A stretch of DNA of 64,000 nt from Lentimicrobium sp. Its GTDB lineage: Bacteria > Bacteroidota > Bacteroidia > Bacteroidales > Lentimicrobiaceae. The notes beneath the pieces are model-generated. The model ran no database searches. It was not told the DNA's origin and saw only the letters and a list, made by a program, of their open reading frames with translations. Shown here in pieces: positions 1 to 64,000 of this stretch. The stretch's first letter is position 1. Every line of letters begins with the position of its first letter. The position numbers and the translations under genes were made by a program. The stretch is from NCBI GenBank assembly GCA_019429275.1, contig JAHYJC010000003.1:62001-126000 (forward strand), in the 5' to 3' direction.

Positions 1-1940
1 AAGAAAGTTCTGTTGTCTCTTGGCATTGCTGAAACAACATCATTTCTGCCGGTTGCATTCAGGTAAATCATCGACCTCCAACTGAGTGACATGCTGCCAA
101 ATACACCAAGAGTTCTGAAAGCATACTGTTCTTCATTAGCCGTGACAACACTGGCGTTGCCTATATGATTCCAGCCCGGGAAATTGAAAGCCGAGCCTGA
201 TTCATAATATTCTTTTGTATTTCGATGGTTAATCTCATTACCTAACAGGAAGTTAAAATCGAAGTCTTCAGTGATTTTCCAGTCAAATGAACCTGTAAGG
301 AGTGAGTTGAAAACAGAATTTGTCATTCCACCATTTTCAATTACACCTCTTGAGTTTCCTCTGCTGCCATAACCGAAAATATCCTGCAAATGCGTTGTAT
401 AGGTATCTACACCTGCCTGATAGCGCAAGTTCAAGGTCTTTGTATCGTCAATTTGTGTTTTGTAATTAATGAATGCATTCCCAAAGAAACGGTTGGTATT
501 TTCATTAAAGGTGTTATTGTCGGGAACCCAGTAAGGGTTATCGAAGCTACCACCACGGTAATAAATCTGACGGGTAGGTTCACCGGGTCGGTGGTAGGGA
601 ACTCCTTTCAGGTTATAACTTGAAGGAGCTGCAAGAACTCCGGTTAATGAGCCATCGTTTGCACTTGAAAGTTTGTCCATTGCTACCGTTGAGTAATTAG
701 ATGAAAATCCAGCAGTAAAGTTCTTATTGAGGTTTTTCTCAGCATTTGCCCTGACATTATAACGTGTCATTCCAGTATTTAAAGCAATACCAGTTTGGTC
801 AGTGTTGCTGAAACCAAGAGAGAAATTACCATCATTATTTGCCTGTGAAATGTTGATGTTGTTGGTCATGGTGTAACCGGTCTGGAAATAATCATCCCAG
901 TTGTTATACACTTGTGGTGTAACCCATGGATCAAGACCAGCCTGATCAAGCTGTGGTACATAGAATTTGCCTTCCTGCATTCCAAATTGATCGGTAAAAG
1001 CATTTACTGTATTTCCGCCGCGCGTTGGATCATTTGGCAAATCAACTATTTTCGAACCCCATGACATGGATGAAGTAGGAACATATTTGCCACCTGTACC
1101 CTGAGCATAAGTAGTCTGATAATCAGGGGTTCTTGAAACCTGATCGAAACTGCTGGTGTGGCTGAAAGAAACAACAGGCCGGCCTACTTTATTATTTTTC
1201 CCGCTTTTGGTGGTGATAATAATAACACCATTGGAAGCACGAATACCATACAAAGCACCTGCTGCCTGACCTTTTAAAATTTCGATACTCTCAATATCGG
1301 CCGGGTTGATGTCAATGGCACGGTTTGAGACATCTGCGCCTGTAACACTGTTTCCTGTTGAATATGCAGGAGTTGATGCTATAGGCATACCATCGACAAC
1401 ATACAATGGTGTATTATTTCCTGTGAAGGAACGTGCGCCCCTGATTTGAAATTGCGAAGAGGCTCCGGGCATACCGCTTGATGGTTTAATTTCGACACCA
1501 GCAACTTTTCCTTGCAGTGCTCCAAGTAAACTGTTATTTCCTGTTCTTGACAGGTCTTCGGCGGCTACATCCTGTACGGCGTATCCCAAAGATTTTCTCT
1601 CGCGGCTGATACCCAAAGCAGTAACAACAACGCCTTCAATATCCATAATATCCGGATCCAGGACAACGTTAATTACAGTTTGGCCAGCTATGGCGAACTC
1701 TTTGGTTTTCATTCCAAGGAACGAAAACTGAAGTGTTTGTCCGCCTGCAGGAACGTTGATAGAGTATTTACCATTTAAGTCGGTTGTCAAACCAATGGTG
1801 GTCCCTTTTACAACTACACTGGCGCCGGGGATGCCTTTGCCATCCTCAGAACTGGTAACAGTACCTGTAATGGTCTGTGCCAGCAATACCTGCACTCCGG
1901 CAAAAATCAGAAGTGCAAGCATTATTGCAAATTTTCTCAT
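1..1940 (-). CDS. SusC-like TonB-dependent receptor, C-terminal part beyond left edge
   Basis: Outer-membrane TonB-dependent transporter of the SusC/RagA type, which normally imports glycans or peptides together with a SusD lipoprotein. The reading frame stays open from the ATG at 1940 to the left edge (646 codons), so the rest of the barrel is missing. Visible parts: signal peptide starting MRKFAIMLALLIFAG, a CarboxypepD_reg-like domain (about residues 25-110, GKGIPGASVVVKGTT), then the plug domain with the LYVVDGMPI and IEILKGQAAGALYG motifs. The start was chosen because it gives a clean signal peptide. It is closely related to the SusC gene at 3957-7229: the signal peptide and 5' leader are nearly identical, so one probably arose by duplication. 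Its SusD partner, if any, would lie left of the window. The substrate cannot be told. Confidence 0.93.
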   Translation of the reverse strand, partial: MRKFAIMLALLIFAGVQVLLAQTITGTVTSSEDGKGIPGASVVVKGTTIGLTTDLNGKYSINVPAGGQTLQFSFLGMKTKEFAIAGQTVINVVLDPDIMDIEGVVVTALGISRERKSLGYAVQDVAAEDLSRTGNNSLLGALQGKVAGVEIKPSSGMPGASSQFQIRGARSFTGNNTPLYVVDGMPIASTPAYSTGNSVTGADVSNRAIDINPADIESIEILKGQAAGALYGIRASNGVIIITTKSGKNNKVGRPVVSFSHTSSFDQVSRTPDYQTTYAQGTGGKYVPTSSMSWGSKIVDLPNDPTRGGNTVNAFTDQFGMQEGKFYVPQLDQAGLDPWVTPQVYNNWDDYFQTGYTMTNNINISQANNDGNFSLGFSNTDQTGIALNTGMTRYNVRANAEKNLNKNFTAGFSSNYSTVAMDKLSSANDGSLTGVLAAPSSYNLKGVPYHRPGEPTRQIYYRGGSFDNPYWVPDNNTFNENTNRFFGNAFINYKTQIDDTKTLNLRYQAGVDTYTTHLQDIFGYGSRGNSRGVIENGGMTNSVFNSLLTGSFDWKITEDFDFNFLLGNEINHRNTKEYYESGSAFNFPGWNHIGNASVVTANEEQYAFRTLGVFGSMSLSWRSMIYLNATGRNDVVSAMPRDNRTF

Positions 1941-1987
1941 AGTGTGTTTTTTTGATGAGTAAAGTGTTAAACAATAGATGTTTGGTG
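1941..1987 (-). promoter_or_regulatory. Duplicated 5' leader of the SusC gene
   Basis: The roughly 47 bases directly upstream of the ATG are nearly the same as those upstream of the second susC (7230-7276): both contain, on the minus strand, CACCAAACA, TATTGTTTAACA and TTTACTCATCAAAAA in the same order. This is either duplication relic or a conserved translation-control leader. Confidence 0.6.
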
Positions 1988-2107
1988 AAAAATTTGTTTT
2001 GGTAATGGTTGGTTTTGGTGTTAAACTTTTCTTCGACGACCTCCTTTTTCGATGGTTAGTTGGCTTAATTTTGCGCAAGATATGAGTAATTTTTGTTGTT
2101 CAGGCAG

Positions 2108-2115
2108 CAAATTTA
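2108..2115 (-). promoter_or_regulatory. Promoter -7 box (TAAATTTG)
   Basis: Exact match to the Bacteroidota -7 consensus TAnnTTTG on the minus strand, about 170 bases upstream of the susC start at 1940; no good TTTG -33 box at the usual distance. The remainder of the 1941-2332 gap is AT-rich with no other recognisable element. Confidence 0.5.
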
Positions 2116-2332
2116 ACAAAAAATTAATACAATAAATTTTTCAGACTTGAATTTGACTCATTTTTAAAGCATGAAAATGCTGGATAACCGGAACAAGATA
2201 TTATTTGCCAGGGTTTGATTCAATTATTAATTGCTTCGTTCAATTGCTGAATTAAACGCTGTTTTCATCAGGTTAGTATAAAATTTTTAAGTCAGATTTA
2301 AATAAATACCTGACAAAATGCAAAACCTAAAA

Positions 2333-2364
2333 AAAAGGCTGTCAAACTTTGTTGACAGCCTTTT
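2333..2364 (-). terminator. Intrinsic terminator after the SusC/SusD pair
   Basis: Perfect inverted repeat with arms AAAAGGCTGTCAA (2333-2345) and TTGACAGCCTTTT (2352-2364) and a 6-base loop. It lies 20 bases past the susD stop codon. The A/T ends of the arms make it usable in both directions, but the only gene ending here is susD on the minus strand. Confidence 0.85.
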
Positions 2365-2384
2365 AAAATGGTTAAATAATTAAA

Positions 2385-3932
2385 CTATTTGGCCCACCAG
2401 ACTTTGGTTCCATAGGTATCAGGACCTTGATTGGCAATAGCAGCGTCAAGGTTAGCCTTGTTTAGAGTTGCTTCAGAAGTAGCATACTTGAAACGTTGTA
2501 CAATATCGGTTCCTGAACTATTGACCGGTTCAAAGGTTACAGGTGTTCCATCAGCAACGTAAGTTACTTCACCAGGTTTTACAACGGATTTGGGATAGCC
2601 GGTGCGGCGATACTCAGCCCATGCTTCGCTCGATTGGGTGTAGAGGTGGATGTATTTTTGTGTTAATACAGCCTCTTCCTTGTTGTTTGAAGCATCGAAC
2701 TTGGCCATTACCGATGAAATGTAGGCAGCGCCGTCGGCAACACCCCACAGATCCAGAGAAGCAGTTACTCCCTTCTCAAACCAGGTTCTGTCCCAGTTAT
2801 TAACTTCACTAACCATAAAGCAAACGGTAGGGTAGTCGAGAAGAATGGATGGGAATGTTGCAGAAACAATCACTCCGTAAACACCACTTGCCGGTTTGTA
2901 ATTAATGGTATTGGTGTTGGCATTGATGTAGGCTTTCATGGTGTTGTCGTCAACTCCATAAGGTGCACCTACGGTGTTGTCGTCCATACCTGGGCCACGA
3001 TAAATGGCAAGTCTCGGGTCAACAATACCACCGAAAGGATTGGTAAATCCACCAGTACGTATATCCGGATCATCCATTCCTTTCAACAGGTTAACAAACT
3101 GTTTCGACATAGTGAAGTCGTTTCTGTTATCGACAAAGTAAGCGGAATAAGTAGGAGCATTACCAGGTGTACCTCCACCAACAAAGGCGAACATGGCACT
3201 TTGGTCGTTGTTTTCAAAGACACCATCGCTGATTGCGCTTTGGGCTTCGGTCATATTACCCATACGAAGCGCCAGGCGCAGGCGAAGTGAATTGGCAAAC
3301 TTTTCCCAGTTATCCATGTCTCCGCCATAAATAATGTCACCTGTAGTCCATCCTTTCATTCCTGGAGTGATCATTGAGCCGGCAGTTTTCAGTTTTGCAA
3401 TCAGGTCGTTGTAAATATCCTCCTGTTTGTCGTAAACCGGGGTTGCATACTCGCGGGGATTCAAAGCCTGTGAGTATGGTACATCACCCCAGGTGTCGGT
3501 AATAACCTGGAATGCCCATGCTTTGAGAATCATAGCCGAAGCTATTTGTGCATCATTATCGCCGAATCCGGCCATTTCCCCTTTAGTACCTTCGTCAGTG
3601 TTAAGCCTGATGATTTCCTCAAGATTGCTGATATATGCATAGAAGTTACGGAAATAATTGTTTGTAACATTCTCCCTGAAGTCATAGCGGTCTTCGGTGG
3701 TGTAGTTGCGCTGGACGGCTTGCTGTGAGGCAAGGGTTACCATACGGCCGGCGAACCAGCTGTCATACATAAAGAAAGCGAGGCTTCTTTGTGCATAAGT
3801 GAAGAGGTAAGGTGTAAAACCTTTTTCAGCAGCGTTGGGATTTGAGTTGATCTTGTCAAAATCTTTTTCACATCCGGTCAAAAAGAGGGCTGCCAAAAGA
3901 AATATGCTTATTGCTTTAAATAGTGTTTTCAT
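2385..3932 (-). CDS. SusD/RagB-type outer-membrane lipoprotein
   Basis: Surface lipoprotein that caps a SusC channel and binds its nutrient ligand. The 515-residue protein begins with a lipoprotein signal peptide ending FLTGC (Cys21 is the lipidated residue), followed by DFDKINSNPNAAEKG, typical of the SusD-like family with a helical TPR-rich fold. The sequence looks closer to the SusD/RagB_2 type (PF12771-like) than to classical glycan SusD, judged from motifs such as AYINANTNTINYK and EAWAEYRRTGYP. It lies 24 bases downstream of the susC gene 3957-7229, so the two form one transcription unit ending at the hairpin 2333-2364. Ligand unknown; no carbohydrate-active enzyme or peptidase is adjacent to suggest one. 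Confidence 0.93.
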   Translation of the reverse strand: MKTLFKAISIFLLAALFLTGCEKDFDKINSNPNAAEKGFTPYLFTYAQRSLAFFMYDSWFAGRMVTLASQQAVQRNYTTEDRYDFRENVTNNYFRNFYAYISNLEEIIRLNTDEGTKGEMAGFGDNDAQIASAMILKAWAFQVITDTWGDVPYSQALNPREYATPVYDKQEDIYNDLIAKLKTAGSMITPGMKGWTTGDIIYGGDMDNWEKFANSLRLRLALRMGNMTEAQSAISDGVFENNDQSAMFAFVGGGTPGNAPTYSAYFVDNRNDFTMSKQFVNLLKGMDDPDIRTGGFTNPFGGIVDPRLAIYRGPGMDDNTVGAPYGVDDNTMKAYINANTNTINYKPASGVYGVIVSATFPSILLDYPTVCFMVSEVNNWDRTWFEKGVTASLDLWGVADGAAYISSVMAKFDASNNKEEAVLTQKYIHLYTQSSEAWAEYRRTGYPKSVVKPGEVTYVADGTPVTFEPVNSSGTDIVQRFKYATSEATLNKANLDAAIANQGPDTYGTKVWWAK

Positions 3933-3956
3933 TTTTATGGTTTCCTTTCTTTTTGG

Positions 3957-6900
3957 TTAAAAATTGAAACTCAGGCCAAAACCCCAGGTGCGTGTGCTGG
4001 GAAGGTAACCACCTTCTGCTCCCTGTGCATTACTGCCAGCCATTTGCAGGTATTCAGGATCAAAGTGCTGGTTTTCCTGACCCCAGGTCAGCAGGTTGCG
4101 CCCGAAAACGGATGCCCGCAGTGATTTGATGGGTCCGGTATAACGCTCAGGAATGGTATAGCCAAAGCGGACTTCTCTGAGTTTGAAATAATCGGTGCTG
4201 AAAACGTTTTGAGCATCAGGACCATTGTAATGACGGGCTGCCCAGCTTACGCCGGAAACGTACTTTTCATTGGGTACAGCAGTTTCAACTACGGCTCCGG
4301 AAGCATCAAGATAAACATATCCGTTTGCTGCATCATAATTGCCAATTACTCCTTCAAGTCTGATTCCGCCGCCGTCAGCAACTGCTTCACGAATGTTGAT
4401 GCCTTTGTCGTTCAGCTTGGCTGTTTCTTCAAGAATACCACTATACATTCCCCATACATGTGAAAGATAGTACATATGTCCGCCTCTCTGCATGTCGATA
4501 AGGAAACTGAAATCAAATCCTTTATAGGTAAGAGTGTTGGTTATACCTCCATTGAAATCGGGAGTAACTTTGCCCAGGGGTTTGATTGGTGTGGATGCAT
4601 ACTGACCATTCGTGCGAATAATCTTGTTACCATCGTTATCATAAACAAAATCGGTTCCGTAAATGATTGGGTAGGTTTCTCCTACGAAAGCTCCGATCTG
4701 CACCCTGAACGGCGCGTTCTGAAGGCTTAAGTATTTGAGGTCGAAATCATCGGAAAGCTCATCAACAGTGTTGTTAAGCGTTGCAAAGTTGACAATTACA
4801 TCCCAGCGGAAATTTTTCATTTTTACCGGGGTTCCTGTGATTAATGCTTCAAAACCTTTATTGGTCATTGAACCGGTATTGATTTTGAATGAAGCTACAC
4901 CGGTTGTTCCTGACACCTGGATGGGTACAATTTGATTGATGGTTTGTTTGTTATATAATGAAAGTTCAACTCCAAAGCGGTTTTGCAGGAATTTTAACTC
5001 CGTACCAACTTCCCATGATTTGGTTCTTTCGGCCATTAGGTCAAGACCAGCTGGCAATGAAGTGGGTACATTAAGCATTGGATTGCTTCCAAAGGGCACT
5101 CCTGTAGTATAATAAGTCAGCAATTCGTAAGGATCAGTATCGTTACCAACCTCAGCGTAACCTGCCCTCAACTTGGCAAATGACAAAAATGAATTATCTC
5201 TCAGGGCTTCTATTTCAGAAAGTATAAAACTCATACTTACTGAAGGATAAAAATAGCTCCTGTTGTCGCCGGCAAGGGTAGATGAATGGTCATTGCGAAT
5301 AGCTGCATCTAAGTAAAGCATGTAGTTATAATCAAATGAAGCATTGGCATACATACTGTTGATGCGTTTTTTGGTTGTATTGTCGTATGCAGTTGCAGCA
5401 TTCAGTGAATTCTGGAGGGTAAACAGTTCAGGAATAACAAGGCCTCCGTTGGTAATTCCACCTGAACGTTCGGTCATGCGATCCATACGGTTTGCTCCGA
5501 GAATGGCATTCAAACCAATATGATCATCAGCAAAACGTTTGGCAATGGTGAAGAACGATTCCATGTTTCTTTCACTAACGGTGCGGACGTCTTCAAAATA
5601 TTCTGACTGTGCCTGTGAACCAATTGCCATGCGTTCCTGCATGCGGAGCACGTAGAAGTCAATTCCGGTTCTTCCGGTCACCTTGAGCCATGGCAGCAGT
5701 ACCACGTTTACACCTGCATTTCCAAACAAACGGTCTCTCTGGTCGCTCTGGAAGTTCTTGTATGCCGACCAGTAAGGGTTATCGGTGTACATAGGCGTGG
5801 GATCGTCCCAGGCTACGCGGTTCCATGTGCGCTGTGAACCATCAGGATTGAGATAATTTTTCATATCTTCATAGTCGACGGAAGTATGAATCCACTGCCA
5901 CATTTTTTGAACTGGGTTCCTGTCACCGTAACCTGTTTCAGGACGGCCGGTAGCATCATTCTTTACATAATTGGCGTTTACCCAGGCATCAACATTTTTG
6001 TGCATTTTACTGCTACCTCCAAAGCTGACATTGTTGCGTTGCATCTCACTATTGGGATACAAACCTTTATAGTCAAGATTTGTATAGCTCAACCTGAATG
6101 CATTTTTTTCATTACCACCTGTAATCTGGACATTATTCTGGTATCCAACTGCAGTATTAAAGAAGGTTGTATAATCGTTTTTAGGATAAACCCAGGGTGT
6201 TGCTTTTAAATAATTATCCGGGTCAGCTTCCTGGTCAAAAGCATTCCACTGCAAAACCATGATATCGGGATTGTAGGCAGGGCCCCAGCTTTCATCGGTA
6301 GCATAGTCTGCTAGTCTGTAGGTCTGGCCACCTATCTCAGCAGTAAGGAAACCGTCAAGACCACCTTCATCATCGCCGTAAATCAATCCACCACCATAAA
6401 GTTTCTGGTATTTTGGGTAAATTGAAACATTTTCAAAAGTTACGCTTGAATTTACACTAACACCAATGGTCTGTCTGCCAATTTTTGCTTTTTTGGTTGT
6501 AATCAGCACTACCCCGTTTGCTGCTCTTGAGCCGTAGAGTGCAGTTGCACTTGCGCCTTTAAGGATAGAGATATCCTCAATGTCGTCGGCATTGATATCG
6601 GTGGCCACATTTCCGAGATCATAACCTCCACGTCCTGTAGCACCGTATGAAAAGTCGGAGTTGTCGAGGGGAATACCGTCAACAACGTACAATGGCTGGT
6701 TGTTACCGGTAATTGAGGTTGCACCGCGGACCTGAAGTCTGGCACCGCCCCCCATCTGACCTGAAGAGGTGGTAATCTGAACACCGGAAACCCTTCCGGA
6801 AAGTGATCCAAGTACGTTGTTTGAACGGACTTTGGCAAGATCTTCTCCACTAACATTTTCTACTGCATATCCCAGCGACTTTTTGTCTCTGCTGATACCA

Positions 6901-7229
6901 AGTGCAGTAACAACTACACCTTCTATGTCCATGACATCAGGATCAAGCGTGACATCGATTGTCCGCTGGCCTGCAATCATAACTTCTTTGGCTTTCATTC
7001 CCACAAATGAAAACACCAGTGATCTTCCGCTGGCAGGTACTCCAAGAGAGTATTTACCGTCAATGTCGGTAATTACACCCACAGTAGTTCCCTTCACCAG
7101 CACAGTCGCTCCGGGGATTCCCTTCCCGTCTTCAGAACTGGTAACTGTACCGGATACTGTGATTTGTGCCAGTACTACCTGCACCCCGGCAAAAATCAGA
7201 AGTGCAAGCAACAATGTAAATTTTCTCAT
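3957..7229 (-). CDS. SusC-like TonB-dependent receptor
   Basis: Complete outer-membrane SusC/RagA-type transporter (about 1090 residues). Order: signal peptide MRKFTLLLALLIFAGVQVV, CarboxypepD_reg-like domain (about 25-105), plug domain with LYVVDGIPLDNSDF and the ISILKGASATALYGSRAANG box, then a long beta-barrel ending in the aromatic C-terminus GFGLSFNF. An in-frame start 26 codons upstream (7307) exists, but the ATG at 7229 directly precedes the signal peptide and matches the paralogue at 1940. First gene of a two-gene operon with the SusD gene. The barrel regions of the two susC paralogues diverge, suggesting different cargo behind the same expression leader. Confidence 0.95.
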   Translation of the reverse strand: MRKFTLLLALLIFAGVQVVLAQITVSGTVTSSEDGKGIPGATVLVKGTTVGVITDIDGKYSLGVPASGRSLVFSFVGMKAKEVMIAGQRTIDVTLDPDVMDIEGVVVTALGISRDKKSLGYAVENVSGEDLAKVRSNNVLGSLSGRVSGVQITTSSGQMGGGARLQVRGATSITGNNQPLYVVDGIPLDNSDFSYGATGRGGYDLGNVATDINADDIEDISILKGASATALYGSRAANGVVLITTKKAKIGRQTIGVSVNSSVTFENVSIYPKYQKLYGGGLIYGDDEGGLDGFLTAEIGGQTYRLADYATDESWGPAYNPDIMVLQWNAFDQEADPDNYLKATPWVYPKNDYTTFFNTAVGYQNNVQITGGNEKNAFRLSYTNLDYKGLYPNSEMQRNNVSFGGSSKMHKNVDAWVNANYVKNDATGRPETGYGDRNPVQKMWQWIHTSVDYEDMKNYLNPDGSQRTWNRVAWDDPTPMYTDNPYWSAYKNFQSDQRDRLFGNAGVNVVLLPWLKVTGRTGIDFYVLRMQERMAIGSQAQSEYFEDVRTVSERNMESFFTIAKRFADDHIGLNAILGANRMDRMTERSGGITNGGLVIPELFTLQNSLNAATAYDNTTKKRINSMYANASFDYNYMLYLDAAIRNDHSSTLAGDNRSYFYPSVSMSFILSEIEALRDNSFLSFAKLRAGYAEVGNDTDPYELLTYYTTGVPFGSNPMLNVPTSLPAGLDLMAERTKSWEVGTELKFLQNRFGVELSLYNKQTINQIVPIQVSGTTGVASFKINTGSMTNKGFEALITGTPVKMKNFRWDVIVNFATLNNTVDELSDDFDLKYLSLQNAPFRVQIGAFVGETYPIIYGTDFVYDNDGNKIIRTNGQYASTPIKPLGKVTPDFNGGITNTLTYKGFDFSFLIDMQRGGHMYYLSHVWGMYSGILEETAKLNDKGINIREAVADGGGIRLEGVIGNYDAANGYVYLDASGAVVETAVPNEKYVSGVSWAARHYNGPDAQNVFSTDYFKLREVRFGYTIPERYTGPIKSLRASVFGRNLLTWGQENQHFDPEYLQMAGSNAQGAEGGYLPSTRTWGFGLSFNF

Positions 7230-7276
7230 AATGTGTGTTTTTGATGAGTAAATTGTTAAACAATAGGTGTTTGGTG
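7230..7276 (-). promoter_or_regulatory. Duplicated 5' leader of the second SusC gene
   Basis: Counterpart of the leader at 1941-1987, differing at only a few positions. Further upstream both genes also carry a GGAGG-containing purine stretch on the minus strand (near 2041 and 7330), too far from the ATG to act as a ribosome-binding site. Confidence 0.6.
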
Positions 7277-7753
7277 ATAAATTCAAAAATTGCTGGTTGA
7301 TTTTCAAGGCGTTACTTCTTTATCGTCCCTCCTTTTTTGGTTAATGATTTAGGTTTGTTGTGTTATCTGAAATTGAAGTTCTTTATAGTCAAAGAAAAAA
7401 TAAACACAAGGGTAATGCTGCCGGATTCTTCCAATCCAGCCACTGTTTAATAGAAATTAAAGCACAATAATCTCTCAGGGAAAAAATTTCCGAATCCTGT
7501 CTTGTCCGATGTTGGCTTTAAGAAGGTCAAAAAAAAGATGCTAAAGTTATTGAACAGACTAGTTCTTAGTGGTCTTAAGCAAAGCGAATTTACTGAATAA
7601 AACTTCTTAATGTCAACATATAGTTGAAAAAAAATGAAAATTGTTTAAAAGTATTGACATTCAGCGATATTTATTTATTAAAAACCTCAGTTTCTGTATT
7701 TAAATTCACTGTTGTCCGGTTAATTTCCGAACATTTGGAGATTATAATATCAC

Positions 7754-7901
7754 GCTACTCTGTAGCTCATTTTCAATTCTGATAACCTGCTGACTACAAA
7801 TATTTTGCTATTTTGTAGCAATTTTTCAGCAGCAGAGCTGCGTAATATTTGCAGTAAAATATGGTTAAACCAAAAAGTAAGCTCCAGAGGAGCGTAATAT
7901 T
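7754..7901. repeat. Cluster of short intergenic palindromes
   Basis: Four small hairpins in a row: GCTACTCTGTAGC (7754-7766), TTGCTATTTTGTAGCAA (7805-7821), GCAGCAGAGCTGC (7829-7841) and GCTCCAGAGGAGC (7881-7893). The last two are each followed by GTAATATT. They resemble decayed copies of an interspersed Bacteroidota palindrome. The rest of the roughly 1-kb gap 7277-8225 is AT-rich and shows no gene. Confidence 0.5.
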
Positions 7902-8225
7902 ACCTTTTACAATACCAGCAAAGGATTCAGAGTTTTATTTAAGATTTTACCGGACATCAGTGATTTAAATTCAAAAAATAAATTAAACTTTTTCTTGATT
8001 TTTTAATTTGGAACGGACCATTTCTTATAAAAAGAGAGCAATAAAGGAAACAGAATGTTGAAATATGGTTAATCGTTTGCAGGTTTTTGCTTCAGTTTTC
8101 GCAAGTATAGGCTATTGTTAACATGTTTATCAAAAAAAAAGAATTCTGAAATTTTTATGTTTTAATAGGGTTATGTTTCAATGGTTGTAGTCGTTTTCAG
8201 ATCCCCTTTGGACCAGTTCCACAAA

Positions 8226-8672
8226 TTATTTCATAAATTTCAGATTCAATCCGTAAGCCATAATAAAAGATGCTGTCAGCAAAATTGAAGTCCAGGGCAA
8301 CTGGTAGTTGTCAATAATAACCGATGGCAATATAAGCATAAGCAATTGTGATGTTGTGTAAAGGTGAAATCCGGTTTTTCTGAGCTTCCATATCATGATG
8401 GCACCTACCAGAGAGATGGCATATAAAATGGCCATGTATGCAAAAAAAGGCCTGCCTGCAGCAATAATCAGTTCCAGCATTTGTTCCGCCTCAGGCATCT
8501 TAACCTCTTCAATGGCAAGGGGAATAATATCAAAAGCAGCAAACACAAAGACCGATGAAATGAGTGAAATTCCACTTCCAATGAATGTAAGTATGCAAAG
8601 CAATGACAAAGAGGTCGGCCGTTTTACAGGAGTTGAAAGATCGGGGATTTGAGAGTTTGAGTTCGTTTCCAT
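8226..8672 (-). CDS. Small integral membrane protein, unknown function
   Basis: About 148 residues with a short polar N-terminus and four hydrophobic segments: about residues 20-45 (LLCILTFIGSGISLISSV), 77-97, 106-120 and 125-145. I do not recognise a named family, although the KRPTSLSLLCILTFIGSG opening is of a kind common in uncharacterised Bacteroidota membrane proteins. The open frame extends upstream to 8717, but that part lies inside the terminator hairpin 8687-8715, so the ATG at 8672 (METNSNSQ) is the likely start. It follows the ammonia-lyase gene on the same strand but is separated by that terminator. No promoter motif was identified. Confidence 0.7.
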   Translation of the reverse strand: METNSNSQIPDLSTPVKRPTSLSLLCILTFIGSGISLISSVFVFAAFDIIPLAIEEVKMPEAEQMLELIIAAGRPFFAYMAILYAISLVGAIMIWKLRKTGFHLYTTSQLLMLILPSVIIDNYQLPWTSILLTASFIMAYGLNLKFMK

Positions 8673-8686
8673 AGATTGTATTTCAG

Positions 8687-8715
8687 AAAAAAGCAGCCCA
8701 CTGGAGGCGGGCTGC
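8687..8715 (-). terminator. Intrinsic terminator downstream of the ammonia-lyase gene
   Basis: Minus-strand stem GCAGCCC / GGGCTGC with a 9-base loop, followed by six T residues. It sits 55 bases past the stop of the gene at 8771 and fixes the start of the next gene to 8672. Confidence 0.85.
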
Positions 8716-8770
8716 AAAAGTAACGCAAATTCAGTAAGCGGTTGAAAAGGTTTTTATTGTGTGTATTGTT

Positions 8771-10294
8771 TTATTCGAGAGCGCCTATCTCATTTTCTAC
8801 TTCTTCAAGCATTTCACAGGACTTTACCAGTGCTTTCATGGCATTGTGATCGTTGTATAGCGGGCGGTCTATGTCGAGAAACTCAACATGGCGGCGGATA
8901 ACTTCCTTGGCTTTGGTAACTCCCTTGCCAAAAGCATACTCTCTGAAATCCAATGCCTGGGCGGCAGCCATCAGCTCAATGCCTAAAATACCATAAGCAT
9001 TATCAAGTATCTGATTGTTTTTCAGGGCGGTATTCATTCCCATTGACACAAAGTCTTCCTGGTCGGCTGCTGCCGGAATGGATTGAATGGAAGCCGGTGT
9101 CGAAAGAATGCGTTGCTCCACGATCTGCATATCGGCAGTGTACTGGCTGAGCATCAATCCCGAAAACATTCCGGCTCCTTTGGTCAGGAAAGCGGGCAAT
9201 CCAACGCTTAGCGCGGGATTGTTCAGCCTGTTCATTCTCCGTTCCGACATCACACATACCATAGTAATTACATAGCCGGCCATGTCCATGGGCACAGAAA
9301 CGGGCGTTCCCTGGAAGTTTGCTCCTGAAAGCTGAAGATTAAGGTCAGGAAAAAATATCGGATTGTCGCCAACGCCGTTGAGTTCAATCTCCACCTGCGA
9401 GCGGGCATAAGCCAGGGCGTCGTGCGCGGCTCCGATTACCTGCGGCGTCGAACGCATTGAATAGGCATCCTGTACCTTGCATTTTACATGGTTCTCGGCC
9501 AAATCACCACCTTCAACCAGGCGTCTGATTGCATTGGCACTTCGCACTGCTCCTTTAAACCCGCGAACTTCATGTAAAAGTGAGTTGTAAGGTTTCATGT
9601 TGGCCTTCAAGGCTTCAAGCGACATGGCAGCGGCGATCTCGGCCTGTTTCAGAAAGTTATTGGCATCATAAAGAAAGATTGCACTCATCGCGGTAAGCAC
9701 GTTGCTGCCATTGATGGTAGCAAGTCCGTCGCGTGCCTGAAGCCCGGGAATGGGGATTCCGGCTTTATCCATCGCTTCTTTGCCTTCCAGAAGCTTGCCT
9801 TTGTAATAAGCTTTTCCTTCGCCCATCATCAAAAGTGCAATCTGCGACATGGGGGCAAGGTCACCGCTGGCACCAACAGATCCTTTTTCGCATACATAAG
9901 GAGTAACTCCTTTATTGAGCATGTCAACCAGTGTCATGGTAATTTCGGGCCTTACCCCTGAATTTCCATGAGCATGTACATTGATGCGCCCAAGCATGGC
10001 TCCGCGCACATGCTCCAGTGGCATAGGATCGCCAATGCCTGCAGCATGGTTATAAATCAGGTATTTCTGAAAATCTTTGACCTGGTCGTCATTCAGCACA
10101 ACTTCCGAGAACTCACCAATGCCGGTATTTACACCATACATGATTTCTCCGGCCACAATTTTGCGCTCAAGCATACCGCGGCATGCCTGTATGCGCTGTA
10201 TGGCTTCGGGGTGCAGGTCAACTTTTTTTCCGTTTCGTGCAACATCAACCACATCTTCAATGGTAAGTCCGCTTCCTTTGATAACGAGTGTCAT
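8771..10294 (-). CDS. HAL/PAL/TAL-family aromatic amino acid ammonia-lyase (HutH-like)
   Basis: Cytoplasmic lyase that eliminates ammonia from histidine or a related aromatic amino acid using an MIO cofactor self-made from Ala-Ser-Gly. The 507-residue protein carries that triad at 142-144 in GSVGASGDLAPM, the catalytic Tyr53 in MYGVNTGIG, and the substrate-site pair Asn82-His83 (YNHAAG). Bacterial histidase normally has Ser-His here, and the QEDH motif is QEDF (412-415) in this protein, so substrate preference may differ from classical HutH. No urocanase, imidazolonepropionase or formiminoglutamase gene is nearby. A second paralogue lies upstream at 10747-12246. It ends at the terminator 8687-8715. 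Assignment to the family is firm; substrate is open. Confidence 0.88.
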   Translation of the reverse strand: MTLVIKGSGLTIEDVVDVARNGKKVDLHPEAIQRIQACRGMLERKIVAGEIMYGVNTGIGEFSEVVLNDDQVKDFQKYLIYNHAAGIGDPMPLEHVRGAMLGRINVHAHGNSGVRPEITMTLVDMLNKGVTPYVCEKGSVGASGDLAPMSQIALLMMGEGKAYYKGKLLEGKEAMDKAGIPIPGLQARDGLATINGSNVLTAMSAIFLYDANNFLKQAEIAAAMSLEALKANMKPYNSLLHEVRGFKGAVRSANAIRRLVEGGDLAENHVKCKVQDAYSMRSTPQVIGAAHDALAYARSQVEIELNGVGDNPIFFPDLNLQLSGANFQGTPVSVPMDMAGYVITMVCVMSERRMNRLNNPALSVGLPAFLTKGAGMFSGLMLSQYTADMQIVEQRILSTPASIQSIPAAADQEDFVSMGMNTALKNNQILDNAYGILGIELMAAAQALDFREYAFGKGVTKAKEVIRRHVEFLDIDRPLYNDHNAMKALVKSCEMLEEVENEIGALE

Positions 10295-10385
10295 GATACC
10301 TGTAGGTTTTGATTTATATCCTCAAAGGAATGGAAAAGGACGGATATTGCAAAATTTATATGATAGTTTTTTTAAATTGAATTTC

Positions 10386-10465
10386 GGAGGTAGGAAGTAG
10401 GAGGTAGGATTTCGGATTTCGGATGTTTGATTTCGGATTTCGGATGTAGGAGGTCGGAAGTCGGT
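10386..10465. repeat. Low-complexity polypurine module (GGAGGTAGGAAGTAGG / ATTTCGG type)
   Basis: Reiterations of GGAGGTAGGAAGTAGGA, GATTTCGGATTTCGGAT and GGAGGTCGGAAGTCGG in the gap between two ammonia-lyase genes. The same words in reverse complement recur at 16551-16607. Not coding: frames through it are open on both strands only because stops are absent from the repeat. Confidence 0.75.
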
Positions 10466-10501
10466 CGAGTTCGGAAGTAGGAAGCGAGCGGTGGTCATTC
10501 A

Positions 10502-10680
10502 GTGGTCGAGCGTTGAACGGTGGTCGAGCGGAGTCGAGACCAGCGGAGTCAAAGTGGTCGAGCGCTGAGCGGTGGTCGAGCGTTGAACGGTGGTCGAGCG
10601 TTGAACGGTGGTCGAGCGGCGGTTGGTGAGCCTTTCGTCGAACCAAGTCGAGACCAGCGGAGTCGAGGCCAGCGGAGTCC
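10502..10680. repeat. 18-bp tandem repeat GTGGTCGAGCG(T/C)TGAACG and relatives
   Basis: The word GTGGTCGAG begins at 10502, 10520, 10554, 10572, 10590 and 10608, an 18-base period with one interruption. It is interspersed with GGAGTCGAGACCAGCGGAGTC modules, of which another version is at 16371-16390. GC-rich against an AT-rich genome. Because 18 is a multiple of three, long spurious open frames appear on both strands. Confidence 0.85.
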
Positions 10681-10693
10681 CCTGAAACTACAA

Positions 10694-10723
10694 TGCAGAG
10701 ATGTCGGAACTGACATCTCTGCA
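10694..10723. repeat. Perfect 12-bp inverted repeat downstream of hutH
   Basis: Arms TGCAGAGATGTC (10694-10705) and GACATCTCTGCA (10712-10723), loop GGAACT. It lies 23 bases past the stop of the gene at 10747. There is no T-run, so it is either a mobile intergenic palindrome attached to the repeat cluster or a factor-dependent terminator or 3'-end stabiliser. Confidence 0.75.
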
Positions 10724-10746
10724 AAGACTAAACAGTTTCGACAATC

Positions 10747-12246
10747 TTATTCAGGAAAATCGACTTTTACATTCCGGAGGAATTCGATGGATTTCTGAAT
10801 CACTGTAAACATTATGGTATCATCCTTAAGAAAAGGTACGGTTCCCCTGTATTCTGAAATAAAAGCATTAAGGAAAGGTGATGTTGCTGAAGCATCCCGG
10901 AATTCAAGAGCCTGGGCAGCTGCAAAAAGCTCAATGGCAATGAGTTTCTCGAGGTTGTTAACTACTCTGAGGGCTTTGGTGGCTGCATTGGCTCCCATAC
11001 TCACATGGTCTTCCTGCTCGTTTGATGAAGTTATGGAATCGACCGAACTGGGAGTGCCCAGTTGTTTGTTCTGGCTTACGATGCTGGCAGCAGTGTATTG
11101 AGGAATCATAAAACCGGAGTTGAGGCCGGGTTTGGCAACCAGAAATTCCGGCAAACCTCTTTGTCCGGCGATCAGGCGGTAAACCCTGCGCTCGGAAATA
11201 TTTCCCTGCTCTGCCAGTGCAATTGCCAAAAAATCAAGCACAAATGCCAAAGGTTCACCATGAAAATTTCCACCTGACAGCACAAGGTCTTCGTCGGGGA
11301 AAATGGTTGGATTATCGGTAACTGAATTGATTTCAGTCAAAACAACCGATGAAGCATAATTTATGGTGTCTTTAACAGCGCCATGCACCTGCGGTATGCA
11401 CCGGAAGGAATAAGGGTCCTGGATTTTTTTTTCGGGCTGAATTATTAATTTACTCCCATTCAATATGTTACGCATGTTACGCGCTGTTTCTATCTGTCCC
11501 TGGTGAGGTCTAATGGCGTGCAATTGTTCCATAAAGGGATCAATACGGCCGTTATAAGCTTCCAGTGAAATGGCACCGGTAATATCGGCAAACCTGGCCA
11601 GTTTTTTTGCTTTCAGAAGAATATAAACAGCATGAGCCGACATAAACTGAGTGCCGTTGAGTAAAGCAAGGCCTTCTTTTGAGTGCAGTGAAAGTGGTAT
11701 CCATCCATATTGTTTCAGCACTTTTTTTGCAGGCATTATTTTGCCGTTTATCCTGAATTCGCCCATGCCGAGCAATGGAAGCGAAAGGTGAGCCAATGGC
11801 GCCAGGTCGCCCGAAGCACCCAGTGATCCCTGTTCATACACAACCGGAAGTGCATCATTATTATAAAAATCCAGCAATCGTTCAACGGTTTGTACCTGAA
11901 CACCTGAGTTTCCTGATGAAAGTGCGTGAACCTTCAGCAAAAGCATGAGTTTTACAATGTCATCATTTACTTCAGCCCCAAGTCCGCAGGCATGTGATTT
12001 TACAAGATTTTCCTGAAGTTTGCTCAGGTCTTTCTCTGAAATCTGAATGTTGCAGAGCGATCCGAAACCGGTTGTTATTCCGTAGATGGGCTCACTGTGG
12101 TTTTTCAGTTTGTTGTCGAGATAGTCGCGACAGTGTTGTATTTTAATTTTTGCCTCTTCCGATAGGATGATTTTTAATTTGTTATCGAGGATTTGTTCAA
12201 TGGTTTCGAAGTTCAACGGTTGTGAACTTATTGCAAATGTGTTCAT
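10747..12246 (-). CDS. hutH: Histidine ammonia-lyase
   Basis: Converts L-histidine to urocanate and ammonia, the first step of histidine degradation; cytoplasmic. The 499-residue protein has the MIO triad Ala144-Ser145-Gly146 (GSLGASGDLAP), the histidase-type Ser84-His85 (VKSHACGLG), Tyr55 in IYGITTGFG, and the intact NEQEDHVSMGANAA motif, all as in classical HutH. It is only distantly similar to the paralogue at 8771-10294, so the pair is not a recent duplication. The later hut enzymes are not in the window, so it cannot be a complete pathway locus here. hisS lies about 130 bases upstream on the same strand, which may be chance. The gap between the two lyases is filled with repeats, so they are probably separate transcripts. 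Confidence 0.93.
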   Translation of the reverse strand: MNTFAISSQPLNFETIEQILDNKLKIILSEEAKIKIQHCRDYLDNKLKNHSEPIYGITTGFGSLCNIQISEKDLSKLQENLVKSHACGLGAEVNDDIVKLMLLLKVHALSSGNSGVQVQTVERLLDFYNNDALPVVYEQGSLGASGDLAPLAHLSLPLLGMGEFRINGKIMPAKKVLKQYGWIPLSLHSKEGLALLNGTQFMSAHAVYILLKAKKLARFADITGAISLEAYNGRIDPFMEQLHAIRPHQGQIETARNMRNILNGSKLIIQPEKKIQDPYSFRCIPQVHGAVKDTINYASSVVLTEINSVTDNPTIFPDEDLVLSGGNFHGEPLAFVLDFLAIALAEQGNISERRVYRLIAGQRGLPEFLVAKPGLNSGFMIPQYTAASIVSQNKQLGTPSSVDSITSSNEQEDHVSMGANAATKALRVVNNLEKLIAIELFAAAQALEFRDASATSPFLNAFISEYRGTVPFLKDDTIMFTVIQKSIEFLRNVKVDFPE

Positions 12247-12380
12247 AGTAAGTTTAATGTTATTTGAATGACTGGAAGTGCATTTTTCGGCACATTATTG
12301 CACTGTCGTTTAAGCTAGTCCGTAACACGTCAGCCCTGCCCGGTTTATTTTTACCTTAAACTTAAGATTCCAGTTATAAC

Positions 12381-13751
12381 TCATACTTTGATTATGTGGT
12401 TGATGATTTCACCCATCGGCATTGAATCCTGTTGTCCCGTTGCCATGTTTTTCAGAATACATCGGTATTCAATCCGTTCCTGTTCACCAATGATCACAAC
12501 CCAGGGAATCCGGTTGCTGTCGGCATAGGAAAATTGTTTTTTGAGTTTGGTATTATCCGGGTAAACCTCGGTGTTTATTCCAATTGCCCGGAGTTTGGAA
12601 GCCATTTCGATACTGAGTTTTTCCTCCTGCCCGCCGAAGTTGACGAACATAACTCTGGTGGTTGATGCAGTTGCTGTTGTGAAAAGATTCAGTTCGTTCA
12701 GCACATCGTAAATGCGATCTGCACCAAACGAAATGCCAACTCCAGAAACACCGGGCAGGCCGAATATTCCGGTAAGATTGTCGTATCTTCCACCTCCGCA
12801 TACGCTGCCCATGGCAACATCAGCTGCTTTTACCTCAATAATAGCACCGGTGTAATAGTTTAATCCACGGGCCAGGGTAAGATCGAGTTCAACGGTTGAG
12901 CTTATGTTCATGATTTTGGCCAGTGACAGAATTTCAATAATTTCAGCTACTCCCTTTGGCCCGTCGGTTGTATCTCTTAGCAATTCCGATAGTGTACTTA
13001 GTTTCTCATCATTAGAACCCTGCAGATTGATTACAGGCTGGATTCTGGCAATGGCTTCAGCACCAAGGCCACGTTCAGCAAGCTCTTCGTTTACTTTTTT
13101 GGGGCCGATTTTATCCAGTTTATCGATAGTTACTGTGATGTCGGTAATTTTATCTGCATGGCCGATAAGTTCGGCAATACCCGATAGGATTTTACGGTTG
13201 TTCAGTTTAATGATTACATCAATTCCCAGTTTGCCGAATACCTGATCGGCAATGAGCAACAATTCAGCCTCGTTGATAAGCGCATCAGAACCTATTACGT
13301 CAACATCGCACTGATAAAATTCCCGGTAACGGCCTTTTTGAGGACGGTCGGCACGCCATACAGGCTGAATTTGGTAGCGTTTGAATGGGAAAGTAATGTC
13401 GTTGCGGTGCTGAACCACGTAACGGGCAAAAGGAACAGTGAGGTCGTAACGCAATCCCTTTTCGCTGATTTTTGAAGAAAGAGCAGCTGCATTGTCCCTG
13501 GTTAGCTCACTTTCGGTTATGCCTGAAAGGAAATCTCCTGAATTCAGCACTTTAAAAAGAAGTTTATCGCCTTCTTCGCCGTACTTTCCCAGCAAGGTGT
13601 TCAGGTTTTCCATGGCCGGTGTTTCAATGGGCTGGTAACCGAACTGTTCAAAAACTGAACGAATGGTATTGAAGATGAAATTTCTCCGGTTCATCTCTAT
13701 TGGAGAGAAGTCTCGGGTTCCTTTAGGTATCGAGGGTTTTTGAGTGCTCAT
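12381..13751 (-). CDS. hisS: Histidyl-tRNA synthetase
   Basis: Class II aminoacyl-tRNA synthetase that charges tRNA-His. The 456-residue protein has the usual length and order: N-terminal PKGTRDFSP motif, class II motif 2 (around [17 protein letters not shown]), the histidine-binding [10 protein letters not shown] motif near residue 300, the [10 protein letters not shown] motif, and a C-terminal anticodon-binding domain (about 360-456). The ATG at 13751 is the only sensible start, since [10 protein letters not shown] follows at once. It appears to be a stand-alone housekeeping gene; the cupin gene upstream ends 66 bases before its start, so read-through from there is possible. Confidence 0.97.
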
Positions 13752-13817
13752 ATTCAGAATCTTTATTCATTCAGGCCTGATTGGCCATTGGATTTTCCGA
13801 AGCAAAATTACTCAATT

Positions 13818-14297
13818 TCACTCAACCTCAAGGCGAAGTTTCTGAATAAGGGCTTCGAGGTAGGGCTTTGATTCCAGCGAACCTTCGGCAGGCGCCCAGT
13901 AAGCAAAGTGCTTGTCATCGTCAGGATCATAAGGCCCATCTTTGATTTCATAGGCCACTGACCCGGTTTTCAGGCTGATGACGGTGTGATAGGTTTTTTC
14001 GGCAATTTCAACAGCTGGTTTACCTGCCGCCCAGTCCAGAACAACATGATCGGTGATGTTGCCCGTTTCATCAAACTCAATTACGCAGATTCTGCCACGA
14101 AAAGCGATAAAGACTTCCCGTTTATCGGGATCTTCATGCTTGTGAGGCCTCACGTATGTGCCAGGTTCCATGGCATTGAGCAGTCGCTGTAAGGGATCGG
14201 AAGCCTGACTGTGGTAATTGAGGTTTTTTCTGCCTCGCGGCGATGTGCGTGCTTCTGCAGTTAAACGGTCAAAAATTTCGTTGTTGATTTTGATCAT
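13818..14297 (-). CDS. WbuC-family cupin-fold metalloprotein
   Basis: Small (159-residue) cupin-fold protein of the WbuC type, often encoded with O-antigen or sugar-nucleotide genes; its reaction is not established. Visible features: the metal-site motif RPHKHEDPDKREVF with His52, His54 and a downstream Glu, the FRGRICVIEFDE strand pair, and the C-terminal HFAYWAPAEG segment characteristic of the family. It lies upstream of hisS on the same strand with a 66-base gap. No sugar-biosynthesis gene is adjacent, so the O-antigen link is family knowledge only. Confidence 0.85.
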   Translation of the reverse strand: MIKINNEIFDRLTAEARTSPRGRKNLNYHSQASDPLQRLLNAMEPGTYVRPHKHEDPDKREVFIAFRGRICVIEFDETGNITDHVVLDWAAGKPAVEIAEKTYHTVISLKTGSVAYEIKDGPYDPDDDKHFAYWAPAEGSLESKPYLEALIQKLRLEVE

Positions 14298-14599
14298 TAT
14301 TTCGTTTTTACTGATTCAGAAATCTGATCAAAAGCAAAAGATAAACAGAATACAGAGAATGTTCAGGGATCATTTTTCTGATTATTAATCAATTGAGAAA
14401 TACAGACAAAACTCAAATTGTAAAATATAGCATTAAGAGGCTATAAAATATAAATATAGCATTCTAGTGCTATATTTGGATGATCTCATCGTATCTTATG
14501 AGCAGATCGCTGAGTCCTTACCAGTCCATAGATTTTCCTTTTCTGAGGATGGTTGGCTGGGTGCTGCCGGTTTCAAAGCAAACTGGTCATTTTCAAATT
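14298..14599. other. Gene-free 302-base gap with an AT-rich hairpin
   Basis: Contains the inverted repeat AAATATAGCA (14452-14461) / TGCTATATTT (14468-14477) with loop TTCTAG, preceded by a partial copy of the same words at 14422-14444. No gene or clear promoter was seen. The hairpin lies between the start of the cupin gene and the stop of ettA. Confidence 0.6.
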
Positions 14600-16276
14600 T
14601 CAGGCTTTTAGTTTTTTATATCTGATTCGGTGGGGTGTATCATTGCCCAGTCTTTTCTTGCGGTTTTCTTCGTATTCGGTATAACCACCCTCGAAGAAAA
14701 CAACCCTGGAATCACCTTCAAATGCAAGTATATGTGTTGCAATCCTGTCGAGGAACCAACGGTCGTGAGATATTATAACGGCACAACCGGCAAAACTTTC
14801 AAGGCCTTCTTCAAGTGCACGCAAAGTGTTCACATCTATATCGTTGGTTGGCTCATCGAGCAGCAAAACATTGGCTTCGGACCTTAAAGTCAGGGCCAGG
14901 TGCATCCGGTTTCGCTCTCCACCCGATAGCACTCCGGCTTTTTTGCCTTGATCGGCACCAGCAAAGTTGAAACGTGATACATAAGCCCTTGAATTGAAAA
15001 GTTTTCCGCCCAATTGAAGGTTTTCATTGCCTTCCGAAATAACTTCCCAAACTGTTTTTTCAGGGTCTATTTGGGTGTGGGCCTGATCAACATATCCGAG
15101 TTTAACGGTTTCTCCTACTGAAAACTCTCCGGAATCTGCATTTTCAATCCCCATTATCATTCTGAAAAGGGTGGTTTTTCCGGCTCCGTTGGGCCCGATA
15201 ATGCCAACAATACCGGCAGGAGGGAGGCTAAAGTCGAGATTTTCAAACAGAAGCTTATCGCCATATGCTTTTGAAATGCTTTTGGCTTCAATCACCTTGT
15301 TTCCTAACCTGGGTCCATTGGGAATAAAAATCTCAAGTTTCTCCTCTTTCTGTTTTGTGTCTTCGCTCATCAGGCGTTCGTAGGATGCAAGCCTCGCTTT
15401 TGATTTGGCATGCCGGGCTTTGGGTGCCATGCGTACCCATTCAAGCTCGCGTTCCAGTGTTTTCCGGCGTTTGCTCTCTGTTTTTTCCTCCATGGCCAGG
15501 CGGTTCGATTTCTGTTCCAGCCACGAGGAGTAATTTCCTTTCCAGGGAATGCCTTCTCCACGGTCGAGCTCAAGTATCCAGCCGGCAACATTGTCGAGGA
15601 AATAACGGTCGTGCGTAACCGCGATCACAGTTCCTTTGTATGAACGCAGGTATTGTTCAAGCCAGTCGATGCTTTCGGCGTCGAGGTGGTTGGTTGGCTC
15701 GTCGAGCAGCAAAATATCAGGCTCCTGAAGCAACAAACGGCACAAAGCGACACGGCGCCTTTCGCCTCCCGAAAGGGTTTTTACATTCTGATAGGAATCG
15801 GGACAACGCAAAGCATCCATGGCCCGCTCCAGTTTGGTGTCGAGTTCCCATGCATCGTGTTGATCCAAAAGATCAGTGAGGCGGCCCTGCTCTTCGATGA
15901 GGGCAGTCATTTCGTCATCGCTCATTGGTTCGCTGAAACGGTTGTTTACCTCTTCGTAGGCTTTTAACAGCGCTACGGTTTCACCAACGCCCTCTTCAAC
16001 AATTTCCTTAACGGTTTTGGTCTCATCGAGTTCGGGTTCCTGCATCAGAATACCCACTGAATAACCAGGAGAAAAAACCACTTCACCCGAAAAAGATTTG
16101 TCGAGGCCGGCAATGATTTTCAACAGGCTTGATTTTCCTGAGCCGTTAAGTCCTATGATGCCAATCTTTGCTCCGTAAAAGAACGACAGGTATATGTTTT
16201 TGAGAATCTGGCGGTTCACAGGCACAGTTTTGCCAACTCCTACCATTGAGAAAATAATTTTTTTATCGTCGGCCAT
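14600..16276 (-). CDS. ettA: Energy-dependent translational throttle protein EttA (ABC-F)
   Basis: Ribosome-associated ABC-F ATPase that gates translation elongation according to ATP/ADP; cytoplasmic. The 558-residue protein is of typical EttA length, with two ABC domains: Walker A GLNGSGKSS, signature LSGGERRR and Walker B LLLDEPTNHLD in the first; GPNGAGKTT, LSGGERNR and LLLDEPTNDID in the second. Between them is the basic linker (EWVRMAPKARHAKSKARL) that contacts P-site tRNA. The first domain also has the lengthened arm region (about 95-130) that distinguishes EttA from other ABC-F proteins. It is monocistronic, with its own -7 box upstream (16297-16304). Confidence 0.95.
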   Translation of the reverse strand: MADDKKIIFSMVGVGKTVPVNRQILKNIYLSFFYGAKIGIIGLNGSGKSSLLKIIAGLDKSFSGEVVFSPGYSVGILMQEPELDETKTVKEIVEEGVGETVALLKAYEEVNNRFSEPMSDDEMTALIEEQGRLTDLLDQHDAWELDTKLERAMDALRCPDSYQNVKTLSGGERRRVALCRLLLQEPDILLLDEPTNHLDAESIDWLEQYLRSYKGTVIAVTHDRYFLDNVAGWILELDRGEGIPWKGNYSSWLEQKSNRLAMEEKTESKRRKTLERELEWVRMAPKARHAKSKARLASYERLMSEDTKQKEEKLEIFIPNGPRLGNKVIEAKSISKAYGDKLLFENLDFSLPPAGIVGIIGPNGAGKTTLFRMIMGIENADSGEFSVGETVKLGYVDQAHTQIDPEKTVWEVISEGNENLQLGGKLFNSRAYVSRFNFAGADQGKKAGVLSGGERNRMHLALTLRSEANVLLLDEPTNDIDVNTLRALEEGLESFAGCAVIISHDRWFLDRIATHILAFEGDSRVVFFEGGYTEYEENRKKRLGNDTPHRIRYKKLKA

Positions 16277-16296
16277 AGTTTTGAAATGCTTTTGCG

Positions 16297-16304
16297 CAAA
16301 CTTA
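16297..16304 (-). promoter_or_regulatory. Promoter -7 box (TAAGTTTG) of ettA
   Basis: Exact TAnnTTTG match on the minus strand, only about 20 bases upstream of the ettA start, implying a very short 5' leader. Confidence 0.5.
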
Positions 16305-16370
16305 GTAAAAAATGTGTTTGGTAGCTGATGTTTAATGTTTAAGCGCAGCGTTTTTAGAAGGAGGGACGGA

Positions 16371-16607
16371 GGTCGAGCGTAGTCGAGACCGAAGGGATGG
16401 AGGTTGGTTCAGGACAAGGGGACAAGGAGATGGGGAGACAAGGGGACGATAGACGATAGAGTCAAAACAAGATGAGGTGACCTGCCAAGTCTTCTTCCGA
16501 CTTGTTAGGTCTTCTTGTTATCGAAACGGATTTCGATTCCTATGGCTACTGACCTCCGGCCTCCGACTTCCGACCTCTGACATCCGACCTCCGACCTCTG
16601 ACCTCCG
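16371..16607. repeat. Composite intergenic repeat region
   Basis: Four module types in a row: GGTCGAGCGTAGTCGAGACC (16371-16390), a polypurine tract of GGGGACAAGG words (about 16413-16447), an AAGTCTTC/CTTGTTAGGTCTTC module (about 16487-16515), and a polypyrimidine tract of GACCTCCGACTTCC words (16551-16607). Each type recurs in other gaps of this window (10.4, 20.4 and 21.1 kb), some in inverted orientation. The remaining bases of the 16305-16668 gap show nothing. Confidence 0.8.
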
Positions 16608-16668
16608 GAATCTTATTTAAAAACATTATAGATAAGATTCCCGGCCTGCCATCTGGTTAAAATTTTAT

Positions 16669-16676
16669 AGTTTTGT
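16669..16676 (+). promoter_or_regulatory. Promoter -7 box (TAGTTTTG) of iorAB
   Basis: TAnnTTTG match 61 bases upstream of the iorA ATG; -33 box not convincing. Confidence 0.5.
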
Positions 16677-16737
16677 CAGGTAGTGTTTTATCCTATAAAT
16701 GCTGTTTTCGAAATAATCTTAAAAACTACATATAGTG

Positions 16738-18363
16738 ATGCAAAAATTATTATTACTTGGCGATGAAGCCATTGCACAGGGAGCCCTCGATGCCGGGTTA
16801 TCCGGAATCTACGCTTATCCGGGAACTCCTTCCACGGAAATCACCGAATATGTGATGAAATCAAAGGAAGCAAAAACCGGAAAGGTGGTCGCTTCGTGGG
16901 GAGCCAACGAAAAAACTGCGATGGAAGCCGGGCTTGGTATGTCATATGCCGGTAAGCGTGCCATGGTTTGCATGAAACATGTTGGGTTGAATGTGGCAGC
17001 CGATGCTTTTGTGAACTCTGCAATTACAGGTGCCAACGGAGGCCTCATCATTGTAGCCGCCGATGACCCGTCTATGCATTCATCTCAGAATGAGCAGGAT
17101 TCACGATTTTATGGAAAATTTGCACTTATTCCCATTCTTGAGCCTGGAAATCAGCAGGAAGCCTACGATATGGTTCATTTTGGATTCGATTTGAGTGAAA
17201 AATTCAGGATTCCGGTTCTTATGCGAATCACCACCCGCCTTGCGCACTCCAGATCGGGCGTTGCACGTAAAGAGCCCAGGCCACAGAACAAAATCAGGCT
17301 TCCTGAAAATCTGAAACAATTTATTTTGTTGCCGGCCAATGCCCGCAAACAATACAAAAGCCTGCTCAACAGTCAGGCCGGATATATCCTTGAGTCGGAA
17401 AAATCACCATTTAATATAATGATTGATAATGCCAACCATAAAATGGGAATTATCTGTTGTGGCCTGGCTTACAATTACCTGATGGAGAACTTTGAGAATC
17501 ATCATATTCCATATCCGGTTCTCAGGATCGGACAATATCCGCTTCCCGAAAAGCAGATAAGGGAAATTTATGATAACTGCGACAGCCTTCTGATTCTTGA
17601 GGATGGTTATCCGCTGGTCGAAGAGCTCATCAGGGGATTTATGAATAACGGCAAACCCATCAAAGGCCGCCTCGACGGAACAATACCCCGCGATGGTGAG
17701 CTGAATCCCAACATCATTGCCCGCGCACTCGGGCTGGAGGATACCTATGGTCGGGATATTCCGGCCATTGTAACAGGCCGGCCGCCTTCGCTATGCAAAG
17801 GCTGTCCGCATATTTACAGTTACAACGCACTGAACGAAGCCTTGTTAAGCGTTGGAAAAGGAAGGGTTTTCTCTGATATCGGCTGCTACACCCTTGGCGC
17901 ATTGGAGCCTTTTGATGCGATCAACTCCTGTGTTGATATGGGCGCTTCAATAACTATGGCAAAAGGTGCTGCCGATGCCGGACTGGTTCCTGCAATTGCC
18001 GTAATCGGAGATTCGACCTTTACCCATTCAGGGATGACCGGGCTATTGGATGCCGTTGTTGCAAAATCGCCCATCACAGTAATGATACTTGATAATGCCA
18101 CCACTGCCATGACTGGCGGCCAGAATTCAGCAGCACTTGGAAAAATCGAAGATATCTGCGAAGCACTTGGAGTTGCAAAAGATCACATCAGAATTTTAAA
18201 TCCGCTTCAGAAATATCATGAAGAGAATCTTGCAGTGATGAAGGAGGAAATTGCTTTTGAAGGGGTTTCAGTAATTATCCCGCGAAGGGAGTGCATTCAA
18301 ACAGTTACCCGGAGAATGAGAGAGAATAAAAAGCAGCAGTTAACAGAAAAATCGGAGGCATAA
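16738..18363 (+). CDS. iorA: Indolepyruvate:ferredoxin oxidoreductase, alpha subunit
   Basis: Large subunit of an oxygen-sensitive enzyme that oxidatively decarboxylates aryl pyruvates from aromatic amino acids to aryl-acetyl-CoA and reduces ferredoxin. Order: pyrimidine-binding domain with AYPGTPSTEI near the start and GANEKTAMEAGLGMSYAGKR; middle domain; TPP-binding domain with CKGCPH, SDIGCYTLG and the GDSTFTHSGMTGL / LDNATTAMTGGQN pair (about 345-470). The 541-residue protein stops soon after, so the two C-terminal [4Fe-4S] ferredoxin motifs of the archaeal enzyme are absent. A GTG sits one codon earlier at 16735; the ATG is preferred. Followed after 2 bases by iorB. Confidence 0.93.
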   Translation: MQKLLLLGDEAIAQGALDAGLSGIYAYPGTPSTEITEYVMKSKEAKTGKVVASWGANEKTAMEAGLGMSYAGKRAMVCMKHVGLNVAADAFVNSAITGANGGLIIVAADDPSMHSSQNEQDSRFYGKFALIPILEPGNQQEAYDMVHFGFDLSEKFRIPVLMRITTRLAHSRSGVARKEPRPQNKIRLPENLKQFILLPANARKQYKSLLNSQAGYILESEKSPFNIMIDNANHKMGIICCGLAYNYLMENFENHHIPYPVLRIGQYPLPEKQIREIYDNCDSLLILEDGYPLVEELIRGFMNNGKPIKGRLDGTIPRDGELNPNIIARALGLEDTYGRDIPAIVTGRPPSLCKGCPHIYSYNALNEALLSVGKGRVFSDIGCYTLGALEPFDAINSCVDMGASITMAKGAADAGLVPAIAVIGDSTFTHSGMTGLLDAVVAKSPITVMILDNATTAMTGGQNSAALGKIEDICEALGVAKDHIRILNPLQKYHEENLAVMKEEIAFEGVSVIIPRRECIQTVTRRMRENKKQQLTEKSEA

Positions 18364-18365
18364 TC

Positions 18366-18950
18366 ATGAAAAAAGATATCATACTTGCCGGAGTCGGCGG
18401 ACAGGGAATACTATCGATTGCCGCTATTATTGGTACTGCCGCACTCAGTAAAGGGCTGTACCTGAAGCAGGCTGAGGTTCACGGCATGAGCCAGAGAGGA
18501 GGTGATGTTCAGTCAAATCTACGTATTTCAGACCGGGAAATTGCTTCAGATCTTATTCCCATGGGGAAAGCCGATATGATCATTTCGGTTGAGCCGATGG
18601 AATCGCTCAGATATTTGCCTATGTTATCAACTGACGGCTGGCTGGTTACCAATACCAAACCTTTTGTCAACATTAAAAATTATCCGGAAATGGATAAACT
18701 GATGACCGAAATTGAGAAGTTGCCAAAGCAGATAGCCATTGATGCCGATGAAATTGCAAGGCAACTGGGCTCGCCCAAATCGGCCAATATGGTGATACTT
18801 GGCGCTGCTTCTCCATTTCTGGATATTGAATACGGTTTGCTTCAGGATGCAATACGCGGCATCTTTTTGAAAAAGGGTGAAGATGTGGTTAAGGTAAACC
18901 TTGATGCTCTTGAGGCCGGACGAAAACTGGCTTTAAACAGGTTGAACTGA
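18366..18950 (+). CDS. iorB: Indolepyruvate:ferredoxin oxidoreductase, beta subunit
   Basis: Small catalytic subunit of the 2-oxoacid:ferredoxin oxidoreductase family (gamma-type domain). The 194-residue protein has the family opening DIILAGVGGQGILS, the AEVHGMSQRGGDVQSNLRIS motif around residues 38-57, and DLIPMGKADMIISVEPMESLRY. It is translationally linked to iorA, with only 2 bases between stop and start. Transcription ends at the hairpin 18974-19003. Confidence 0.94.
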   Translation: MKKDIILAGVGGQGILSIAAIIGTAALSKGLYLKQAEVHGMSQRGGDVQSNLRISDREIASDLIPMGKADMIISVEPMESLRYLPMLSTDGWLVTNTKPFVNIKNYPEMDKLMTEIEKLPKQIAIDADEIARQLGSPKSANMVILGAASPFLDIEYGLLQDAIRGIFLKKGEDVVKVNLDALEAGRKLALNRLN

Positions 18951-18973
18951 TAAATTGATAAATTATTTTTGAT

Positions 18974-19003
18974 AAAGAAGCGGGTGATTTCATCCGCTTC
19001 TTT
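18974..19003 (+). terminator. Intrinsic terminator after iorAB
   Basis: Arms AAAGAAGCGG and CCGCTTCTTT around a 10-base loop, 23 bases past the iorB stop; the run of T is short but the A/T-extended arms are typical. Confidence 0.8.
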
Positions 19004-19058
19004 ATAATAAGCGCTTGCTGAACGCGTTTTAAAATGGCTTTTAATTAAATAACAATCA

Positions 19059-20333
19059 ATGAAATTTTTTACCCGAAAACGACTGATTGAATTTGCTGTA
19101 ATTATTGTTGTTGCCTTTGTCCTGCTTTTTACAGTTGATTATTATGTATCAGGGTTGGATAAAACTCCTGGAACAGAAAACGAATATGAGCCTGAACCTC
19201 GCTTTGAATTTGGAATTGCTGTTGATTCTCTTGTTGTGATTAAAGATGAAGTCAAAAGTGGCGACAACCTTTCGACAATTTTGCTAAAGTATAAAATCGG
19301 ACAGCAGGCAGTTGAAAAGCTGGTGAAAAAATCAGAAGGGATTTTTGATGTAAAGAAAATCAGGGTAGGGAATAAATATACGGTTCTGGCCAGCAACGAC
19401 AGTCTTCAGAAGGCCGTTTATTTTATTTATGAGCAAAGCCCGATCCGTTATGTGGTTTTTGAAACCGGTGACTCAGTGCATGTTCACAGTGGTGAAAAGG
19501 AAGTAACTGTGAAAACGCGGGAGGCCTCAGCAACCATCACTTCTTCTTTATGGAATGCAATAATAGGTGCTGAAGCAAGCCCCAACCTTGCCGTAGCCAT
19601 GTCGGAGATTTATGCCTGGAGCATTGACTTCTATGCCATACAGCCCGGTGATAATTTTACGGTTTTTTATGAGCAACTTATGGTCGAAAAAGAACCGATT
19701 GGTTTGGGAAACATCATTTCGGCCCGATTTTACCATGGGGGCAAGGAGAATTATGCCTTCAGATTTGTGCAGGATGAAGTGGCTGATTATTTTGATGAGA
19801 ACGGGCAAAGCCTGAGAAAAGCCTTCTTAAAAGCCCCGCTTAAGTTTTCACGGATAAGTTCGAGGTTTTCAAACAGCCGATTGCACCCGGTACTCAGGAT
19901 CAGAAGGCCTCATCACGGCGTTGATTATGCCGCCCCCAAAGGAACCCCGGTTCATGCCGTAGGAAGCGGAACGGTAACCGATGCACGATATTCAGGTGGA
20001 GCAGGAAGAATGGTTAAAATAAGGCACAATTCCACTTATTCAACGGCTTATCTTCACCTGAGCGGTTATGGACCGGGAATAAAGAACGGAGCAAGGGTAA
20101 GCCAGGGTCAGGTGATTGGTTATGTGGGCAGTTCAGGCCTCTCAACCGGTCCTCATCTCGATTTCAGGTTCTATCAGAATGGCCAGCCGGTTGATCCGCT
20201 TAAAGTTGAATCACCTCCGGCACTTCCGGTTAAGAAGGAGCTTCTGAACGAGTACAATAGTTTAAGGCTTAAACTTACCCGCCAGCACGATTCGCTGAAT
20301 ATGCCGGCTAAAAGAACGGTGATGCCTATATAG
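19059..20333 (+). CDS. M23-family peptidoglycan metallopeptidase, membrane-anchored
   Basis: Periplasmic zinc endopeptidase that cuts peptide cross-links of the cell wall. The 424-residue protein has an N-terminal transmembrane anchor (about 10-30, FAVIIVVAFVLLF), a LysM-like/OapA-like region (DEVKSGDNLSTILLKYKIG, about 64-82), a central domain, and the C-terminal M23 (LytM) domain with HPVLRIRRPHHGVDYAAPKGTPV, YLHLSGYG and GLSTGPHLDFR, giving the H...D and HxH zinc ligands intact. Active residues are complete, so it should be catalytic rather than an activator. It is a single gene after the iorAB terminator. Confidence 0.93.
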   Translation: MKFFTRKRLIEFAVIIVVAFVLLFTVDYYVSGLDKTPGTENEYEPEPRFEFGIAVDSLVVIKDEVKSGDNLSTILLKYKIGQQAVEKLVKKSEGIFDVKKIRVGNKYTVLASNDSLQKAVYFIYEQSPIRYVVFETGDSVHVHSGEKEVTVKTREASATITSSLWNAIIGAEASPNLAVAMSEIYAWSIDFYAIQPGDNFTVFYEQLMVEKEPIGLGNIISARFYHGGKENYAFRFVQDEVADYFDENGQSLRKAFLKAPLKFSRISSRFSNSRLHPVLRIRRPHHGVDYAAPKGTPVHAVGSGTVTDARYSGGAGRMVKIRHNSTYSTAYLHLSGYGPGIKNGARVSQGQVIGYVGSSGLSTGPHLDFRFYQNGQPVDPLKVESPPALPVKKELLNEYNSLRLKLTRQHDSLNMPAKRTVMPI

Positions 20334-20334
20334 G

Positions 20335-20372
20335 AATTTCCAATCTGCCAGCCGGCAGGCTGGTTTCCAATT
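20335..20372 (-). repeat. 38-bp palindrome-bearing unit, inverted copy
   Basis: Exact reverse complement (38 of 38 bases) of the unit at 20840-20877, with a GCCAGCCGGCAGGCTGG core. It begins directly after the stop codon of the M23 gene. Confidence 0.9.
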
Positions 20373-20386
20373 TTGGATTTCGGAGT

Positions 20387-20438
20387 GACCTAACAAGTTT
20401 TTCCGCCCGAGGCGGACAGGCTTTCAACTTGTTAGGTC
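20387..20438. repeat. Nested inverted repeat GACCTAACAAG ... CTTGTTAGGTC
   Basis: Perfect 11-bp outer arms (20387-20397 and 20428-20438) enclose a smaller palindrome CCGCC-CGA-GGCGG (20403-20415). A degraded copy (GGACAGGCTTTCAATTTGTTAG) follows at about 20513-20534, and related words are at 16487-16515. Family of intergenic elements rather than a terminator of one gene. Confidence 0.75.
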
Positions 20439-20587
20439 TTCTTTTTTGCCTTTCAATTAAACTTCCAGGTTTTCTTTCAATCTGGAAGGTTTTCTTTTAC
20501 TTATAAGGGTGGGACAGGCTTTCAATTTGTTAGTCTTCTTTTTAACCGACATCGGGATCGGATTTTGGATTGCGAACCCGAAACAAC

Positions 20588-20675
20588 AAAGTCGGAAGTA
20601 AAAACCTGCCAAAGTCGGAAGTGAAATCCTGCCAAAGTCGTAAGTTAGAACCTGCAAATGTCGGAATATAAACAC
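20588..20675. repeat. 23-bp tandem repeat, four copies
   Basis: Unit AAAGTCGGAAGTnAAAnCCTGCC starts at 20588, 20611, 20634 and about 20656, with increasing divergence to the right. No spacers, so not a CRISPR array. Confidence 0.85.
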
Positions 20676-20839
20676 CAAACCTTATTTTATTCTACTTTTG
20701 ACGTTTAGCATAAGAAAAATGTACTTTTGAGGTCAGAAAACCGGCAAACATTAAAAAAATGCAAAAGTATTGTCTAAGATACTTTATTCAATAAACCCAA
20801 ACAGAAATGTTCCATGGAATGATCTTCGGGAGTTAGGTC

Positions 20840-20911
20840 AATTGGAAACCAGCCTGCCGGCTGGCAGATTGGAAATTAGAAACCAGCCTGCCGGCTGGCA
20901 GATTGGAAATT
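20840..20911 (+). repeat. Two overlapping 38-bp palindrome-bearing units
   Basis: Copies at 20840-20877 and 20874-20911 share four bases (34-base period) and differ at one position. Each has the core CCAGCCTGCCGGCTGG. The inverted copy at 20335-20372 makes this a 38-bp perfect inverted repeat with about 470 bases between arms. Confidence 0.9.
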
Positions 20912-21096
20912 CTCTCCCCTATGCTAAGCGGAATTTGCAATTCCGCTTTGAACAAACACGATTGAATTTGCAATTCAATACATTCATCTGTTTCTTCAGC
21001 TTTTCATTGTTTCTTTCGCCATATATAAACAAGAAGACCTCACAAGTTGAAAAAAGAAAACTTTTTAGGTCCAAATCGTTCGCCAAACTCAACCAG

Positions 21097-21172
21097 TCTC
21101 CCCGTCCCCTTATCTCCTTGTCTCCCCGTCCCCTTGTCTCCTTATCCCCCCATCCCCCGTCTCCCCAATCGT
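21097..21172. repeat. Polypyrimidine tract (CCCCGTCCCCTTGTCTCC words)
   Basis: Nearly pure C/T tract, the complement of the polypurine tract at 16413-16447. Together with the units above it fills most of the 935-base gap 20334-21268, in which no gene is credible. Confidence 0.8.
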
Positions 21173-21218
21173 GCATTAAACCTTTGAAGCGTACAAAAAG
21201 GCTCTCTTTTTACAAAAG

Positions 21219-21248
21219 AAAAAGGCCACACCTAAGTGCAGCCTTTTT
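21219..21248 (-). terminator. Intrinsic terminator after the BNR/T9SS gene
   Basis: Arms AAAAAGGC (21219-21226) and GCCTTTTT (21241-21248), 14-base loop, 20 bases past the stop codon at 21269 on the minus strand. Confidence 0.7.
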
Positions 21249-21268
21249 TAGTATTAATGGAGTTAAGC

Positions 21269-23245
21269 TTATTTAACCATCATTTTGCGTGTGTTGCGCT
21301 CACCATCAGCAATTACTGAATAGGTGTAAATACCGGCTTTCAAGCCTGAAGCGTTGATCTGGAATTGATGGGTTCCTTCGCCAAGATTGCGGGCAGGAAT
21401 TTCATAAACTTTCTGGCCAACAATGTTGTAAACCTCAAGGCTTACATTAGCAGCTTTGGATAAAGTTACTTCAACCCTGGTGGTTCCGTTGAACGGGTTA
21501 GGATAGTTCTGTGAAATACCAGCAACAGTTTTTGCAGGTTCATTTACACCAATCCAAACTCCGAAATCATCTTCATTGAATTTGAAGTCAGGAATATATT
21601 TGTACTGAACAGGGCCTAAAGGATTAATGGCACCTCCTTCGACAGCCATTTGCTGGTAAACGAAAGGAATGATATAATCGCTGCCTGATTCAAAGGCATA
21701 GAAAGAAGCAGTAGCCATATAAGCGGCCAGCCATGCATCTGAAAGGAAGGTTACGTTTACGATATCAGTGTAGCTATTGGTTTCAATGTCCCAGCCTACG
21801 CAGAAAATATCGGGTTGCTGGTTGTCTTCCTGAGCATCAAAATCAGTATCAAGCCATGAGAAAAACATTTTGCTGCCATCATAGGTAGTGGTAAGTTGTG
21901 AACGGTTGTCTTCGGTAATATCATTGGGATCAGTGCCCCAGGTTCCACGGAAAGTTTTCAGGTTGTTTCCAAGTTTCTGTGCCAGCCAGGTTTGGCCACC
22001 ATCCTGTGAAAAGATATTGTATGAAGCAATAAAACCTCCTGCTGAAAGAATTGAATATGGCGTACCATTTGATGAATGAATACCTGAAACTCCGATAACA
22101 ACATTTATAACAGGATTTCCGAACATATCAACCGCAAAGTCAGCAAAAAAAGCAGTGGTATAAGCAATTTCATCTCTGTCAGGAACCGGATCGCCCCAGA
22201 ATTCAAGCCACTGATCATCATCCATCAAACCATAAACGATGCCGGGTAGTCCGTCAGGTCCGCTCGTAATAACAGTAATCGGGTTCTCGTCCCAGGTAAC
22301 ACCCCCGTCTTCGGTTTTGTAAAGAATAGGATAAAATGCACTACCAGCGAGGAATGGATCTTGTCCATTGTCGCTCAATGTTAAAATATAGCCAATCATT
22401 CCATCGGGAGCGAAAGCAATTTTGCTATCAGCAATTGAGGTTCCGAAAGAAAGAACCGGGGCAAACAACAATGACTGAGTGTAATCCATTGCGGTGCCAT
22501 TCCATACTCCCCTGGTAATAATGAGGGTGTCAACATACTGGTTTCCAAGGCCACCAATAAGTGAACCTTCAACAACAAATACATCACCGGTTACAGGATT
22601 GAGTGCCATAGCATCGGGAACATTGTTCCTGAAAGGAGGAGTTGTTGGCCAGCTCTCCTGAGTCACACCAGTACCATCGAGTTTAATGCTTGCAGTTCCT
22701 AAACCGCCCCAGCTGCCGGAAGTACCATTACTTCCGTCAAGAATCGGGTTAACAGACACACCAAAAGCATTGGTTGGAGTAGTGTTTCCGGTGGGGTTAA
22801 GAATGACTCCCTGGGGATAACGTGCATTTGCTCCGGGAGCAATGGATGGATCGTATAACTGGTTGTTAACTGTCCAGGTATTTCCACCATCCACAGAGAG
22901 ATCATAGCTAATGTATCCTGATCCGGGAGGAATGAGCATTCTGTGGAAGAAAGCTACGGTGTTGAGGTTTGGGTCGGCCCATAAAGCTGTGCGACCTCCG
23001 TTGTAGAGTCCATAAGCATTGCCTGCACCACCAATGTTGATTACACTTACCTCGCTGGTTCCTCTGAATGAAGACTCAGGGTAAGTTGTAACTACTGATG
23101 GAGACTGAATAAGTTCTGATTCAACAACATTGTAATTTTGAAGGGTTGAAACAGGGGCATTGATTTTTACTTTTGCCGGACTTTTTTGAGCATAAAGTCC
23201 GAAACCGATGCAAACAGCGCTTGCAATGAGTAACAATTTTTTCAT
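21269..23245 (-). CDS. Secreted BNR-repeat protein with T9SS type A sorting domain
   Basis: Exported, probably surface-attached protein of about 658 residues. It starts with a Sec signal peptide (MKKLLLIASAVCIGFGLYA), has a beta-propeller-like middle with Asp-box (BNR) motifs SVDGGNTW, TEDGGVTW and SQDGGQTW, and ends with a T9SS type A domain (about 580-658: NYPNPFNGTTRVEVTL ... GLKAGIYTYSVIADGE ... RKMMVK). BNR repeats occur in sialidases and many non-enzymatic propellers; I see no sialidase Arg triad, so enzymatic activity is not claimed. The start at 23245 is chosen because the longer frame begins inside the promoter (23291-23317). Monocistronic. Confidence 0.9.
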   Translation of the reverse strand: MKKLLLIASAVCIGFGLYAQKSPAKVKINAPVSTLQNYNVVESELIQSPSVVTTYPESSFRGTSEVSVINIGGAGNAYGLYNGGRTALWADPNLNTVAFFHRMLIPPGSGYISYDLSVDGGNTWTVNNQLYDPSIAPGANARYPQGVILNPTGNTTPTNAFGVSVNPILDGSNGTSGSWGGLGTASIKLDGTGVTQESWPTTPPFRNNVPDAMALNPVTGDVFVVEGSLIGGLGNQYVDTLIITRGVWNGTAMDYTQSLLFAPVLSFGTSIADSKIAFAPDGMIGYILTLSDNGQDPFLAGSAFYPILYKTEDGGVTWDENPITVITSGPDGLPGIVYGLMDDDQWLEFWGDPVPDRDEIAYTTAFFADFAVDMFGNPVINVVIGVSGIHSSNGTPYSILSAGGFIASYNIFSQDGGQTWLAQKLGNNLKTFRGTWGTDPNDITEDNRSQLTTTYDGSKMFFSWLDTDFDAQEDNQQPDIFCVGWDIETNSYTDIVNVTFLSDAWLAAYMATASFYAFESGSDYIIPFVYQQMAVEGGAINPLGPVQYKYIPDFKFNEDDFGVWIGVNEPAKTVAGISQNYPNPFNGTTRVEVTLSKAANVSLEVYNIVGQKVYEIPARNLGEGTHQFQINASGLKAGIYTYSVIADGERNTRKMMVK

Positions 23246-23290
23246 AAGCATTATTTTTTTTAAGTGAAACAAAATTTTCTTCTTGCCATG

Positions 23291-23317
23291 CAAAACTAAT
23301 AATTATTATTTACCAAA
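23291..23317 (-). promoter_or_regulatory. Promoter (TTTG ... TAGTTTTG) of the BNR/T9SS gene
   Basis: Minus-strand -7 box TAGTTTTG (complement of 23291-23298) and a TTTG box (23314-23317) with a 15-base spacer, slightly short. The rest of the gap to 23644 is AT-rich with nothing recognised. Confidence 0.55.
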
Positions 23318-23644
23318 CATAAATAATTAATCGTTAAAATGAAGTTTTTTTGACAGGTGTTTTTTTGAAAAATTTATTTAAGGATATTTTTTTCTGCCCC
23401 CATCTTTATCGGGATTTGATTGAGACAATGTAATTTACTCTTTATCAGTGGTTTTGATATAATTAATGTAAACATAGATAGGGCTGTTCTGGTCAGATTG
23501 ATTTTTAAATGGAAGGATTTTAACCTGTTAAGGTTATAACCATTATATCTTTTTTATGAATATTTAACGCAAAACCCTGATGTTACAGTGAAGTCCGGAA
23601 TTCTTATTAAAAGAAGAAATTCTCTTGTCCATGGACATCCAACT

Positions 23645-24835
23645 TTAATCTGGCCTTGAACTGCTGCGTGTATCCATAGGAATTACGGTGGCTTTTTGAC
23701 TTTGCCCCGGAGCATTGAACAATATCCGGTAGGTAATATGTCGTTTGGCAAACTCAGCTTCAACGGCATCGTGTAATTGTCTCATTTTCGGGTTGAAATC
23801 TCCAACCCATGAGAGTTCTACTTCCTTATAATTAGGACGTTTGGCCATCACTTTGTCCATATGCCAGAATATGCCCGATTCGATCCCTGACTTCTGAAAT
23901 TTAGGAATGACGCCCATCACGGTAATCCTGGTACGGGTAAATATGTTCTTTTTGTGCAGATACCAGAACTTCAGTTTGCCAAAAAGACCTATCTTGCCGT
24001 TAAAGTGTTTCAAAATTTCGTTTGCATCGGGAATCATGACAAGAAAAGCGATAGGCTCATTGTTGTGATAGGCAAACCAGATAAATTCTTCTTCCAGGAT
24101 GATTTTAATTTCTTCCATAGCTTTTTTAAGGTCGGCCGCATCAATAGGAGTAAAGTTCTCATGGAATTGCCAGGCATCATCATAGATAATTTTGAAATCA
24201 CTAAGGAATTTTGTGCTCTCTTTCCACGAAAAATGCCTGAAGGTATAACCCGGCTTCTGCCTGACCCAATCGGCGATTTTCCAAAATCTTTCGGGAAAGG
24301 GTTTTGTAAGGTCAAGGTGGTTGGTTACCTGCTCAAAAAAAGGACGGAAGCCCCAGGATTCAAAAAACTCCCGGTAATAGGGGTGGTGATAGTTCATGCC
24401 AAAACTCTGAGGCATAAATCCTTCCACCAAAAGTCCCCAGAAGTTATCGTTTTCGCCAAAATTAATGGGGCCATCCATAGCTTGCATACCTCTTTCGGAA
24501 AGCCAGGTTTTACAAACATCAAAAAGAGTAAATGCTGCATCGCGGTCGTTGATGCATTCAAAAAAGCCCATACCACCCGTTGGCTGATCATAATTAAAGG
24601 CTTTTTTGCGGTTGATAAATGCAGCAACCCGACCAACGGCTTTGCCGTTATCGCTGAAAAGCACCCATCGGATAGCCTCACCATGGGAGAAAAAGACATT
24701 TTTTTTCGGGTCAAAAACAGATTCTATCATGCCGTCGAGCGGACAAATCCAGTTTTTATCATCCTTATAAATGGTCTTGCCGATTTCGAGAAAAGTGGCA
24801 GCTGTTTTTTTGTCTTTTACTTCAATAAGATTCAT
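23645..24835 (-). CDS. GNAT-fold acetyltransferase-like protein
   Basis: About 396 residues, cytoplasmic. It appears to be a two-domain protein: an N-terminal half with EVKDKKTAATFLEIGKTIYKDDKNWICPL and GKAVGRVAAFINRKKAF, and a C-terminal half with IWFAYHNNEPIAFLVMIPDANE and VMGVIPKFQKSGIESGIFWHM. The last segment looks like the acetyl-CoA-binding loop region of GNAT enzymes. The family is widespread in Bacteroidota without assigned substrate. A start six codons earlier (24853) is possible; 24835 (MNLIEV) sits 27 bases downstream of a -7 box. No operon partners. Confidence 0.75.
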   Translation of the reverse strand: MNLIEVKDKKTAATFLEIGKTIYKDDKNWICPLDGMIESVFDPKKNVFFSHGEAIRWVLFSDNGKAVGRVAAFINRKKAFNYDQPTGGMGFFECINDRDAAFTLFDVCKTWLSERGMQAMDGPINFGENDNFWGLLVEGFMPQSFGMNYHHPYYREFFESWGFRPFFEQVTNHLDLTKPFPERFWKIADWVRQKPGYTFRHFSWKESTKFLSDFKIIYDDAWQFHENFTPIDAADLKKAMEEIKIILEEEFIWFAYHNNEPIAFLVMIPDANEILKHFNGKIGLFGKLKFWYLHKKNIFTRTRITVMGVIPKFQKSGIESGIFWHMDKVMAKRPNYKEVELSWVGDFNPKMRQLHDAVEAEFAKRHITYRILFNAPGQSQKATVIPMDTRSSSRPD

Positions 24836-24861
24836 TTTACCTGTGTTTTGCAATAACCGGG

Positions 24862-24869
24862 CAAAGGTA
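24862..24869 (-). promoter_or_regulatory. Promoter -7 box (TACCTTTG)
   Basis: Exact TAnnTTTG on the minus strand just upstream of the acetyltransferase-like gene; no clear -33 box. Confidence 0.5.
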
Positions 24870-25077
24870 AAAGTTTTATCAGAATGAATAAGTTTACTCA
24901 GAGGTTTTTACAGAAAGGGAGTTTTGTTTATGGTATCGGTTTAAACTCTGATAAAGGACCACAATGGGCAATTCAATTTTGTTTTCTTTTAAGGCTATTT
25001 AGGGTAATTTCCGGTGCTGATATTTATTTATCAGGCCTACACAATAAGCCCTGAGGTTTTTCTGTTCTACAAATTCC

Positions 25078-25085
25078 TATTTTTG
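25078..25085 (+). promoter_or_regulatory. Promoter -7 box (TATTTTTG) of the LptF/G gene
   Basis: TAnnTTTG match 17 bases before the TTG start at 25103; the leader would be about 10 bases. The gap 24870-25077 shows nothing else. Confidence 0.5.
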
Positions 25086-25102
25086 CACCAAACTGTTCAC
25101 CG

Positions 25103-26581
25103 TTGAAGAAACTTTATCTGCTTATTCTTCGTTCGTATCTCGGGCCTTTGGTTCTTACCTTTTTTATTGCCCTCTTTATTCTGGTGATGCAGTTCCTTTG
25201 GAAATACATTGACGATCTTGTGGGTAAAGGCCTTCAATGGCAGGTGATCGGGGAACTGCTTTTTTATGCTTCAACCACTTTTGTTCCCCTGGCATTGCCT
25301 CTGGCAATCCTGCTTTCATCACTTATGACTTTCGGTAATCTGGGTGAGCGCTATGAACTTGTTGCCATTAAATCGGCAGGCATTTCATTACGAACAGTAA
25401 TGAAACCACTGGTAGTGCTTTCGGTTTTCATCAGCATATTTGCTTTTTTCTTTTCAAATAATGTTTTACCAGTTACTAACCTGAAATTCAAGTCGATACT
25501 ATATGATGTAAGGCAGCAAAAACTTGCCCTGAACATAAGGGAAGGTATTTTTTACAATGGCATTGACGGATATGTTATGCGCATTGGTGAAAAGGGAAAG
25601 GATGGTGTAACCATCAGAGATATCATGATTTATGATCATACATCGCGCATGGGTAACACAACGGTTACCAAAGCCAAAAGCGGACTGATGGAGCAGAGCG
25701 AGGATGGTTCCATACTTGAACTTACCCTGTATGACGGATTTAATTACGACGAGAAAACCGGCAGAAAACATGAAACCACCCGGCCTTTTCAAAGGACTTA
25801 TTTTGGCGAGCAGTACAGGCGCTTTGATTTGTCGGAATTTGAAATGATGCGTACCAATGAGGAGTTGTTTCGGAATCATTATCAAATGCTTAACCTGAAA
25901 CAATTAGGCGCTTCAGAAGATTCGCTGCTCAGGGAAATGGATAACAGGGCAACAGGATTGAGGAGGTCGGTTGAGATAAGTTATTACTACAATAGCCAGC
26001 TTGATTCGATCAGGTATACTATATTGCCTGATACAATTGCTGTTTTAAATTCTCTTGCAGCTCTTGAAGGGCTTAGCAAGGATGATTTGGTAACCGTATA
26101 TGACCTTGCCTTTAACTCTGCCCGGAATACAAGGAGTAATGTTGAGTTTAACATTACAGATTTCAATTCCCGAATGGTTTTGCTTCGCAAGCATCAGGTT
26201 GAGTGGCACCGTAAATTCACTTTATCGATTGCCTGTCTTGTGTTGTTTTTTATAGGTGCTCCGTTGGGTGCAATTATAAGGAAAGGGGGTTTGGGCCTGC
26301 CATTGATTATTTCTGTTGTTTTTTTTGTGATCTATCACGTTATTTCAATCAGCGGCGAAAAGTCTGTAAAAGCTGAGCAAATGGAGCCCATTGTCGGAAT
26401 GTGGCTCTCCTCGGCTGTCCTATTGCCGCTCGGTGTTTTTCTCACTTATAAGGCTACAACAGATTCACCCCTTTTTGATACTGAATCCTGGCAGCGTTTC
26501 GTCAGACGTTTGTTTCTAGGCAGGAAGTCAGATATTAAACTGAAATCCCGAACTGATAATGAAGATTCTGCTGCTTTGTAA
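25103..26581 (+). CDS. LptF/LptG-family permease (lipopolysaccharide export)
   Basis: Inner-membrane subunit of the Lpt ABC transporter that lifts LPS from the inner membrane. The 492-residue protein has three transmembrane segments at the N-terminal side (about 10-35, 50-75, 97-117), a long periplasmic jellyroll region (about 120-360), and three more membrane segments near the C-terminus (about 375-395, 400-420, 435-455). The opening KLYLLILRSYLGPLVLTFFIALF and VPLALPLAILLSSLMTFGNLGERYEL are typical of YjgP/YjgQ. The periplasmic part is longer than in E. coli, as usual in Bacteroidota. TTG is used as start. The next gene overlaps by 23 bases. Confidence 0.92.
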   Translation: MKKLYLLILRSYLGPLVLTFFIALFILVMQFLWKYIDDLVGKGLQWQVIGELLFYASTTFVPLALPLAILLSSLMTFGNLGERYELVAIKSAGISLRTVMKPLVVLSVFISIFAFFFSNNVLPVTNLKFKSILYDVRQQKLALNIREGIFYNGIDGYVMRIGEKGKDGVTIRDIMIYDHTSRMGNTTVTKAKSGLMEQSEDGSILELTLYDGFNYDEKTGRKHETTRPFQRTYFGEQYRRFDLSEFEMMRTNEELFRNHYQMLNLKQLGASEDSLLREMDNRATGLRRSVEISYYYNSQLDSIRYTILPDTIAVLNSLAALEGLSKDDLVTVYDLAFNSARNTRSNVEFNITDFNSRMVLLRKHQVEWHRKFTLSIACLVLFFIGAPLGAIIRKGGLGLPLIISVVFFVIYHVISISGEKSVKAEQMEPIVGMWLSSAVLLPLGVFLTYKATTDSPLFDTESWQRFVRRLFLGRKSDIKLKSRTDNEDSAAL

Positions 26582-27761
26582 TAAACCACCCTGGCCTCCC
26601 CTCGAAGGCGGACCCATTGCTATGAATGCCATGGTAAAAGGCCTGCTACACGCCGGTCACCAGGTGAAAGTGCTTTCAGTCAATACCAACAAATACAACG
26701 TTAAGCCTGAAGATATTCCCAAGGATTATAAAAAATCCACTGGTATAGAATTGATATACATAGATCTTACCGTAAGGCTGTTGCCCGCATTGTTCAGTTT
26801 TTTGAAAAATGAATCTCATCACATTTCCCGATTTAATTCGGATGCTTTCAGGTTGGCACTGGAGAAATTATTGGCAAAAGAGAAGTTTGATATTATACAA
26901 TTTGAGACTCTTTACGTAACTCCATACATATCCCTGATCAGGGAATTTTCAGATGCAAGACTGGTGCTCAGGGCACATAATATTGAACATCTGATCTGGA
27001 AAAGGATTGCACAAAACTGCAATAATCCGCTGAAAAGGTTATATCTCAGGCAACTGGCATCTTCCCTTGAAAAATATGAGAAATCTGTGCTTACCCGGAT
27101 TGATGGCGTTGTTGCCATTACCGGAAAGGATGCTGAATACTTTAGAATTGTAAGGCCTGAACTTCCGGTAACTGATATTCCTTTTGGAATTGATGCAGAA
27201 GTGGAGGGTAGTTTGAAGAACAAATCCGCGCCGGGCAATCGGGGATTTTTTCATCTGGGCTCCATGAACTGGATGCCAAACGAAGAGGGAATCAGGTGGT
27301 TTTTGCTGAAAGTGTGGCCAGGTATTTATTCAAAGAACCCAGAGCTTACATTTTCGCTTGCAGGCAGGGCAATGCCACTTTGGATTAAAAAATTGAAAAT
27401 GCCCGGAATAATTGTTGATGGAGAAGTGCCCGATGCCTGTGAATATATGGAAAATCATGGGGCAATGATTGTGCCTCTGTTTTCGGGCAGTGGAATCAGA
27501 ATAAAAATAATCGAGGGCATGCTGGCCGGGAAAGCCATAATTACCACCCCAATTGGCGCTGAAGGTATAAACTATACTGCGGGAAAAAATCTGTTGATTG
27601 CCCGCAATGAAAGTGAGTTTGCTGAAGCTGTTGAATTTATTGCCAGCCATGACGAAGAAGCCACAAAAATTGGCCGCGCCGCGCGCGAATTGGTTCTAAA
27701 GGAGCACAACAATACACTGCTTATGGCAAAACTCGGCGATTTTTATAACACTTTGCGCTGA
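26559..27761 (+). CDS. Family 4 glycosyltransferase
   Basis: Cytoplasmic or membrane-peripheral sugar transferase, GT-B fold. In its 400 residues: N-terminal acceptor domain with NKPPWPPLEGGPIAMNAMVKGL, central LRAHNIEHLIWKR, and the C-terminal nucleotide-sugar domain with GSMNWMPNEEGIRWFL and SGSGIRIKIIEGMLAGKAIITT, which holds the conserved Glu. The ATG lies within the last 23 bases of the LptF/G gene, so translation is coupled. This link to LPS export suggests a role in surface polysaccharide or LPS assembly. The donor sugar is unknown. Confidence 0.9.
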   Translation: MKILLLCNKPPWPPLEGGPIAMNAMVKGLLHAGHQVKVLSVNTNKYNVKPEDIPKDYKKSTGIELIYIDLTVRLLPALFSFLKNESHHISRFNSDAFRLALEKLLAKEKFDIIQFETLYVTPYISLIREFSDARLVLRAHNIEHLIWKRIAQNCNNPLKRLYLRQLASSLEKYEKSVLTRIDGVVAITGKDAEYFRIVRPELPVTDIPFGIDAEVEGSLKNKSAPGNRGFFHLGSMNWMPNEEGIRWFLLKVWPGIYSKNPELTFSLAGRAMPLWIKKLKMPGIIVDGEVPDACEYMENHGAMIVPLFSGSGIRIKIIEGMLAGKAIITTPIGAEGINYTAGKNLLIARNESEFAEAVEFIASHDEEATKIGRAARELVLKEHNNTLLMAKLGDFYNTLR

Positions 27762-27781
27762 ATCTTATTTTTGTACCTTTG
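27752..27781 (+). promoter_or_regulatory. Bacteroidota promoter TTTG-N18-TACCTTTG
   Basis: -33 box TTTG (27752-27755) and -7 box TACCTTTG (27774-27781), 18-base spacer. It starts inside the last codons of the upstream glycosyltransferase and gives the next gene its own transcript with a leader of about 130 bases. Confidence 0.75.
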
Positions 27782-27921
27782 TCAGGCTGGGCAGCGCATG
27801 TGCTCCAGTGCGTTTCCATGAGAAACTGTAGATAAATTGATTTCGTTACACCCGGAATAATCAGTTAGCGGACTGGTTGTTTTATATAAGCAAGATAAGC
27901 AAAGGGTAAATTATTGCAGGC

Positions 27922-29082
27922 ATGAGGCTACTGGTAATACTTCCACGATTTCCGTACCCTATTGAAAAAGGGGATAAGCTCAGGGCATATCATCAATTGC
28001 GCATATTGTCGCAATATCATCAGATTCATCTTGTTGCCATCAGCCATCAGAAAATTGAAGCAAAAGATCTGGAAAAGGTCAGGCGTTTCTGCAAAACAGT
28101 TGAAGTAGTCAGAATTGGATGGATATCTGTGGCTTATAACCTTTTAAAGGTATTTTTTCAGGGTTTGCCATTTCAGGTTGGATATTACTATTCTGCGAAA
28201 GCTCAGAAAAGGGTTGATAAAGCGGTTGAGAATTTTAAACCCGAGCATATTTATTGCCAGTTACTGCGCACTGCTGCGTATGGTCATCGTTACAATATTC
28301 CTGCAACCATTGATTACCAGGATGTTTTTTCAAAAGGCATTGAGCGCCGCATTCCAGGGGTGAAAGGTATAATGAAGTGGTTGCTTGGAATGGAATACAA
28401 ACGATTGCTCAGCTATGAGCATTGGGTATTCGAACATTTCAGTAATAAAACCATCATTTCAGAGCCAGACCGTGACTGTATTCCACATCCAAAGCGTGAT
28501 CAAATAGTTATTGTACCCAATGGAGTGGATCATTCTTTTTTCAAGCCCATGTCGATACCGGTTGGCCATGATCTGGTTTTTACCGGGAATATGGGATATC
28601 CTCCAAATATCAATTGTGCAGAATATCTTGCAAAAAAAGTGCTCCCGATCGTTCGGAAAAAAATGCCTGAAGTAAAACTCTTAATTGCCGGTGCAACACC
28701 GCATCAAAAGGTAAAATCTCTTGCTTCGGAACATATTACAGTAACAGGATGGGTTGATGATATAAGAGAGTGTTATGCCGGCGCAAGGATTTTTCTGGCG
28801 CCAATGCAGTTGGGTACAGGACTTCAGAATAAATTGCTTGAAGCCATGTCGATGAAAATGCCCTGCATCACATCATCCTTGTGTAACTCTGCATTAAAGG
28901 CTGCCCCGGGAATAGAAATACTTATCGGTGATAGCCCCAAACAAGTAGCGGATCATATTATTTCGTTACTAAATGACTCTGCGTTAAGTGATAAGATTGC
29001 AACAGCCGGGTATGATTTTGTGCACCGGAAATACAGCTGGGAAGGCGCAACCAAAGAATTGTTGCGGGTTATCGGCAACTAG
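27922..29082 (+). CDS. Family 4 glycosyltransferase (Stp1-like type)
   Basis: A 386-residue GT-B sugar transferase. The opening LLVILPRFPYPIEKGDKLRAYHQ and the middle VIVPNGVDHSFF, DLVFTGNMGYPPNINCAEYLAKKV and TGLQNKLLEAMSMKMPCITSS resemble the TIGR03087-like transferases found with exopolysaccharide or exosortase loci. No exosortase is in this window, so only the general family is claimed. It belongs with the preceding transferase in theme, but has its own promoter (27752-27781). Substrate unknown. Confidence 0.88.
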   Translation: MRLLVILPRFPYPIEKGDKLRAYHQLRILSQYHQIHLVAISHQKIEAKDLEKVRRFCKTVEVVRIGWISVAYNLLKVFFQGLPFQVGYYYSAKAQKRVDKAVENFKPEHIYCQLLRTAAYGHRYNIPATIDYQDVFSKGIERRIPGVKGIMKWLLGMEYKRLLSYEHWVFEHFSNKTIISEPDRDCIPHPKRDQIVIVPNGVDHSFFKPMSIPVGHDLVFTGNMGYPPNINCAEYLAKKVLPIVRKKMPEVKLLIAGATPHQKVKSLASEHITVTGWVDDIRECYAGARIFLAPMQLGTGLQNKLLEAMSMKMPCITSSLCNSALKAAPGIEILIGDSPKQVADHIISLLNDSALSDKIATAGYDFVHRKYSWEGATKELLRVIGN

Positions 29083-29260
29083 CTGCCACATAACGCTGGA
29101 GAAATGCAATAAATTCATCTCCTTAAAGTTTTTGAAAAGATGCTGAAATCCATTGCCCGAAACCATTTGAGAAATGAAGCAAAATGCAGTATTTTTTTTT
29201 ATTTGTTTTTGGGGATTACGTTCCCCTTAAAACATGATTAACATGTACAATTAATAAAAA

Positions 29261-31429
29261 ATGAGAAGCTTGAGTTTAACCGGATTGCTGTTTTTGTTTC
29301 TATTCTGTATTTATCAAAATTCATTGGGCAATGAATCTGGTGCTGATAAATTGCTGAGCAAGGAACAAAAGCAGAAGTTTGATGAACTTTCGAAAAAATC
29401 TTTCGAATTTCCTGATTCGGCGATCTCGGAAGCTGAGCCTTTGCTTCAGCAATATAAAGGTTCTGACCAGAAACAGATTAGGGCAAGATTGTTGAAAATA
29501 CTCGGAAGTTCGCATATGAATCTTTCGAATAACCGACAGGCATTGGAATATTATGAGCAGGCTCTTTTTATTTATCGTGAATTGGATATGAAAGGTGAAG
29601 CTGGAGCAGTGCTTAATAATATCGGGATTATCCGCGAAGAACAAGGCGATTTCAGCGGAGCATTGAAAAGATACATGGAATCCGAAGCAATTTCAATTGA
29701 GGTTTCCAACGATGCTTTGCTTTCATTGTCATATACCAACATCGGAAATATCTATTACACAATGGGTCGTTTCGATAAAGCGTTGCATTTCCTAACGCTT
29801 TCTCTCAGGTTAAATGAAAAATTAACGGATAGCGTTGGAATTTCAAAGGCCTATAATAATATTGGCAATGTTTATCTTAGCCTGAAGGATTATGATCAGG
29901 CGCTTATATACTACAACAACGCTCTGCGGATAAACAAAAGTCTGAACCGTTTGGGAGGTTTATCAATAAGCTACAGTAATCTTGGACTTGTTTATGAATG
30001 GAAGGGTGACTATGGAAAGGCACTGGAATTTAACAGGTTGTCAAATGAATTATCGCGCAAGAATAACGATAAGGAAGGGATAATTCACAGTCTGATGAAT
30101 ACGGGAAATATTCATCTACTTCGAAAAGAATTCAATCAGGCAACCATTGCATTAATGGAGGCAGAGCGGGTATCAAACAATCATACGAACGGATTTTTAA
30201 AAGCAAGTGTTGCTGCACGACTTGGTCAGTTAAAGCATGAGCAGGGAGAATTTGATGAATCTATTTCCTATTTTAAAGAAGCACTGACTTTCGCAAACCG
30301 TATCAACTCATTCTCCATGCTGATTGATATATATAAAGGCATGGCAGAAGCATGGCAAGGGAAAGGCGATTACAAAAGGGCATATGAGATGTTGATACTT
30401 CATATTGCTGCTTCTGACAGTATTTACAATCAGGAAAACAACGAAAGACTTAATATGCTGCGCGTTAGTTTTGAATCGGAGAATAGCGAGCGCGACAATC
30501 AGTTGCTGAAGCAGCAGTATATATACAGCCAGCTTGCGCTGAGCAGACATCAAACCATTCGCAATTTTTTAATAATCATTTCTGCGATTGTTATTGTATT
30601 CTCCCTCTTCCTTTATAATTTATATCAATCGAAGAATAAGAAGAATAGGTTGCTTGCAGAGCGCAATATGCAAATCAACAGGCAAAAGGATGAATTAAAC
30701 CAGCTTTATAAAGAGCAATTTAAACTTAACGAAACGAAAAATAAATTTTTCAGCATTGTAGCTCACGATCTGAAATCGCCGTTTCAAACCATACTCGGAT
30801 TCTCGGAATTGCTGAGTTTCGAGTATGAAGATCTTACAGACCAACAGAGAAAGGATTCAGCCATCAACATAATGAAGGTTTCGAGAGAAACATTCAGATT
30901 GATAGAGAACCTGCTGGAATGGGGGAGAGCCCAGACGGGCTCCACCAGGGCTACATTTAAACTGTTTAATGTGAAGGATCTGGTATTGAAAACTGTGCCT
31001 GTTTTCACCCCTCAACTGGAAAAGAAACACCTGAAAATTGCTTATAATCTCCCCGATTCTCTTCAAGGATGGGCCGATCCTGATATGATTATGGCAGTTC
31101 TCAGAAACATTATTTCCAATGCCATAAAATTTTCTCCGGTTCAGTCTGAGATCAGGATCAGCGCTGAATTCATTGATGACATGGTGCATATTTCAATTGC
31201 TGATTCAGGAGCAGGCATACCCGACGAGATAAAAGAAAAACTCTTTACACTCGATCCGATTGTTCAACGTGCAGGGACAATGGGCGAAAGAGGAACCGGC
31301 CTTGGCCTTACATTGTGTATGGAGTTTATGGAATTAAATCAGGGTAATATTGAGGTTAAGAATGCACCGGGCAGTGGCAGTGTGTTTACAGTTGTGCTTC
31401 AGTCTGACAAAAGTCGCCCCGGTAAATAA
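29261..31429 (+). CDS. TPR-containing sensor histidine kinase
   Basis: Membrane histidine kinase, 722 residues. Order: signal peptide (MRSLSLTGLLFLFLFCIY), periplasmic TPR array (about 75-400; repeated NIGNIYYTMGRFDKALHF-type units), one transmembrane segment (about 430-450), coiled-coil linker, DHp domain with the phospho-acceptor His502 in VAHDLKSPFQ, and HATPase domain with N box (NIISNAIKFSP), DSGAGIPDE and GERGTGLGLTL. The TPRs probably sense a periplasmic or envelope protein. No response regulator is adjacent, so it is an orphan. A short inverted repeat ACATG-ATTAA-CATGT (29232-29246) precedes the start and could be an operator. Confidence 0.94.
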   Translation: MRSLSLTGLLFLFLFCIYQNSLGNESGADKLLSKEQKQKFDELSKKSFEFPDSAISEAEPLLQQYKGSDQKQIRARLLKILGSSHMNLSNNRQALEYYEQALFIYRELDMKGEAGAVLNNIGIIREEQGDFSGALKRYMESEAISIEVSNDALLSLSYTNIGNIYYTMGRFDKALHFLTLSLRLNEKLTDSVGISKAYNNIGNVYLSLKDYDQALIYYNNALRINKSLNRLGGLSISYSNLGLVYEWKGDYGKALEFNRLSNELSRKNNDKEGIIHSLMNTGNIHLLRKEFNQATIALMEAERVSNNHTNGFLKASVAARLGQLKHEQGEFDESISYFKEALTFANRINSFSMLIDIYKGMAEAWQGKGDYKRAYEMLILHIAASDSIYNQENNERLNMLRVSFESENSERDNQLLKQQYIYSQLALSRHQTIRNFLIIISAIVIVFSLFLYNLYQSKNKKNRLLAERNMQINRQKDELNQLYKEQFKLNETKNKFFSIVAHDLKSPFQTILGFSELLSFEYEDLTDQQRKDSAINIMKVSRETFRLIENLLEWGRAQTGSTRATFKLFNVKDLVLKTVPVFTPQLEKKHLKIAYNLPDSLQGWADPDMIMAVLRNIISNAIKFSPVQSEIRISAEFIDDMVHISIADSGAGIPDEIKEKLFTLDPIVQRAGTMGERGTGLGLTLCMEFMELNQGNIEVKNAPGSGSVFTVVLQSDKSRPGK

Positions 31430-31466
31430 TCTTTTCATGAGTTTTTCTCAACATTTATAACGGCTG

Positions 31467-31497
31467 TTTGTTAATCAGGCCAGTATCTATATTTTTG
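31467..31497 (+). promoter_or_regulatory. Bacteroidota promoter TTTG-N19-TATTTTTG
   Basis: -33 box at 31467-31470 and -7 box at 31490-31497, upstream of the ACP phosphodiesterase-like gene. Confidence 0.75.
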
Positions 31498-31549
31498 ACA
31501 GTTTGCTTATACTTCAATCATTTTTAAGAATCAGGCAGCAAAAGCATTC

Positions 31550-32137
31550 ATGAATTTTCTGGCACACTTGTACTTAAGCGGCGATGATGAAGAAATTTCG
31601 GTCGGAAATTTTATTGCCGATCATGTGAAAGGAAGAGCCATAAACGGTTTTAGCCCCGATATTCAGCGCGGCATAAGGTTTCATCGTTCCATAGACCAGT
31701 TTACTGATTCAAATGCATACATCAGAGAGGCTGTCGAAAAGCTTCGTCCGGGATACAACAAGTATGCAGGTGTGGTCATGGATATGTATTCCGATCATTT
31801 TCTTGCAGCAAACTGGTCAAAGTGGTCAGATGTTACAATTTTTGACTACACATTATCGCGTTATACCCTTTTAATGAATCATTATGAAGTGCTTCCTCCC
31901 CGCACCCAATTTATGCTTCAGTATATGATTAAAGATGACTGGTTGAGCGCATATGCCGAAATTGATGGTATTGGCATGGCGTTGAAAGGGATGTCAGGAA
32001 GAACCAGTTTCATATCAAATATGGAAAAGGCCGCCAATGAACTGAGGACAGATTACGACTTTTACCACAATCTTTTTGAATTGTTTTTTCCTGAAATGAT
32101 TGCATTTTGCAAGAATTATCTGAACGGGGAAAAATAA
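31550..32137 (+). CDS. Acyl-carrier-protein phosphodiesterase-like (AcpH/DUF479 family)
   Basis: The 195-residue protein matches the AcpH family, which removes 4'-phosphopantetheine from acyl carrier protein in E. coli. Visible: opening MNFLAHLYLSG, VGNFIADHVKG (conserved Asp/His), IRFHRSIDQFTDSN, and YAGVVMDMYSDHFLA (about 80-94), the metal-coordinating HD-like set. Length and motifs are normal for the family. It has its own promoter and shares a bidirectional terminator with the convergent gdhA. Biochemical assignment rests on the E. coli homologue. Confidence 0.88.
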   Translation: MNFLAHLYLSGDDEEISVGNFIADHVKGRAINGFSPDIQRGIRFHRSIDQFTDSNAYIREAVEKLRPGYNKYAGVVMDMYSDHFLAANWSKWSDVTIFDYTLSRYTLLMNHYEVLPPRTQFMLQYMIKDDWLSAYAEIDGIGMALKGMSGRTSFISNMEKAANELRTDYDFYHNLFELFFPEMIAFCKNYLNGEK

Positions 32138-32160
32138 AAAGCTCCGTTTCCGAAGCTTTT
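32137..32160. terminator. Bidirectional terminator between the AcpH-like gene and gdhA
   Basis: Arms AAAAGCTCCG and CGAAGCTTTT with one mismatch and a TTTC loop, starting at the last base of the plus-strand stop codon; the convergent gdhA stops at 32184. Confidence 0.7.
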
Positions 32161-32183
32161 CCATGAACAAAAAGTGCTTTCAG

Positions 32184-33536
32184 TTAAACCAGACCCTGAG
32201 CGATCATGGCATCGGCAACCTTAACAAATCCGCCAATATTGGCACCATTCACATAGTTGATAAACCCGTCAGCATCTTTTCCGTGTTTAACGCAGGTTTC
32301 GTGAATGTCGCGCATAATCTGGTGCAGTTTGGCATCTACTTCTTCCCTCGACCACGACAAACGCATGGAATTCTGGGTCATTTCAAGTCCTGATACTGAG
32401 ACACCACCTGCATTGGCAGCTTTTCCGGGTCCGTAGAGGATTTTATTGTTCAAATAGATTTCAACAGCATCAGGGGTCGATGGCATATTGGCGCCTTCCG
32501 AAACTACGTAGCATCCATTGGCTATCAGCATTTTTGCATCTTCTGCATTGATCTCATTTTGGGTAGCACATGGCAAAGCTACATCGCATTTGATACCCCA
32601 AGGTCTTTTGCCTTCGTAATATTCGCAGCCGAATTTATCGGCATATTCTTTAATCCTGCCACGTTTAACATTTTTCAGGTTTTGAACATAGGCGAGTTTT
32701 TCTGCATCTATCCCTTTGGGATCGTGAATAAAACCGGCAGAGTCGGACATGGTCACAACTTTGCCACCAAGTTGGGTTACTTTTTCAACAGCATATTGTG
32801 CCACATTTCCTGAACCAGAGATGAGTACAGTCTTACCTTTCAGGCTGTCTTTCCTGGTTTTCAGCATTTCTTCGGCAAAGTATGTGGTTCCATAACCGGT
32901 TGCTTCGGGCCTGATCAGGCTTCCACCCCATTCGCGGCCTTTGCCGGTCAAAACCCCGGTAAACTCATTGCGCAGGCGTTTGTATTGTCCAAACAGAAAT
33001 CCGATTTCACGTCCGCCCACACCTATATCTCCGGCAGGAACGTCAGTATCCGGCCCAATGTGGCGAAAGAGCTCGGTCATGAAACTCTGGGTAAATTTCA
33101 TCACTTCATTATCCGATTTTCCTTTTGGGTCAAAATCACTACCACCTTTTCCGCCGCCCATAGGCAGGGTAGTCAGGCTATTTTTAAAAACCTGCTCAAA
33201 TGCAAGGAATTTCAGGATGCCAAGGTTAACCGTCGGGTGAAATCTTAAACCACCTTTATATGGCCCAATAGCGCTATTCATTTCAATGCGATACCCACGG
33301 TTGACCTGAACTTCACCTTTGTCGTCAAGCCAGGGAACCCTGAAGATGATTGTCCTCTCGGGTTCAGCAAGGCGCTCGAGTATTTTAGCGTCCTTGTACT
33401 TTGGATGCTCCTCAATATAAGGAATCAACGATTCAACAACCTCGTGAACTGCCTGGTGGAACTCAATCTCGCCCGGGTTTCTGGCAATGATTTTAGCCAT
33501 AAAATCATTTACCATCTGATTAAATACATTTGCCAT
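32184..33536 (-). CDS. gdhA: NADP-type glutamate dehydrogenase
   Basis: Cytoplasmic enzyme interconverting glutamate and 2-oxoglutarate plus ammonia. The 450-residue length is that of the hexameric class. Visible: PYKGGLRFHPTVN and LTTLPMGGGKGGSDFDPKGKS (glutamate-binding and catalytic Lys region, about 90-145), the PAGDIGVGGREIGFL motif, and the Rossmann fingerprint VLISGSGNVAQYA near residue 235. The family motifs fit the assimilatory NADP(H) type, but cofactor cannot be proven by eye. In an amino-acid-degrading anaerobe it could link ammonia from the ammonia-lyases to glutamate. Single gene; the 283 bases upstream hold no clear element. Confidence 0.95.
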   Translation of the reverse strand: MANVFNQMVNDFMAKIIARNPGEIEFHQAVHEVVESLIPYIEEHPKYKDAKILERLAEPERTIIFRVPWLDDKGEVQVNRGYRIEMNSAIGPYKGGLRFHPTVNLGILKFLAFEQVFKNSLTTLPMGGGKGGSDFDPKGKSDNEVMKFTQSFMTELFRHIGPDTDVPAGDIGVGGREIGFLFGQYKRLRNEFTGVLTGKGREWGGSLIRPEATGYGTTYFAEEMLKTRKDSLKGKTVLISGSGNVAQYAVEKVTQLGGKVVTMSDSAGFIHDPKGIDAEKLAYVQNLKNVKRGRIKEYADKFGCEYYEGKRPWGIKCDVALPCATQNEINAEDAKMLIANGCYVVSEGANMPSTPDAVEIYLNNKILYGPGKAANAGGVSVSGLEMTQNSMRLSWSREEVDAKLHQIMRDIHETCVKHGKDADGFINYVNGANIGGFVKVADAMIAQGLV

Positions 33537-33819
33537 AGGATTAAATATTTAAAATTAAGTGTTAATTGAGTGATTAGATACTTCAATATTATAAAAACAT
33601 TATCAATCCAAGTGCATCGAAATGCTTGTTTTATCAGTCATTATAGCTAAATTCAGTATTTTACGCAAGAATGGTAAGTGATTTTCGCAGAAAGGGAAAT
33701 GCATTAATGAAAAGATCGGTAATCAAGGATTTCAGAGTACCGGCATCATTTGATTTCTGAATTTTTACATTTCCGGAAAACAGGTCGATTTTCGCTATTG
33801 AGTTAGCCAGCCCGGACGG

Positions 33820-34479
33820 CTATATTTCAATCAGGTTGTTTCTGATTGCAAATTTTACCATATCAACCGTAGTTTTCAGGTTGATTTTGCGCATGATGTT
33901 GTTTTTATGCGATTCGATGGTACGTATGCTCACAAAAAGTTTGTCGGCAATTTCCTGGTTGGTATAGCTTTCGGCATAAAGTTTCAGCACTTCCATTTCG
34001 CGTTCACTAAGCACACCCATGGGTTGGTTTCTGTGAAAATGTTTCTCATAAGGCTGGTTCATGTAGCGTTTCAGAATGATCTCCGATATGGATTTGCTGT
34101 AATAATCAAACCCATTTCTTACGGTCAGAATCGATTCGATAAGTTCATTTCTGTCGGCATCTTTGCTCAGGAAACCTTTAGCTCCGGCTTTGAGTGTGCG
34201 AAGTATAAAACTTTCCTGGGTAATCATTGCCAGTATAAGGATTTTGATCTGAGGATGTTCTCTTTGAATTACCCTGATCATTTCAATATCATGGTCGCCG
34301 GGTTCATAACAACTCAAAAGAACAACATGAATGGGCAAGATTCTGAGTTTAATCAATAGCTCAGAAAGGTTTCTTACACAACCCATCACTGTAATGTCGC
34401 GGGAATCATCAAGCATAGCTTTGATGCCTTCGCAAACAATGCGATGGTCATCAACCAGAATGAGTTCAACTTTATTCAC
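33820..34479 (-). CDS. NarL/LuxR-type response regulator with degenerate receiver
   Basis: Transcription factor of 219 residues with a GTG start. N-terminal receiver-like domain (1-120) keeps the acidic pair in LVDDHRIV and the conserved Lys in GFLSKDAD, but the phospho-acceptor Asp of the usual VLLDxxxPG is replaced by Ser56 in VVLLSCYEPG. The C-terminal LuxR helix-turn-helix is intact (LSEREMEVLKLYAE ... TNQEIADKLFVSIRTIESHKNNI). It is therefore likely to work without phosphorylation at that site, or through another residue. It is divergent from the sensor/PEP-synthase-like fusion, 154 bases away, suggesting shared control. Confidence 0.9.
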   Translation of the reverse strand: MNKVELILVDDHRIVCEGIKAMLDDSRDITVMGCVRNLSELLIKLRILPIHVVLLSCYEPGDHDIEMIRVIQREHPQIKILILAMITQESFILRTLKAGAKGFLSKDADRNELIESILTVRNGFDYYSKSISEIILKRYMNQPYEKHFHRNQPMGVLSEREMEVLKLYAESYTNQEIADKLFVSIRTIESHKNNIMRKINLKTTVDMVKFAIRNNLIEI

Positions 34480-34633
34480 TTAGTTTAGGTCTTAACCAGA
34501 TGACGAAATTATAATAATTTGATGAAAACTCTGTGCTGTTGCAAAACTTTATCAGGATTCAATAAGTTTTATTTTCCTGAGATTTGATAAAAGTCTGAAT
34601 TGTTTAATTTAGTACTTTGTAATCCATCCTTCA

Positions 34634-37600
34634 ATGAACAATACAAACGATAAGAATTCTGACATCAGGCGGTTGATGCACGAGCGTCGCGAGCGATTAA
34701 AAGAGCTTTCGGCAATTAACCAGACCACTCAGGTTTTTCGGGAAGGTAAACCCGTAGAAGAGACCCTTCAGCAACTGGTGATGATTTTTACTGCCGCCTG
34801 GCAATATCCGGAATATACTGTTGTGCGAATAATTTTTGAAGGCAGGGAATACCATTCGGTTGGATTTAAAGAGACAAGCTGGGTTCAAAGGCAGCAGTTT
34901 GAGACCATAAGTGGAAAAAAGGGAAACATTGAGGTATTTTATACCAAAGAGTTTATTAAGGAAGACGAAGGCCCGTTTCTGACCGAAGAACGCCAGCTGA
35001 TCGTAAACCTGGCAAATATGATAACCGGTTATCTGAACAGCACAGAGGCCAGGGTAATTCTGAGGAAATCACTCCACAGTAAGGAAATTTTAGAAAAAAC
35101 TTCAGTTGATACGCCTGCACCGGTCATTGCAAGCAGGCAACTACTTCAAAAGTTTTTAAACAAAAGCAACTACGACAGGGATATTTATCATGATCTGATG
35201 CCCTTTAAGGTAAAAGAAATTTTGCTTGTGGCAAACCTGTATGATGCATACAGCATTGAAAAGGAAGGCCGTTTTTCGGAACATGTGCTAGGCGAATACC
35301 ATCAGCTCAATCTTACTTCAATGCCCCGCATCACAGGGGTTTCAAGTGAGGAGGAAATTTTTGCGCAGCTTCGGTCAAAGCATTTCGACCTGATTATTCT
35401 AATGGTGGGCGTTGAGAAAAAGCTTCCCCTACAGATAAGTAGAAAAATCAAGGAAGAGTATCCATATATTCCTGTATTTCTATTACTTAACAATAATAAG
35501 GATCTATCGTTTTTCAAAGAAAAACCATTGATAAAATACATCGACCGCATTTTTGTGTGGAATGGCGAGTCAAAGGTCTTTTTTGCCATGATCAAGCTGA
35601 TCGAAGATAAAATCAACGTAGAGAATGACACAAGAATCGGGCTGGTGCGGGTTATACTTTTGGTGGAAGATTCGCCACAATATTACTCAAGGTATCTGCC
35701 CCTTCTATACAGCATTGTGCTTGAGCAAACCCGCCGGATCATAGGGGATGTTAGTACCGATGAGCTTTATAAAGTGCTCAGAATGAGGGCCCGGCCAAAA
35801 TTGTTGCTGGCTTCAAGCTTCGAAGAAGCCAGGGCTGTCATTGATAAGTATAAGGATTTTTTACTGAGCCTGATCACCGATGTAAAATATGACAGAAATG
35901 GAATTGCCGATCCAAATGCAGGGTTTGAACTGGTAAAATATGCCAGAGGGATTAATATGGAGCTTCCAATCATCATTCAATCCCACGATGTTGAAAATGC
36001 TAAAATGGCCTTTGAACTCAAGACCACTTTCATCGATAAAAACTCTGAAACCCTGGTTCAGGATTTCAAAAGTTTTATTACCCATTACCTTGGGTTTGGA
36101 AATTTTATTTACCGCAATACAGAAGGTGTGCAAATTGCAATAGCCCGATCGCTCAAGGAATTTGAATCCTATTTGAAAGTTATTCCTGATGAATCATTGA
36201 TTTACCATGCACGAAAAGACCATTTTTCGCAGTGGCTTATGGCGCGGGGCGAAATTCAGGTTGCAAAAATTATCAATCCTGCCAAAGTGAGCGATTTCGA
36301 GAATACTGAAAAGTTGCGTGAATATTTGATTGAAGTAATTCAGCAGTTCAGAAATGAACAGAATCGGGGGAAAATTATTCCTTTTGAAGAATCTGCCATC
36401 CTTGATGAAAGCAATGTGGTGAGCCTGAGTTCAGGATCGCTTGGTGGAAAGGGCAGGGGATTGGCTTTTATCAATTCACTCATCTATAATTATGATTTTG
36501 GGAAATTGTTGCCCAACATTAACATCAGAACACCCAAGACTTCTATAATTGGAACCGATGAGTTTGAATACTTTATCGATAGAAACAAATTGCAGGAAAA
36601 AGTAATAGAAGGGCTTGATTATGAAGAAGTTAAAAAACTTTTTCTACAGGCCAATCTGACTGAAACTTTGATCAAGCGTTTAAGATTGCTTTTAAAATAC
36701 ATTGAAAATCCGATAGCAGTCAGATCATCGGGTTTATTTGAAGATTCTCTCATGCAACCGTTTGCCGGAATTTTTGAGACCTATCTGCTGCCAAACAATC
36801 ACCCCGATCCCAATGTCAGGTTGAGGCAGGCCATGGATGCCATTAAACTTGTTTATGCATCAGTTTACTCAAAAATTGCAAGGGGTTACATTGAGGCCAT
36901 CAATTATAAAATTGAGGAAGAAAAGATGGCAGTAATTATTCAGGAGGCAGTCGGAAACCGCTTTGAAAACAGTTTTTATCCACACATAAGTGGAGTCGCA
37001 CAATCCTATAACTATTACCCTTTTTCACACATGAAACCCGAAGAAGGTTTTGCCGTGGCTGCGCTCGGTCTTGGCAAGCAAGTGGTTGAAGGAGAAAAGG
37101 CCTATCGGTTTTCACCTAAATATCCCAGCACCGAGATTAACACACCGGCCGATCAGCACAAAAATTCGCAGGTGAGTTTTTATGCGGTTGACCTTGCCAA
37201 GGAACACCTTAACCTGCTTGAAGGCGATACAGCCGGTTTGATAAAGCTCGACATTGACGACGCTGAGCGGCATGGAACATTAAGGCACCTGGCTTCTGTT
37301 TATGATGTGGAAAACAATAGGATAGTTCCGGGGCTTACCCATGCTGGGCCAAGGATCATAAATTTTTCCAATATACTTAAGTACAATTATATACCATTAG
37401 CCCAAACCATTGAATCGGTGCTTGATGTCGTGAAAGAAGCCATGGGAGCACCGGTTGAAATTGAATTTGCCGTCGATCTCAACCGCGACAGTGAAATGAA
37501 GGCTTCCTTTTATCTGCTGCAAATCAAACCGTTGATCGGCAGCATGGAAGATTATAGTTTCGATCCGGAAAAGATCGATCCGGAGCATGTATTGATGATT

Positions 37601-38095
37601 TCAGAAAAGGGGATGGGCAATGGGCTTATCAACGACATAACAGATGTTATTTACATTGATATTCAGGCCTTCGACAAACGAAAAACTGTGGAAATGGCTG
37701 CAGAAATTGAGGCATTGAACAATTGGATGAGACAACACGAAAGAAAATATCTCCTGATTGGCCCCGGGCGTTGGGGAACACGCGACCGGTGGATCGGAAT
37801 TCCGGTGAACTGGCCTCAAATATCAGCTGCTAAAGTGATTGTGGAAACCAGCCTGGAAGGCTATCCGCTTGATGCCTCTTCGGGATCGCACTTTTTTCAT
37901 AATGTTACTTCAATGAATGTGGGCTACTTTTCGGTAATGCAGGAGCTGGAGAGGTCATATATAAAATGGGATATACTTGACAAACAGGAGCTTGTACAGC
38001 GAACCACATTTTTCAAACACGTGAGATTTGCCAAGCCACTTGAGATAAAAATGGATGGAAAAAAGAGAATGGCGGCGGCCATCTGGAGTGATTAA
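34634..38095 (+). CDS. GAF-like sensor / tandem receiver / PEP-synthase-like ATP-grasp fusion
   Basis: A 1153-residue cytoplasmic protein. Parts by rough position: 15-150 a GAF-like sensor domain (RRERLKELSAINQTTQ ... FTAAWQYPEYTVVRIIFEG), of the type found in some hybrid kinases; 190-330 a receiver-like fold without an acceptor Asp (DLIILMVGVEKK); 335-490 a second receiver with VILLVEDSPQYY, an Asp near 415 (LITDVKYD) and Lys in FIDKNS; 595-1010 a PEP/pyruvate-binding ATP-grasp domain (SLGGKGRGLAF, NPIAVRSSGLFEDS); 1010-1153 a C-terminal region with LLIGPGRWGTRDRWIG. The phosphohistidine swivel domain of PEP synthase (TxH motif) and the PEP barrel are absent, so it is not an ordinary PEP synthase. 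Function unknown. Confidence 0.85.
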   Translation: MNNTNDKNSDIRRLMHERRERLKELSAINQTTQVFREGKPVEETLQQLVMIFTAAWQYPEYTVVRIIFEGREYHSVGFKETSWVQRQQFETISGKKGNIEVFYTKEFIKEDEGPFLTEERQLIVNLANMITGYLNSTEARVILRKSLHSKEILEKTSVDTPAPVIASRQLLQKFLNKSNYDRDIYHDLMPFKVKEILLVANLYDAYSIEKEGRFSEHVLGEYHQLNLTSMPRITGVSSEEEIFAQLRSKHFDLIILMVGVEKKLPLQISRKIKEEYPYIPVFLLLNNNKDLSFFKEKPLIKYIDRIFVWNGESKVFFAMIKLIEDKINVENDTRIGLVRVILLVEDSPQYYSRYLPLLYSIVLEQTRRIIGDVSTDELYKVLRMRARPKLLLASSFEEARAVIDKYKDFLLSLITDVKYDRNGIADPNAGFELVKYARGINMELPIIIQSHDVENAKMAFELKTTFIDKNSETLVQDFKSFITHYLGFGNFIYRNTEGVQIAIARSLKEFESYLKVIPDESLIYHARKDHFSQWLMARGEIQVAKIINPAKVSDFENTEKLREYLIEVIQQFRNEQNRGKIIPFEESAILDESNVVSLSSGSLGGKGRGLAFINSLIYNYDFGKLLPNINIRTPKTSIIGTDEFEYFIDRNKLQEKVIEGLDYEEVKKLFLQANLTETLIKRLRLLLKYIENPIAVRSSGLFEDSLMQPFAGIFETYLLPNNHPDPNVRLRQAMDAIKLVYASVYSKIARGYIEAINYKIEEEKMAVIIQEAVGNRFENSFYPHISGVAQSYNYYPFSHMKPEEGFAVAALGLGKQVVEGEKAYRFSPKYPSTEINTPADQHKNSQVSFYAVDLAKEHLNLLEGDTAGLIKLDIDDAERHGTLRHLASVYDVENNRIVPGLTHAGPRIINFSNILKYNYIPLAQTIESVLDVVKEAMGAPVEIEFAVDLNRDSEMKASFYLLQIKPLIGSMEDYSFDPEKIDPEHVLMISEKGMGNGLINDITDVIYIDIQAFDKRKTVEMAAEIEALNNWMRQHERKYLLIGPGRWGTRDRWIGIPVNWPQISAAKVIVETSLEGYPLDASSGSHFFHNVTSMNVGYFSVMQELERSYIKWDILDKQELVQRTTFFKHVRFAKPLEIKMDGKKRMAAAIWSD

Positions 38096-38163
38096 CCGGA
38101 TATTTCACAGGTAGAAATGAGCGTTTTTGGCCATTATGATTAACAGGACACCCGGTTTCAAAC

Positions 38164-39315
38164 CTATCTGAGAAATGAGGCAGCTTTATTAATAATCAGA
38201 TCAAACCCTTGATTTACCATGTCATGGGCTCCCTGAACCGGAAAAGGATTTTCATGTGAATAGTTGTATGGGAAATCAAGAATTTCACTATTTGAAGGTT
38301 GAAACAATTCAGAGATGCCATCAGGAGGGATCACAATATCTTTTTTTAGTCCGATGGCGTGGATTCTTCCGGCCATTTTTTCAAATTTATCTTTTCTCCA
38401 TTCAGAAAAATTTTTTGTATCAATCATGGCCCTGAACGCTTGTCCTGCATTCTGACTATTAAGCAATCCTGCAAAAGGCCCTTTGTTGCGTAATTCCTGC
38501 ACCAGGCGGCGCAAATAGAAGAATCTCAGGCAATGAAAAGCTTCCTCATCCATAATTAGTTTTGAAATTCCATTCATACGGTTGAATGGGGCACCGCCAC
38601 AAAAAATAAACACACAGGAATCATTGATTTTACTATCTCCATAGGTAAGCATCATGATTTGCGACAGGAATGCACCGATTGAGTAAGCAAAGAAATCAAC
38701 TTTTGTGTCTTTTTTCAATAATGGATGATTTCCCGATTGTATCTGTGCAACTAATTTCATCAGATCCGCCAGGCTCTGGCTGCCCGATGTAAAAAAGCGC
38801 TGGGGTTTCTGGCTAAGCCTGATACTCAATGCCAGATTTGCAAATGTAGCAGATCTGTTGCGGTTATTGCGAAGTCTGGTTTTAGCCAGTATGGCTGACA
38901 TAAGCCGTGGATTGCTCCATGAGGATGGAGCGCGGTTCATATGAAACGAAATGGGGAATAATATTACCGGGCAATACAGGTTTTCTGCCAACTTGTGTGC
39001 CCAGGGCAGATATTTTACCCAATTGCGTTCATTCAGGCCATGCAGCAGTATGACTACCCGGTTAAATTCTCTCTTGTTTGCCGGATAAACCACCGGATAG
39101 AAAAAATCCAGGTTTTCAGGTATCTCTTCATCCTTTAAAGTTTCAAGTTCGGAACCTGAAATTTTTTCTCCTTCGCCTTTTATTTCTTCAATGGAAGGAA
39201 ATTCTGACAAAAATCGAAACTGGCTGATATTGAGGTCTAGAGTAGGAACAAATACTGTATCCTCTTTAGGTCTGAAAACTTTGGAAAGCGTGCTATATGA
39301 TTCTGAATAATTCAT
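38164..39315 (-). CDS. Alpha/beta-hydrolase-like protein (DUF6051-like)
   Basis: About 383 residues, cytoplasmic as no signal peptide is seen. The middle has RVVILLHGLNERNWVKYLPWA (the oxyanion-region HG motif, about 120-140) and DFFAYSIGAFLSQIMML, where the Ser of AYSIGA takes the place of the GxSxG nucleophile. A late His (QGAHDMVNQGF) could complete the triad. I associate this with DUF6051, a Bacteroidota family without known substrate; this naming is from memory. The start at 39315 (MNYSES) is preferred over 39345. It converges with the fusion gene, 68 bases apart. Confidence 0.75.
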   Translation of the reverse strand: MNYSESYSTLSKVFRPKEDTVFVPTLDLNISQFRFLSEFPSIEEIKGEGEKISGSELETLKDEEIPENLDFFYPVVYPANKREFNRVVILLHGLNERNWVKYLPWAHKLAENLYCPVILFPISFHMNRAPSSWSNPRLMSAILAKTRLRNNRNRSATFANLALSIRLSQKPQRFFTSGSQSLADLMKLVAQIQSGNHPLLKKDTKVDFFAYSIGAFLSQIMMLTYGDSKINDSCVFIFCGGAPFNRMNGISKLIMDEEAFHCLRFFYLRRLVQELRNKGPFAGLLNSQNAGQAFRAMIDTKNFSEWRKDKFEKMAGRIHAIGLKKDIVIPPDGISELFQPSNSEILDFPYNYSHENPFPVQGAHDMVNQGFDLIINKAASFLR

Positions 39316-39495
39316 TGAGCAGTTATATTTCTGCAAAGGAAACACAGATTGCCGTAACGGGCAAAAAAATGGGTTTTAAGCCGGGTTTTAGGGCCAGGAA
39401 GGCTTATACTGTGGTAAAACTTCAAATGTTGGGGTGAAATATTTTGCAAAAGCGAGGCTGTTGCTGTTCGTCTGGCTTTTAATCCTATTTTGATC

Positions 39496-39503
39496 TACCT
39501 TTG
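39496..39503 (+). promoter_or_regulatory. Promoter -7 box (TACCTTTG) of the LytTR gene
   Basis: Exact TAnnTTTG match, 22 bases upstream of the ATG at 39526. It overlaps the alternative upstream start (TTG at 39490), which is therefore unlikely. Confidence 0.55.
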
Positions 39504-39525
39504 TATTGAAGTCAAATCCATCAGA

Positions 39526-40368
39526 ATGTTCAATCTGCAGAATCACATACCTGCCTACCTGCTTGAGAAAGGGAATATAATAAAGCTAATACTTTTCACC
39601 GCTGCCTTTGCACTGGTCTTTATTAATGTTTACGCGCCTTTCGGAGTAAATGTGTGGTTCAATGTTACCCGTTGGACCCTGCTTTTATATTCAAGCATTA
39701 TCATTCTTACCGGAGTTCTTGTAATTGTAATCAGCAGGATTATTATGTATAAAACCCGCCGGATCATAAGGCTTAAGATATGGCAATACCTTGTTTGGGT
39801 GATGGCAGAGGTTTTTTTTATGGGGTTGTTTTACACCCTTTATCAGAAATATATTCTTGATGATTCCATTTTTTTTCCTGACCTTCTTGTAATTTCTGTT
39901 CAGAATACAGCCCTGGTTATACTCTTGCCATATTCAGTTACATGGCTTTATTTTTCATGGATTGAAAACAAAAGAAAACTTGAACAGATCAAAGATCCGC
40001 AAAATTATGAAACTGCCAGAGGAATGATTCATTTTAATGATGAAAGGGGAACGCTTCGTTTTTCTGTTAAGGCCGACCATCTTATCTATCTGGAAGCCGC
40101 TGACAACTATATATACATTAACTATCTCGATAATGGCCGGCCTGTTCGGAGAATGCTGCGCAACAACCTGAAAAGACTGGGAGAAGAACTTACAAATACA
40201 CCCGTGGTGCGCTGCCATAGATCATATATGGTAAACAGCAGTATGGTTAAATTGATCCGCCGCGAAAAGGATGGTTTATGGCTGGAACTTGATTTGCCCG
40301 AAGTGCTGAGCCTCCCGGTTTCAAAAACTTTTGTTAATGATGTGATGACAGTTTTTGCCAAAGAATGA
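39526..40368 (+). CDS. Membrane-bound LytTR-type transcriptional regulator
   Basis: About 280 residues. N-terminal half with four predicted membrane helices (about 17-37, 45-70, 90-110 and 122-145) and C-terminal LytTR DNA-binding domain (about 180-278), recognised by LRFSVKADHLIYLEAADNYIYINYL, the basic RRMLRNNLKRLGEEL, VVRCHRSYMVN and LPEVLSLPVSKTF. Such proteins bind DNA while anchored in the membrane and often regulate neighbouring or envelope genes; the target is unknown. No kinase partner adjacent. Its start is set by the promoter at 39496-39503. Confidence 0.9.
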   Translation: MFNLQNHIPAYLLEKGNIIKLILFTAAFALVFINVYAPFGVNVWFNVTRWTLLLYSSIIILTGVLVIVISRIIMYKTRRIIRLKIWQYLVWVMAEVFFMGLFYTLYQKYILDDSIFFPDLLVISVQNTALVILLPYSVTWLYFSWIENKRKLEQIKDPQNYETARGMIHFNDERGTLRFSVKADHLIYLEAADNYIYINYLDNGRPVRRMLRNNLKRLGEELTNTPVVRCHRSYMVNSSMVKLIRREKDGLWLELDLPEVLSLPVSKTFVNDVMTVFAKE

Positions 40369-40517
40369 AATAATGCTTATTTATCCGGAATCCCGGAATT
40401 GAGTTTTCAAAATCTGAAACGGTTGACCAGGAATATTTCTGTAAAACAATATCATGGCTTTAAGTCAACCATTGATTTTCCCCTGGGTTTTCGACTTAAA
40501 AATCACAGTTTTTGGTC

Positions 40518-42125
40518 TTATGGATTGATTTTTTTATCGAATAAGGGAGATTCTCTATGTTTGGAGCCTGATTCGTAAGCATAGGCAATTCCGAGTAATA
40601 CCGGTTCATTCCAGGCCCTGCCGAAAAACGAAATACCGACAGGCAGCCCATCAATATAGCCCATTGGCACGGTAATGTTTGGATATCCGGCCATAGCGGC
40701 AGGTGAGGAAGATCCCAGCTGAAAGCTGTCTCCGTTAATCAGGTCAGTTATCCAGGCGGGACTGCCTGTTGGTGCAATGATGGCATCCAACTGGTGCTCA
40801 TTCATAACGCGATCTATACCTTTTTCTCTGCTGCCTGTTTGCATGCCCGCCAGCATTTCAAGGTATTTCGCTGAGGTGAGCTCCTCTTTTTGTTCGGCCA
40901 TCTCCAGGTAAAGCTGATTAAAGTACCTCATCTCTGCAGTATCCGATTTGTTGAAAGCGATCAGCTCTTTAAGGCTTTTGATTGGTGCATCCGGGCCAAG
41001 CGATTGAAAATATTTGTTCAGTCCATCTTTATATTCAAATAGCATAACGTCAAAGGAATATTGTTCGACCCTGCTTTCAGTTATTTTCTCAACTTCGATA
41101 ATTGTTGCACCTTGACTTTCAAGAAAATGGACAGCTTTATAAAAAAGAGAATCTACTTTATAATTCGCTTTCAGAGCATCCATGTAAATTCCAATCCTGG
41201 TGCCTTTTATGCCATCTTCTTTAAGAAATTGGGTATAGTCACTGTAAACCTTACCCTGGTTTTCCAGTGTTTTTAAATCCAGGGAATCTACTCCGGTTAG
41301 CACACCAAGGCAAATGGCCGCATCTCTCACGGTGCGGGCCATTGGACCCGGGGTATCCTGGGTAAATGAAATCGGTATGATACCGCTGCGGCTGAGCAGG
41401 CCAACTGTTGGTTTAATTCCGACAATTCCATTGGCATGTGAAGGACAAACGATTGAGCCGTTGGTTTCGGTGCCAATGGCAAGAACACACAGGTTTGCAG
41501 CCACGGCAACTGCCGATCCTGAACTTGATCCGCAGGGATTGCGGCTCAGGTTATAAGGATTCAGAGTCTGTCCGCCAAGCCCGCTCCATCCGCTGGTCGA
41601 TAATTCACCTCTGAAATTGGCCCATTCGCTCAGATTGGCTTTGCCAATAATAATTGCACCGGCTTCCCGCAGTTTTTGCGCAATATAACTGTCTTTCATG
41701 GGATAAGAATCCTTCAAAGCCCTTGATCCGGCAGTTGTGGCCATTTTGTCGTGTGTATCGATATTATCCTTGAGCACAACCGGAATCCCATGCAAGGGGC
41801 CCCTGATTATTCCTCCGGCCATTTCCTTGTCAAGTGCTTCAGCAATCGCTAGAGCGTCAGGATTTACCTGAAGTATTGAATTCAGACAAGGCCCGTTTCT
41901 GTCCAATTCTTCAATCCGGTCAAGATATGACTGAACCACCTGAGCGATTGTGAAACTGCCATCCCTATATCCCTGAGTGATCTGCATGATATCTGCTTCC
42001 ATATGAACGAATGGAATAGATTCCTGAACCAAAGTTTTCGGCTTATTCTGGCAGGAAATCAGAAAAATAGCGATAAAATACAGGATCAGGCTGCTGATGA
42101 ACTTTGTTAGACTAACTTTTTTCAT
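40518..42125 (-). CDS. Amidase-signature family lipoprotein
   Basis: Hydrolase of the amidase signature family, exported as a lipoprotein (signal ending IFLISC, Cys25). Catalytic Ser-cisSer-Lys set visible: Lys in [11 protein letters not shown] (about 117), the cis-Ser in [17 protein letters not shown] (about 195-210), and the nucleophile Ser in [12 protein letters not shown]. The 535-residue length fits the stand-alone periplasmic amidases rather than GatA, which acts on tRNA and has no signal peptide. Substrate unknown. Single gene, convergent with the LytTR gene (149-base gap without a clear terminator). Confidence 0.92.
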
Positions 42126-42293
42126 GATTAAGAACTGCTTTATTTTGTATTGGATTTACTGAAATAAAGATACAGAAATTTATAGAAAATTTAATCTTAC
42201 TTTTCAGTTACAAAGAATAAGTTCCGGAATCAATTGCCGGCATAGGAAGTGTATTTCCATAAGCAATAAATGATCTTCAGAATGCTCGTGAAA

Positions 42294-43076
42294 TTATTGG
42301 TGAAGTTTCATTACCAGTCTTGCTACAACAGAACGTGGTGAAAACCTCAGCATGAAAACCATGATTCTGTTCATTCTGCCATGAATTGCGAGCCTTTTTC
42401 CCTTCATCATTGATTTATATCCATACTGAGCCAGTTGGGTGGTGGTAGCTGGTTTCAATATCTTCATCAAAGTGGGATCATTAAAATCGGCACGTTCCTG
42501 AAATCCGCTTGCTACCGGTCCCGGACAAAGGGTTGTGACTGTTACTCCGCTTCCTCTGAGTTCCTGTGCCAGCGCTTCACCAAATGAAAGTACATATGCT
42601 TTTGATGCATAGTAAACCGACATCAGCGGGCCAGGCATAAAAGCTGCAATGGAAGCCACATTCATGATTCTGCCCGATTTTGAACTTCGCATTTCAGGCA
42701 GGAATTCCCGGGTAAGGTGGGTTAATGCTGTAATATTCAGGTCAATCATCTCCTGGTTCTTTGCCATCGAAGATGTTTCGAAAGCACTTAGATCGCCAAA
42801 GCCGGCATTATTCACCAGAATTTCAATTTCTATATTTTGTGCCCTGATTTCGTTGATCAACCTTTCACGGTTAGCTGCCAATGATAAGTCAGCAGGTATG
42901 GCAATTGCTTTAATGTTATGGTTTTTGATCAATTGCCTGGCAATATTAGCAAGTTTTTCTTCCGACCTCGAAGTGAGCACAAGGTTATGCCCTTTTGAAG
43001 CCATTAAAACAGCAAGTTCAAATCCTATTCCGCCAGAGGCGCCGGTAATCAGAGTATAAGGTGTGAATGATTTCAT
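42294..43076 (-). CDS. Short-chain dehydrogenase/reductase
   Basis: Cytoplasmic NAD(P)-dependent oxidoreductase, 260 residues. Rossmann cofactor motif TGASGGIG near residue 11-18, LVNNAGFGD (about 87-95), catalytic Ser in IMNVASIAAF, and YYASKAY with the Tyr/Lys pair, followed by the PG motif LCPGPVASGF. The Arg/Lys after the Gly motif (TSRSEEKL) favours NADP. It lies 27 bases downstream of the phosphodiesterase gene on the same strand, so the two probably share a transcript. Substrate unknown. Confidence 0.92.
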   Translation of the reverse strand: MKSFTPYTLITGASGGIGFELAVLMASKGHNLVLTSRSEEKLANIARQLIKNHNIKAIAIPADLSLAANRERLINEIRAQNIEIEILVNNAGFGDLSAFETSSMAKNQEMIDLNITALTHLTREFLPEMRSSKSGRIMNVASIAAFMPGPLMSVYYASKAYVLSFGEALAQELRGSGVTVTTLCPGPVASGFQERADFNDPTLMKILKPATTTQLAQYGYKSMMKGKRLAIHGRMNRIMVFMLRFSPRSVVARLVMKLHQ

Positions 43077-43103
43077 TGTTTTAAGATCAGGTCTTTTGAG
43101 TTT

Positions 43104-44327
43104 TTATTCAATAAGCATTTCCTTTATGGCTTCTCTGTAACCATCAGTTTTTGCTGGTACAATCCCCAGTAATTCAGCCAGCAATGAATATATGTGAATA
43201 TTCTGAAACGATGGATGCACATATCCTCTTTTGAAACGAGGTCCGCAGGCATAGAATATGGCATGCATATCGGTATTTGCCTGATCATAACCATGAGTTC
43301 CACCCGTAAAATGTTTTTTGGGTTTGTTTAGTGTGATGCTCCAGGCTGAATCGGCAAACACAATCACATCACCAACCCTGGGGTTTTTGCCATAATTCAG
43401 ATGTTCGGGAACCTCAGATGGTCTGTACACTGAAATGCCTTTTAAAGGTTTTAGTGCAAGATATACCGAATCAACATAGCTTCCATCAGCATAAAGGTTG
43501 AAATTCGGATTTCCACCTTCGGGTCTTACCGGCCAGTTTCCCGGGATATGTTCACTTAAAGCAATATTTCTTTCCGAGGAGATGGGACCCATTCCGTGAT
43601 CGGACAATACTATAAAATTGATGCAATTGCCATTTGGTAAAGCTTTTATGCGTTCGTACAGTGTGCCTGTGATGTTATCCAGTTCAGTTACCATTTTCAG
43701 CGTGCGTGGATCGTCAGGTCCGTAATTATGGCCAATCCCGTCAGGTTCATGGTAATAAGCCATGATCAGCGCGGGCCTTTGATCTTCCGGAAGGCTGAGC
43801 CAATGTATGATGGTGTCTATCCGTTGCGAAAATGGGATGTTTTGCTGGTATATTTTCCAATGATCGGGTTGCATATCTTGTATGGAGACATCTGTTCCAA
43901 CCCAGAAATATGATGCTGTAACAAGACCCTGCTTTTGAGCGGTAATCCATATTGGTTCGCCACCATAAAAATCGCCGTTGTTGCGTGCTTCTTTATTGCC
44001 AATGGCGTAGGGTTTGTCCATCTCGCGGTCGAAAAACGAATTATTTACCAATCCATGATTATCAGGAACAAGACCTGTTGCTATGCTGTAATGGTTAGGA
44101 AATGTTTTAGAGGGAAATGAAGGGATGAGTGATTGTGCTTTAACTCCTTCAGCAGCAATCCGGTTCAGGGTTGGCGTGCTCGTTTTATCCGGATAATCCC
44201 AACGAAAACCATCAAGTGAAAGAATTACTGTAACCTGTTTTTCGTTGCATTGGGCACGCAGTGAATCAGGATTAATAAATAGAGCAATACCTAAAGCAAG
44301 TATGATGGTAAACCGGAGGAATGTCAT
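43104..44327 (-). CDS. ENPP-type phosphodiesterase/nucleotide pyrophosphatase
   Basis: Secreted or periplasmic alkaline-phosphatase-superfamily enzyme resembling ecto-nucleotide pyrophosphatase/phosphodiesterases. About 407 residues with a signal peptide (MTFLRFTIILALGIALF ... RAQ). Metal-site Asp in ILSLDGFRWDY, nucleophile Thr in FPSKTFPNHYSIATGL, EPDGIGHNYGPDD (second metal site), VLSDHGMGP and TGGTHGYD (His ligands) are all intact. The longer frame (start 44348) begins inside the promoter, so 44327 is chosen. First gene of a probable pair with the SDR. Confidence 0.93.
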   Translation of the reverse strand: MTFLRFTIILALGIALFINPDSLRAQCNEKQVTVILSLDGFRWDYPDKTSTPTLNRIAAEGVKAQSLIPSFPSKTFPNHYSIATGLVPDNHGLVNNSFFDREMDKPYAIGNKEARNNGDFYGGEPIWITAQKQGLVTASYFWVGTDVSIQDMQPDHWKIYQQNIPFSQRIDTIIHWLSLPEDQRPALIMAYYHEPDGIGHNYGPDDPRTLKMVTELDNITGTLYERIKALPNGNCINFIVLSDHGMGPISSERNIALSEHIPGNWPVRPEGGNPNFNLYADGSYVDSVYLALKPLKGISVYRPSEVPEHLNYGKNPRVGDVIVFADSAWSITLNKPKKHFTGGTHGYDQANTDMHAIFYACGPRFKRGYVHPSFQNIHIYSLLAELLGIVPAKTDGYREAIKEMLIE

Positions 44328-44345
44328 AATATTTTTTTTGAAACA

Positions 44346-44353
44346 CAAAGATA
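44346..44353 (-). promoter_or_regulatory. Promoter -7 box (TATCTTTG) fused to the upstream terminator
   Basis: The T-run of the TonB receptor terminator (44353-44359) runs straight into TATCTTTG, the -7 box for the phosphodiesterase gene. The same arrangement recurs at 51708-51721. Confidence 0.65.
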
Positions 44354-44385
44354 AAAAAAGGAGTCCCGGAATCCGGAACTCCTTT
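44353..44385 (-). terminator. Intrinsic terminator after the TonB receptor
   Basis: Minus-strand stem of AAAGGAGT...ACTCCTTT with an inner CCGG/CCGG pair, followed by seven T; 22 bases after the receptor stop at 44407. Confidence 0.85.
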
Positions 44386-44406
44386 AAAAATTCACAAGAA
44401 ATTAAT

Positions 44407-47400
44407 CTAGTTAAAGATGTACCTGACGGTCAACTGACCCTGCCATCTTGAACTAAGGATACCTGAATCGTCAATGCTCCAGGTTTCTCCTTTAGGTTTC
44501 TGGAATGAGAATTGAGGTTCGGTTGTGTATTTATCTTCATTATCCTTCGTAAATCCCTGGAATCGGAGTAAAGGATAATTGCTGTAATAGGCTCCAGATG
44601 AGTAATAAATACGTCCCCAGTCTTTGTTGATCATATTTCCAAGATTGAAAATATCAAGAGCAACCTGAAGTGTATTGCGTTTGCCACCAACATTAACATA
44701 GAAATCCTGTGCAATACGGAAATCAAGAATATTGGTGAAAGGAGTACGCGAATGATTCCTTTCGGCATACTCACCACGACGGCCACTCAAATAATCGTCG
44801 GCTTCGATAAACGCATTCAGGTCAGTCCATTGTTGATCAGCGGTAAGGGTTGTTTCGCCAACAGTAATGTCAACGAGGTTGATGTCGTTGCGATCTTTTG
44901 GTACATACATTAGCTCCAGAGACTGATTGTCTTCTCCCAAATAGTAATTTCTCCTGGTCACAGGATCCTGCCAGCCGTCGGCATAACCGTAAGAATAAAG
45001 TTCACCTGACTGACCTGTGTAAAACAAGGTAAGAGTAGTTGCGGTATGTTTCAAGTATTCTTTGCGGTATGAAAGATAGCCAACAATACGTGAGCCCATG
45101 CTGAAGTTAGAAACGGCAAAGTCAAGGTCGTTTTTACCACGTACGTTAGGAACGCGCCATTGTGAAGAGTTCTGAGAAGACACACCATCGTTCATTGATT
45201 TAGCACTACCATAAGAGTATGCTAAGCTACCTGCAAATCCTTTATCGAAGGTTTTCTGCAACTGAGCGGTAATATTATAAGCGTGTCCTTCATTGGTATT
45301 TGTACCAAGAATAATGTCGGTATAAGCCCTGTTCTTATCGGTAACCGGGTCTTTGCCAAGATCGATCCTTGACCAGATCGGCCTGTTGTCGCCTGTACCG
45401 GTGAGTTCTCCGGTTTTGGTATACCTCAGGTTGTAGTAAAGTACATTATTTATGTTTTTAGTATATGTCACATCAAATGTTCCGATAAGCCCCCATGGAA
45501 GTTTTTTGTCAACTGCAATACTGGTGCGGAATACTTTGGGATATTTGAATTCTTTGGCAAAGATGTCCACCTGGCCCGAAGGCTGTGTTGGTGGTATTGA
45601 TGGCTGATTGTTCCAGTTAGGGTTGAAGATCAACTCAGGCGAATCGGCAGCAGTTACACGCATTCCACCTGTCATCACAGCGTTGTTCTGGAATGAAGCA
45701 CCCGGCCAAACATAAGGGATACGGCTGGTAAAAAGGCCTGCTCCTCCACGAATCTGGAAAGTCTGGTCGCCATAAACGTCATAGTTGAATCCTGCACGAG
45801 GGTTCAGCATAACGGTTGGATCAGGCATTTGTCCGGTTTTTGCACCTTCAAGATCCCATCCGGCTGCTTCAAGCAGAGGAATTACGTTGTTGTTGAAATC
45901 TTCGTTCACCCTTGGATTGTCAAGGAACATCGGAATATCTGCACGCAAACCAACAGTTACTTTCAGTTTTTCAGATACCTGAATTTCATCCTGAGCATAG
46001 AAACCAATCTGCAGTGCGTTGAATTCTGCTGCTGCTTTTGACCCGTCACCGGTTACATCATCAACTGCTGAGAAAGTGCGGTCGAACTGATATGCAGGCT
46101 GATTGGTTAAGAAATCGTCTATGCTGTTGAACTGGTATGATCCAAAAGCCTGACGAATAAAGAGGTTGTACATCTTATAGAACTCATTGTGTGTTCCGAA
46201 AGTGAAAGTATGCTTGCCTTTGTATATTTCAAAATTATTGGTCAGGGTGATGATGTCCTGATTCAGCTGGTTACCGGTTGAGAATTCTTCAGAACCAAAA
46301 TAGATATTTGAGTTGCCATCTTTAATCCTTACAAATGGGAAGTTATTTCCCATTGGATCACGGTCGTCGCGAACCAATGTGAATCCGAGGATCAGACTGT
46401 TGCTCATGTTTGAGCTGATGTTGCTCTTCAGTTCAAGTGCTGTTGAGTTGGTTGTAGATGGGAAATAAATTCCGGAATTTGCAAAACGGATGTTGGTTGA
46501 ACTTGAGTTTGAAGGTCTGGTTTCTATCCCTTTAGTATATTGGTGTCGAACCATCAGTTTATGAACCTTGTTGATGTTCCAGTCCAGGCGACCAAATATT
46601 TTGGTTCCTTCAAGAGTACGTGTTACATTGGTATATCCTCCCGGATCGTAGCCAAATTCATTTAATTTACTTACAAGCTGACCCATTTGTTCAGTTGTAA
46701 CAGCTCCGTTGTAAGTTGAAAATTCAAAAGGCTGAGGAGTTTCATCGTTCTGAATTTCAGCATTCATAAAGAAGAATAATTTATCCTTAACAATAGGTCC
46801 GCCCAAACGGAAGCCATAAGTGTTGGCATTGAAAGGATTTAATTTTTTTCTTTCAACAGTTTCGTCATCGGTCGGAGTTTTGCCGGCCATATTTTCGTTG
46901 CGCATTACGTAGTAAGCTGATCCCTGGAATTCGTTATTACCGCGACGGGTAACAGCATTGATACCGGCTCCGGCAAACCCACCAAGCTTGATATCATAAG
47001 GTGCAATCTGAATAGAGACCTGCTCAAGAATGTCCATTGAGAAAGGTGAAATTCCGGTTTGTCCACCGTTTGTGCCCTGGTCGGTAAGACCGAAAACGTC
47101 ATTGTTAACAGCACCGTCAATATAAATGGCATTGTATCGGTTGTTTGAACCGGCAATTTCAATTCCACCATATTGTGTTACTCTTGATTGAGGGGTTAAA
47201 CGGGTGTAATCGGAAAAACTGCGTCCTACTGATGGCATACGTTCAATGGTCTGAAGGCTTACGTTGGTTTCAGCACCTGTACGGTTACCGTCAAAAATAT
47301 CGTAGCGGGTTCCCACAACCTCTACACCTTCAATGGTTGCAGCTTTTTCACTCAGTTTTACACCAAGTCTTAAAGTCTGACCGAGGTTCAGGTACACTTC

Positions 47401-47703
47401 ATTGTTAGCATAACTTTCAAAACCGACATAAGATACTGTTACTCTGTATGGTCCACCAACGTTCATATTAGGAATACGATAGTTTCCGTCAATGTCGGTG
47501 GTTGTGCCATATTGCGATCCTGATGGTGTGTGAACAGCAATAACAGTAGCTCCGGGAAGGCTTTCACCGTTAGCACCGGTAATTTTACCATTCATTCCTG
47601 ATGTTGTCACCTGTGCCATAGCAATGGCCGAGGTCATCAGAAAAGCAGCAACAAGTATGGCATACCTGGTCAAGCTGCGCAACAAATTGTTTGTTTTTTT
47701 CAT
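44407..47703 (-). CDS. Oar-like TonB-dependent receptor
   Basis: Outer-membrane receptor of about 1098 residues, not of the SusC clade: it lacks the SusC box and has no SusD beside it. Order: signal peptide (about 1-30, ending IAMA), carboxypeptidase-regulatory-like domain (GANGESLPGATVIAVHTPSG ... DIDGNYRIPN), plug (about 100-230, NRYNAIYIDGAVNND), and a barrel ending in GQLTVRYIFN. Proteins of this Oar-like type are common in Bacteroidota and sometimes tied to proteolysis or adhesion; substrate unknown. The start at 47703 is chosen because the longer frame begins inside the promoter. Monocistronic, with a terminator at 44353-44385. Confidence 0.93.
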   Translation of the reverse strand: MKKTNNLLRSLTRYAILVAAFLMTSAIAMAQVTTSGMNGKITGANGESLPGATVIAVHTPSGSQYGTTTDIDGNYRIPNMNVGGPYRVTVSYVGFESYANNEVYLNLGQTLRLGVKLSEKAATIEGVEVVGTRYDIFDGNRTGAETNVSLQTIERMPSVGRSFSDYTRLTPQSRVTQYGGIEIAGSNNRYNAIYIDGAVNNDVFGLTDQGTNGGQTGISPFSMDILEQVSIQIAPYDIKLGGFAGAGINAVTRRGNNEFQGSAYYVMRNENMAGKTPTDDETVERKKLNPFNANTYGFRLGGPIVKDKLFFFMNAEIQNDETPQPFEFSTYNGAVTTEQMGQLVSKLNEFGYDPGGYTNVTRTLEGTKIFGRLDWNINKVHKLMVRHQYTKGIETRPSNSSSTNIRFANSGIYFPSTTNSTALELKSNISSNMSNSLILGFTLVRDDRDPMGNNFPFVRIKDGNSNIYFGSEEFSTGNQLNQDIITLTNNFEIYKGKHTFTFGTHNEFYKMYNLFIRQAFGSYQFNSIDDFLTNQPAYQFDRTFSAVDDVTGDGSKAAAEFNALQIGFYAQDEIQVSEKLKVTVGLRADIPMFLDNPRVNEDFNNNVIPLLEAAGWDLEGAKTGQMPDPTVMLNPRAGFNYDVYGDQTFQIRGGAGLFTSRIPYVWPGASFQNNAVMTGGMRVTAADSPELIFNPNWNNQPSIPPTQPSGQVDIFAKEFKYPKVFRTSIAVDKKLPWGLIGTFDVTYTKNINNVLYYNLRYTKTGELTGTGDNRPIWSRIDLGKDPVTDKNRAYTDIILGTNTNEGHAYNITAQLQKTFDKGFAGSLAYSYGSAKSMNDGVSSQNSSQWRVPNVRGKNDLDFAVSNFSMGSRIVGYLSYRKEYLKHTATTLTLFYTGQSGELYSYGYADGWQDPVTRRNYYLGEDNQSLELMYVPKDRNDINLVDITVGETTLTADQQWTDLNAFIEADDYLSGRRGEYAERNHSRTPFTNILDFRIAQDFYVNVGGKRNTLQVALDIFNLGNMINKDWGRIYYSSGAYYSNYPLLRFQGFTKDNEDKYTTEPQFSFQKPKGETWSIDDSGILSSRWQGQLTVRYIFN

Positions 47704-47820
47704 TTTTGTTAATTTGGTTAGTGAACTGATTTGTTTTCTGTGTTGGATTGTATTGGATTTTTGAACTGGTGTTTTTTTAATAACTATTTTTTGATGATAA
47801 ATTGCACTTGTTTTGGGCTG

Positions 47821-47846
47821 CAAAAGTAAATCATCTATTCGATGAT
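47821..47846 (-). promoter_or_regulatory. Promoter -7 box with operator-like palindrome
   Basis: Minus-strand -7 box TACTTTTG (47821-47828). Immediately upstream lies ATCATC-TATTC-GATGAT (47830-47846), a perfect 6-bp inverted repeat where a repressor or activator could bind between the -7 and -33 positions. No TTTG -33 box, consistent with activator dependence (inference). Confidence 0.5.
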
Positions 47847-47897
47847 ACCTACATTTTGATGGTTAAGTTATTATTAAATGTTAGGGCGAAAATTTAT

Positions 47898-48710
47898 TCA
47901 TCTATTTGATTGTGAGTTGTTTGAAATTCTCCCCCCGTCTATTCTTTTAATCAGCCGAAGCTTGTGGGTATATTTTCCGGCAGACTTATTGTAAATGCCA
48001 TGATGATCAATTGGGTCAATCCTGACTTCTCCTGAAGCATGAATGATATTACCTGTTCCGGTAAGTATTCCTGTGTGGTTAATTTTTCCTTCATCATTGT
48101 CGAAAAATGCAAGGTCTCCGGCTTTAGCTTCTCCCATCAGATTGATGAGGGTTCCCTGATCTGCCTGCTGCCATGCATCGCGCAACAATCTGATGCCATT
48201 CAATTTAAAAACCATTTGCGTAAGCCCTGAGCAATCTATCCCAAATGGCGATCGCCCGCCCCACAAATAAGGAGTTTTAAGATAGGAGGCAGCAACCTCA
48301 ATTATATCTTCTGAATTTTTGTATGCAGGAATGATGGTTTCTCCTTCTGCAATGTGATAATCACCACCCGGTCCGGCTAACTTTCCATTTGAAAGTTTGT
48401 GAAGTGTGCTGCCTTGTACCAGTAACTGGGATGGTTGTCCTCTGGCAATGATTGTAGCAGTTGTTCCGGAGACCAGCATGGCACTGCAATGCGACAGGAT
48501 TTCAAGTGTTTCATCGCACAGGAGTTGAATTTGTCTGATGTTGCACCATCCGGAGTAGTTGTCAAAACGACTGGTAATTCTGTACCATTCACCACGAATC
48601 TCCTCAATATCAAATAAATCGCCATACAATAGCTGATTCACCATCTCGGATTTTTCGGATGGTTCAAATCTTACGGCAACGAGGGAAAGATAGCAAATGC
48701 CTCCTGTCAT
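47898..48710 (-). CDS. NlpC/P60 (C40) cell-wall peptidase with SH3-like domains
   Basis: About 270 residues. Bacterial SH3-like region at the N-terminus (YLSLVAVRFEPSEKSEMVNQLLYGD ... WYRITSRFDNYSGW), a second SH3-like stretch, then the NlpC/P60 domain with catalytic Cys in LWGGRSPFGIDCSGL, GDLAFFDNDEGKINHTGI with the catalytic His, and a downstream GNIIHASGEVRID. Cuts stem peptides (gamma-D-Glu-diaminopimelate bond) in characterised homologues. No clear signal peptide is seen, so it may recycle muropeptides in the cytoplasm; inference. Start at 48710 (MTGGICYL) is favoured over 48722. Confidence 0.92.
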   Translation of the reverse strand: MTGGICYLSLVAVRFEPSEKSEMVNQLLYGDLFDIEEIRGEWYRITSRFDNYSGWCNIRQIQLLCDETLEILSHCSAMLVSGTTATIIARGQPSQLLVQGSTLHKLSNGKLAGPGGDYHIAEGETIIPAYKNSEDIIEVAASYLKTPYLWGGRSPFGIDCSGLTQMVFKLNGIRLLRDAWQQADQGTLINLMGEAKAGDLAFFDNDEGKINHTGILTGTGNIIHASGEVRIDPIDHHGIYNKSAGKYTHKLRLIKRIDGGRISNNSQSNR

Positions 48711-48736
48711 TAGGTATTGCAAAATATATACAGGGG

Positions 48737-48744
48737 CAAATATA
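48737..48744 (-). promoter_or_regulatory. Promoter -7 box (TATATTTG) of the C40 peptidase gene
   Basis: Exact TAnnTTTG on the minus strand, 26 bases from the start codon; divergent from the promoter 48794-48823. Confidence 0.5.
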
Positions 48745-48793
48745 TTGAATTACGATAGTTCCTTCTATGAAAGTAATTAACAGAATTCGCTGT

Positions 48794-48823
48794 TTTGTTG
48801 ATAACTTTTTTAACCTATGTTTG
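48794..48823 (+). promoter_or_regulatory. Bacteroidota promoter TTTG-N18-TATGTTTG
   Basis: -33 box at 48794-48797 and -7 box at 48816-48823. It drives the HD phosphohydrolase gene with a leader of about 110 bases. Confidence 0.75.
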
Positions 48824-48940
48824 TTTAATATTGATTATTAATCATTTACCATTTTTAATTTATATTTTTTCTCTGTTTACAATATTTTGTTGACAGACAT
48901 TTCCTTCGTATTTTCGAAGTCTGTTGTACTGATCTTTTTC

Positions 48941-51025
48941 ATGATGCTAAACATAAAAAATCAACTCAATTGGTTACGAGATCATTACGATGTATTGGGG
49001 AAGATATTCCTTTTTATTGTGATGATTGCTTTACTGCTTGCAATTTTTCCCCGCGAAGGCAAATTCAGGTATGAGTATCAGAAAGGCAAACCCTGGCAAC
49101 ACGATGATTTGATTGCTCAGGTAGATATTGCTATTCTGAAGCCGGAAGTAGAATATCAGAACGAAATCAGTGAGGCTGTCAAAAAGTCAGGCTTGTATTT
49201 TAAAAGAGATCATCAGGTTGTTGCTTTACAAACAAATAATCTGATTAATTCATTTAACAAATTAAAGGGAAAAGGTTCAGGAATTATTACTGATTTAGTT
49301 GGTAATCAGACAGATCCTCTGACTCATATGCTTGACATTCTTGATAGTATTTACTCCCAGGGGGTAATCACACTCACAAGCGAAATTGAAAATAAACCTC
49401 CGGAATTTGAAATTTTTGAAGTCGATGGAAACCAGGCCGGAAAAAAGAAAATTTCTGATTATTTTACCATCCAATCTGCCGGAAAATATATCAATACCAG
49501 ATTATCCGGAACCGATGAATATTCTCAGGCACTTCGTGAATTGCTTTTAAATTCACTAAGGCAGAATATAGTTTTTGATGCAGAGAACAGCAAAAGGGCT
49601 ATAGATGCCATGGTTAATGAAATAACTTCAACCAGTGGGATGATTCAAAGCGGGGAAAAGATAATTTCAAGAGGCGAGCTGGTAAATTCCGATAAATTTC
49701 AGATACTTGAGTCTTACCGACTCGATTATCAATCCAGATTAGGTACAGATTTCCAATATCCGAAAATTCTATTGGGTCAATTTGTCCTTATCGGAATTAC
49801 TATTATCGTGTTTATATTATTTATGCTGTCCTTCAGGAAAGATATTTTTATTGACAACCGGCGGATGTTGATGCTGTTGCTTATCATTCTCATTATGGTT
49901 TATGCTGCTGCTTTAACAATGAAGACAAATCCTGATATTCTTCAACTGTTGCCGTTTTGCCTTGTGCCAATTATTGTCCGGGTTTTTTACGATACACGAA
50001 CAGCTTTTTTTGTGCATGTTATTACACTTATTCTTACTGCTTTTTTGGTTCCCAGCGGGTTTGAATTTCTTTTTCAGCAACTTATAACAGGACTGATTGC
50101 CATCATAAGTGTTGCTGAGTTCAGGCGCCGGTCGCAGTTTTTTATTACAGCTCTTGCTATTTTCATAACCTATTCCCTTATTTACACAGGTATGCTTCTA
50201 ATTCAGGATGGAAGCATCGAAAACATAAATTATTCTATTTTCCTGATTTATGGTGGAAGCGCTGCTTTGACGCTGTTTTCATATCCTTTGATTTTTATTT
50301 TTGAGAAACTATTTGGACAGGTAACCGATGTTACTTTGATGGAACTTTCTGATACCAATAGCCCATTGCTCAGACAATTGTCGTTAAATGCACCAGGAAC
50401 TTTTCAGCATTCAATGCAAGTAGCAAATATTGCTGAAGCTGCAATTTATGAAATCGGAGGAAATTCTCTGCTTGTAAGAGCCGGAGCTTTGTATCACGAT
50501 ATTGGCAAAATGGATATGCCAATGTACTTTATTGAAAATCAGTTATCTGAAATGAATCCTCACGATGAACTTAGCTACGAAGAAAGTGCACGTATCATTG
50601 TAAGTCATGTGATTAAAGGCATTGAAAAAGCCAAAAAACACAAATTACCTGAACTGTTGATCGATTTTATCAGAACACATCATGGAACCCGGATGGCAGA
50701 GTATTTCTACAACCGACAGAGAATAGATTTTCCCGAGAAGAAAATCAATGATTCAGATTTCAGGTATCCCGGGCCTCCTCCTTTTTCTAAAGAGACATCT
50801 GTGCTTATGATGGCCGACTCCGTAGAAGCTGCATCACGGAGCCTGAAATCTCACACAGATAAGTCTATCAGCACATTGGTAGAAAGTATAATTGATAAAC
50901 AAATTGAAATGAAACAGTTTGTTAATTCTGACCTTACCCTTAAAGATATTACCCGCATCAAGAAAATTCTCAAGAAAAAGCTGATGAGTATTTATCATGT
51001 AAGGATGGAGTATCCAAGTCTTTAA
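48941..51025 (+). CDS. 7TM-HD phosphohydrolase (PgpH-like)
   Basis: Integral membrane protein of about 694 residues in the 7TMR-HD family, whose Listeria member PgpH degrades cyclic di-AMP. Order: one transmembrane segment (about 20-40), extracytoplasmic 7TMR-HDED domain (about 50-275), seven membrane helices (about 280-475), then cytoplasmic HD domain with FQHSMQVANIAEAAIYEIG, ALYHDIGKMDMP (HD pair), FIRTHHGTRMAEYF and MMADSVEAASRSL. All metal-binding His/Asp are present. The frame opens earlier at a TTG (48887), but the ATG at 48941 is preferred. Cyclic di-AMP as substrate is by analogy. Confidence 0.93.
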   Translation: MMLNIKNQLNWLRDHYDVLGKIFLFIVMIALLLAIFPREGKFRYEYQKGKPWQHDDLIAQVDIAILKPEVEYQNEISEAVKKSGLYFKRDHQVVALQTNNLINSFNKLKGKGSGIITDLVGNQTDPLTHMLDILDSIYSQGVITLTSEIENKPPEFEIFEVDGNQAGKKKISDYFTIQSAGKYINTRLSGTDEYSQALRELLLNSLRQNIVFDAENSKRAIDAMVNEITSTSGMIQSGEKIISRGELVNSDKFQILESYRLDYQSRLGTDFQYPKILLGQFVLIGITIIVFILFMLSFRKDIFIDNRRMLMLLLIILIMVYAAALTMKTNPDILQLLPFCLVPIIVRVFYDTRTAFFVHVITLILTAFLVPSGFEFLFQQLITGLIAIISVAEFRRRSQFFITALAIFITYSLIYTGMLLIQDGSIENINYSIFLIYGGSAALTLFSYPLIFIFEKLFGQVTDVTLMELSDTNSPLLRQLSLNAPGTFQHSMQVANIAEAAIYEIGGNSLLVRAGALYHDIGKMDMPMYFIENQLSEMNPHDELSYEESARIIVSHVIKGIEKAKKHKLPELLIDFIRTHHGTRMAEYFYNRQRIDFPEKKINDSDFRYPGPPPFSKETSVLMMADSVEAASRSLKSHTDKSISTLVESIIDKQIEMKQFVNSDLTLKDITRIKKILKKKLMSIYHVRMEYPSL

Positions 51026-51040
51026 GTGATTGCCGGTTTT

Positions 51041-51688
51041 TTATTTACCGGGTATATGTGCTTTTAGATAAGTCGTTGATTCAGGCCCCAGGTTAAACAG
51101 TAAATCCAGGATACTAAGGTTGGGCAAAAAGTTATTTCTGTCAGAAAATACCTGAATGTAAGGCTTAAAGGTTTTAATCTCCCATTCATGTGATATTTTT
51201 TGTTTAGGCATAATAAGCAAACGCATGTCATAAAAATCTTCAGTGGTTTTGCTGAATTTCACTGTAAAATCAATTTTTTTATGAATACCTGCCAGTTTCA
51301 TGCAAAGCTTTAAAAGACCAAGATTAAAATCTACTAACAATTTTGGCGGAGAAAGGAAAATATCCTCATAATAATCACGGTAATAAATGAAAAAGGGCGA
51401 TTTGTTGTAGGCAGCTTCAATGGTGCGGAAATGGATGACATTCCAGTTCTGTGACCTGTCAATTTCTACCGCTGAAAAGGGAGTATGGTTTCCAAAAGTT
51501 TTAACCACAGGGATGCTCAGGATGCTTTTGCCCTGTGCAGTTGAAATCTGATAACGGTTTCGGCAGGTTTGTTTATGAAATGTTTCATGAAGCTCAATAT
51601 TAACTGAGGGAGCATGAAGTAGCCAGGCAAAAAATTCTAAGTCAGGCAGGCTGGCCGGTGGTAATAAAACAGGAGGTAATGAAGGCAT
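51041..51688 (-). CDS. WbqC-family protein
   Basis: A 215-residue protein of the WbqC-like family, members of which are found in O-antigen clusters and are thought to act on amino-sugar or acyl intermediates; the reaction is not established. Visible: FFAWLLHAPSVNIELHETFHKQTCRNRYQI near the N-terminus, LSIPVVK, and AAYNKSPFFIYYRDYYEDIF (about 110-130), the best-conserved block. It converges with the HD gene (15 bases between stops). Its promoter overlaps the terminator of the thioredoxin pair, so it has its own transcript. Bacteroidota genomes often carry it as a single gene away from glycan clusters, as here. Confidence 0.85.
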   Translation of the reverse strand: MPSLPPVLLPPASLPDLEFFAWLLHAPSVNIELHETFHKQTCRNRYQISTAQGKSILSIPVVKTFGNHTPFSAVEIDRSQNWNVIHFRTIEAAYNKSPFFIYYRDYYEDIFLSPPKLLVDFNLGLLKLCMKLAGIHKKIDFTVKFSKTTEDFYDMRLLIMPKQKISHEWEIKTFKPYIQVFSDRNNFLPNLSILDLLFNLGPESTTYLKAHIPGK

Positions 51689-51707
51689 GAAATTTTTAAT
51701 TCAAAAA

Positions 51708-51715
51708 CAAAGATA
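51708..51715 (-). promoter_or_regulatory. Promoter -7 box (TATCTTTG) fused to the upstream terminator
   Basis: The T-run of the thioredoxin terminator runs directly into TATCTTTG; second case of this arrangement (see 44346-44353). Starts the WbqC transcript. Confidence 0.65.
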
Positions 51716-51747
51716 AAAAAAGACAGGCCAGGGAAACCCGGCCTGTC
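51714..51747 (-). terminator. Intrinsic terminator after the thioredoxin pair
   Basis: Minus-strand stem GACAGGCC...GGCCTGTC extended by GGG/CCC around an AAA loop, followed by seven T residues. Confidence 0.9.
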
Positions 51748-51773
51748 CTAAAAAGATTGCTTAACGCAGATTG

Positions 51774-52130
51774 TTAGTTGGCTTTTAGCAATACATCTTC
51801 AATTGCCTGTATTAAGGCATGTTTTGGAAGTGCTCCCTGTGCCATCTGGGGTTGTCCCTCTGCAGGGCAAAACAGCATACTGGGGATGCTACGGATTCCA
51901 AAAACCTGCGACAATTCCTGTTCAACTTCTGTATCAACTTTGTAGATGTTGATCTTGCCGTTGTATTCATTTGATAATTCGTCGAGTATTGGGGCAACCA
52001 TTTTGCAGGGCCCACACCAATCGGCATAAAAATCTATCAAACAAGGAAGTTTTCCTTCGAATTTCCATTCCTTATTTTTTTCAAAATCAAATACTTTTTC
52101 TTTGAAAGTAGCTAGTGTTAAATGTTCCAT
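51774..52130 (-). CDS. Thioredoxin, cytoplasmic
   Basis: A 118-residue thioredoxin that reduces protein disulfides. Active site WCGPCK (Cys39, Cys42), preceded by CLIDFYAD and followed by the cis-Pro motif IRSIPSMLF. No signal peptide. It lies 28 bases downstream of a gene for a thioredoxin lipoprotein with very similar C-terminal half (QVFGIRSIPS, EGQPQM, GALPK shared), so the pair arose by duplication with one copy exported. Both end at the hairpin 51714-51747. It may be the housekeeping thioredoxin, but this cannot be shown here. Confidence 0.94.
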   Translation of the reverse strand: MEHLTLATFKEKVFDFEKNKEWKFEGKLPCLIDFYADWCGPCKMVAPILDELSNEYNGKINIYKVDTEVEQELSQVFGIRSIPSMLFCPAEGQPQMAQGALPKHALIQAIEDVLLKAN

Positions 52131-52158
52131 TTATTTGGTTCTCTGATTGATTACTTTT

Positions 52159-52680
52159 TTATTTGATGTTCTGTGAAGTCCCACCTGCAGGGGCAATCAA
52201 AATGTTTTTGATCATCTTCTCGAATTCTGTTTTTGGAAGGGCGCCCATGGTCATTTGTGGCTGGCCTTCAACAGGGACAAACAGAATGCTGGGTATGCTG
52301 CGAATGCCAAATACCTGGGCAAGTTCACGTTCCTTATCGGTGTCAACTTTATAAATGATGACCTGATCTTTATATTCCTCAGCAAGCTGAGCCATGATGG
52401 GCGCTATCTTTTTACAGGGGCCGCACCAATCAGCATAAAAGTCAATAATTACAGGTTTGTCACTTTTAAATATCCATTTTTCGGGACTTTCTTCGTAGTT
52501 ATACACTTTGTCGATAAACATGGCTTTGTTCATCTGAATTACTTTGCCGGTTTCAGATAAAGCTACTCCTGACTTTGTAACAGGATCATTTCCTGTGATC
52601 TGTCCGTTGCCGGTTGATTGATTGCAGCCCAGGAGTGCGAGGCTGGCGACAAGCATTACTGATAAAAATTGTTTGTTCAT
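52159..52680 (-). CDS. Thioredoxin-domain lipoprotein, periplasmic
   Basis: A 173-residue lipoprotein: signal peptide with lipobox LALLGC (Cys19), a short linker, then a complete thioredoxin domain with WCGPCKKIAPIM and IRSIPSILFVP. It should act on exported proteins, as reductant or oxidant depending on partner. Upstream half of the duplicated thioredoxin pair and first gene of its transcript (promoter 52719-52726). The cytoplasmic/periplasmic pairing suggests linked thiol control on both sides of the inner membrane (inference). Confidence 0.93.
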   Translation of the reverse strand: MNKQFLSVMLVASLALLGCNQSTGNGQITGNDPVTKSGVALSETGKVIQMNKAMFIDKVYNYEESPEKWIFKSDKPVIIDFYADWCGPCKKIAPIMAQLAEEYKDQVIIYKVDTDKERELAQVFGIRSIPSILFVPVEGQPQMTMGALPKTEFEKMIKNILIAPAGGTSQNIK

Positions 52681-52718
52681 ATTGGTGTCGGGTTATGTTC
52701 ATGTTTTAAATACGGCTG

Positions 52719-52726
52719 CAAAGATA
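52719..52726 (-). promoter_or_regulatory. Promoter -7 box (TATCTTTG) of the thioredoxin pair
   Basis: Exact match on the minus strand, 38 bases upstream of the start codon. Confidence 0.55.
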
Positions 52727-52770
52727 CAAATAATTTTATTTTAAAGCGCATAAATATCACTAAAAAATTT

Positions 52771-52778
52771 TATTTTTG
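52771..52778 (+). promoter_or_regulatory. Promoter -7 box (TATTTTTG) of the zinc-ribbon gene
   Basis: Exact TAnnTTTG match, 70 bases before the ATG at 52849; divergent from the thioredoxin promoter. Confidence 0.45.
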
Positions 52779-52848
52779 CAGCGAAAGAAGATACATAACA
52801 AATCCTGTGCCGTTTTGTTTAGCTTTAAAAATCAAATATTTACCTTTA

Positions 52849-53265
52849 ATGGGTTCACTGTTGCATTTATTTAAAAATCTGGAACCAAAAGATTTTAATC
52901 ATTTGTTTACATCGGCAGAGCAATGCCTTAAAGTAATTGCCGATGAAAAATGGCAGCATGGATTTATATGCAGAAAATGCGGGCACACCAATTATTGTTC
53001 TGGTAAAACGCCTCACAGCCGCCGTTGCACCAAATGCAAAACCGACGAATCGGCAACAGCCCACACCATTTTTCACCGGTGCCGGATTCCAATAACAGAT
53101 GCATTTGAAATTGCCTGGATGGTTTGTGGAACTCCTAAAATCAGTAGTTATGAACTTTCGCGCAGGTTGGATACCCGGCAGATGACCTGCTGGAAATTTA
53201 AGAAGCGCATAATGGAATGCCTTGCTGAAGGTTCAGGATTTCATTTTTTTGATTTGCCAAAGTAA
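52849..53265 (+). CDS. Stand-alone IS1595-type transposase zinc ribbon/helix-turn-helix protein
   Basis: A 139-residue protein that corresponds to the N-terminal part of IS1595-family transposases: zinc ribbon with four Cys (FICRKCGHTNYC ... RRCTKCK, residues about 42-64), the FHRCRIPITDAFEIAWMVCG segment, then a helix-turn-helix (SSYELSRRLDTRQMTCWKFKKRI). The DDE catalytic domain is missing; the frame simply stops and convergent DNA of another gene follows. No terminal inverted repeats were seen around it. It has its own promoter-like box, so it may be a domesticated DNA-binding protein instead of a broken element. The frame extends upstream to 52669, but that part is not similar to the family. 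Confidence 0.75.
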   Translation: MGSLLHLFKNLEPKDFNHLFTSAEQCLKVIADEKWQHGFICRKCGHTNYCSGKTPHSRRCTKCKTDESATAHTIFHRCRIPITDAFEIAWMVCGTPKISSYELSRRLDTRQMTCWKFKKRIMECLAEGSGFHFFDLPK

Positions 53266-53416
53266 AATTTGTTGGCGGCTCAAAAGGAGTGAAAGTTCTA
53301 AATTAACTCCGGATTTGCTTTTGTCTTAGTCAGTTTCTGATCTGTTAAATTGATCGTTGAATTAATAGCGCAATTGCAGGAAACAGACAATTAACTGCAG
53401 AATTCTTAACGGTCGG

Positions 53417-54376
53417 TCAGACCAACCGGCTAAATTCAAAAACTTTATCAGCTTGCTTTATTCTTACGACCTGGCAATGACTTAAATGATCGAATTTATA
53501 TGGTGAGTTTATGTCAAAAAAGGTATTTTCAGCGATTTTGAACAATCCACTGCATTCTGTTTCGCCTTCTGGACTGAATCGTGAGATTATAAAATTATCA
53601 AAACGTTTAATAATTGAAAACCACGATCCTGCACCTTCACCACTTAACCATTGGGCAGCTGTTGGAATATTGGTGTGCCTGGCTGGCTCAGCTAAGGTGG
53701 TTTTAAGTTTTGTTTTATCTATAACAGGGGTTGGACAGAAAGGCTCAATGGCCAGAAGTTTAGGTAAGGTGAGTCTGTGTGACAGCGCGTTTACATTGTT
53801 CATTGGTGTTGGAGTAAACAAAACTGCATAATTTAGCCTGAAATCATATATAAAGCCAGGTTGCCCTGCAACAATACTATCATTGACAAATCTGGAACAA
53901 TTACTTCCATTGTAGGTAAATGGTCCATAAGGAACAGGGCTGCGCTGTTGAATCTGAAGAGCCTTGCTGTAAGATTTGGCGAAATCTATACTGCAGTATG
54001 ACGCATGCAAGGTGCCCTCACCATGACATTCTTTATTTAATTGAAGTTCAGTAAGGATTTCTACGATATTTTCAATTTTATTTCCTGATTCTGAAAGTCG
54101 CGCTGTGGTGTTGATTTTTAATCCGGGATCGGTAATTTCACTGCGAACCCTGCCATGCCTGAAGGGTGAGTGATACCGTCCAAAGTCAAAATATTGACAT
54201 TTAAGTGTTTCTTTGTCAATAAGAACCAGGGCGGCATGACCAACTTTGTAATAATGATGCGTGCTGATTCCCAACCTGTTTAAAAGGGCATCGTACCAGG
54301 CTCCCGGTTGTTTGCAATAGGTTTCAGGCCAGGCAATCGCTATTGCAAAGCCACTGTAATAGCTATTATCCGGCAT
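53417..54376 (-). CDS. Protein with permuted papain-like motifs (DUF6695-like)
   Basis: About 319 residues, no signal peptide. The N-terminal half has GFAIAIAWPETYCKQPGAWYD, then VGHAALVLID (His47), YFDFGRYHSPFRHGRVRS, and much later NGSNCSRFVNDSI (Cys160). The order His then Cys, each in a strand/helix context of the NlpC/P60-LRAT type, suggests a circularly permuted papain-like fold; this is inference from motifs. I associate it with DUF6695, named from memory. Its ATG lies inside the last codons of the decarboxylase gene (11-base overlap), so it is the last gene of the cysteine operon. Hydrolase or acyltransferase are possible; no substrate can be named. Confidence 0.7.
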   Translation of the reverse strand: MPDNSYYSGFAIAIAWPETYCKQPGAWYDALLNRLGISTHHYYKVGHAALVLIDKETLKCQYFDFGRYHSPFRHGRVRSEITDPGLKINTTARLSESGNKIENIVEILTELQLNKECHGEGTLHASYCSIDFAKSYSKALQIQQRSPVPYGPFTYNGSNCSRFVNDSIVAGQPGFIYDFRLNYAVLFTPTPMNNVNALSHRLTLPKLLAIEPFCPTPVIDKTKLKTTLAEPARHTNIPTAAQWLSGEGAGSWFSIIKRFDNFIISRFSPEGETECSGLFKIAENTFFDINSPYKFDHLSHCQVVRIKQADKVFEFSRLV

Positions 54377-55790
54377 AATTTTTTTCAGATTTATCTGCAA
54401 TGCTGGCTGTTTGAGTCAGAAGATTGTTAAAAAAAAGGTCGATATCTGATTTCATCAGCTCTCCATTTGCAGTAATTAAACGTATGGCCAACTCCTTACC
54501 TATATACCCATAGTTTACAATTGATTTTCCGCTTTTGCGCATAGATTCGCGCAATTGAAGATTGAACTTATTTAAATCACTTTGATTTTCAGGGATATAA
54601 CGGAAGCAAACGGCAAAAGACTGACGCAGAGACAGCAACTCAAGCTGCGGATGTTCCTTCACTTTTTTCTCCGCATATATGGCTATTTCCATCAGATTAT
54701 CAATTCGTTGGCGATAGCCTTCCAAACCATAATATTTCCAGGCAAACCATAGTTTCACAGCGTCTACCCGGCGTCCGCATTGAATTGATTTTTTGCCAAG
54801 ATCCTCAACCTCATCTATATCATGAAAAATATAATCTGTGCTCAGGTCGGTAAGGTTATACTGAAGGGTGCCCTTCTTTTTTACCAAAAACACTGAACAG
54901 ACCAGCGGAATATTCATCAGTTTGTGCGGGTTCCAGGCGAAGGAGTCGGTGCGCTCGATACCTTGCATCAGATTCCGGTACTTTTCACTGAGGATGAGCG
55001 AGCCTCCAAAGGAGCCGTCAGCGTGCAGCCAGATGCCAAACTTTTTGCAGATGTCTGCGATTTTATCAATCGGATCATAGGCCCCAAGCAAGGTGGTGGC
55101 GCAGGTAGCTGCGACAAAAAAGGGTTTCTCTCCTCGCTCAAGCGACTTGAATATTTCCATTTCCAACGCTTCCGGTGTCATTCTTCCTGAATCATCAGAT
55201 TTAACTTTAATCACATTTTTTGCACCAATGCCCAGTACATTGGCGGCTGTTTCAAACGAATAATGCGCCTGTTCACTTACAAATGCAGTAAGTTTCAGGT
55301 TGCGGTCGTATCCATGAGCCCTGCCATCGGGGAAAATCCGGTTTCGGGCCGAAAACATGCCCATAAGGTTGGCATTACTGCCTCCGGTGACAAATATTCC
55401 ATCGCCGTCGGTGTAACCTGCGTATGAATTCATCAGCGAAATCATCTCCTTTTCAATCATGGTGGCAACCGGAGCTACTTCGTAGGTGTACATGGAGGTA
55501 TTCGCCAACACAGTAAAGATTTCACCAATAAAGGCAGGGAAATTAAAGCCAGAATATAATTGATTCAGAAACTGTTTGTTTCCGGTTTTCACCGAATATT
55601 CAAGATACTTGTCAATCAGATCCAGAAATTCAAATTCTGTTACTCCACTTTCTTCTATTCCGAAATGTATGGCTTCGCGCAGTTGGGCAGGCTGCCTGAA
55701 TTGAATTACCTGATTGTCTGCATTGTTGTTAGCATCCAGATAATTTTTGATTTTCTCAAAGGACTGATTTAAAATATTTAAGTCATTCAT
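54366..55790 (-). CDS. PLP-dependent decarboxylase resembling animal GAD/cysteine-sulfinate decarboxylase
   Basis: Group II pyridoxal-phosphate decarboxylase, 474 residues. It has the blocks of the animal glutamate/cysteine-sulfinate decarboxylase clade in order: FLNQLYSGFNFPAFIGE, TSMYTYEVAPVATMIE, GDGIFVTGGSNANL, SEQAHYSFETAANVLG, WLHADGSFGGSL and FAWNPHKLMNIP with the PLP Lys290, then SIQCGRRVDAVKLWFAWK. The HADGSF block differs from the animal HVDAAW, so substrate may differ. Directly upstream is a cysteine dioxygenase-like gene (10-base gap), making cysteine sulfinate the attractive substrate and hypotaurine the product (inference); glutamate or aspartate remain alternatives. Confidence 0.88.
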   Translation of the reverse strand: MNDLNILNQSFEKIKNYLDANNNADNQVIQFRQPAQLREAIHFGIEESGVTEFEFLDLIDKYLEYSVKTGNKQFLNQLYSGFNFPAFIGEIFTVLANTSMYTYEVAPVATMIEKEMISLMNSYAGYTDGDGIFVTGGSNANLMGMFSARNRIFPDGRAHGYDRNLKLTAFVSEQAHYSFETAANVLGIGAKNVIKVKSDDSGRMTPEALEMEIFKSLERGEKPFFVAATCATTLLGAYDPIDKIADICKKFGIWLHADGSFGGSLILSEKYRNLMQGIERTDSFAWNPHKLMNIPLVCSVFLVKKKGTLQYNLTDLSTDYIFHDIDEVEDLGKKSIQCGRRVDAVKLWFAWKYYGLEGYRQRIDNLMEIAIYAEKKVKEHPQLELLSLRQSFAVCFRYIPENQSDLNKFNLQLRESMRKSGKSIVNYGYIGKELAIRLITANGELMKSDIDLFFNNLLTQTASIADKSEKNYAG

Positions 55791-55800
55791 AATACTGATC

Positions 55801-56505
55801 TTAAGCTGATGCCAATTTGTCAAGTTGTTTTTCCATATTCTCTATCACAGAATAGAGTCTGTTTCTTTTGTAAAAGAGTTTTACAAGCCCATAATAATCC
55901 TCATATAAACTGGCTTCAATTTCCGGCAAGGCTTCTTCTGCCAGGATTAATTCCGGGCTCATATTTATAAAAGCAGTGCCCATGGTAGTAAAAATTTTTT
56001 GATGTTCGGGAGCGTATATTTTTGCATTTTCCGAGATGTTGGAATCTCTGGAATTGGAGCCATAGATATGCAGTGTAGCAATATTTTGAGTACCGGCATT
56101 GCCCATCAAATGGGTAAGATCACCGCATACTGAGGCTAGCTGGCCTTCGGAGTATGTGTCTTTTTCAACTGACGTGAGCTGGCTGTTTTCAACTGTATAT
56201 AAACGGTGTGCTGCTTCACCAAAGAAATAAACACAACCCCACTCTGCATAGCCATGATTGTGTATAGCTGTGAAATCGCCTGGCTTCCATGACATAAGTA
56301 AAATCTTGAAATTGCCATTATCGAAAATCAGCTTCCTGCCGTAGCTTTCTCTGTCGGGGTGGTTAAAGGTGAAAAATGGCTCAAGATCTTCCTGCAAAAA
56401 TCTGGCTTGCTGCATAATGTCAAGTACCTGCTGATTGTGGTTCACTTTGCATGCTGACAAATCATTTATCAGACTTTGAAGGTTTTTTGAAAATAATGAA
56501 TTCAT
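55801..56505 (-). CDS. Cysteine dioxygenase-like cupin
   Basis: Cupin of about 234 residues matching the cysteine dioxygenase family, which adds O2 to the thiol of cysteine to give cysteine sulfinate. Iron ligands visible: His82 and His84 in TAIHNHGYAEWG, and His132 in CGDLTHLMGNAG; the GEAAHRLY strand follows. The Cys of the Cys-Tyr cross-link of mammalian enzymes is not at the expected position, as is usual for bacterial members. A C-terminal extension (about 175-234, YEDYYGLVKLFYKRNRLYSVIENMEKQLDKL) is longer than in simple bacterial homologues. The earlier TTG (56532) is less likely than this ATG. Substrate could also be another thiol. Confidence 0.82.
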   Translation of the reverse strand: MNSLFSKNLQSLINDLSACKVNHNQQVLDIMQQARFLQEDLEPFFTFNHPDRESYGRKLIFDNGNFKILLMSWKPGDFTAIHNHGYAEWGCVYFFGEAAHRLYTVENSQLTSVEKDTYSEGQLASVCGDLTHLMGNAGTQNIATLHIYGSNSRDSNISENAKIYAPEHQKIFTTMGTAFINMSPELILAEEALPEIEASLYEDYYGLVKLFYKRNRLYSVIENMEKQLDKLASA

Positions 56506-56528
56506 GCTGATTGATATTTGGTTGTATT

Positions 56529-57044
56529 TCAAGGGATTATAACTTCAATCAGAGGCTTATTATCGGCTTTTGAAATGGCATGTAGTTCAACACGAGATAT
56601 TTTAGGAACCCAGAAAGATCCTCCGTCAATTTGAATAAAAATTCGATCAACCTCAACTTCTTCCTTTTCTAACTTAGTGAAAACTGCATATTTTCCCTTA
56701 TTGTTCTTTTTTAGATGAAAGTCGCGTTTATTATAGCTGACAAACTGGAAAACTGCTTTTTGCTCATCAACAGATAGAAACTTAAGCCCATAAGCAAATT
56801 TTTGCTGTATCCTTGTAAGAGGCTCTGTTTTTATAACCGAAGATCTTTTTATCCATTGCACAGCAATGGGATTATTGGAATCAAGTTTATTGTTTTTCAG
56901 GGTGTTGACCATGTAAAATATTTCGTTTGCATCCTTACTACGGGCAATTTTGAACAGGATGACATCAGAAGAAGGCATTGTAAATCCGGCAAACAGTAAT
57001 CCGATGATTAGAAGTAGTAGAGAATGTTTCCAGGTATTCTTCAT
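56529..57044 (-). CDS. DUF4833-type exported protein
   Basis: A 171-residue protein with a signal peptide (WKHSLLLLIIGLLFAGFTM). The body has EIFYMVNTLKNNKLDSNNPIAVQWI, IQQKFAYGLKF and FVSYNKRDFHL, the blocks of DUF4833, a Bacteroidota family of unknown function. No catalytic residues are evident. It sits between the AhpD-like gene (3-base gap) and the cysteine dioxygenase-like gene (23-base gap), so it is part of the operon. The family name is from memory of its motifs and should be verified by profile search. Confidence 0.72.
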   Translation of the reverse strand: MKNTWKHSLLLLIIGLLFAGFTMPSSDVILFKIARSKDANEIFYMVNTLKNNKLDSNNPIAVQWIKRSSVIKTEPLTRIQQKFAYGLKFLSVDEQKAVFQFVSYNKRDFHLKKNNKGKYAVFTKLEKEEVEVDRIFIQIDGGSFWVPKISRVELHAISKADNKPLIEVIIP

Positions 57045-57047
57045 GGC

Positions 57048-57608
57048 TTAATAGATATAACCTTGAGTTTCTTCAGCTTCAGCTTCTACACCCAAAGCCA
57101 GAATTATTCGGTTTACAAAATTAAAGTAGGCAACAACCAGTGTTGCATCCAGAATTGCATTATCACTTAACCCATTTTCCCTGAGCAATTGAGTATAATC
57201 CAGCGTCATAAAACTCTCAGGATTATTGGTGAGTGCTGACGCAAAACTGCAGAGTATTTGTTCTTTGAGAGTAAGAGAAACTTTTGTATAATCCATCCTG
57301 AGCTCGTTAATCTTTTGTTCATTTTTCCAATAATGATTCAGGGCTTCGGCATGGTGAGTCTGGCAGTATTCACAGCTATTTTCTGCAGAAACAACAACAG
57401 CCATCATTTCCCTTTCGGCTCTTGAAAGTTCGGATTTCGAAAACATGATTTCCAGATACAAATCGATGTGTTTTACGATACTCTCAGGATGCAGACTCTG
57501 TATGGTATGCACTTTGGCAAGTTTACCACGCTTGATGAGTAGTTCATCATAAATGTCTTTCAACCTTCCTGTTGCCTGCTCAAAGGGAATAACTTTAATT
57601 CTGCTCAT
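57048..57608 (-). CDS. AhpD-like/peroxidase-related carboxymuconolactone-decarboxylase-fold protein
   Basis: A 186-residue all-helical protein of the AhpD/peroxidase-related group. The redox motif is SCEYCQTHHAEAL (Cys-x-x-Cys with downstream His), preceded by LSRAEREMMAVVVSAEN and followed by LREN-GLSDNAILDATLVVAYFNFVNRI. Members reduce peroxides with the CxxC pair or recycle AhpC. First gene of the 53.4-57.6 kb operon, 3 bases before the DUF4833 gene. A role in protecting the oxygen-using cysteine dioxygenase step or in thiol balance is plausible but inferred. Confidence 0.88.
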   Translation of the reverse strand: MSRIKVIPFEQATGRLKDIYDELLIKRGKLAKVHTIQSLHPESIVKHIDLYLEIMFSKSELSRAEREMMAVVVSAENSCEYCQTHHAEALNHYWKNEQKINELRMDYTKVSLTLKEQILCSFASALTNNPESFMTLDYTQLLRENGLSDNAILDATLVVAYFNFVNRIILALGVEAEAEETQGYIY

Positions 57609-57714
57609 GATTCTCGGCTTGTTTGTCTTTTCTTAAAGATGCTTGGTACTTTTCTATTGGCTTCGGTACAATGCAATCAGGAAAAATTATATTTTACCAA
57701 AATGTTAGCAGAAG

Positions 57715-58347
57715 CTAAGGTAAGTATTTTATTATTTCGGCTATGGAAGATCGTTTTTTATAATCCGGATCAAACTGCCGCCATGCGATTTTTTGGTCCT
57801 TTCCGATAATAAAAGTAGCAGGGATAGGAAGTCGCTGGCTATCATCAGAATGCGCATTCTTCAGGTTTGCGCCAAGCATCACATTGTACATAACCTTTGT
57901 TAAGCTGTCAGGGCTGAATGTTACATCAAACTGGTTGGCAATGACATAATTCTCGTCATAAAGCAGCGAAAAAGAGGCTTGTGTTTTTTCAACAGTTTTT
58001 GTCGAATATTCAGGTTTTTCAGGTGAAATGGCAACAACACTTGCACCATGCTTTTGAATTTCCTGCAAACTATCCTGCACCTGACCAAGATGCCTGTTGC
58101 AGACAGGACACCATTGACCCCGGTAAAAAATAAGGACAACCGGTCCCTGTTTCAGCGCCTCGCTCAAAATAAAAGTTTCGCCTTTTTGATTGATGGCCGA
58201 AAAGTCTTCAACATGATCGCCAACTGCCAGTCCTTTGGCTTCTTTTAAGGTTTTATTTTGTGACATAATGTTTGTTGTTATAAACAGTAACAACAGGATG
58301 AATAATATCCTGCTGTTACTTTTAATTGGTTCAATTGCTTTATTCAT
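57715..58347 (-). CDS. Exported peroxiredoxin-like (AhpC/TSA family) protein
   Basis: About 210 residues with an N-terminal membrane segment or signal peptide (about 12-28, ILFILLLLFITTNIMSQ). The thioredoxin-fold body has VGDHVEDFSAINQKG, VLIFYRGQWCPVCNRHLGQVQ with a WCPVC motif, SPEKPEYSTKTVEK, and a C-terminal IPATFIIGKDQKIAWRQFDPDYKKR. The FYRGxWCPxC form is that of AhpC/TSA-like peroxiredoxins of the alkyl hydroperoxidase class. Starts 4 bases after the thioredoxin-fold gene stop; last gene of the DsrE-YceI operon. The longer frame (58422) runs into the previous gene and is rejected. Confidence 0.86.
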   Translation of the reverse strand: MNKAIEPIKSNSRILFILLLLFITTNIMSQNKTLKEAKGLAVGDHVEDFSAINQKGETFILSEALKQGPVVLIFYRGQWCPVCNRHLGQVQDSLQEIQKHGASVVAISPEKPEYSTKTVEKTQASFSLLYDENYVIANQFDVTFSPDSLTKVMYNVMLGANLKNAHSDDSQRLPIPATFIIGKDQKIAWRQFDPDYKKRSSIAEIIKYLP

Positions 58348-58351
58348 TTTT

Positions 58352-58783
58352 TTAGTTTTTTGCCAGGGCAATAAATTGTTCAGGATTACGGTAGCCAGAT
58401 GATTGTTTAGCCAGACTCCCATCAGGATTTAAAAATACAAAGGTTGGATAGCCTCTGACACCATATTTGCGGGCAAGTTGAATACCTTCTCCTTTTTCAG
58501 CATCCAGGGATACATTAATAAAGGTTGAATTATAGTAATCTGCGACACTGGCATCGGTATATACATTTGCTTTCATTCGTTTGCAATAACCACACCAACT
58601 GGTTGAAAGATCAAGAAAAACCGGTTTGTTTTGCTGTTGAGCCAGTTGAAGGGCTTCATTCCATGTGCCGGTGTGGAAATTGATTTTCAATTCATCTGAT
58701 CCCAGATCCGGATTGCCTGGAATAAATGCTGTTGCAATAACAAATGCAATAATGCTTGTAATTAAAATCCCGGTTGTTTTCAT
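58352..58783 (-). CDS. Thioredoxin-fold exported protein (DsbD/Thioredoxin_7-like)
   Basis: A 143-residue protein with a signal peptide (GILITSIIAFVIATAF) and a thioredoxin domain with PVFLDLSTSWCGYCKRM (CGYC active site) and the cis-Pro motif VRGYPTFVFLNPDG. It resembles the Thioredoxin_7/DUF255-like proteins that reduce periplasmic partners. Between the YceI gene (11-base gap) and the peroxiredoxin-like gene (4-base gap), which makes it the probable electron donor of that peroxiredoxin (inference). Confidence 0.88.
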   Translation of the reverse strand: MKTTGILITSIIAFVIATAFIPGNPDLGSDELKINFHTGTWNEALQLAQQQNKPVFLDLSTSWCGYCKRMKANVYTDASVADYYNSTFINVSLDAEKGEGIQLARKYGVRGYPTFVFLNPDGSLAKQSSGYRNPEQFIALAKN

Positions 58784-58794
58784 GGTTATTGGTT

Positions 58795-59361
58795 TTATTC
58801 GGGTTTATATTCAGCGTGTACGGTAACTTCAACCGTTTTTGCAATGTTGCTTGAAGGTTTACCTTTTACGAAAGTAATTCCATAATCGGCCAATGTTACA
58901 TTGAACTTACTCTGAACTTCGATTGTATTTCCTTTTATAACAATGGTTCCGGTTTCTTTAACAGGTTTTGTTACCTCTTTTATGGTCAATTCTCCCTCTA
59001 CATTGGCTTTGTAGGTTCCGTCTTTTGAAAAATCAATTTCTGACAGGTTGGTTATTTTACCTTTTAGCTTGGCTTTAGGAAATGCTTTGGTATCCAGAAA
59101 TTTATTACTGTTAAAGTGTTGTTGCATCAGACTTTTTTCAAATTCAAAGCCTTGCATGGGTACTGAAAACACAACATCTCCGGTGCTTACATTGATGGTG
59201 CTGATTGAGGTGCTGTTGCTTGCACTGATATCCTCAACCGAGGTGTGTGAGTAAAACCCGATTTGTGTTTTTGTGCTGACAAGTTTACCTGATGTTTGGC
59301 TGTTGGCTGTTAATGCAACCAGCAATACCAGGCTACTTAAAATAATGCTTACTTTTTTCAT
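58795..59361 (-). CDS. YceI-family periplasmic lipid-binding protein
   Basis: A 188-residue exported protein (signal peptide about 1-21, IILSSLVLLVALTANS) with the YceI lipocalin-like barrel: TSISTINVSTGDVVFSVPMQGFEFEKSLMQ, HFNSNKFLDTKAFPKAKLKGKI, VEGELTIKEVTKPV and a final SKFNVTLADYGI. YceI proteins bind isoprenoid quinone-like lipids in structures known so far and often sit with respiratory or stress genes. Middle gene of the DsrE-to-peroxiredoxin operon. Ligand here unknown. Confidence 0.9.
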   Translation of the reverse strand: MKKVSIILSSLVLLVALTANSQTSGKLVSTKTQIGFYSHTSVEDISASNSTSISTINVSTGDVVFSVPMQGFEFEKSLMQQHFNSNKFLDTKAFPKAKLKGKITNLSEIDFSKDGTYKANVEGELTIKEVTKPVKETGTIVIKGNTIEVQSKFNVTLADYGITFVKGKPSSNIAKTVEVTVHAEYKPE

Positions 59362-59395
59362 TTTTTTAAAGATTTGTTAATTGTTAATTAATTAT

Positions 59396-59881
59396 TTATT
59401 TCACATTCAATACGTTACTTTTTTCGACAATGACATTCTCATACATCTCAAGGTCTTCATCGTACGCTGCGCCTGAGCGAATAACCCCTTTAATGGTCAC
59501 AGTCTGCCCAATTCTGAGGGTTTTGGCCCGATCGTTGGTTTCTTCTGTGAAAGAGCAGCTAACTCCTGCTTTGTCATTTTCGCTTTTTAAAAGAATAACT
59601 ACCAGACCATTGAAATCCTCACTTATGTTATTGACTGTTCCTGTAATTTCCAGTATTTTTGAATCACCATCATCAGAGAGATATTTTTCATTGGCAGCAG
59701 CGTTATTTTCCAGGTATTCCTGAACTATCTGCGTACTTGTAACAGTAAAGTCTGTTTTTGCAGACTGAGTGTCGCGATGGGGTTTGTTGAACATATAATA
59801 GGCTGTTGATAACCCTATGAGCAAACCTACTATCAAAAGTATTGCCCCGATTTTTACTATTTTTTTTGTTTTCGGTGTCAT
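59396..59881 (-). CDS. Membrane-anchored OB-fold protein (tRNA_anti-like)
   Basis: About 161 residues: one N-terminal transmembrane helix (about 8-30, IGAILLIVGLLIGLSTAYYMF), then a small OB-fold-like domain (about 65-160, ILEITGTVNNISEDFNGLVVILLKSE ... SCSFTEETNDRAKTLRIGQTVTIKGVI), of the tRNA_anti-like type common in Bacteroidota envelope proteins. Function unknown; nucleic-acid binding is not implied for the periplasmic members. The start at 59881 is preferred because longer forms run into the DsrE gene, 10 bases upstream. Confidence 0.78.
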   Translation of the reverse strand: MTPKTKKIVKIGAILLIVGLLIGLSTAYYMFNKPHRDTQSAKTDFTVTSTQIVQEYLENNAAANEKYLSDDGDSKILEITGTVNNISEDFNGLVVILLKSENDKAGVSCSFTEETNDRAKTLRIGQTVTIKGVIRSGAAYDEDLEMYENVIVEKSNVLNVK

Positions 59882-59891
59882 GGTTATTTTA

Positions 59892-60248
59892 TTAAACGGT
59901 GAGAACATGGTATCCTTCAATAAAGAGGTTCCTGAGACTTGGATGGTTTTTATATTCATCAAGCAATGTTAAACCTGATTTTTCAACTTCGCTTTTTACA
60001 CCAAAGGCTTGTGCGCAATAGGCGCAAACTCCGGTAATGTTGCTTTTTAATTCAGTATACATTGAATGAAGCATGTGATCTTCCTTTTCCATTTCACCAA
60101 TCCATTTTGTTCCGGCTCCTTCAAAAATAAATTTAAGTTCATCGCCATTTTCAAGGGCTTCATTTGCCAGTACAAATGCATTTGAAACTTTTCCTAAAGC
60201 TTCCTTGGTAATTGTGTCTGCAAAGACAATGATTGCAATTTTTGCCAT
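59892..60248 (-). CDS. DsrE-family protein
   Basis: A 118-residue cytoplasmic protein of the DsrE/TusD fold, which in sulfur metabolism passes persulfide sulfur. Visible: AKIAIIVFADTITKEALGKVSNAFVLANEAL, LKFIFEGAGTKWIGEM and CAYCAQAFGVKSEVEKSG, with a Cys pair (CAYC, about 77-80) in the place of the active Cys of DsrE-like proteins. First gene of the operon; the OB-fold gene follows after 10 bases. A role in handling sulfane sulfur fits the thiol-related neighbours (inference). Confidence 0.87.
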   Translation of the reverse strand: MAKIAIIVFADTITKEALGKVSNAFVLANEALENGDELKFIFEGAGTKWIGEMEKEDHMLHSMYTELKSNITGVCAYCAQAFGVKSEVEKSGLTLLDEYKNHPSLRNLFIEGYHVLTV

Positions 60249-60392
60249 TTTGATTTTTTTTTAGTTTGTTTCTTTTTTAAGTACAGTAATTCAGTCGATA
60301 AAAATTGAATTCCTGACAAAATAGGAATAAAAAAAGATAAGTTCAATCATTGTGCTGATCTTAAGTATTTCAAAATGAATATTATAGCTTTG

Positions 60393-60868
60393 TCAGAGTA
60401 TTTTGAATTTTATGAAGGAATTTTTACCAAAAGGCGATATGTAGCCTATGTTCAGTTTTTTGTAAACTAGATTGGGAATCCCGATGTCAGCAACATAAAG
60501 TTCTCCACTTACTTCAGGAAAGAGGCCTGTTTTTGGGAGCGCCAGTGTAAGCGTTGCATTGGGGTTAATTTGATTAACGGCTCTTTTTCCGGTTGTGGAG
60601 TCAATTCCCGATGGCACATCGAGTGATATGACAACCGCTGATTTTTTGGCAACATACTGGATCATTATTAAAGCATTGCCTTTTGTTTCGCCGGTCAGAC
60701 TATACCCGATTATGGCATCGAGGATCAAATCAGGCTTTCCATTTTTTACGTTTTCACGCGTAACAACCAGATGTAATTCTTGCCCGATATTCATAACCTC
60801 CAAAACATGCTCAACTTCGGGCAAGTTCGACATGGTTGCAAGTGCTGTCAGATAATTGTCGTTAAACA
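60393..60868 (-). pseudogene. Truncated NAD(P)H-hydrate epimerase (YjeF_N) remnant
   Basis: The C-terminal half of a YjeF_N-domain protein: PDLILDAIIGYSLTGETKG, VVISLDVPSGIDSTTGK, LTLALPKTGLF and GELYVADIGIPNLVY are all recognisable. The N-terminal Rossmann part with the GNNGGDG motif is missing; the frame continues upstream only through DNA that codes for another peptide on the plus strand. Truncation point is near 60866. Not functional as an epimerase as far as the sequence shows. No start codon can be assigned with confidence. Confidence 0.7.
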
Positions 60869-61168
60869 GTGAATAAAGAAACGCCATACAACCCCAAAGA
60901 CCACAAAAAACAAGACAACCCGGTACTGGAAGAATTTGGCAGTGTGCATCTGGCCCAGAACGAAAAGGAGGAGCTGCTGCATGAGTTGTTCCTTTCGGTG
61001 GCAACTACCTTTCTTTGGAAGCGAATTGAACAGCGACACCATGCTGATCTCAGGGCCATTCAGGAAGAAAAACGTCGCAAGTTTAAGGCCGAAAAAGCAG
61101 AATACGAAAACCTTTCAAAAGAAGAAAAAGAAAAACGTCTGCTCGAAGGACTCTATAATTATAAGTAG
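60869..61168 (+). CDS. Small charged protein, possibly a gene remnant
   Basis: A 99-residue frame opening with a GTG just after an in-frame stop (60863-60865) at the very point where the YjeF_N remnant on the other strand breaks off. The peptide is highly charged with a coiled-coil-like second half (RAIQEEKRRKFKAEKAEYENLSKEEKEKRLLEGL). I recognise no family. It may be the C-terminal piece of a gene cut in the same rearrangement. Codon use looks coding, but no promoter or RBS is evident. Confidence 0.4.
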   Translation: MNKETPYNPKDHKKQDNPVLEEFGSVHLAQNEKEELLHELFLSVATTFLWKRIEQRHHADLRAIQEEKRRKFKAEKAEYENLSKEEKEKRLLEGLYNYK

Positions 61169-61293
61169 ACCACTTTTAACGAAGAAGAGTAAAAAAACGT
61201 TACAAATTATTTGATTGTCAGGTTTTCAGCAAAAATCAATCAGAAACGAATTAACTACCATAACTGGCATTTTATTTGACCCAGAAGAAAATG

Positions 61294-61327
61294 AAATGGG
61301 TCGCTACCTTTTGGCAGCGACCCATTT
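61294..61327. terminator. Strong bidirectional hairpin terminator
   Basis: Perfect 12-bp arms AAATGGGTCGCT (61294-61305) and AGCGACCCATTT (61316-61327). On the plus strand it is followed by TATTTTATCC; on the minus strand by CATTTTC. It serves at least the minus-strand T9SS gene stopping at 61363. Confidence 0.8.
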
Positions 61328-61362
61328 TATTTTATCCAAAAAATTATACGCCTATGGTATAC

Positions 61363-64000
61363 CTACCTTGCAATCAATATTCGAGTAGTAAAGATATCAC
61401 CGTTTACTGATTTCAACCTTACCAGGTATAAACCTTGCTTCAAATTTGAAACATTAAGCTGGTAATTAATCTGGTTAACGTCTGCCCTATACACTAATTG
61501 CCCGGTTGCATTAAAGAGTTCAAATTCCCTGATATTCTCATTATTCATGAAATACATGAATTCTGAAGCAGGGTTGGGAAAAATCTTTAGTTGGTTTCCC
61601 CAAATATCGGGAACAGAAACAATAGATTGGAAAATGGCAATGAGTGTAATATCGCCGGAAATAGTAATCTCATTTTCAGGCACCTCTGAAACAATATTAT
61701 CATCTGCATCAGTCCATTTCATGAAAATAAAACCATCGTTTGGAACTGCATTTACCGTTACAGTCGTACCAGCGATATAAGTACCAGCCCCACTAACAGT
61801 ACCTGACTCTTCAGGTTGAACAAGCAGGGTAAGGGTGTACATGGGTAATCCGGTAACTTCAAGGGTAACAGGTACAATAACCAGTCCTTCATTAATAGAG
61901 TTATTATTGATCCTGATGTTGGCTGTATAAGTTCCAGGCTCAAGGTCTGTGGCATCGAAGCTTACGGTAACAATTTGACTTTGATCTTCCTCAACGTTCC
62001 CTGATTCAGGATTTATGGTAAGCCACTGTACGCCGCCATACTGCAATCTGGCACGAATATTCCAGTTTCCGTTCAGTCCGTAATCTGAAAGATGTTCCCA
62101 TTGGGCCGGGTCCTGTGAAAGCAGATTACCGTCTAAATTGGCCGGTCCCCCATCAATACCCAAAACATAAACACCTGCATCGTGTGTAATCATAAAACCA
62201 ACCCAAAGATCGGCACCACTTACTTGCAAAACTTCATCCAGCTCTACGGTATTCCAGCTTGCCACAGCGGGTGTAAATACCTGTTCATGTAAAAGGGCAC
62301 CGGGAGTTGTGGTTGTACCTGCATCCCATATCATAAGTTTAATTTCAGTTGGAACATCTCCTATATAAACATCAACTGATTCAAGCAAATATCCACCAAA
62401 AGGAGCCACCATTTGCGAGGGATAACGGGCTGCACCATAAAAGGTACCACCGGCATTAAGTCCTATGGCATCTACATTGGCACCGTCATAGTTAAGGATA
62501 ACGTCACTTTTATCATTGGCTTTGCTTGCAGGATGGAAACCATCGGTACCTTCCTTTTTGTCAAGTTGCAGATTTCCTCTATCAGCAAATTTTGTTCTGC
62601 CTACAGGTACTTCCTGTACTTTTGCATCATCAACCACATATTGAATAACTGCATTGTAAGTAAGGTCGCCGTCACCGGTATTGGAAATTTCAAGGGTTTG
62701 TTCTGAAGTTTCCCCCATATCAAGGGTTTCGTTAAGACTTAAAGGATTCACTTCAATAACAGGTTGCGCCGAAGCAAAGTCAATCATAAAGGTAACATCA
62801 TTGCCATCAGGGTCAATACCTGCACCGATGAAGCGGTTGCCATCAGCTGAAACACCGCTAATTGCGTAGAAAGTCCAGTCGGCTGCATCAAACCAACCGC
62901 GGTTAACTGCATAATCATTGAAAGTGGTTAAGATTCCGGCGGGAGTTCTTACAAAGGCTCTTCTTAGGTCAGGAAACGGAGGAAAGCCTTCGGCGGTAAA
63001 ACCAAAAATATATCCGTCATTGGAAACGGCTGCTGGATTAATAAATCCTTCATTAAGGGTATTCTCAAAAAAGATGGTCACTTGGGTATCGGAATTCCAG
63101 AGAAAACCTTCGCTGGACCTGGTTCCGGTTACATATAACCCATTTGGAGAAGCTGCATTTGCTTCGCCCCCAGCAGTTTGATCAATAAAGATTACTTCAT
63201 TGTTATACCAAATCAGCGGTGAGCGGCTCACACTTGTTGTTACCCCCCAGCCGTAAACAACTTCACCATTGGCATTAATACCATTGGGGCGGTTACCCTC
63301 GGGCAATGAAGGATGAACCCCAATATTATCATACCCATCTTCTTCTGTCCAACTGAACGCTTTGTATTGGTAAGGAGGATAATACTGCATTCCCACAATT
63401 TTTCCATCAGATGATATTCCCCATCCGTTATTATAATCCGTCATGAAAAATTCGGGTACATCAGGGTTTATTCCCAGAAATTCAAAATCAGTATGATCAG
63501 GGCTCCAGCGACCTGTAACCTGCACCGGATTTCCATTATACAGCAATTCAGGATCGTTGTAGGTTACAACAACCTCGCCTGAATTTGAAACACCGTTAAC
63601 ATCTGCTGTAATATTCATTACTCCGGTTGCTTCTGACCAATAATAGCCCGACTGCCCGCCAAAAGGTGTTCCAACTACATGTTGTCCGTTTTCGGAAATG
63701 GCTATCGGGAAAGTATATGTATTTTGTAAAACAACCAGGTTTACAGGAGCTACATCAATAACATTCATTGTAACCGGAATGGTAACTTCGGGATTTTCAG
63801 CATCATTGGAAGTAACAGTAATGCTGGCAGTATAAGAACCAAAATCCAGCCCCATTCCGTGGAAAGTGAGTTGAACGATTTGGGTTGAATTGCCTGCAAC
63901 AGAGCCTGAAACCGGATCGATTGTCAACCAGCCTTCCTCCTCCACATAATTCACTTCAACATCAAAGGTAAGAGCACCAATACCTGCATTGTGAATGTTG
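61363..64000 (-). CDS. Large T9SS-sorted secreted protein, N-terminus beyond right edge
   Basis: Open frame from the right edge (first codons NIHNAGIGALTF) to the stop at 61363, at least 879 residues. Visible: immunoglobulin-like beta-sandwich segments of the choice-of-anchor type (VEEEGWLTIDPVSGSVAG, NTGDGDLTYNAVIQYV, NPESGNVEEDQSQIVTVSF), a central run of HAF-type extended beta repeats (WSEATGVMNI, AFSWTEEDGYDNIG), a Listeria-Bacteroides InlB_B-like repeat (LLVQPEESGTVSGAGTYIAG), and a T9SS type A domain at the C-terminus (KIFPNPASEFMYF ... LKQGLYLVRLKSVNG). Predicted to be exported and anchored at or released from the cell surface; no enzyme domain is visible. Start lies outside the window. 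Confidence 0.9.
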   Translation of the reverse strand, partial: NIHNAGIGALTFDVEVNYVEEEGWLTIDPVSGSVAGNSTQIVQLTFHGMGLDFGSYTASITVTSNDAENPEVTIPVTMNVIDVAPVNLVVLQNTYTFPIAISENGQHVVGTPFGGQSGYYWSEATGVMNITADVNGVSNSGEVVVTYNDPELLYNGNPVQVTGRWSPDHTDFEFLGINPDVPEFFMTDYNNGWGISSDGKIVGMQYYPPYQYKAFSWTEEDGYDNIGVHPSLPEGNRPNGINANGEVVYGWGVTTSVSRSPLIWYNNEVIFIDQTAGGEANAASPNGLYVTGTRSSEGFLWNSDTQVTIFFENTLNEGFINPAAVSNDGYIFGFTAEGFPPFPDLRRAFVRTPAGILTTFNDYAVNRGWFDAADWTFYAISGVSADGNRFIGAGIDPDGNDVTFMIDFASAQPVIEVNPLSLNETLDMGETSEQTLEISNTGDGDLTYNAVIQYVVDDAKVQEVPVGRTKFADRGNLQLDKKEGTDGFHPASKANDKSDVILNYDGANVDAIGLNAGGTFYGAARYPSQMVAPFGGYLLESVDVYIGDVPTEIKLMIWDAGTTTTPGALLHEQVFTPAVASWNTVELDEVLQVSGADLWVGFMITHDAGVYVLGIDGGPANLDGNLLSQDPAQWEHLSDYGLNGNWNIRARLQYGGVQWLTINPESGNVEEDQSQIVTVSFDATDLEPGTYTANIRINNNSINEGLVIVPVTLEVTGLPMYTLTLLVQPEESGTVSGAGTYIAGTTVTVNAVPNDGFIFMKWTDADDNIVSEVPENEITISGDITLIAIFQSIVSVPDIWGNQLKIFPNPASEFMYFMNNENIREFELFNATGQLVYRADVNQINYQLNVSNLKQGLYLVRLKSVNGDIFTTRILIAR

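Follow-up and report, generated by a model that had tools for sequence, protein, structure and literature searches.

A bacterial route to taurine was reportedly described by Agnello et al. in 2013; it is said to combine cysteine dioxygenase (CDO) with cysteine sulfinate decarboxylase (CSAD), whose genes form operons with CDO. Animals form hypotaurine by these two enzymes. Decarboxylation of cysteine sulfinate yields hypotaurine, an antioxidant sulfinate, and the selectivity motif of CSAD is Phe-Ser-Tyr (F-S-Y). A bacterial taurine pathway that includes a Synechococcus CSAD is already in print, as stated in part of PMC8153620. Searches of the literature on bacterial CDO/CSAD turned up mostly animal work. 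A Ser-to-Tyr/Phe pocket rule for substrate choice is given in section 10 of PMC7367687. The pairing of CDO with a decarboxylase is an idea already known in bacteria; the gene cluster and the third partner described below look new.

Gene content of the locus

The original prediction of five closely packed minus-strand genes was borne out. All five ORFs were found at 53417..57608 of the window (the whole 64,000-nt stretch of Lentimicrobium sp. DNA analyzed), with spacings of 3, 23, 10 and −11 nt given ATG starts at 55790 (decarboxylase), 56505 (CDO) and 54376 (TseH-like). Profile searches agreed with the predicted families and assigned the supposed permuted papain-like protein to TseH and DUF6695 (Table 1). 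The run is longer than predicted, since peroxiredoxin, thioredoxin, YceI, OB-fold and DsrE genes precede the five; their families belong to a recurring cluster.

Table 1. Genes of the minus-strand run and the profile matches of their products
Feature	Coordinates	Strand	Profile match
TseH-like permuted NlpC/P60 domain with C-terminal DUF6695	53417..54376	-	PF25218, 158.6 bits; PF20405, 87 bits
PLP decarboxylase	54366..55790	-	PF00282, 287.7 bits (cut-off 27)
Cysteine dioxygenase-type cupin (CDO_I)	55801..56505	-	PF05995, 34.6 bits (cut-off 23)
DUF4833 protein, beta-rich, function unassigned	56529..57044	-	PF16117, 124.6 bits
AhpD-like peroxidase-related enzyme	57048..57608	-	TIGR01926, 140.2 bits (cut-off 81.8); PF02627, 52 bits
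Peroxiredoxin-like (AhpC/TSA), secreted form by eye	57715..58422	-	PF00578, 100.8 bits
Thioredoxin-like protein	58352..58783	-	PF13098, 67.8 bits
YceI-like protein	58795..59361	-	PF04264, 68.1 bits
OB-fold tRNA_anti-like protein	59396..59962	-	PF12869, 67.3 bits
DsrE-like protein, first gene of run	59892..60248	-	PF02635, 26.3 bits (cut-off 22.7)

The DUF4833 protein has a hydrophobic N-terminal helix that, by eye, is a signal or an anchor; its structure model (pLDDT 85.0) had no match in the PDB at E<=0.001. A scan for sigma-70 promoters (28 found, versus 23.1 with sd 4.3 in shuffles) was uninformative; promoters of Bacteroidota are of a different kind. Assembly contamination was considered and dropped: the gene at 51041-51688 was matched in 19/19 genomes of the genus, including the window's own. 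Gene order was common to the five relatives fetched (of 18 of the same genus) up to 53.3 kb. The window CDO was found in none of the 18 same-genus relatives searched, several of which are incomplete genomes.

Properties of the three central proteins

In CDO, three histidines form the iron site, accompanied by a Ser/Thr-His-Tyr set and an Arg (not Gln) for the carboxylate of cysteine. The window cupin, which lies within the CDO family as predicted, has all of these: numbered from the TTG at 56532 (243-aa form), the iron histidines are H91, H93 and H141 (the originally predicted His82/84/132), followed by T153-H155-Y157, and R66 stands where 6xb9 has Gln. The alignment omitted domains of <110 residues and copies. 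In the PDB, the cupin matched 3eqe at 40.5 bits. The CDO_I score is modest. In the CDO tree (102/104 rows; L104 and L015 omitted), the protein groups with cyanobacterial and methyltransferase-fused proteins in a branch of their own.

The nearest solved structures of the decarboxylase in the PDB are those of CSAD (325 bits), GADL1 and GAD1 (319 bits each). Counted from the TTG at 55823, it retains the catalytic residues PLP Lys301, loop Tyr331, His187 and Arg448. The loop is three residues shorter than in animal CSAD, GADL1 and GAD1, and loss of its catalytic tyrosine, as in an aldehyde synthase, was first suspected; this was dropped, Tyr331 being kept in 42/42 rows. According to the motif alignment, the pocket (Y90/S110/Y112) is identical to that of mouse GADL1, an enzyme acting on Asp and cysteine sulfinate but not on Glu, and agrees with CSAD at the second and third positions, the first being Tyr, not Phe. 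The Ser-Asn-Phe pocket of the GAD1 type (glutamate) is absent, and the GAD equivalog TIGR01788 gave 34.8 bits against the 380.4 required. Judging from these residues, the pocket should exclude glutamate. The lack of a glutamate-type pocket supports the prediction of a cysteine sulfinate decarboxylase, whereas the pocket is Y-S-Y, as in GADL1, and aspartate for that reason stays a possible substrate.

The enzyme had also been called animal-type, with motifs of the animal GAD/CSAD clade, which agrees with the closest structures but not with the tree (four animal rows only; rows of <380 aa and near-copies omitted). There, GAD1, GADL1 and two CSAD form their own clade (100/100), and the window enzyme lies outside it, with bacterial ones. 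The tree does not join it with GADL1 to the exclusion of CSAD and GAD, and gives no support to gene gain from animals.

The TseH-like protein belongs to the permuted NlpC/P60 enzymes by family score, fold and the order His-then-Cys. Its model (pLDDT 78.4) matched 6v98 with Z 15.6 and rmsd 3.4 over 166 aligned residues, and His47 and Cys160 are invariant in 11/11 aligned sequences. No signal peptide was seen by eye. Its gene shares 11 nt with the end of the decarboxylase gene. Permuted relatives include TseH, Tox-Act1, LRAT, YiiX and Lnb/DUF4105, according to part of PMC12994826.

Recurrence and genomic neighborhood

The predicted conservation of gene order was confirmed: among the 80 CDO loci kept from 92 relatives, the order CDO-decarboxylase-TseH occurred in 11, and the five-gene order was repeated in three other loci. 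The CDO gene adjoins that of the decarboxylase on the same strand with a 10-nt gap, an arrangement expected of a bacterial CDO and CSAD taurine operon. In the taxonomic order of the window, the decarboxylase and the window CDO type were found together in 10/344 genomes, with 0.57 expected; the P value of 1.5e-13 is only a guide because the genomes are related. Since the sets overlap (G732 is L027, and G726 is close to L018), locus and genome counts are not independent.

The decarboxylase was counted in 13 genomes, excluding two weak matches (G469 and G565, 29-30% identity). For CDO, the count of 15 takes in matches with E<1e-30, among them a methyltransferase fusion in G052; G726, where the gene runs off its contig, is added, and six weaker genomes are left out. 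The CDO type occurred in 10 of the 13 decarboxylase genomes, and in 7 of these the two genes lie within a single cluster; no CDO_I was found in the remaining G053, G546 and G684, the first and last of which retain the Y-S-Y pocket. Five of the 344 genomes carry the CDO type without the decarboxylase, and five DUF4833-CDO loci (L028, L029, L034, L042 and L070) have no decarboxylase in the stretch.

The tightest partner of the decarboxylase is the TseH/DUF6695 protein (12/13 decarboxylase genomes, versus 10/13 for CDO), its ORF following that of the decarboxylase in 11/12 stretches. Elsewhere, the TseH-like gene comes after TANGO2 and redox genes, and DinB-like and TANGO2-family genes occupy the decarboxylase place where the latter is absent. 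Wherever CDO and TseH occur together among the 15 CDO genomes, the decarboxylase is there too; with the Pfam model, CDO_I stretches do appear in two genomes that have TseH but no decarboxylase, G492 (34.7 bits, 440-aa frame) and G593 (27.7 bits, 431-aa frame). In the Bacteroidia family f48, a CDO of a separate branch adjoins an F-S-Y decarboxylase. In Moorena, 4/6 loci with the window CDO type have a related decarboxylase in the fetched stretch. All three of the CDO, decarboxylase and TseH-like genes are present in a cultured organism, Perlabentimonas gracilis (locus L024).

The protein families of the run recur in related clusters of other genomes, spread over several taxonomic families of Bacteroidales-like bacteria. 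Among 18 related loci, OB-fold (c2) and YceI-like (c3) proteins were each found in 13, thioredoxin-like (c8) in seven and DsrE-like (c15) in four; peroxiredoxin homologues also lie near CDO. The make-up differs between genomes. Some clusters lie behind an ECF sigma and small anti-sigma-like gene pair (7/18 chosen loci, four of them with the decarboxylase; 4/20 further stretches, two with it), which suggests stress control of the cluster; no ECF sigma gene was seen among the window genes annotated around the run. A dedicated sulfonate or sulfinate pathway had been predicted; what was found is a redox cluster that includes the CDO-decarboxylase arm, rather than an isolated sulfinate operon. Nothing that would oxidize, export or use hypotaurine was recognized (without a dedicated search). 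The sulfoacetaldehyde (Xsc) route was dropped: the Rieske-TPP enzyme of L018 (the copy scanned; that of L019 was not) gave 250.5 bits with sulfoacetaldehyde acetyltransferase (cut-off 620) and fitted pyruvate oxidase best (424.6 bits, cut-off 742).

Proposed role and known systems

Gene content, gene order, residues and folds are observed; for substrates, product and regulation, we infer a redox-stress cluster with hypotaurine as the output of its CDO-decarboxylase arm, with a probability of roughly 0.6. Judging from its family and residues, the cupin would use O2 and iron to convert cysteine to cysteine sulfinate, from which the PLP decarboxylase, given its fold, catalytic residues and pocket, would remove CO2. 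Counting against this reading are the Y-S-Y pocket, the three decarboxylase genomes with no CDO_I found, the genomes and loci with CDO but no decarboxylase, the modest CDO_I score, and the lack of a recognized ECF sigma gene around the run or of a recognized hypotaurine-handling gene. Cysteine would be drawn off as O2 rises, lowering thiol toxicity, and the neighboring peroxiredoxin, AhpD, thioredoxin, DsrE and YceI proteins may deal with peroxides, disulfides and reactive sulfur. Hypotaurine/taurine-type chemistry would then be present in several families within a single Bacteroidota order, with redox defence rather than osmolyte supply as its suggested purpose, and the TseH-like/DUF6695 and DUF4833 families would gain a testable metabolic setting.

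The main rival is aspartate decarboxylation. Here, a GADL1-like enzyme would make beta-alanine while CDO separately removes cysteine, the two sharing only common regulation. GADL1, with the same pocket in mouse, is reported to prefer Asp to cysteine sulfinate (part of PMC5947694; PMC7367687, section 10), and the three decarboxylase genomes with no CDO_I found fit this reading. So do G053 and G581, where PanC was found and PanD was not, which would follow if beta-alanine came from this enzyme; both are fragmented assemblies, of 440 and 940 contigs. However, PanD occurs in 9/13 decarboxylase genomes, including that of the window, where it adjoins PanC, so beta-alanine is otherwise supplied there. 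The other two PanD-less genomes, G480 and G732, need none for this route, as no PanC was found in them either. The frequent presence of CDO also speaks against this rival, the CSAD and GADL1 pockets differ only by Phe for Tyr at the first position, and the pocket of G581 (Y-A-H) is unlike GADL1. On balance, we regard this rival as rather unlikely.

Within the hypotaurine reading, a speculative third step would fall to the overlapping TseH-like protein, as an acyltransferase or lipase with the amine or lipids as its substrate. Since relatives of the permuted fold act on acyl groups, the product might be N-acylated. Supplied by CDO, the decarboxylase and its TseH/DUF6695 partner might make N-acylated hypotaurine, or take the amine as an acyl acceptor, against oxidative stress at the membrane, with DinB-like and TANGO2-family proteins serving the acyltransferase-like protein by another route where the decarboxylase is missing; this fuller scheme is improbable. 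N-acylated hypotaurine would be an aminolipid with a sulfinate head group, and acylation of the amine by the third enzyme would mean a new class of sulfur lipids.

An osmolyte role for taurine, of the kind suggested for cyanobacteria and marine plankton, seems quite improbable. It is favored by the CSAD of Synechococcus sp. PCC 7335 (part of PMC8153620), taurine as an osmoprotectant in marine microbes (part of PMC10703444) and the related decarboxylases of Moorena, but no osmotic genes were recognized in the cluster, no hypotaurine-oxidizing gene was recognized, the genes that keep recurring in the cluster are those of peroxide and disulfide enzymes, and some hosts appear to be lake or groundwater organisms. 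A chance stress island, in which CDO and decarboxylase are co-regulated without a shared pathway, would suit the variable clusters; it is very unlikely, as the two co-occur far above expectation and do so in two separate CDO/decarboxylase branches. That the TseH-like gene encodes an antibacterial type VI effector in a mixed locus is hardly credible despite the match to 6v98 and the conflict contexts of the TseH clade (DUF6695; PMC12994826, section 11), given its steady place after the decarboxylase or redox genes, the lack of a visible signal peptide and no secretion or immunity gene recognized among annotated neighbors (no dedicated search).

Compared with permuted NlpC/P60 enzymes, the TseH-like protein shares the fold and the His-before-Cys order but has two domains and is linked to a PLP decarboxylase, with no secretion context recognized. 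The window CDO shares the iron histidines, Arg and Ser/Thr-His-Tyr with the classic CDO of B. subtilis (3eqe) and those of the f48 pairs, unlike which it sits in a separate branch. With animal CSAD, GADL1 and GAD1, the decarboxylase shares family, PLP lysine and loop tyrosine, and with GADL1 the pocket; it differs in its shorter loop and its position outside the clade of the four animal rows. The window system is a new version of the published bacterial CDO and CSAD route: both have a CDO-family enzyme and a GAD/CSAD-family decarboxylase in which two of the three selectivity positions are Ser and Tyr, whereas the window enzyme has Tyr instead of Phe at the first and, within a redox-stress cluster, has a TseH/DUF6695 partner that is almost always present.

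Gene run and its surroundings

The five predicted genes were found on the minus strand at the expected coordinates, with intergenic gaps of 3, 23, 10, and −11 bases when ATG starts are used. Their names agree with Pfam and NCBIfam, namely, AhpD-like (TIGR01926, above the cut-off), DUF4833, CDO (cysteine dioxygenase; PF05995, CDO_I, 34.6 bits, cut-off 23), PLP decarboxylase (PF00282, 287.7 bits), and a TseH-like permuted papain domain with C-terminal DUF6695.

Upstream of the run, the same strand encodes Prx, Trx-like, YceI, OB (PF12869), and DsrE proteins, the biggest gap being 106 bases. Among 18 related loci picked for a decarboxylase or DUF4833 near CDO, OB and YceI recurred in 13 each, DUF4833 in 12, Prx, AhpD, and Trx-like in 7 each, and DsrE in 4. 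An ECF sigma gene was present in 7 of these loci, as was a small cysteine-containing anti-sigma-like gene; no ECF sigma gene was found among the annotated window genes. We interpret this gene set as a redox-stress cluster whose metabolic arms are exchangeable. In the homologous locus L018, a rhodanese gene adjoins one for an EgtD-like methyltransferase (279 bits, cut-off 290.9); anaerobic ergothioneine synthesis by such genes is possible and serves as a lead only. Rieske domains fused to a pyruvate-oxidase-like TPP enzyme were also observed.

Gene order is common to the window and five same-genus relatives up to 53.3 kb and then diverges, and the window CDO was found in none of 18 same-genus relatives. 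Therefore, the gene block is located at a breakpoint and is sporadic within the genus. The zinc-ribbon protein at this breakpoint is kept in the five relatives (77–80%) and, by eye, resembles part of an IS1595-type transposase. The upstream end of the block is partly duplicated, which leaves a truncated YjeF-like ORF; the genes after the distant copy are, judging from their starts, presumably an oxidative pentose phosphate set.

Coordinates of features in the window and in homologous loci (L numbers, from genome-contig searches)
Feature	Location	Remark
CDO-type cupin	55801–56505	minus strand
PLP decarboxylase	54366–55790	minus strand
TseH/DUF6695	53417–54376	minus strand
Zinc-ribbon protein	52669–53265	
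Duplicated stretch	59557–60745	91.4% over 1189 bases; copy ~7.6 kb further along contig
Wider duplicate	59557–60886	91–94% identical to contig at window coordinates 67189–68368 and 68992–69147
YjeF-like ORF	60393–61004	truncated
CDO–methyltransferase fusion	L036, L038, L040, L041, L044, L047, L051, L055, L056, L058, L060, L065, L073, L078, L079, L080, L083, L088, L090	494–594 aa
Rhodanese protein and adjoining EgtD-like methyltransferase	L018:224–2490; L029:6094–8429	
EgtD-like gene	L174:9501–10529	
Rieske–TPP enzyme fusion	L018:4929–6899; L019:4951–6891; L172; L173; L176	
Rieske/glutamate-synthase-like gene	L018, L172, L173, L176	beside the Rieske–TPP fusion
DinB-like, TANGO2-family, TseH/DUF6695 unit	L172, L174, L175, L176, L177, L178	
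CDO_I stretches	L182 (genome G492); L183 (genome G593)	34.7 and 27.7 bits; 440- and 431-aa frames; TseH present, without decarboxylase

Cysteine dioxygenase-family cupin and decarboxylase

The solved structure nearest to the window cupin was B. subtilis CDO (3eqe, 40.5 bits), followed by other thiol dioxygenases. The HxH pair, third histidine, and His-x-Tyr pair are invariant over 104 aligned CDO rows; the cysteine-carboxylate-binding Arg is kept in all of them but three, with Lys in L091, Gln in the reference 6xb9, and a truncated sequence in L104. In a quick tree of 102 rows, the window CDO and other Bacteroidota proteins fell into a 90-row branch with cyanobacterial and methyltransferase-fused proteins, and B. 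subtilis CDO formed a separate branch with the CDOs of f48, a Bacteroidia family with CDO beside another decarboxylase; the details of this tree are unsure, since 40 of its 99 internal branches are open and it has several long rows, 6xb9 included. In 19 of 80 loci, the CDO domain forms the N-terminal part of a fusion with a class I SAM methyltransferase; the hosts are Saprospiraceae, other Bacteroidota, Nitrospinota, and one Campylobacteraceae MAG, and a divergent thioredoxin gene lies upstream in eight of these loci. A methylated sulfinate or amine as the product of such fusions would be new.

The "animal-type" label of the decarboxylase in the original prediction holds for its nearest solved structures (phmmer against PDB: CSAD, 325 bits; GADL1, 319; GAD1, 319) but not for its phylogenetic position. 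In a 42-row tree, with long-branch warnings on two rows and one join, four animal rows formed their own clade (100/100), the CDO-linked f48 decarboxylases formed a separate clade of five rows, and the window protein was placed inside a 24-row Bacteroidota clade with four cyanobacterial rows beside it. Three selectivity positions were reportedly defined by Agnello et al. in 2013; for the first, section 10 of PMC7367687 describes the change from Ser to Tyr/Phe. Motif alignment gives Y90, S110, and Y112 in the window protein, a pocket identical to that of mouse GADL1 and different from those of CSAD (F-S-Y) and human GAD1 (S-N-F). The PLP lysine, loop tyrosine, active-site His, and C-terminus-proximal Arg are retained in the alignment. 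Y-S-Y is found in 22 of the 24 rows, the others being F-T-A (L103, genome G546) and Y-A-H (L109, genome G581); all five f48 rows have F-S-Y. The separate animal clade and the pockets of the window's own clade indicate, at the sequence level, that its decarboxylase is a bacterial sister line and not animal CSAD. Glutamate appears an unlikely substrate; cysteine sulfinate or aspartate may be used.

Conservation and the third partner

Gene order is conserved in other genomes: the full five-gene order is also present in L018, L019, and L168 (genome G739). A profile search of genome contigs with the CDO alignment gave 92 loci, of which 80 were taken; in 11 (L017–L027), CDO is followed by the decarboxylase and TseH/DUF6695, and L030 and L032 are partial. 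Hosts among the CDO loci include Perlabentimonas gracilis, a Marinilabiliaceae isolate, and MAGs called Draconibacterium and Paludibacter; several records presumably come from lake, cave or groundwater samples.

The decarboxylase (at least 50% identity) was found in 13 (11 families) of the 344 genomes searched in the window's order, the window CDO type in 15, and TseH-like genes in 23. The decarboxylase accompanies CDO in 10 genomes and TseH in 12, and CDO with TseH without the decarboxylase was found in none when two Pfam-only CDO_I stretches (G492, G593) are set aside. CDO and decarboxylase share one cluster in seven of the 10 genomes and lie on different contigs in G480, G581, and G693. TseH-like ORFs are located 3′ of the decarboxylase in 11 of 12 stretches (12 of the 13 decarboxylase genomes, all except G000), the exception being G684, where a glycosyltransferase is next; in L162, L163, L165, L166, and L030 the TseH-like gene reads as separate ORFs. 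The Pfam CDO_I model found no match in three of the 13 decarboxylase genomes, one with an F-T-A pocket (G546) and two that keep Y-S-Y (G053, G684), the latter arguing against strict dependence of the decarboxylase on CDO.

The AlphaFold model of the TseH/DUF6695 protein is usable (pLDDT 78.4) and best matches TseH (6v98; Z 15.6, rmsd 3.4, 166 aligned); further matches fall to Z of about 6 and may mean little. In genomes with TseH without the decarboxylase, DinB-like (a weak match, 16.4 bits, cut-off 23) and TANGO2-family genes directly precede the TseH-like gene in six of eight (of 11 such genomes, eight were examined). In humans, TANGO2 is a disease gene whose function is debated. PMC12994826 assigns the TseH clade, for which conflict contexts are reported, to permuted NlpC/P60 proteins; the members of this group that have been studied, among them the Bacteroides lipoprotein N-acyltransferase Lnb, work on acyl groups; TseH assays there were mixed, with no activity by mass spectrometry and phospholipase activity by fluorescence. 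By analogy, coupling of a TseH-type protein to a decarboxylase making a small amine suggests putative N-acylation.

Alternative substrate and known pathways

Supply of beta-alanine from aspartate by the decarboxylase may apply in other carriers, since PanC without PanD was found in G053 and G581, both fragmented assemblies; in G480 and G732 neither was found. PanD is present in nine of the 13 decarboxylase genomes; the window's own is one of them, and there it adjoins PanC, which makes such a role unlikely in that genome.

As for the predicted hypotaurine route, no description of the present cluster was found in the open-licence PMC literature among the matches listed. A bacterial taurine pathway with CSAD has already been published (cited in PMC8153620), and PMC10703444 mentions taurine anabolism through CDO in marine archaea. 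In the f48 loci L011, L012, L013, L014, and L016, CDO adjoins a decarboxylase with F-S-Y. Because this is the human CSAD motif, the f48 pairs would be better candidates for the taurine route than the window pair.
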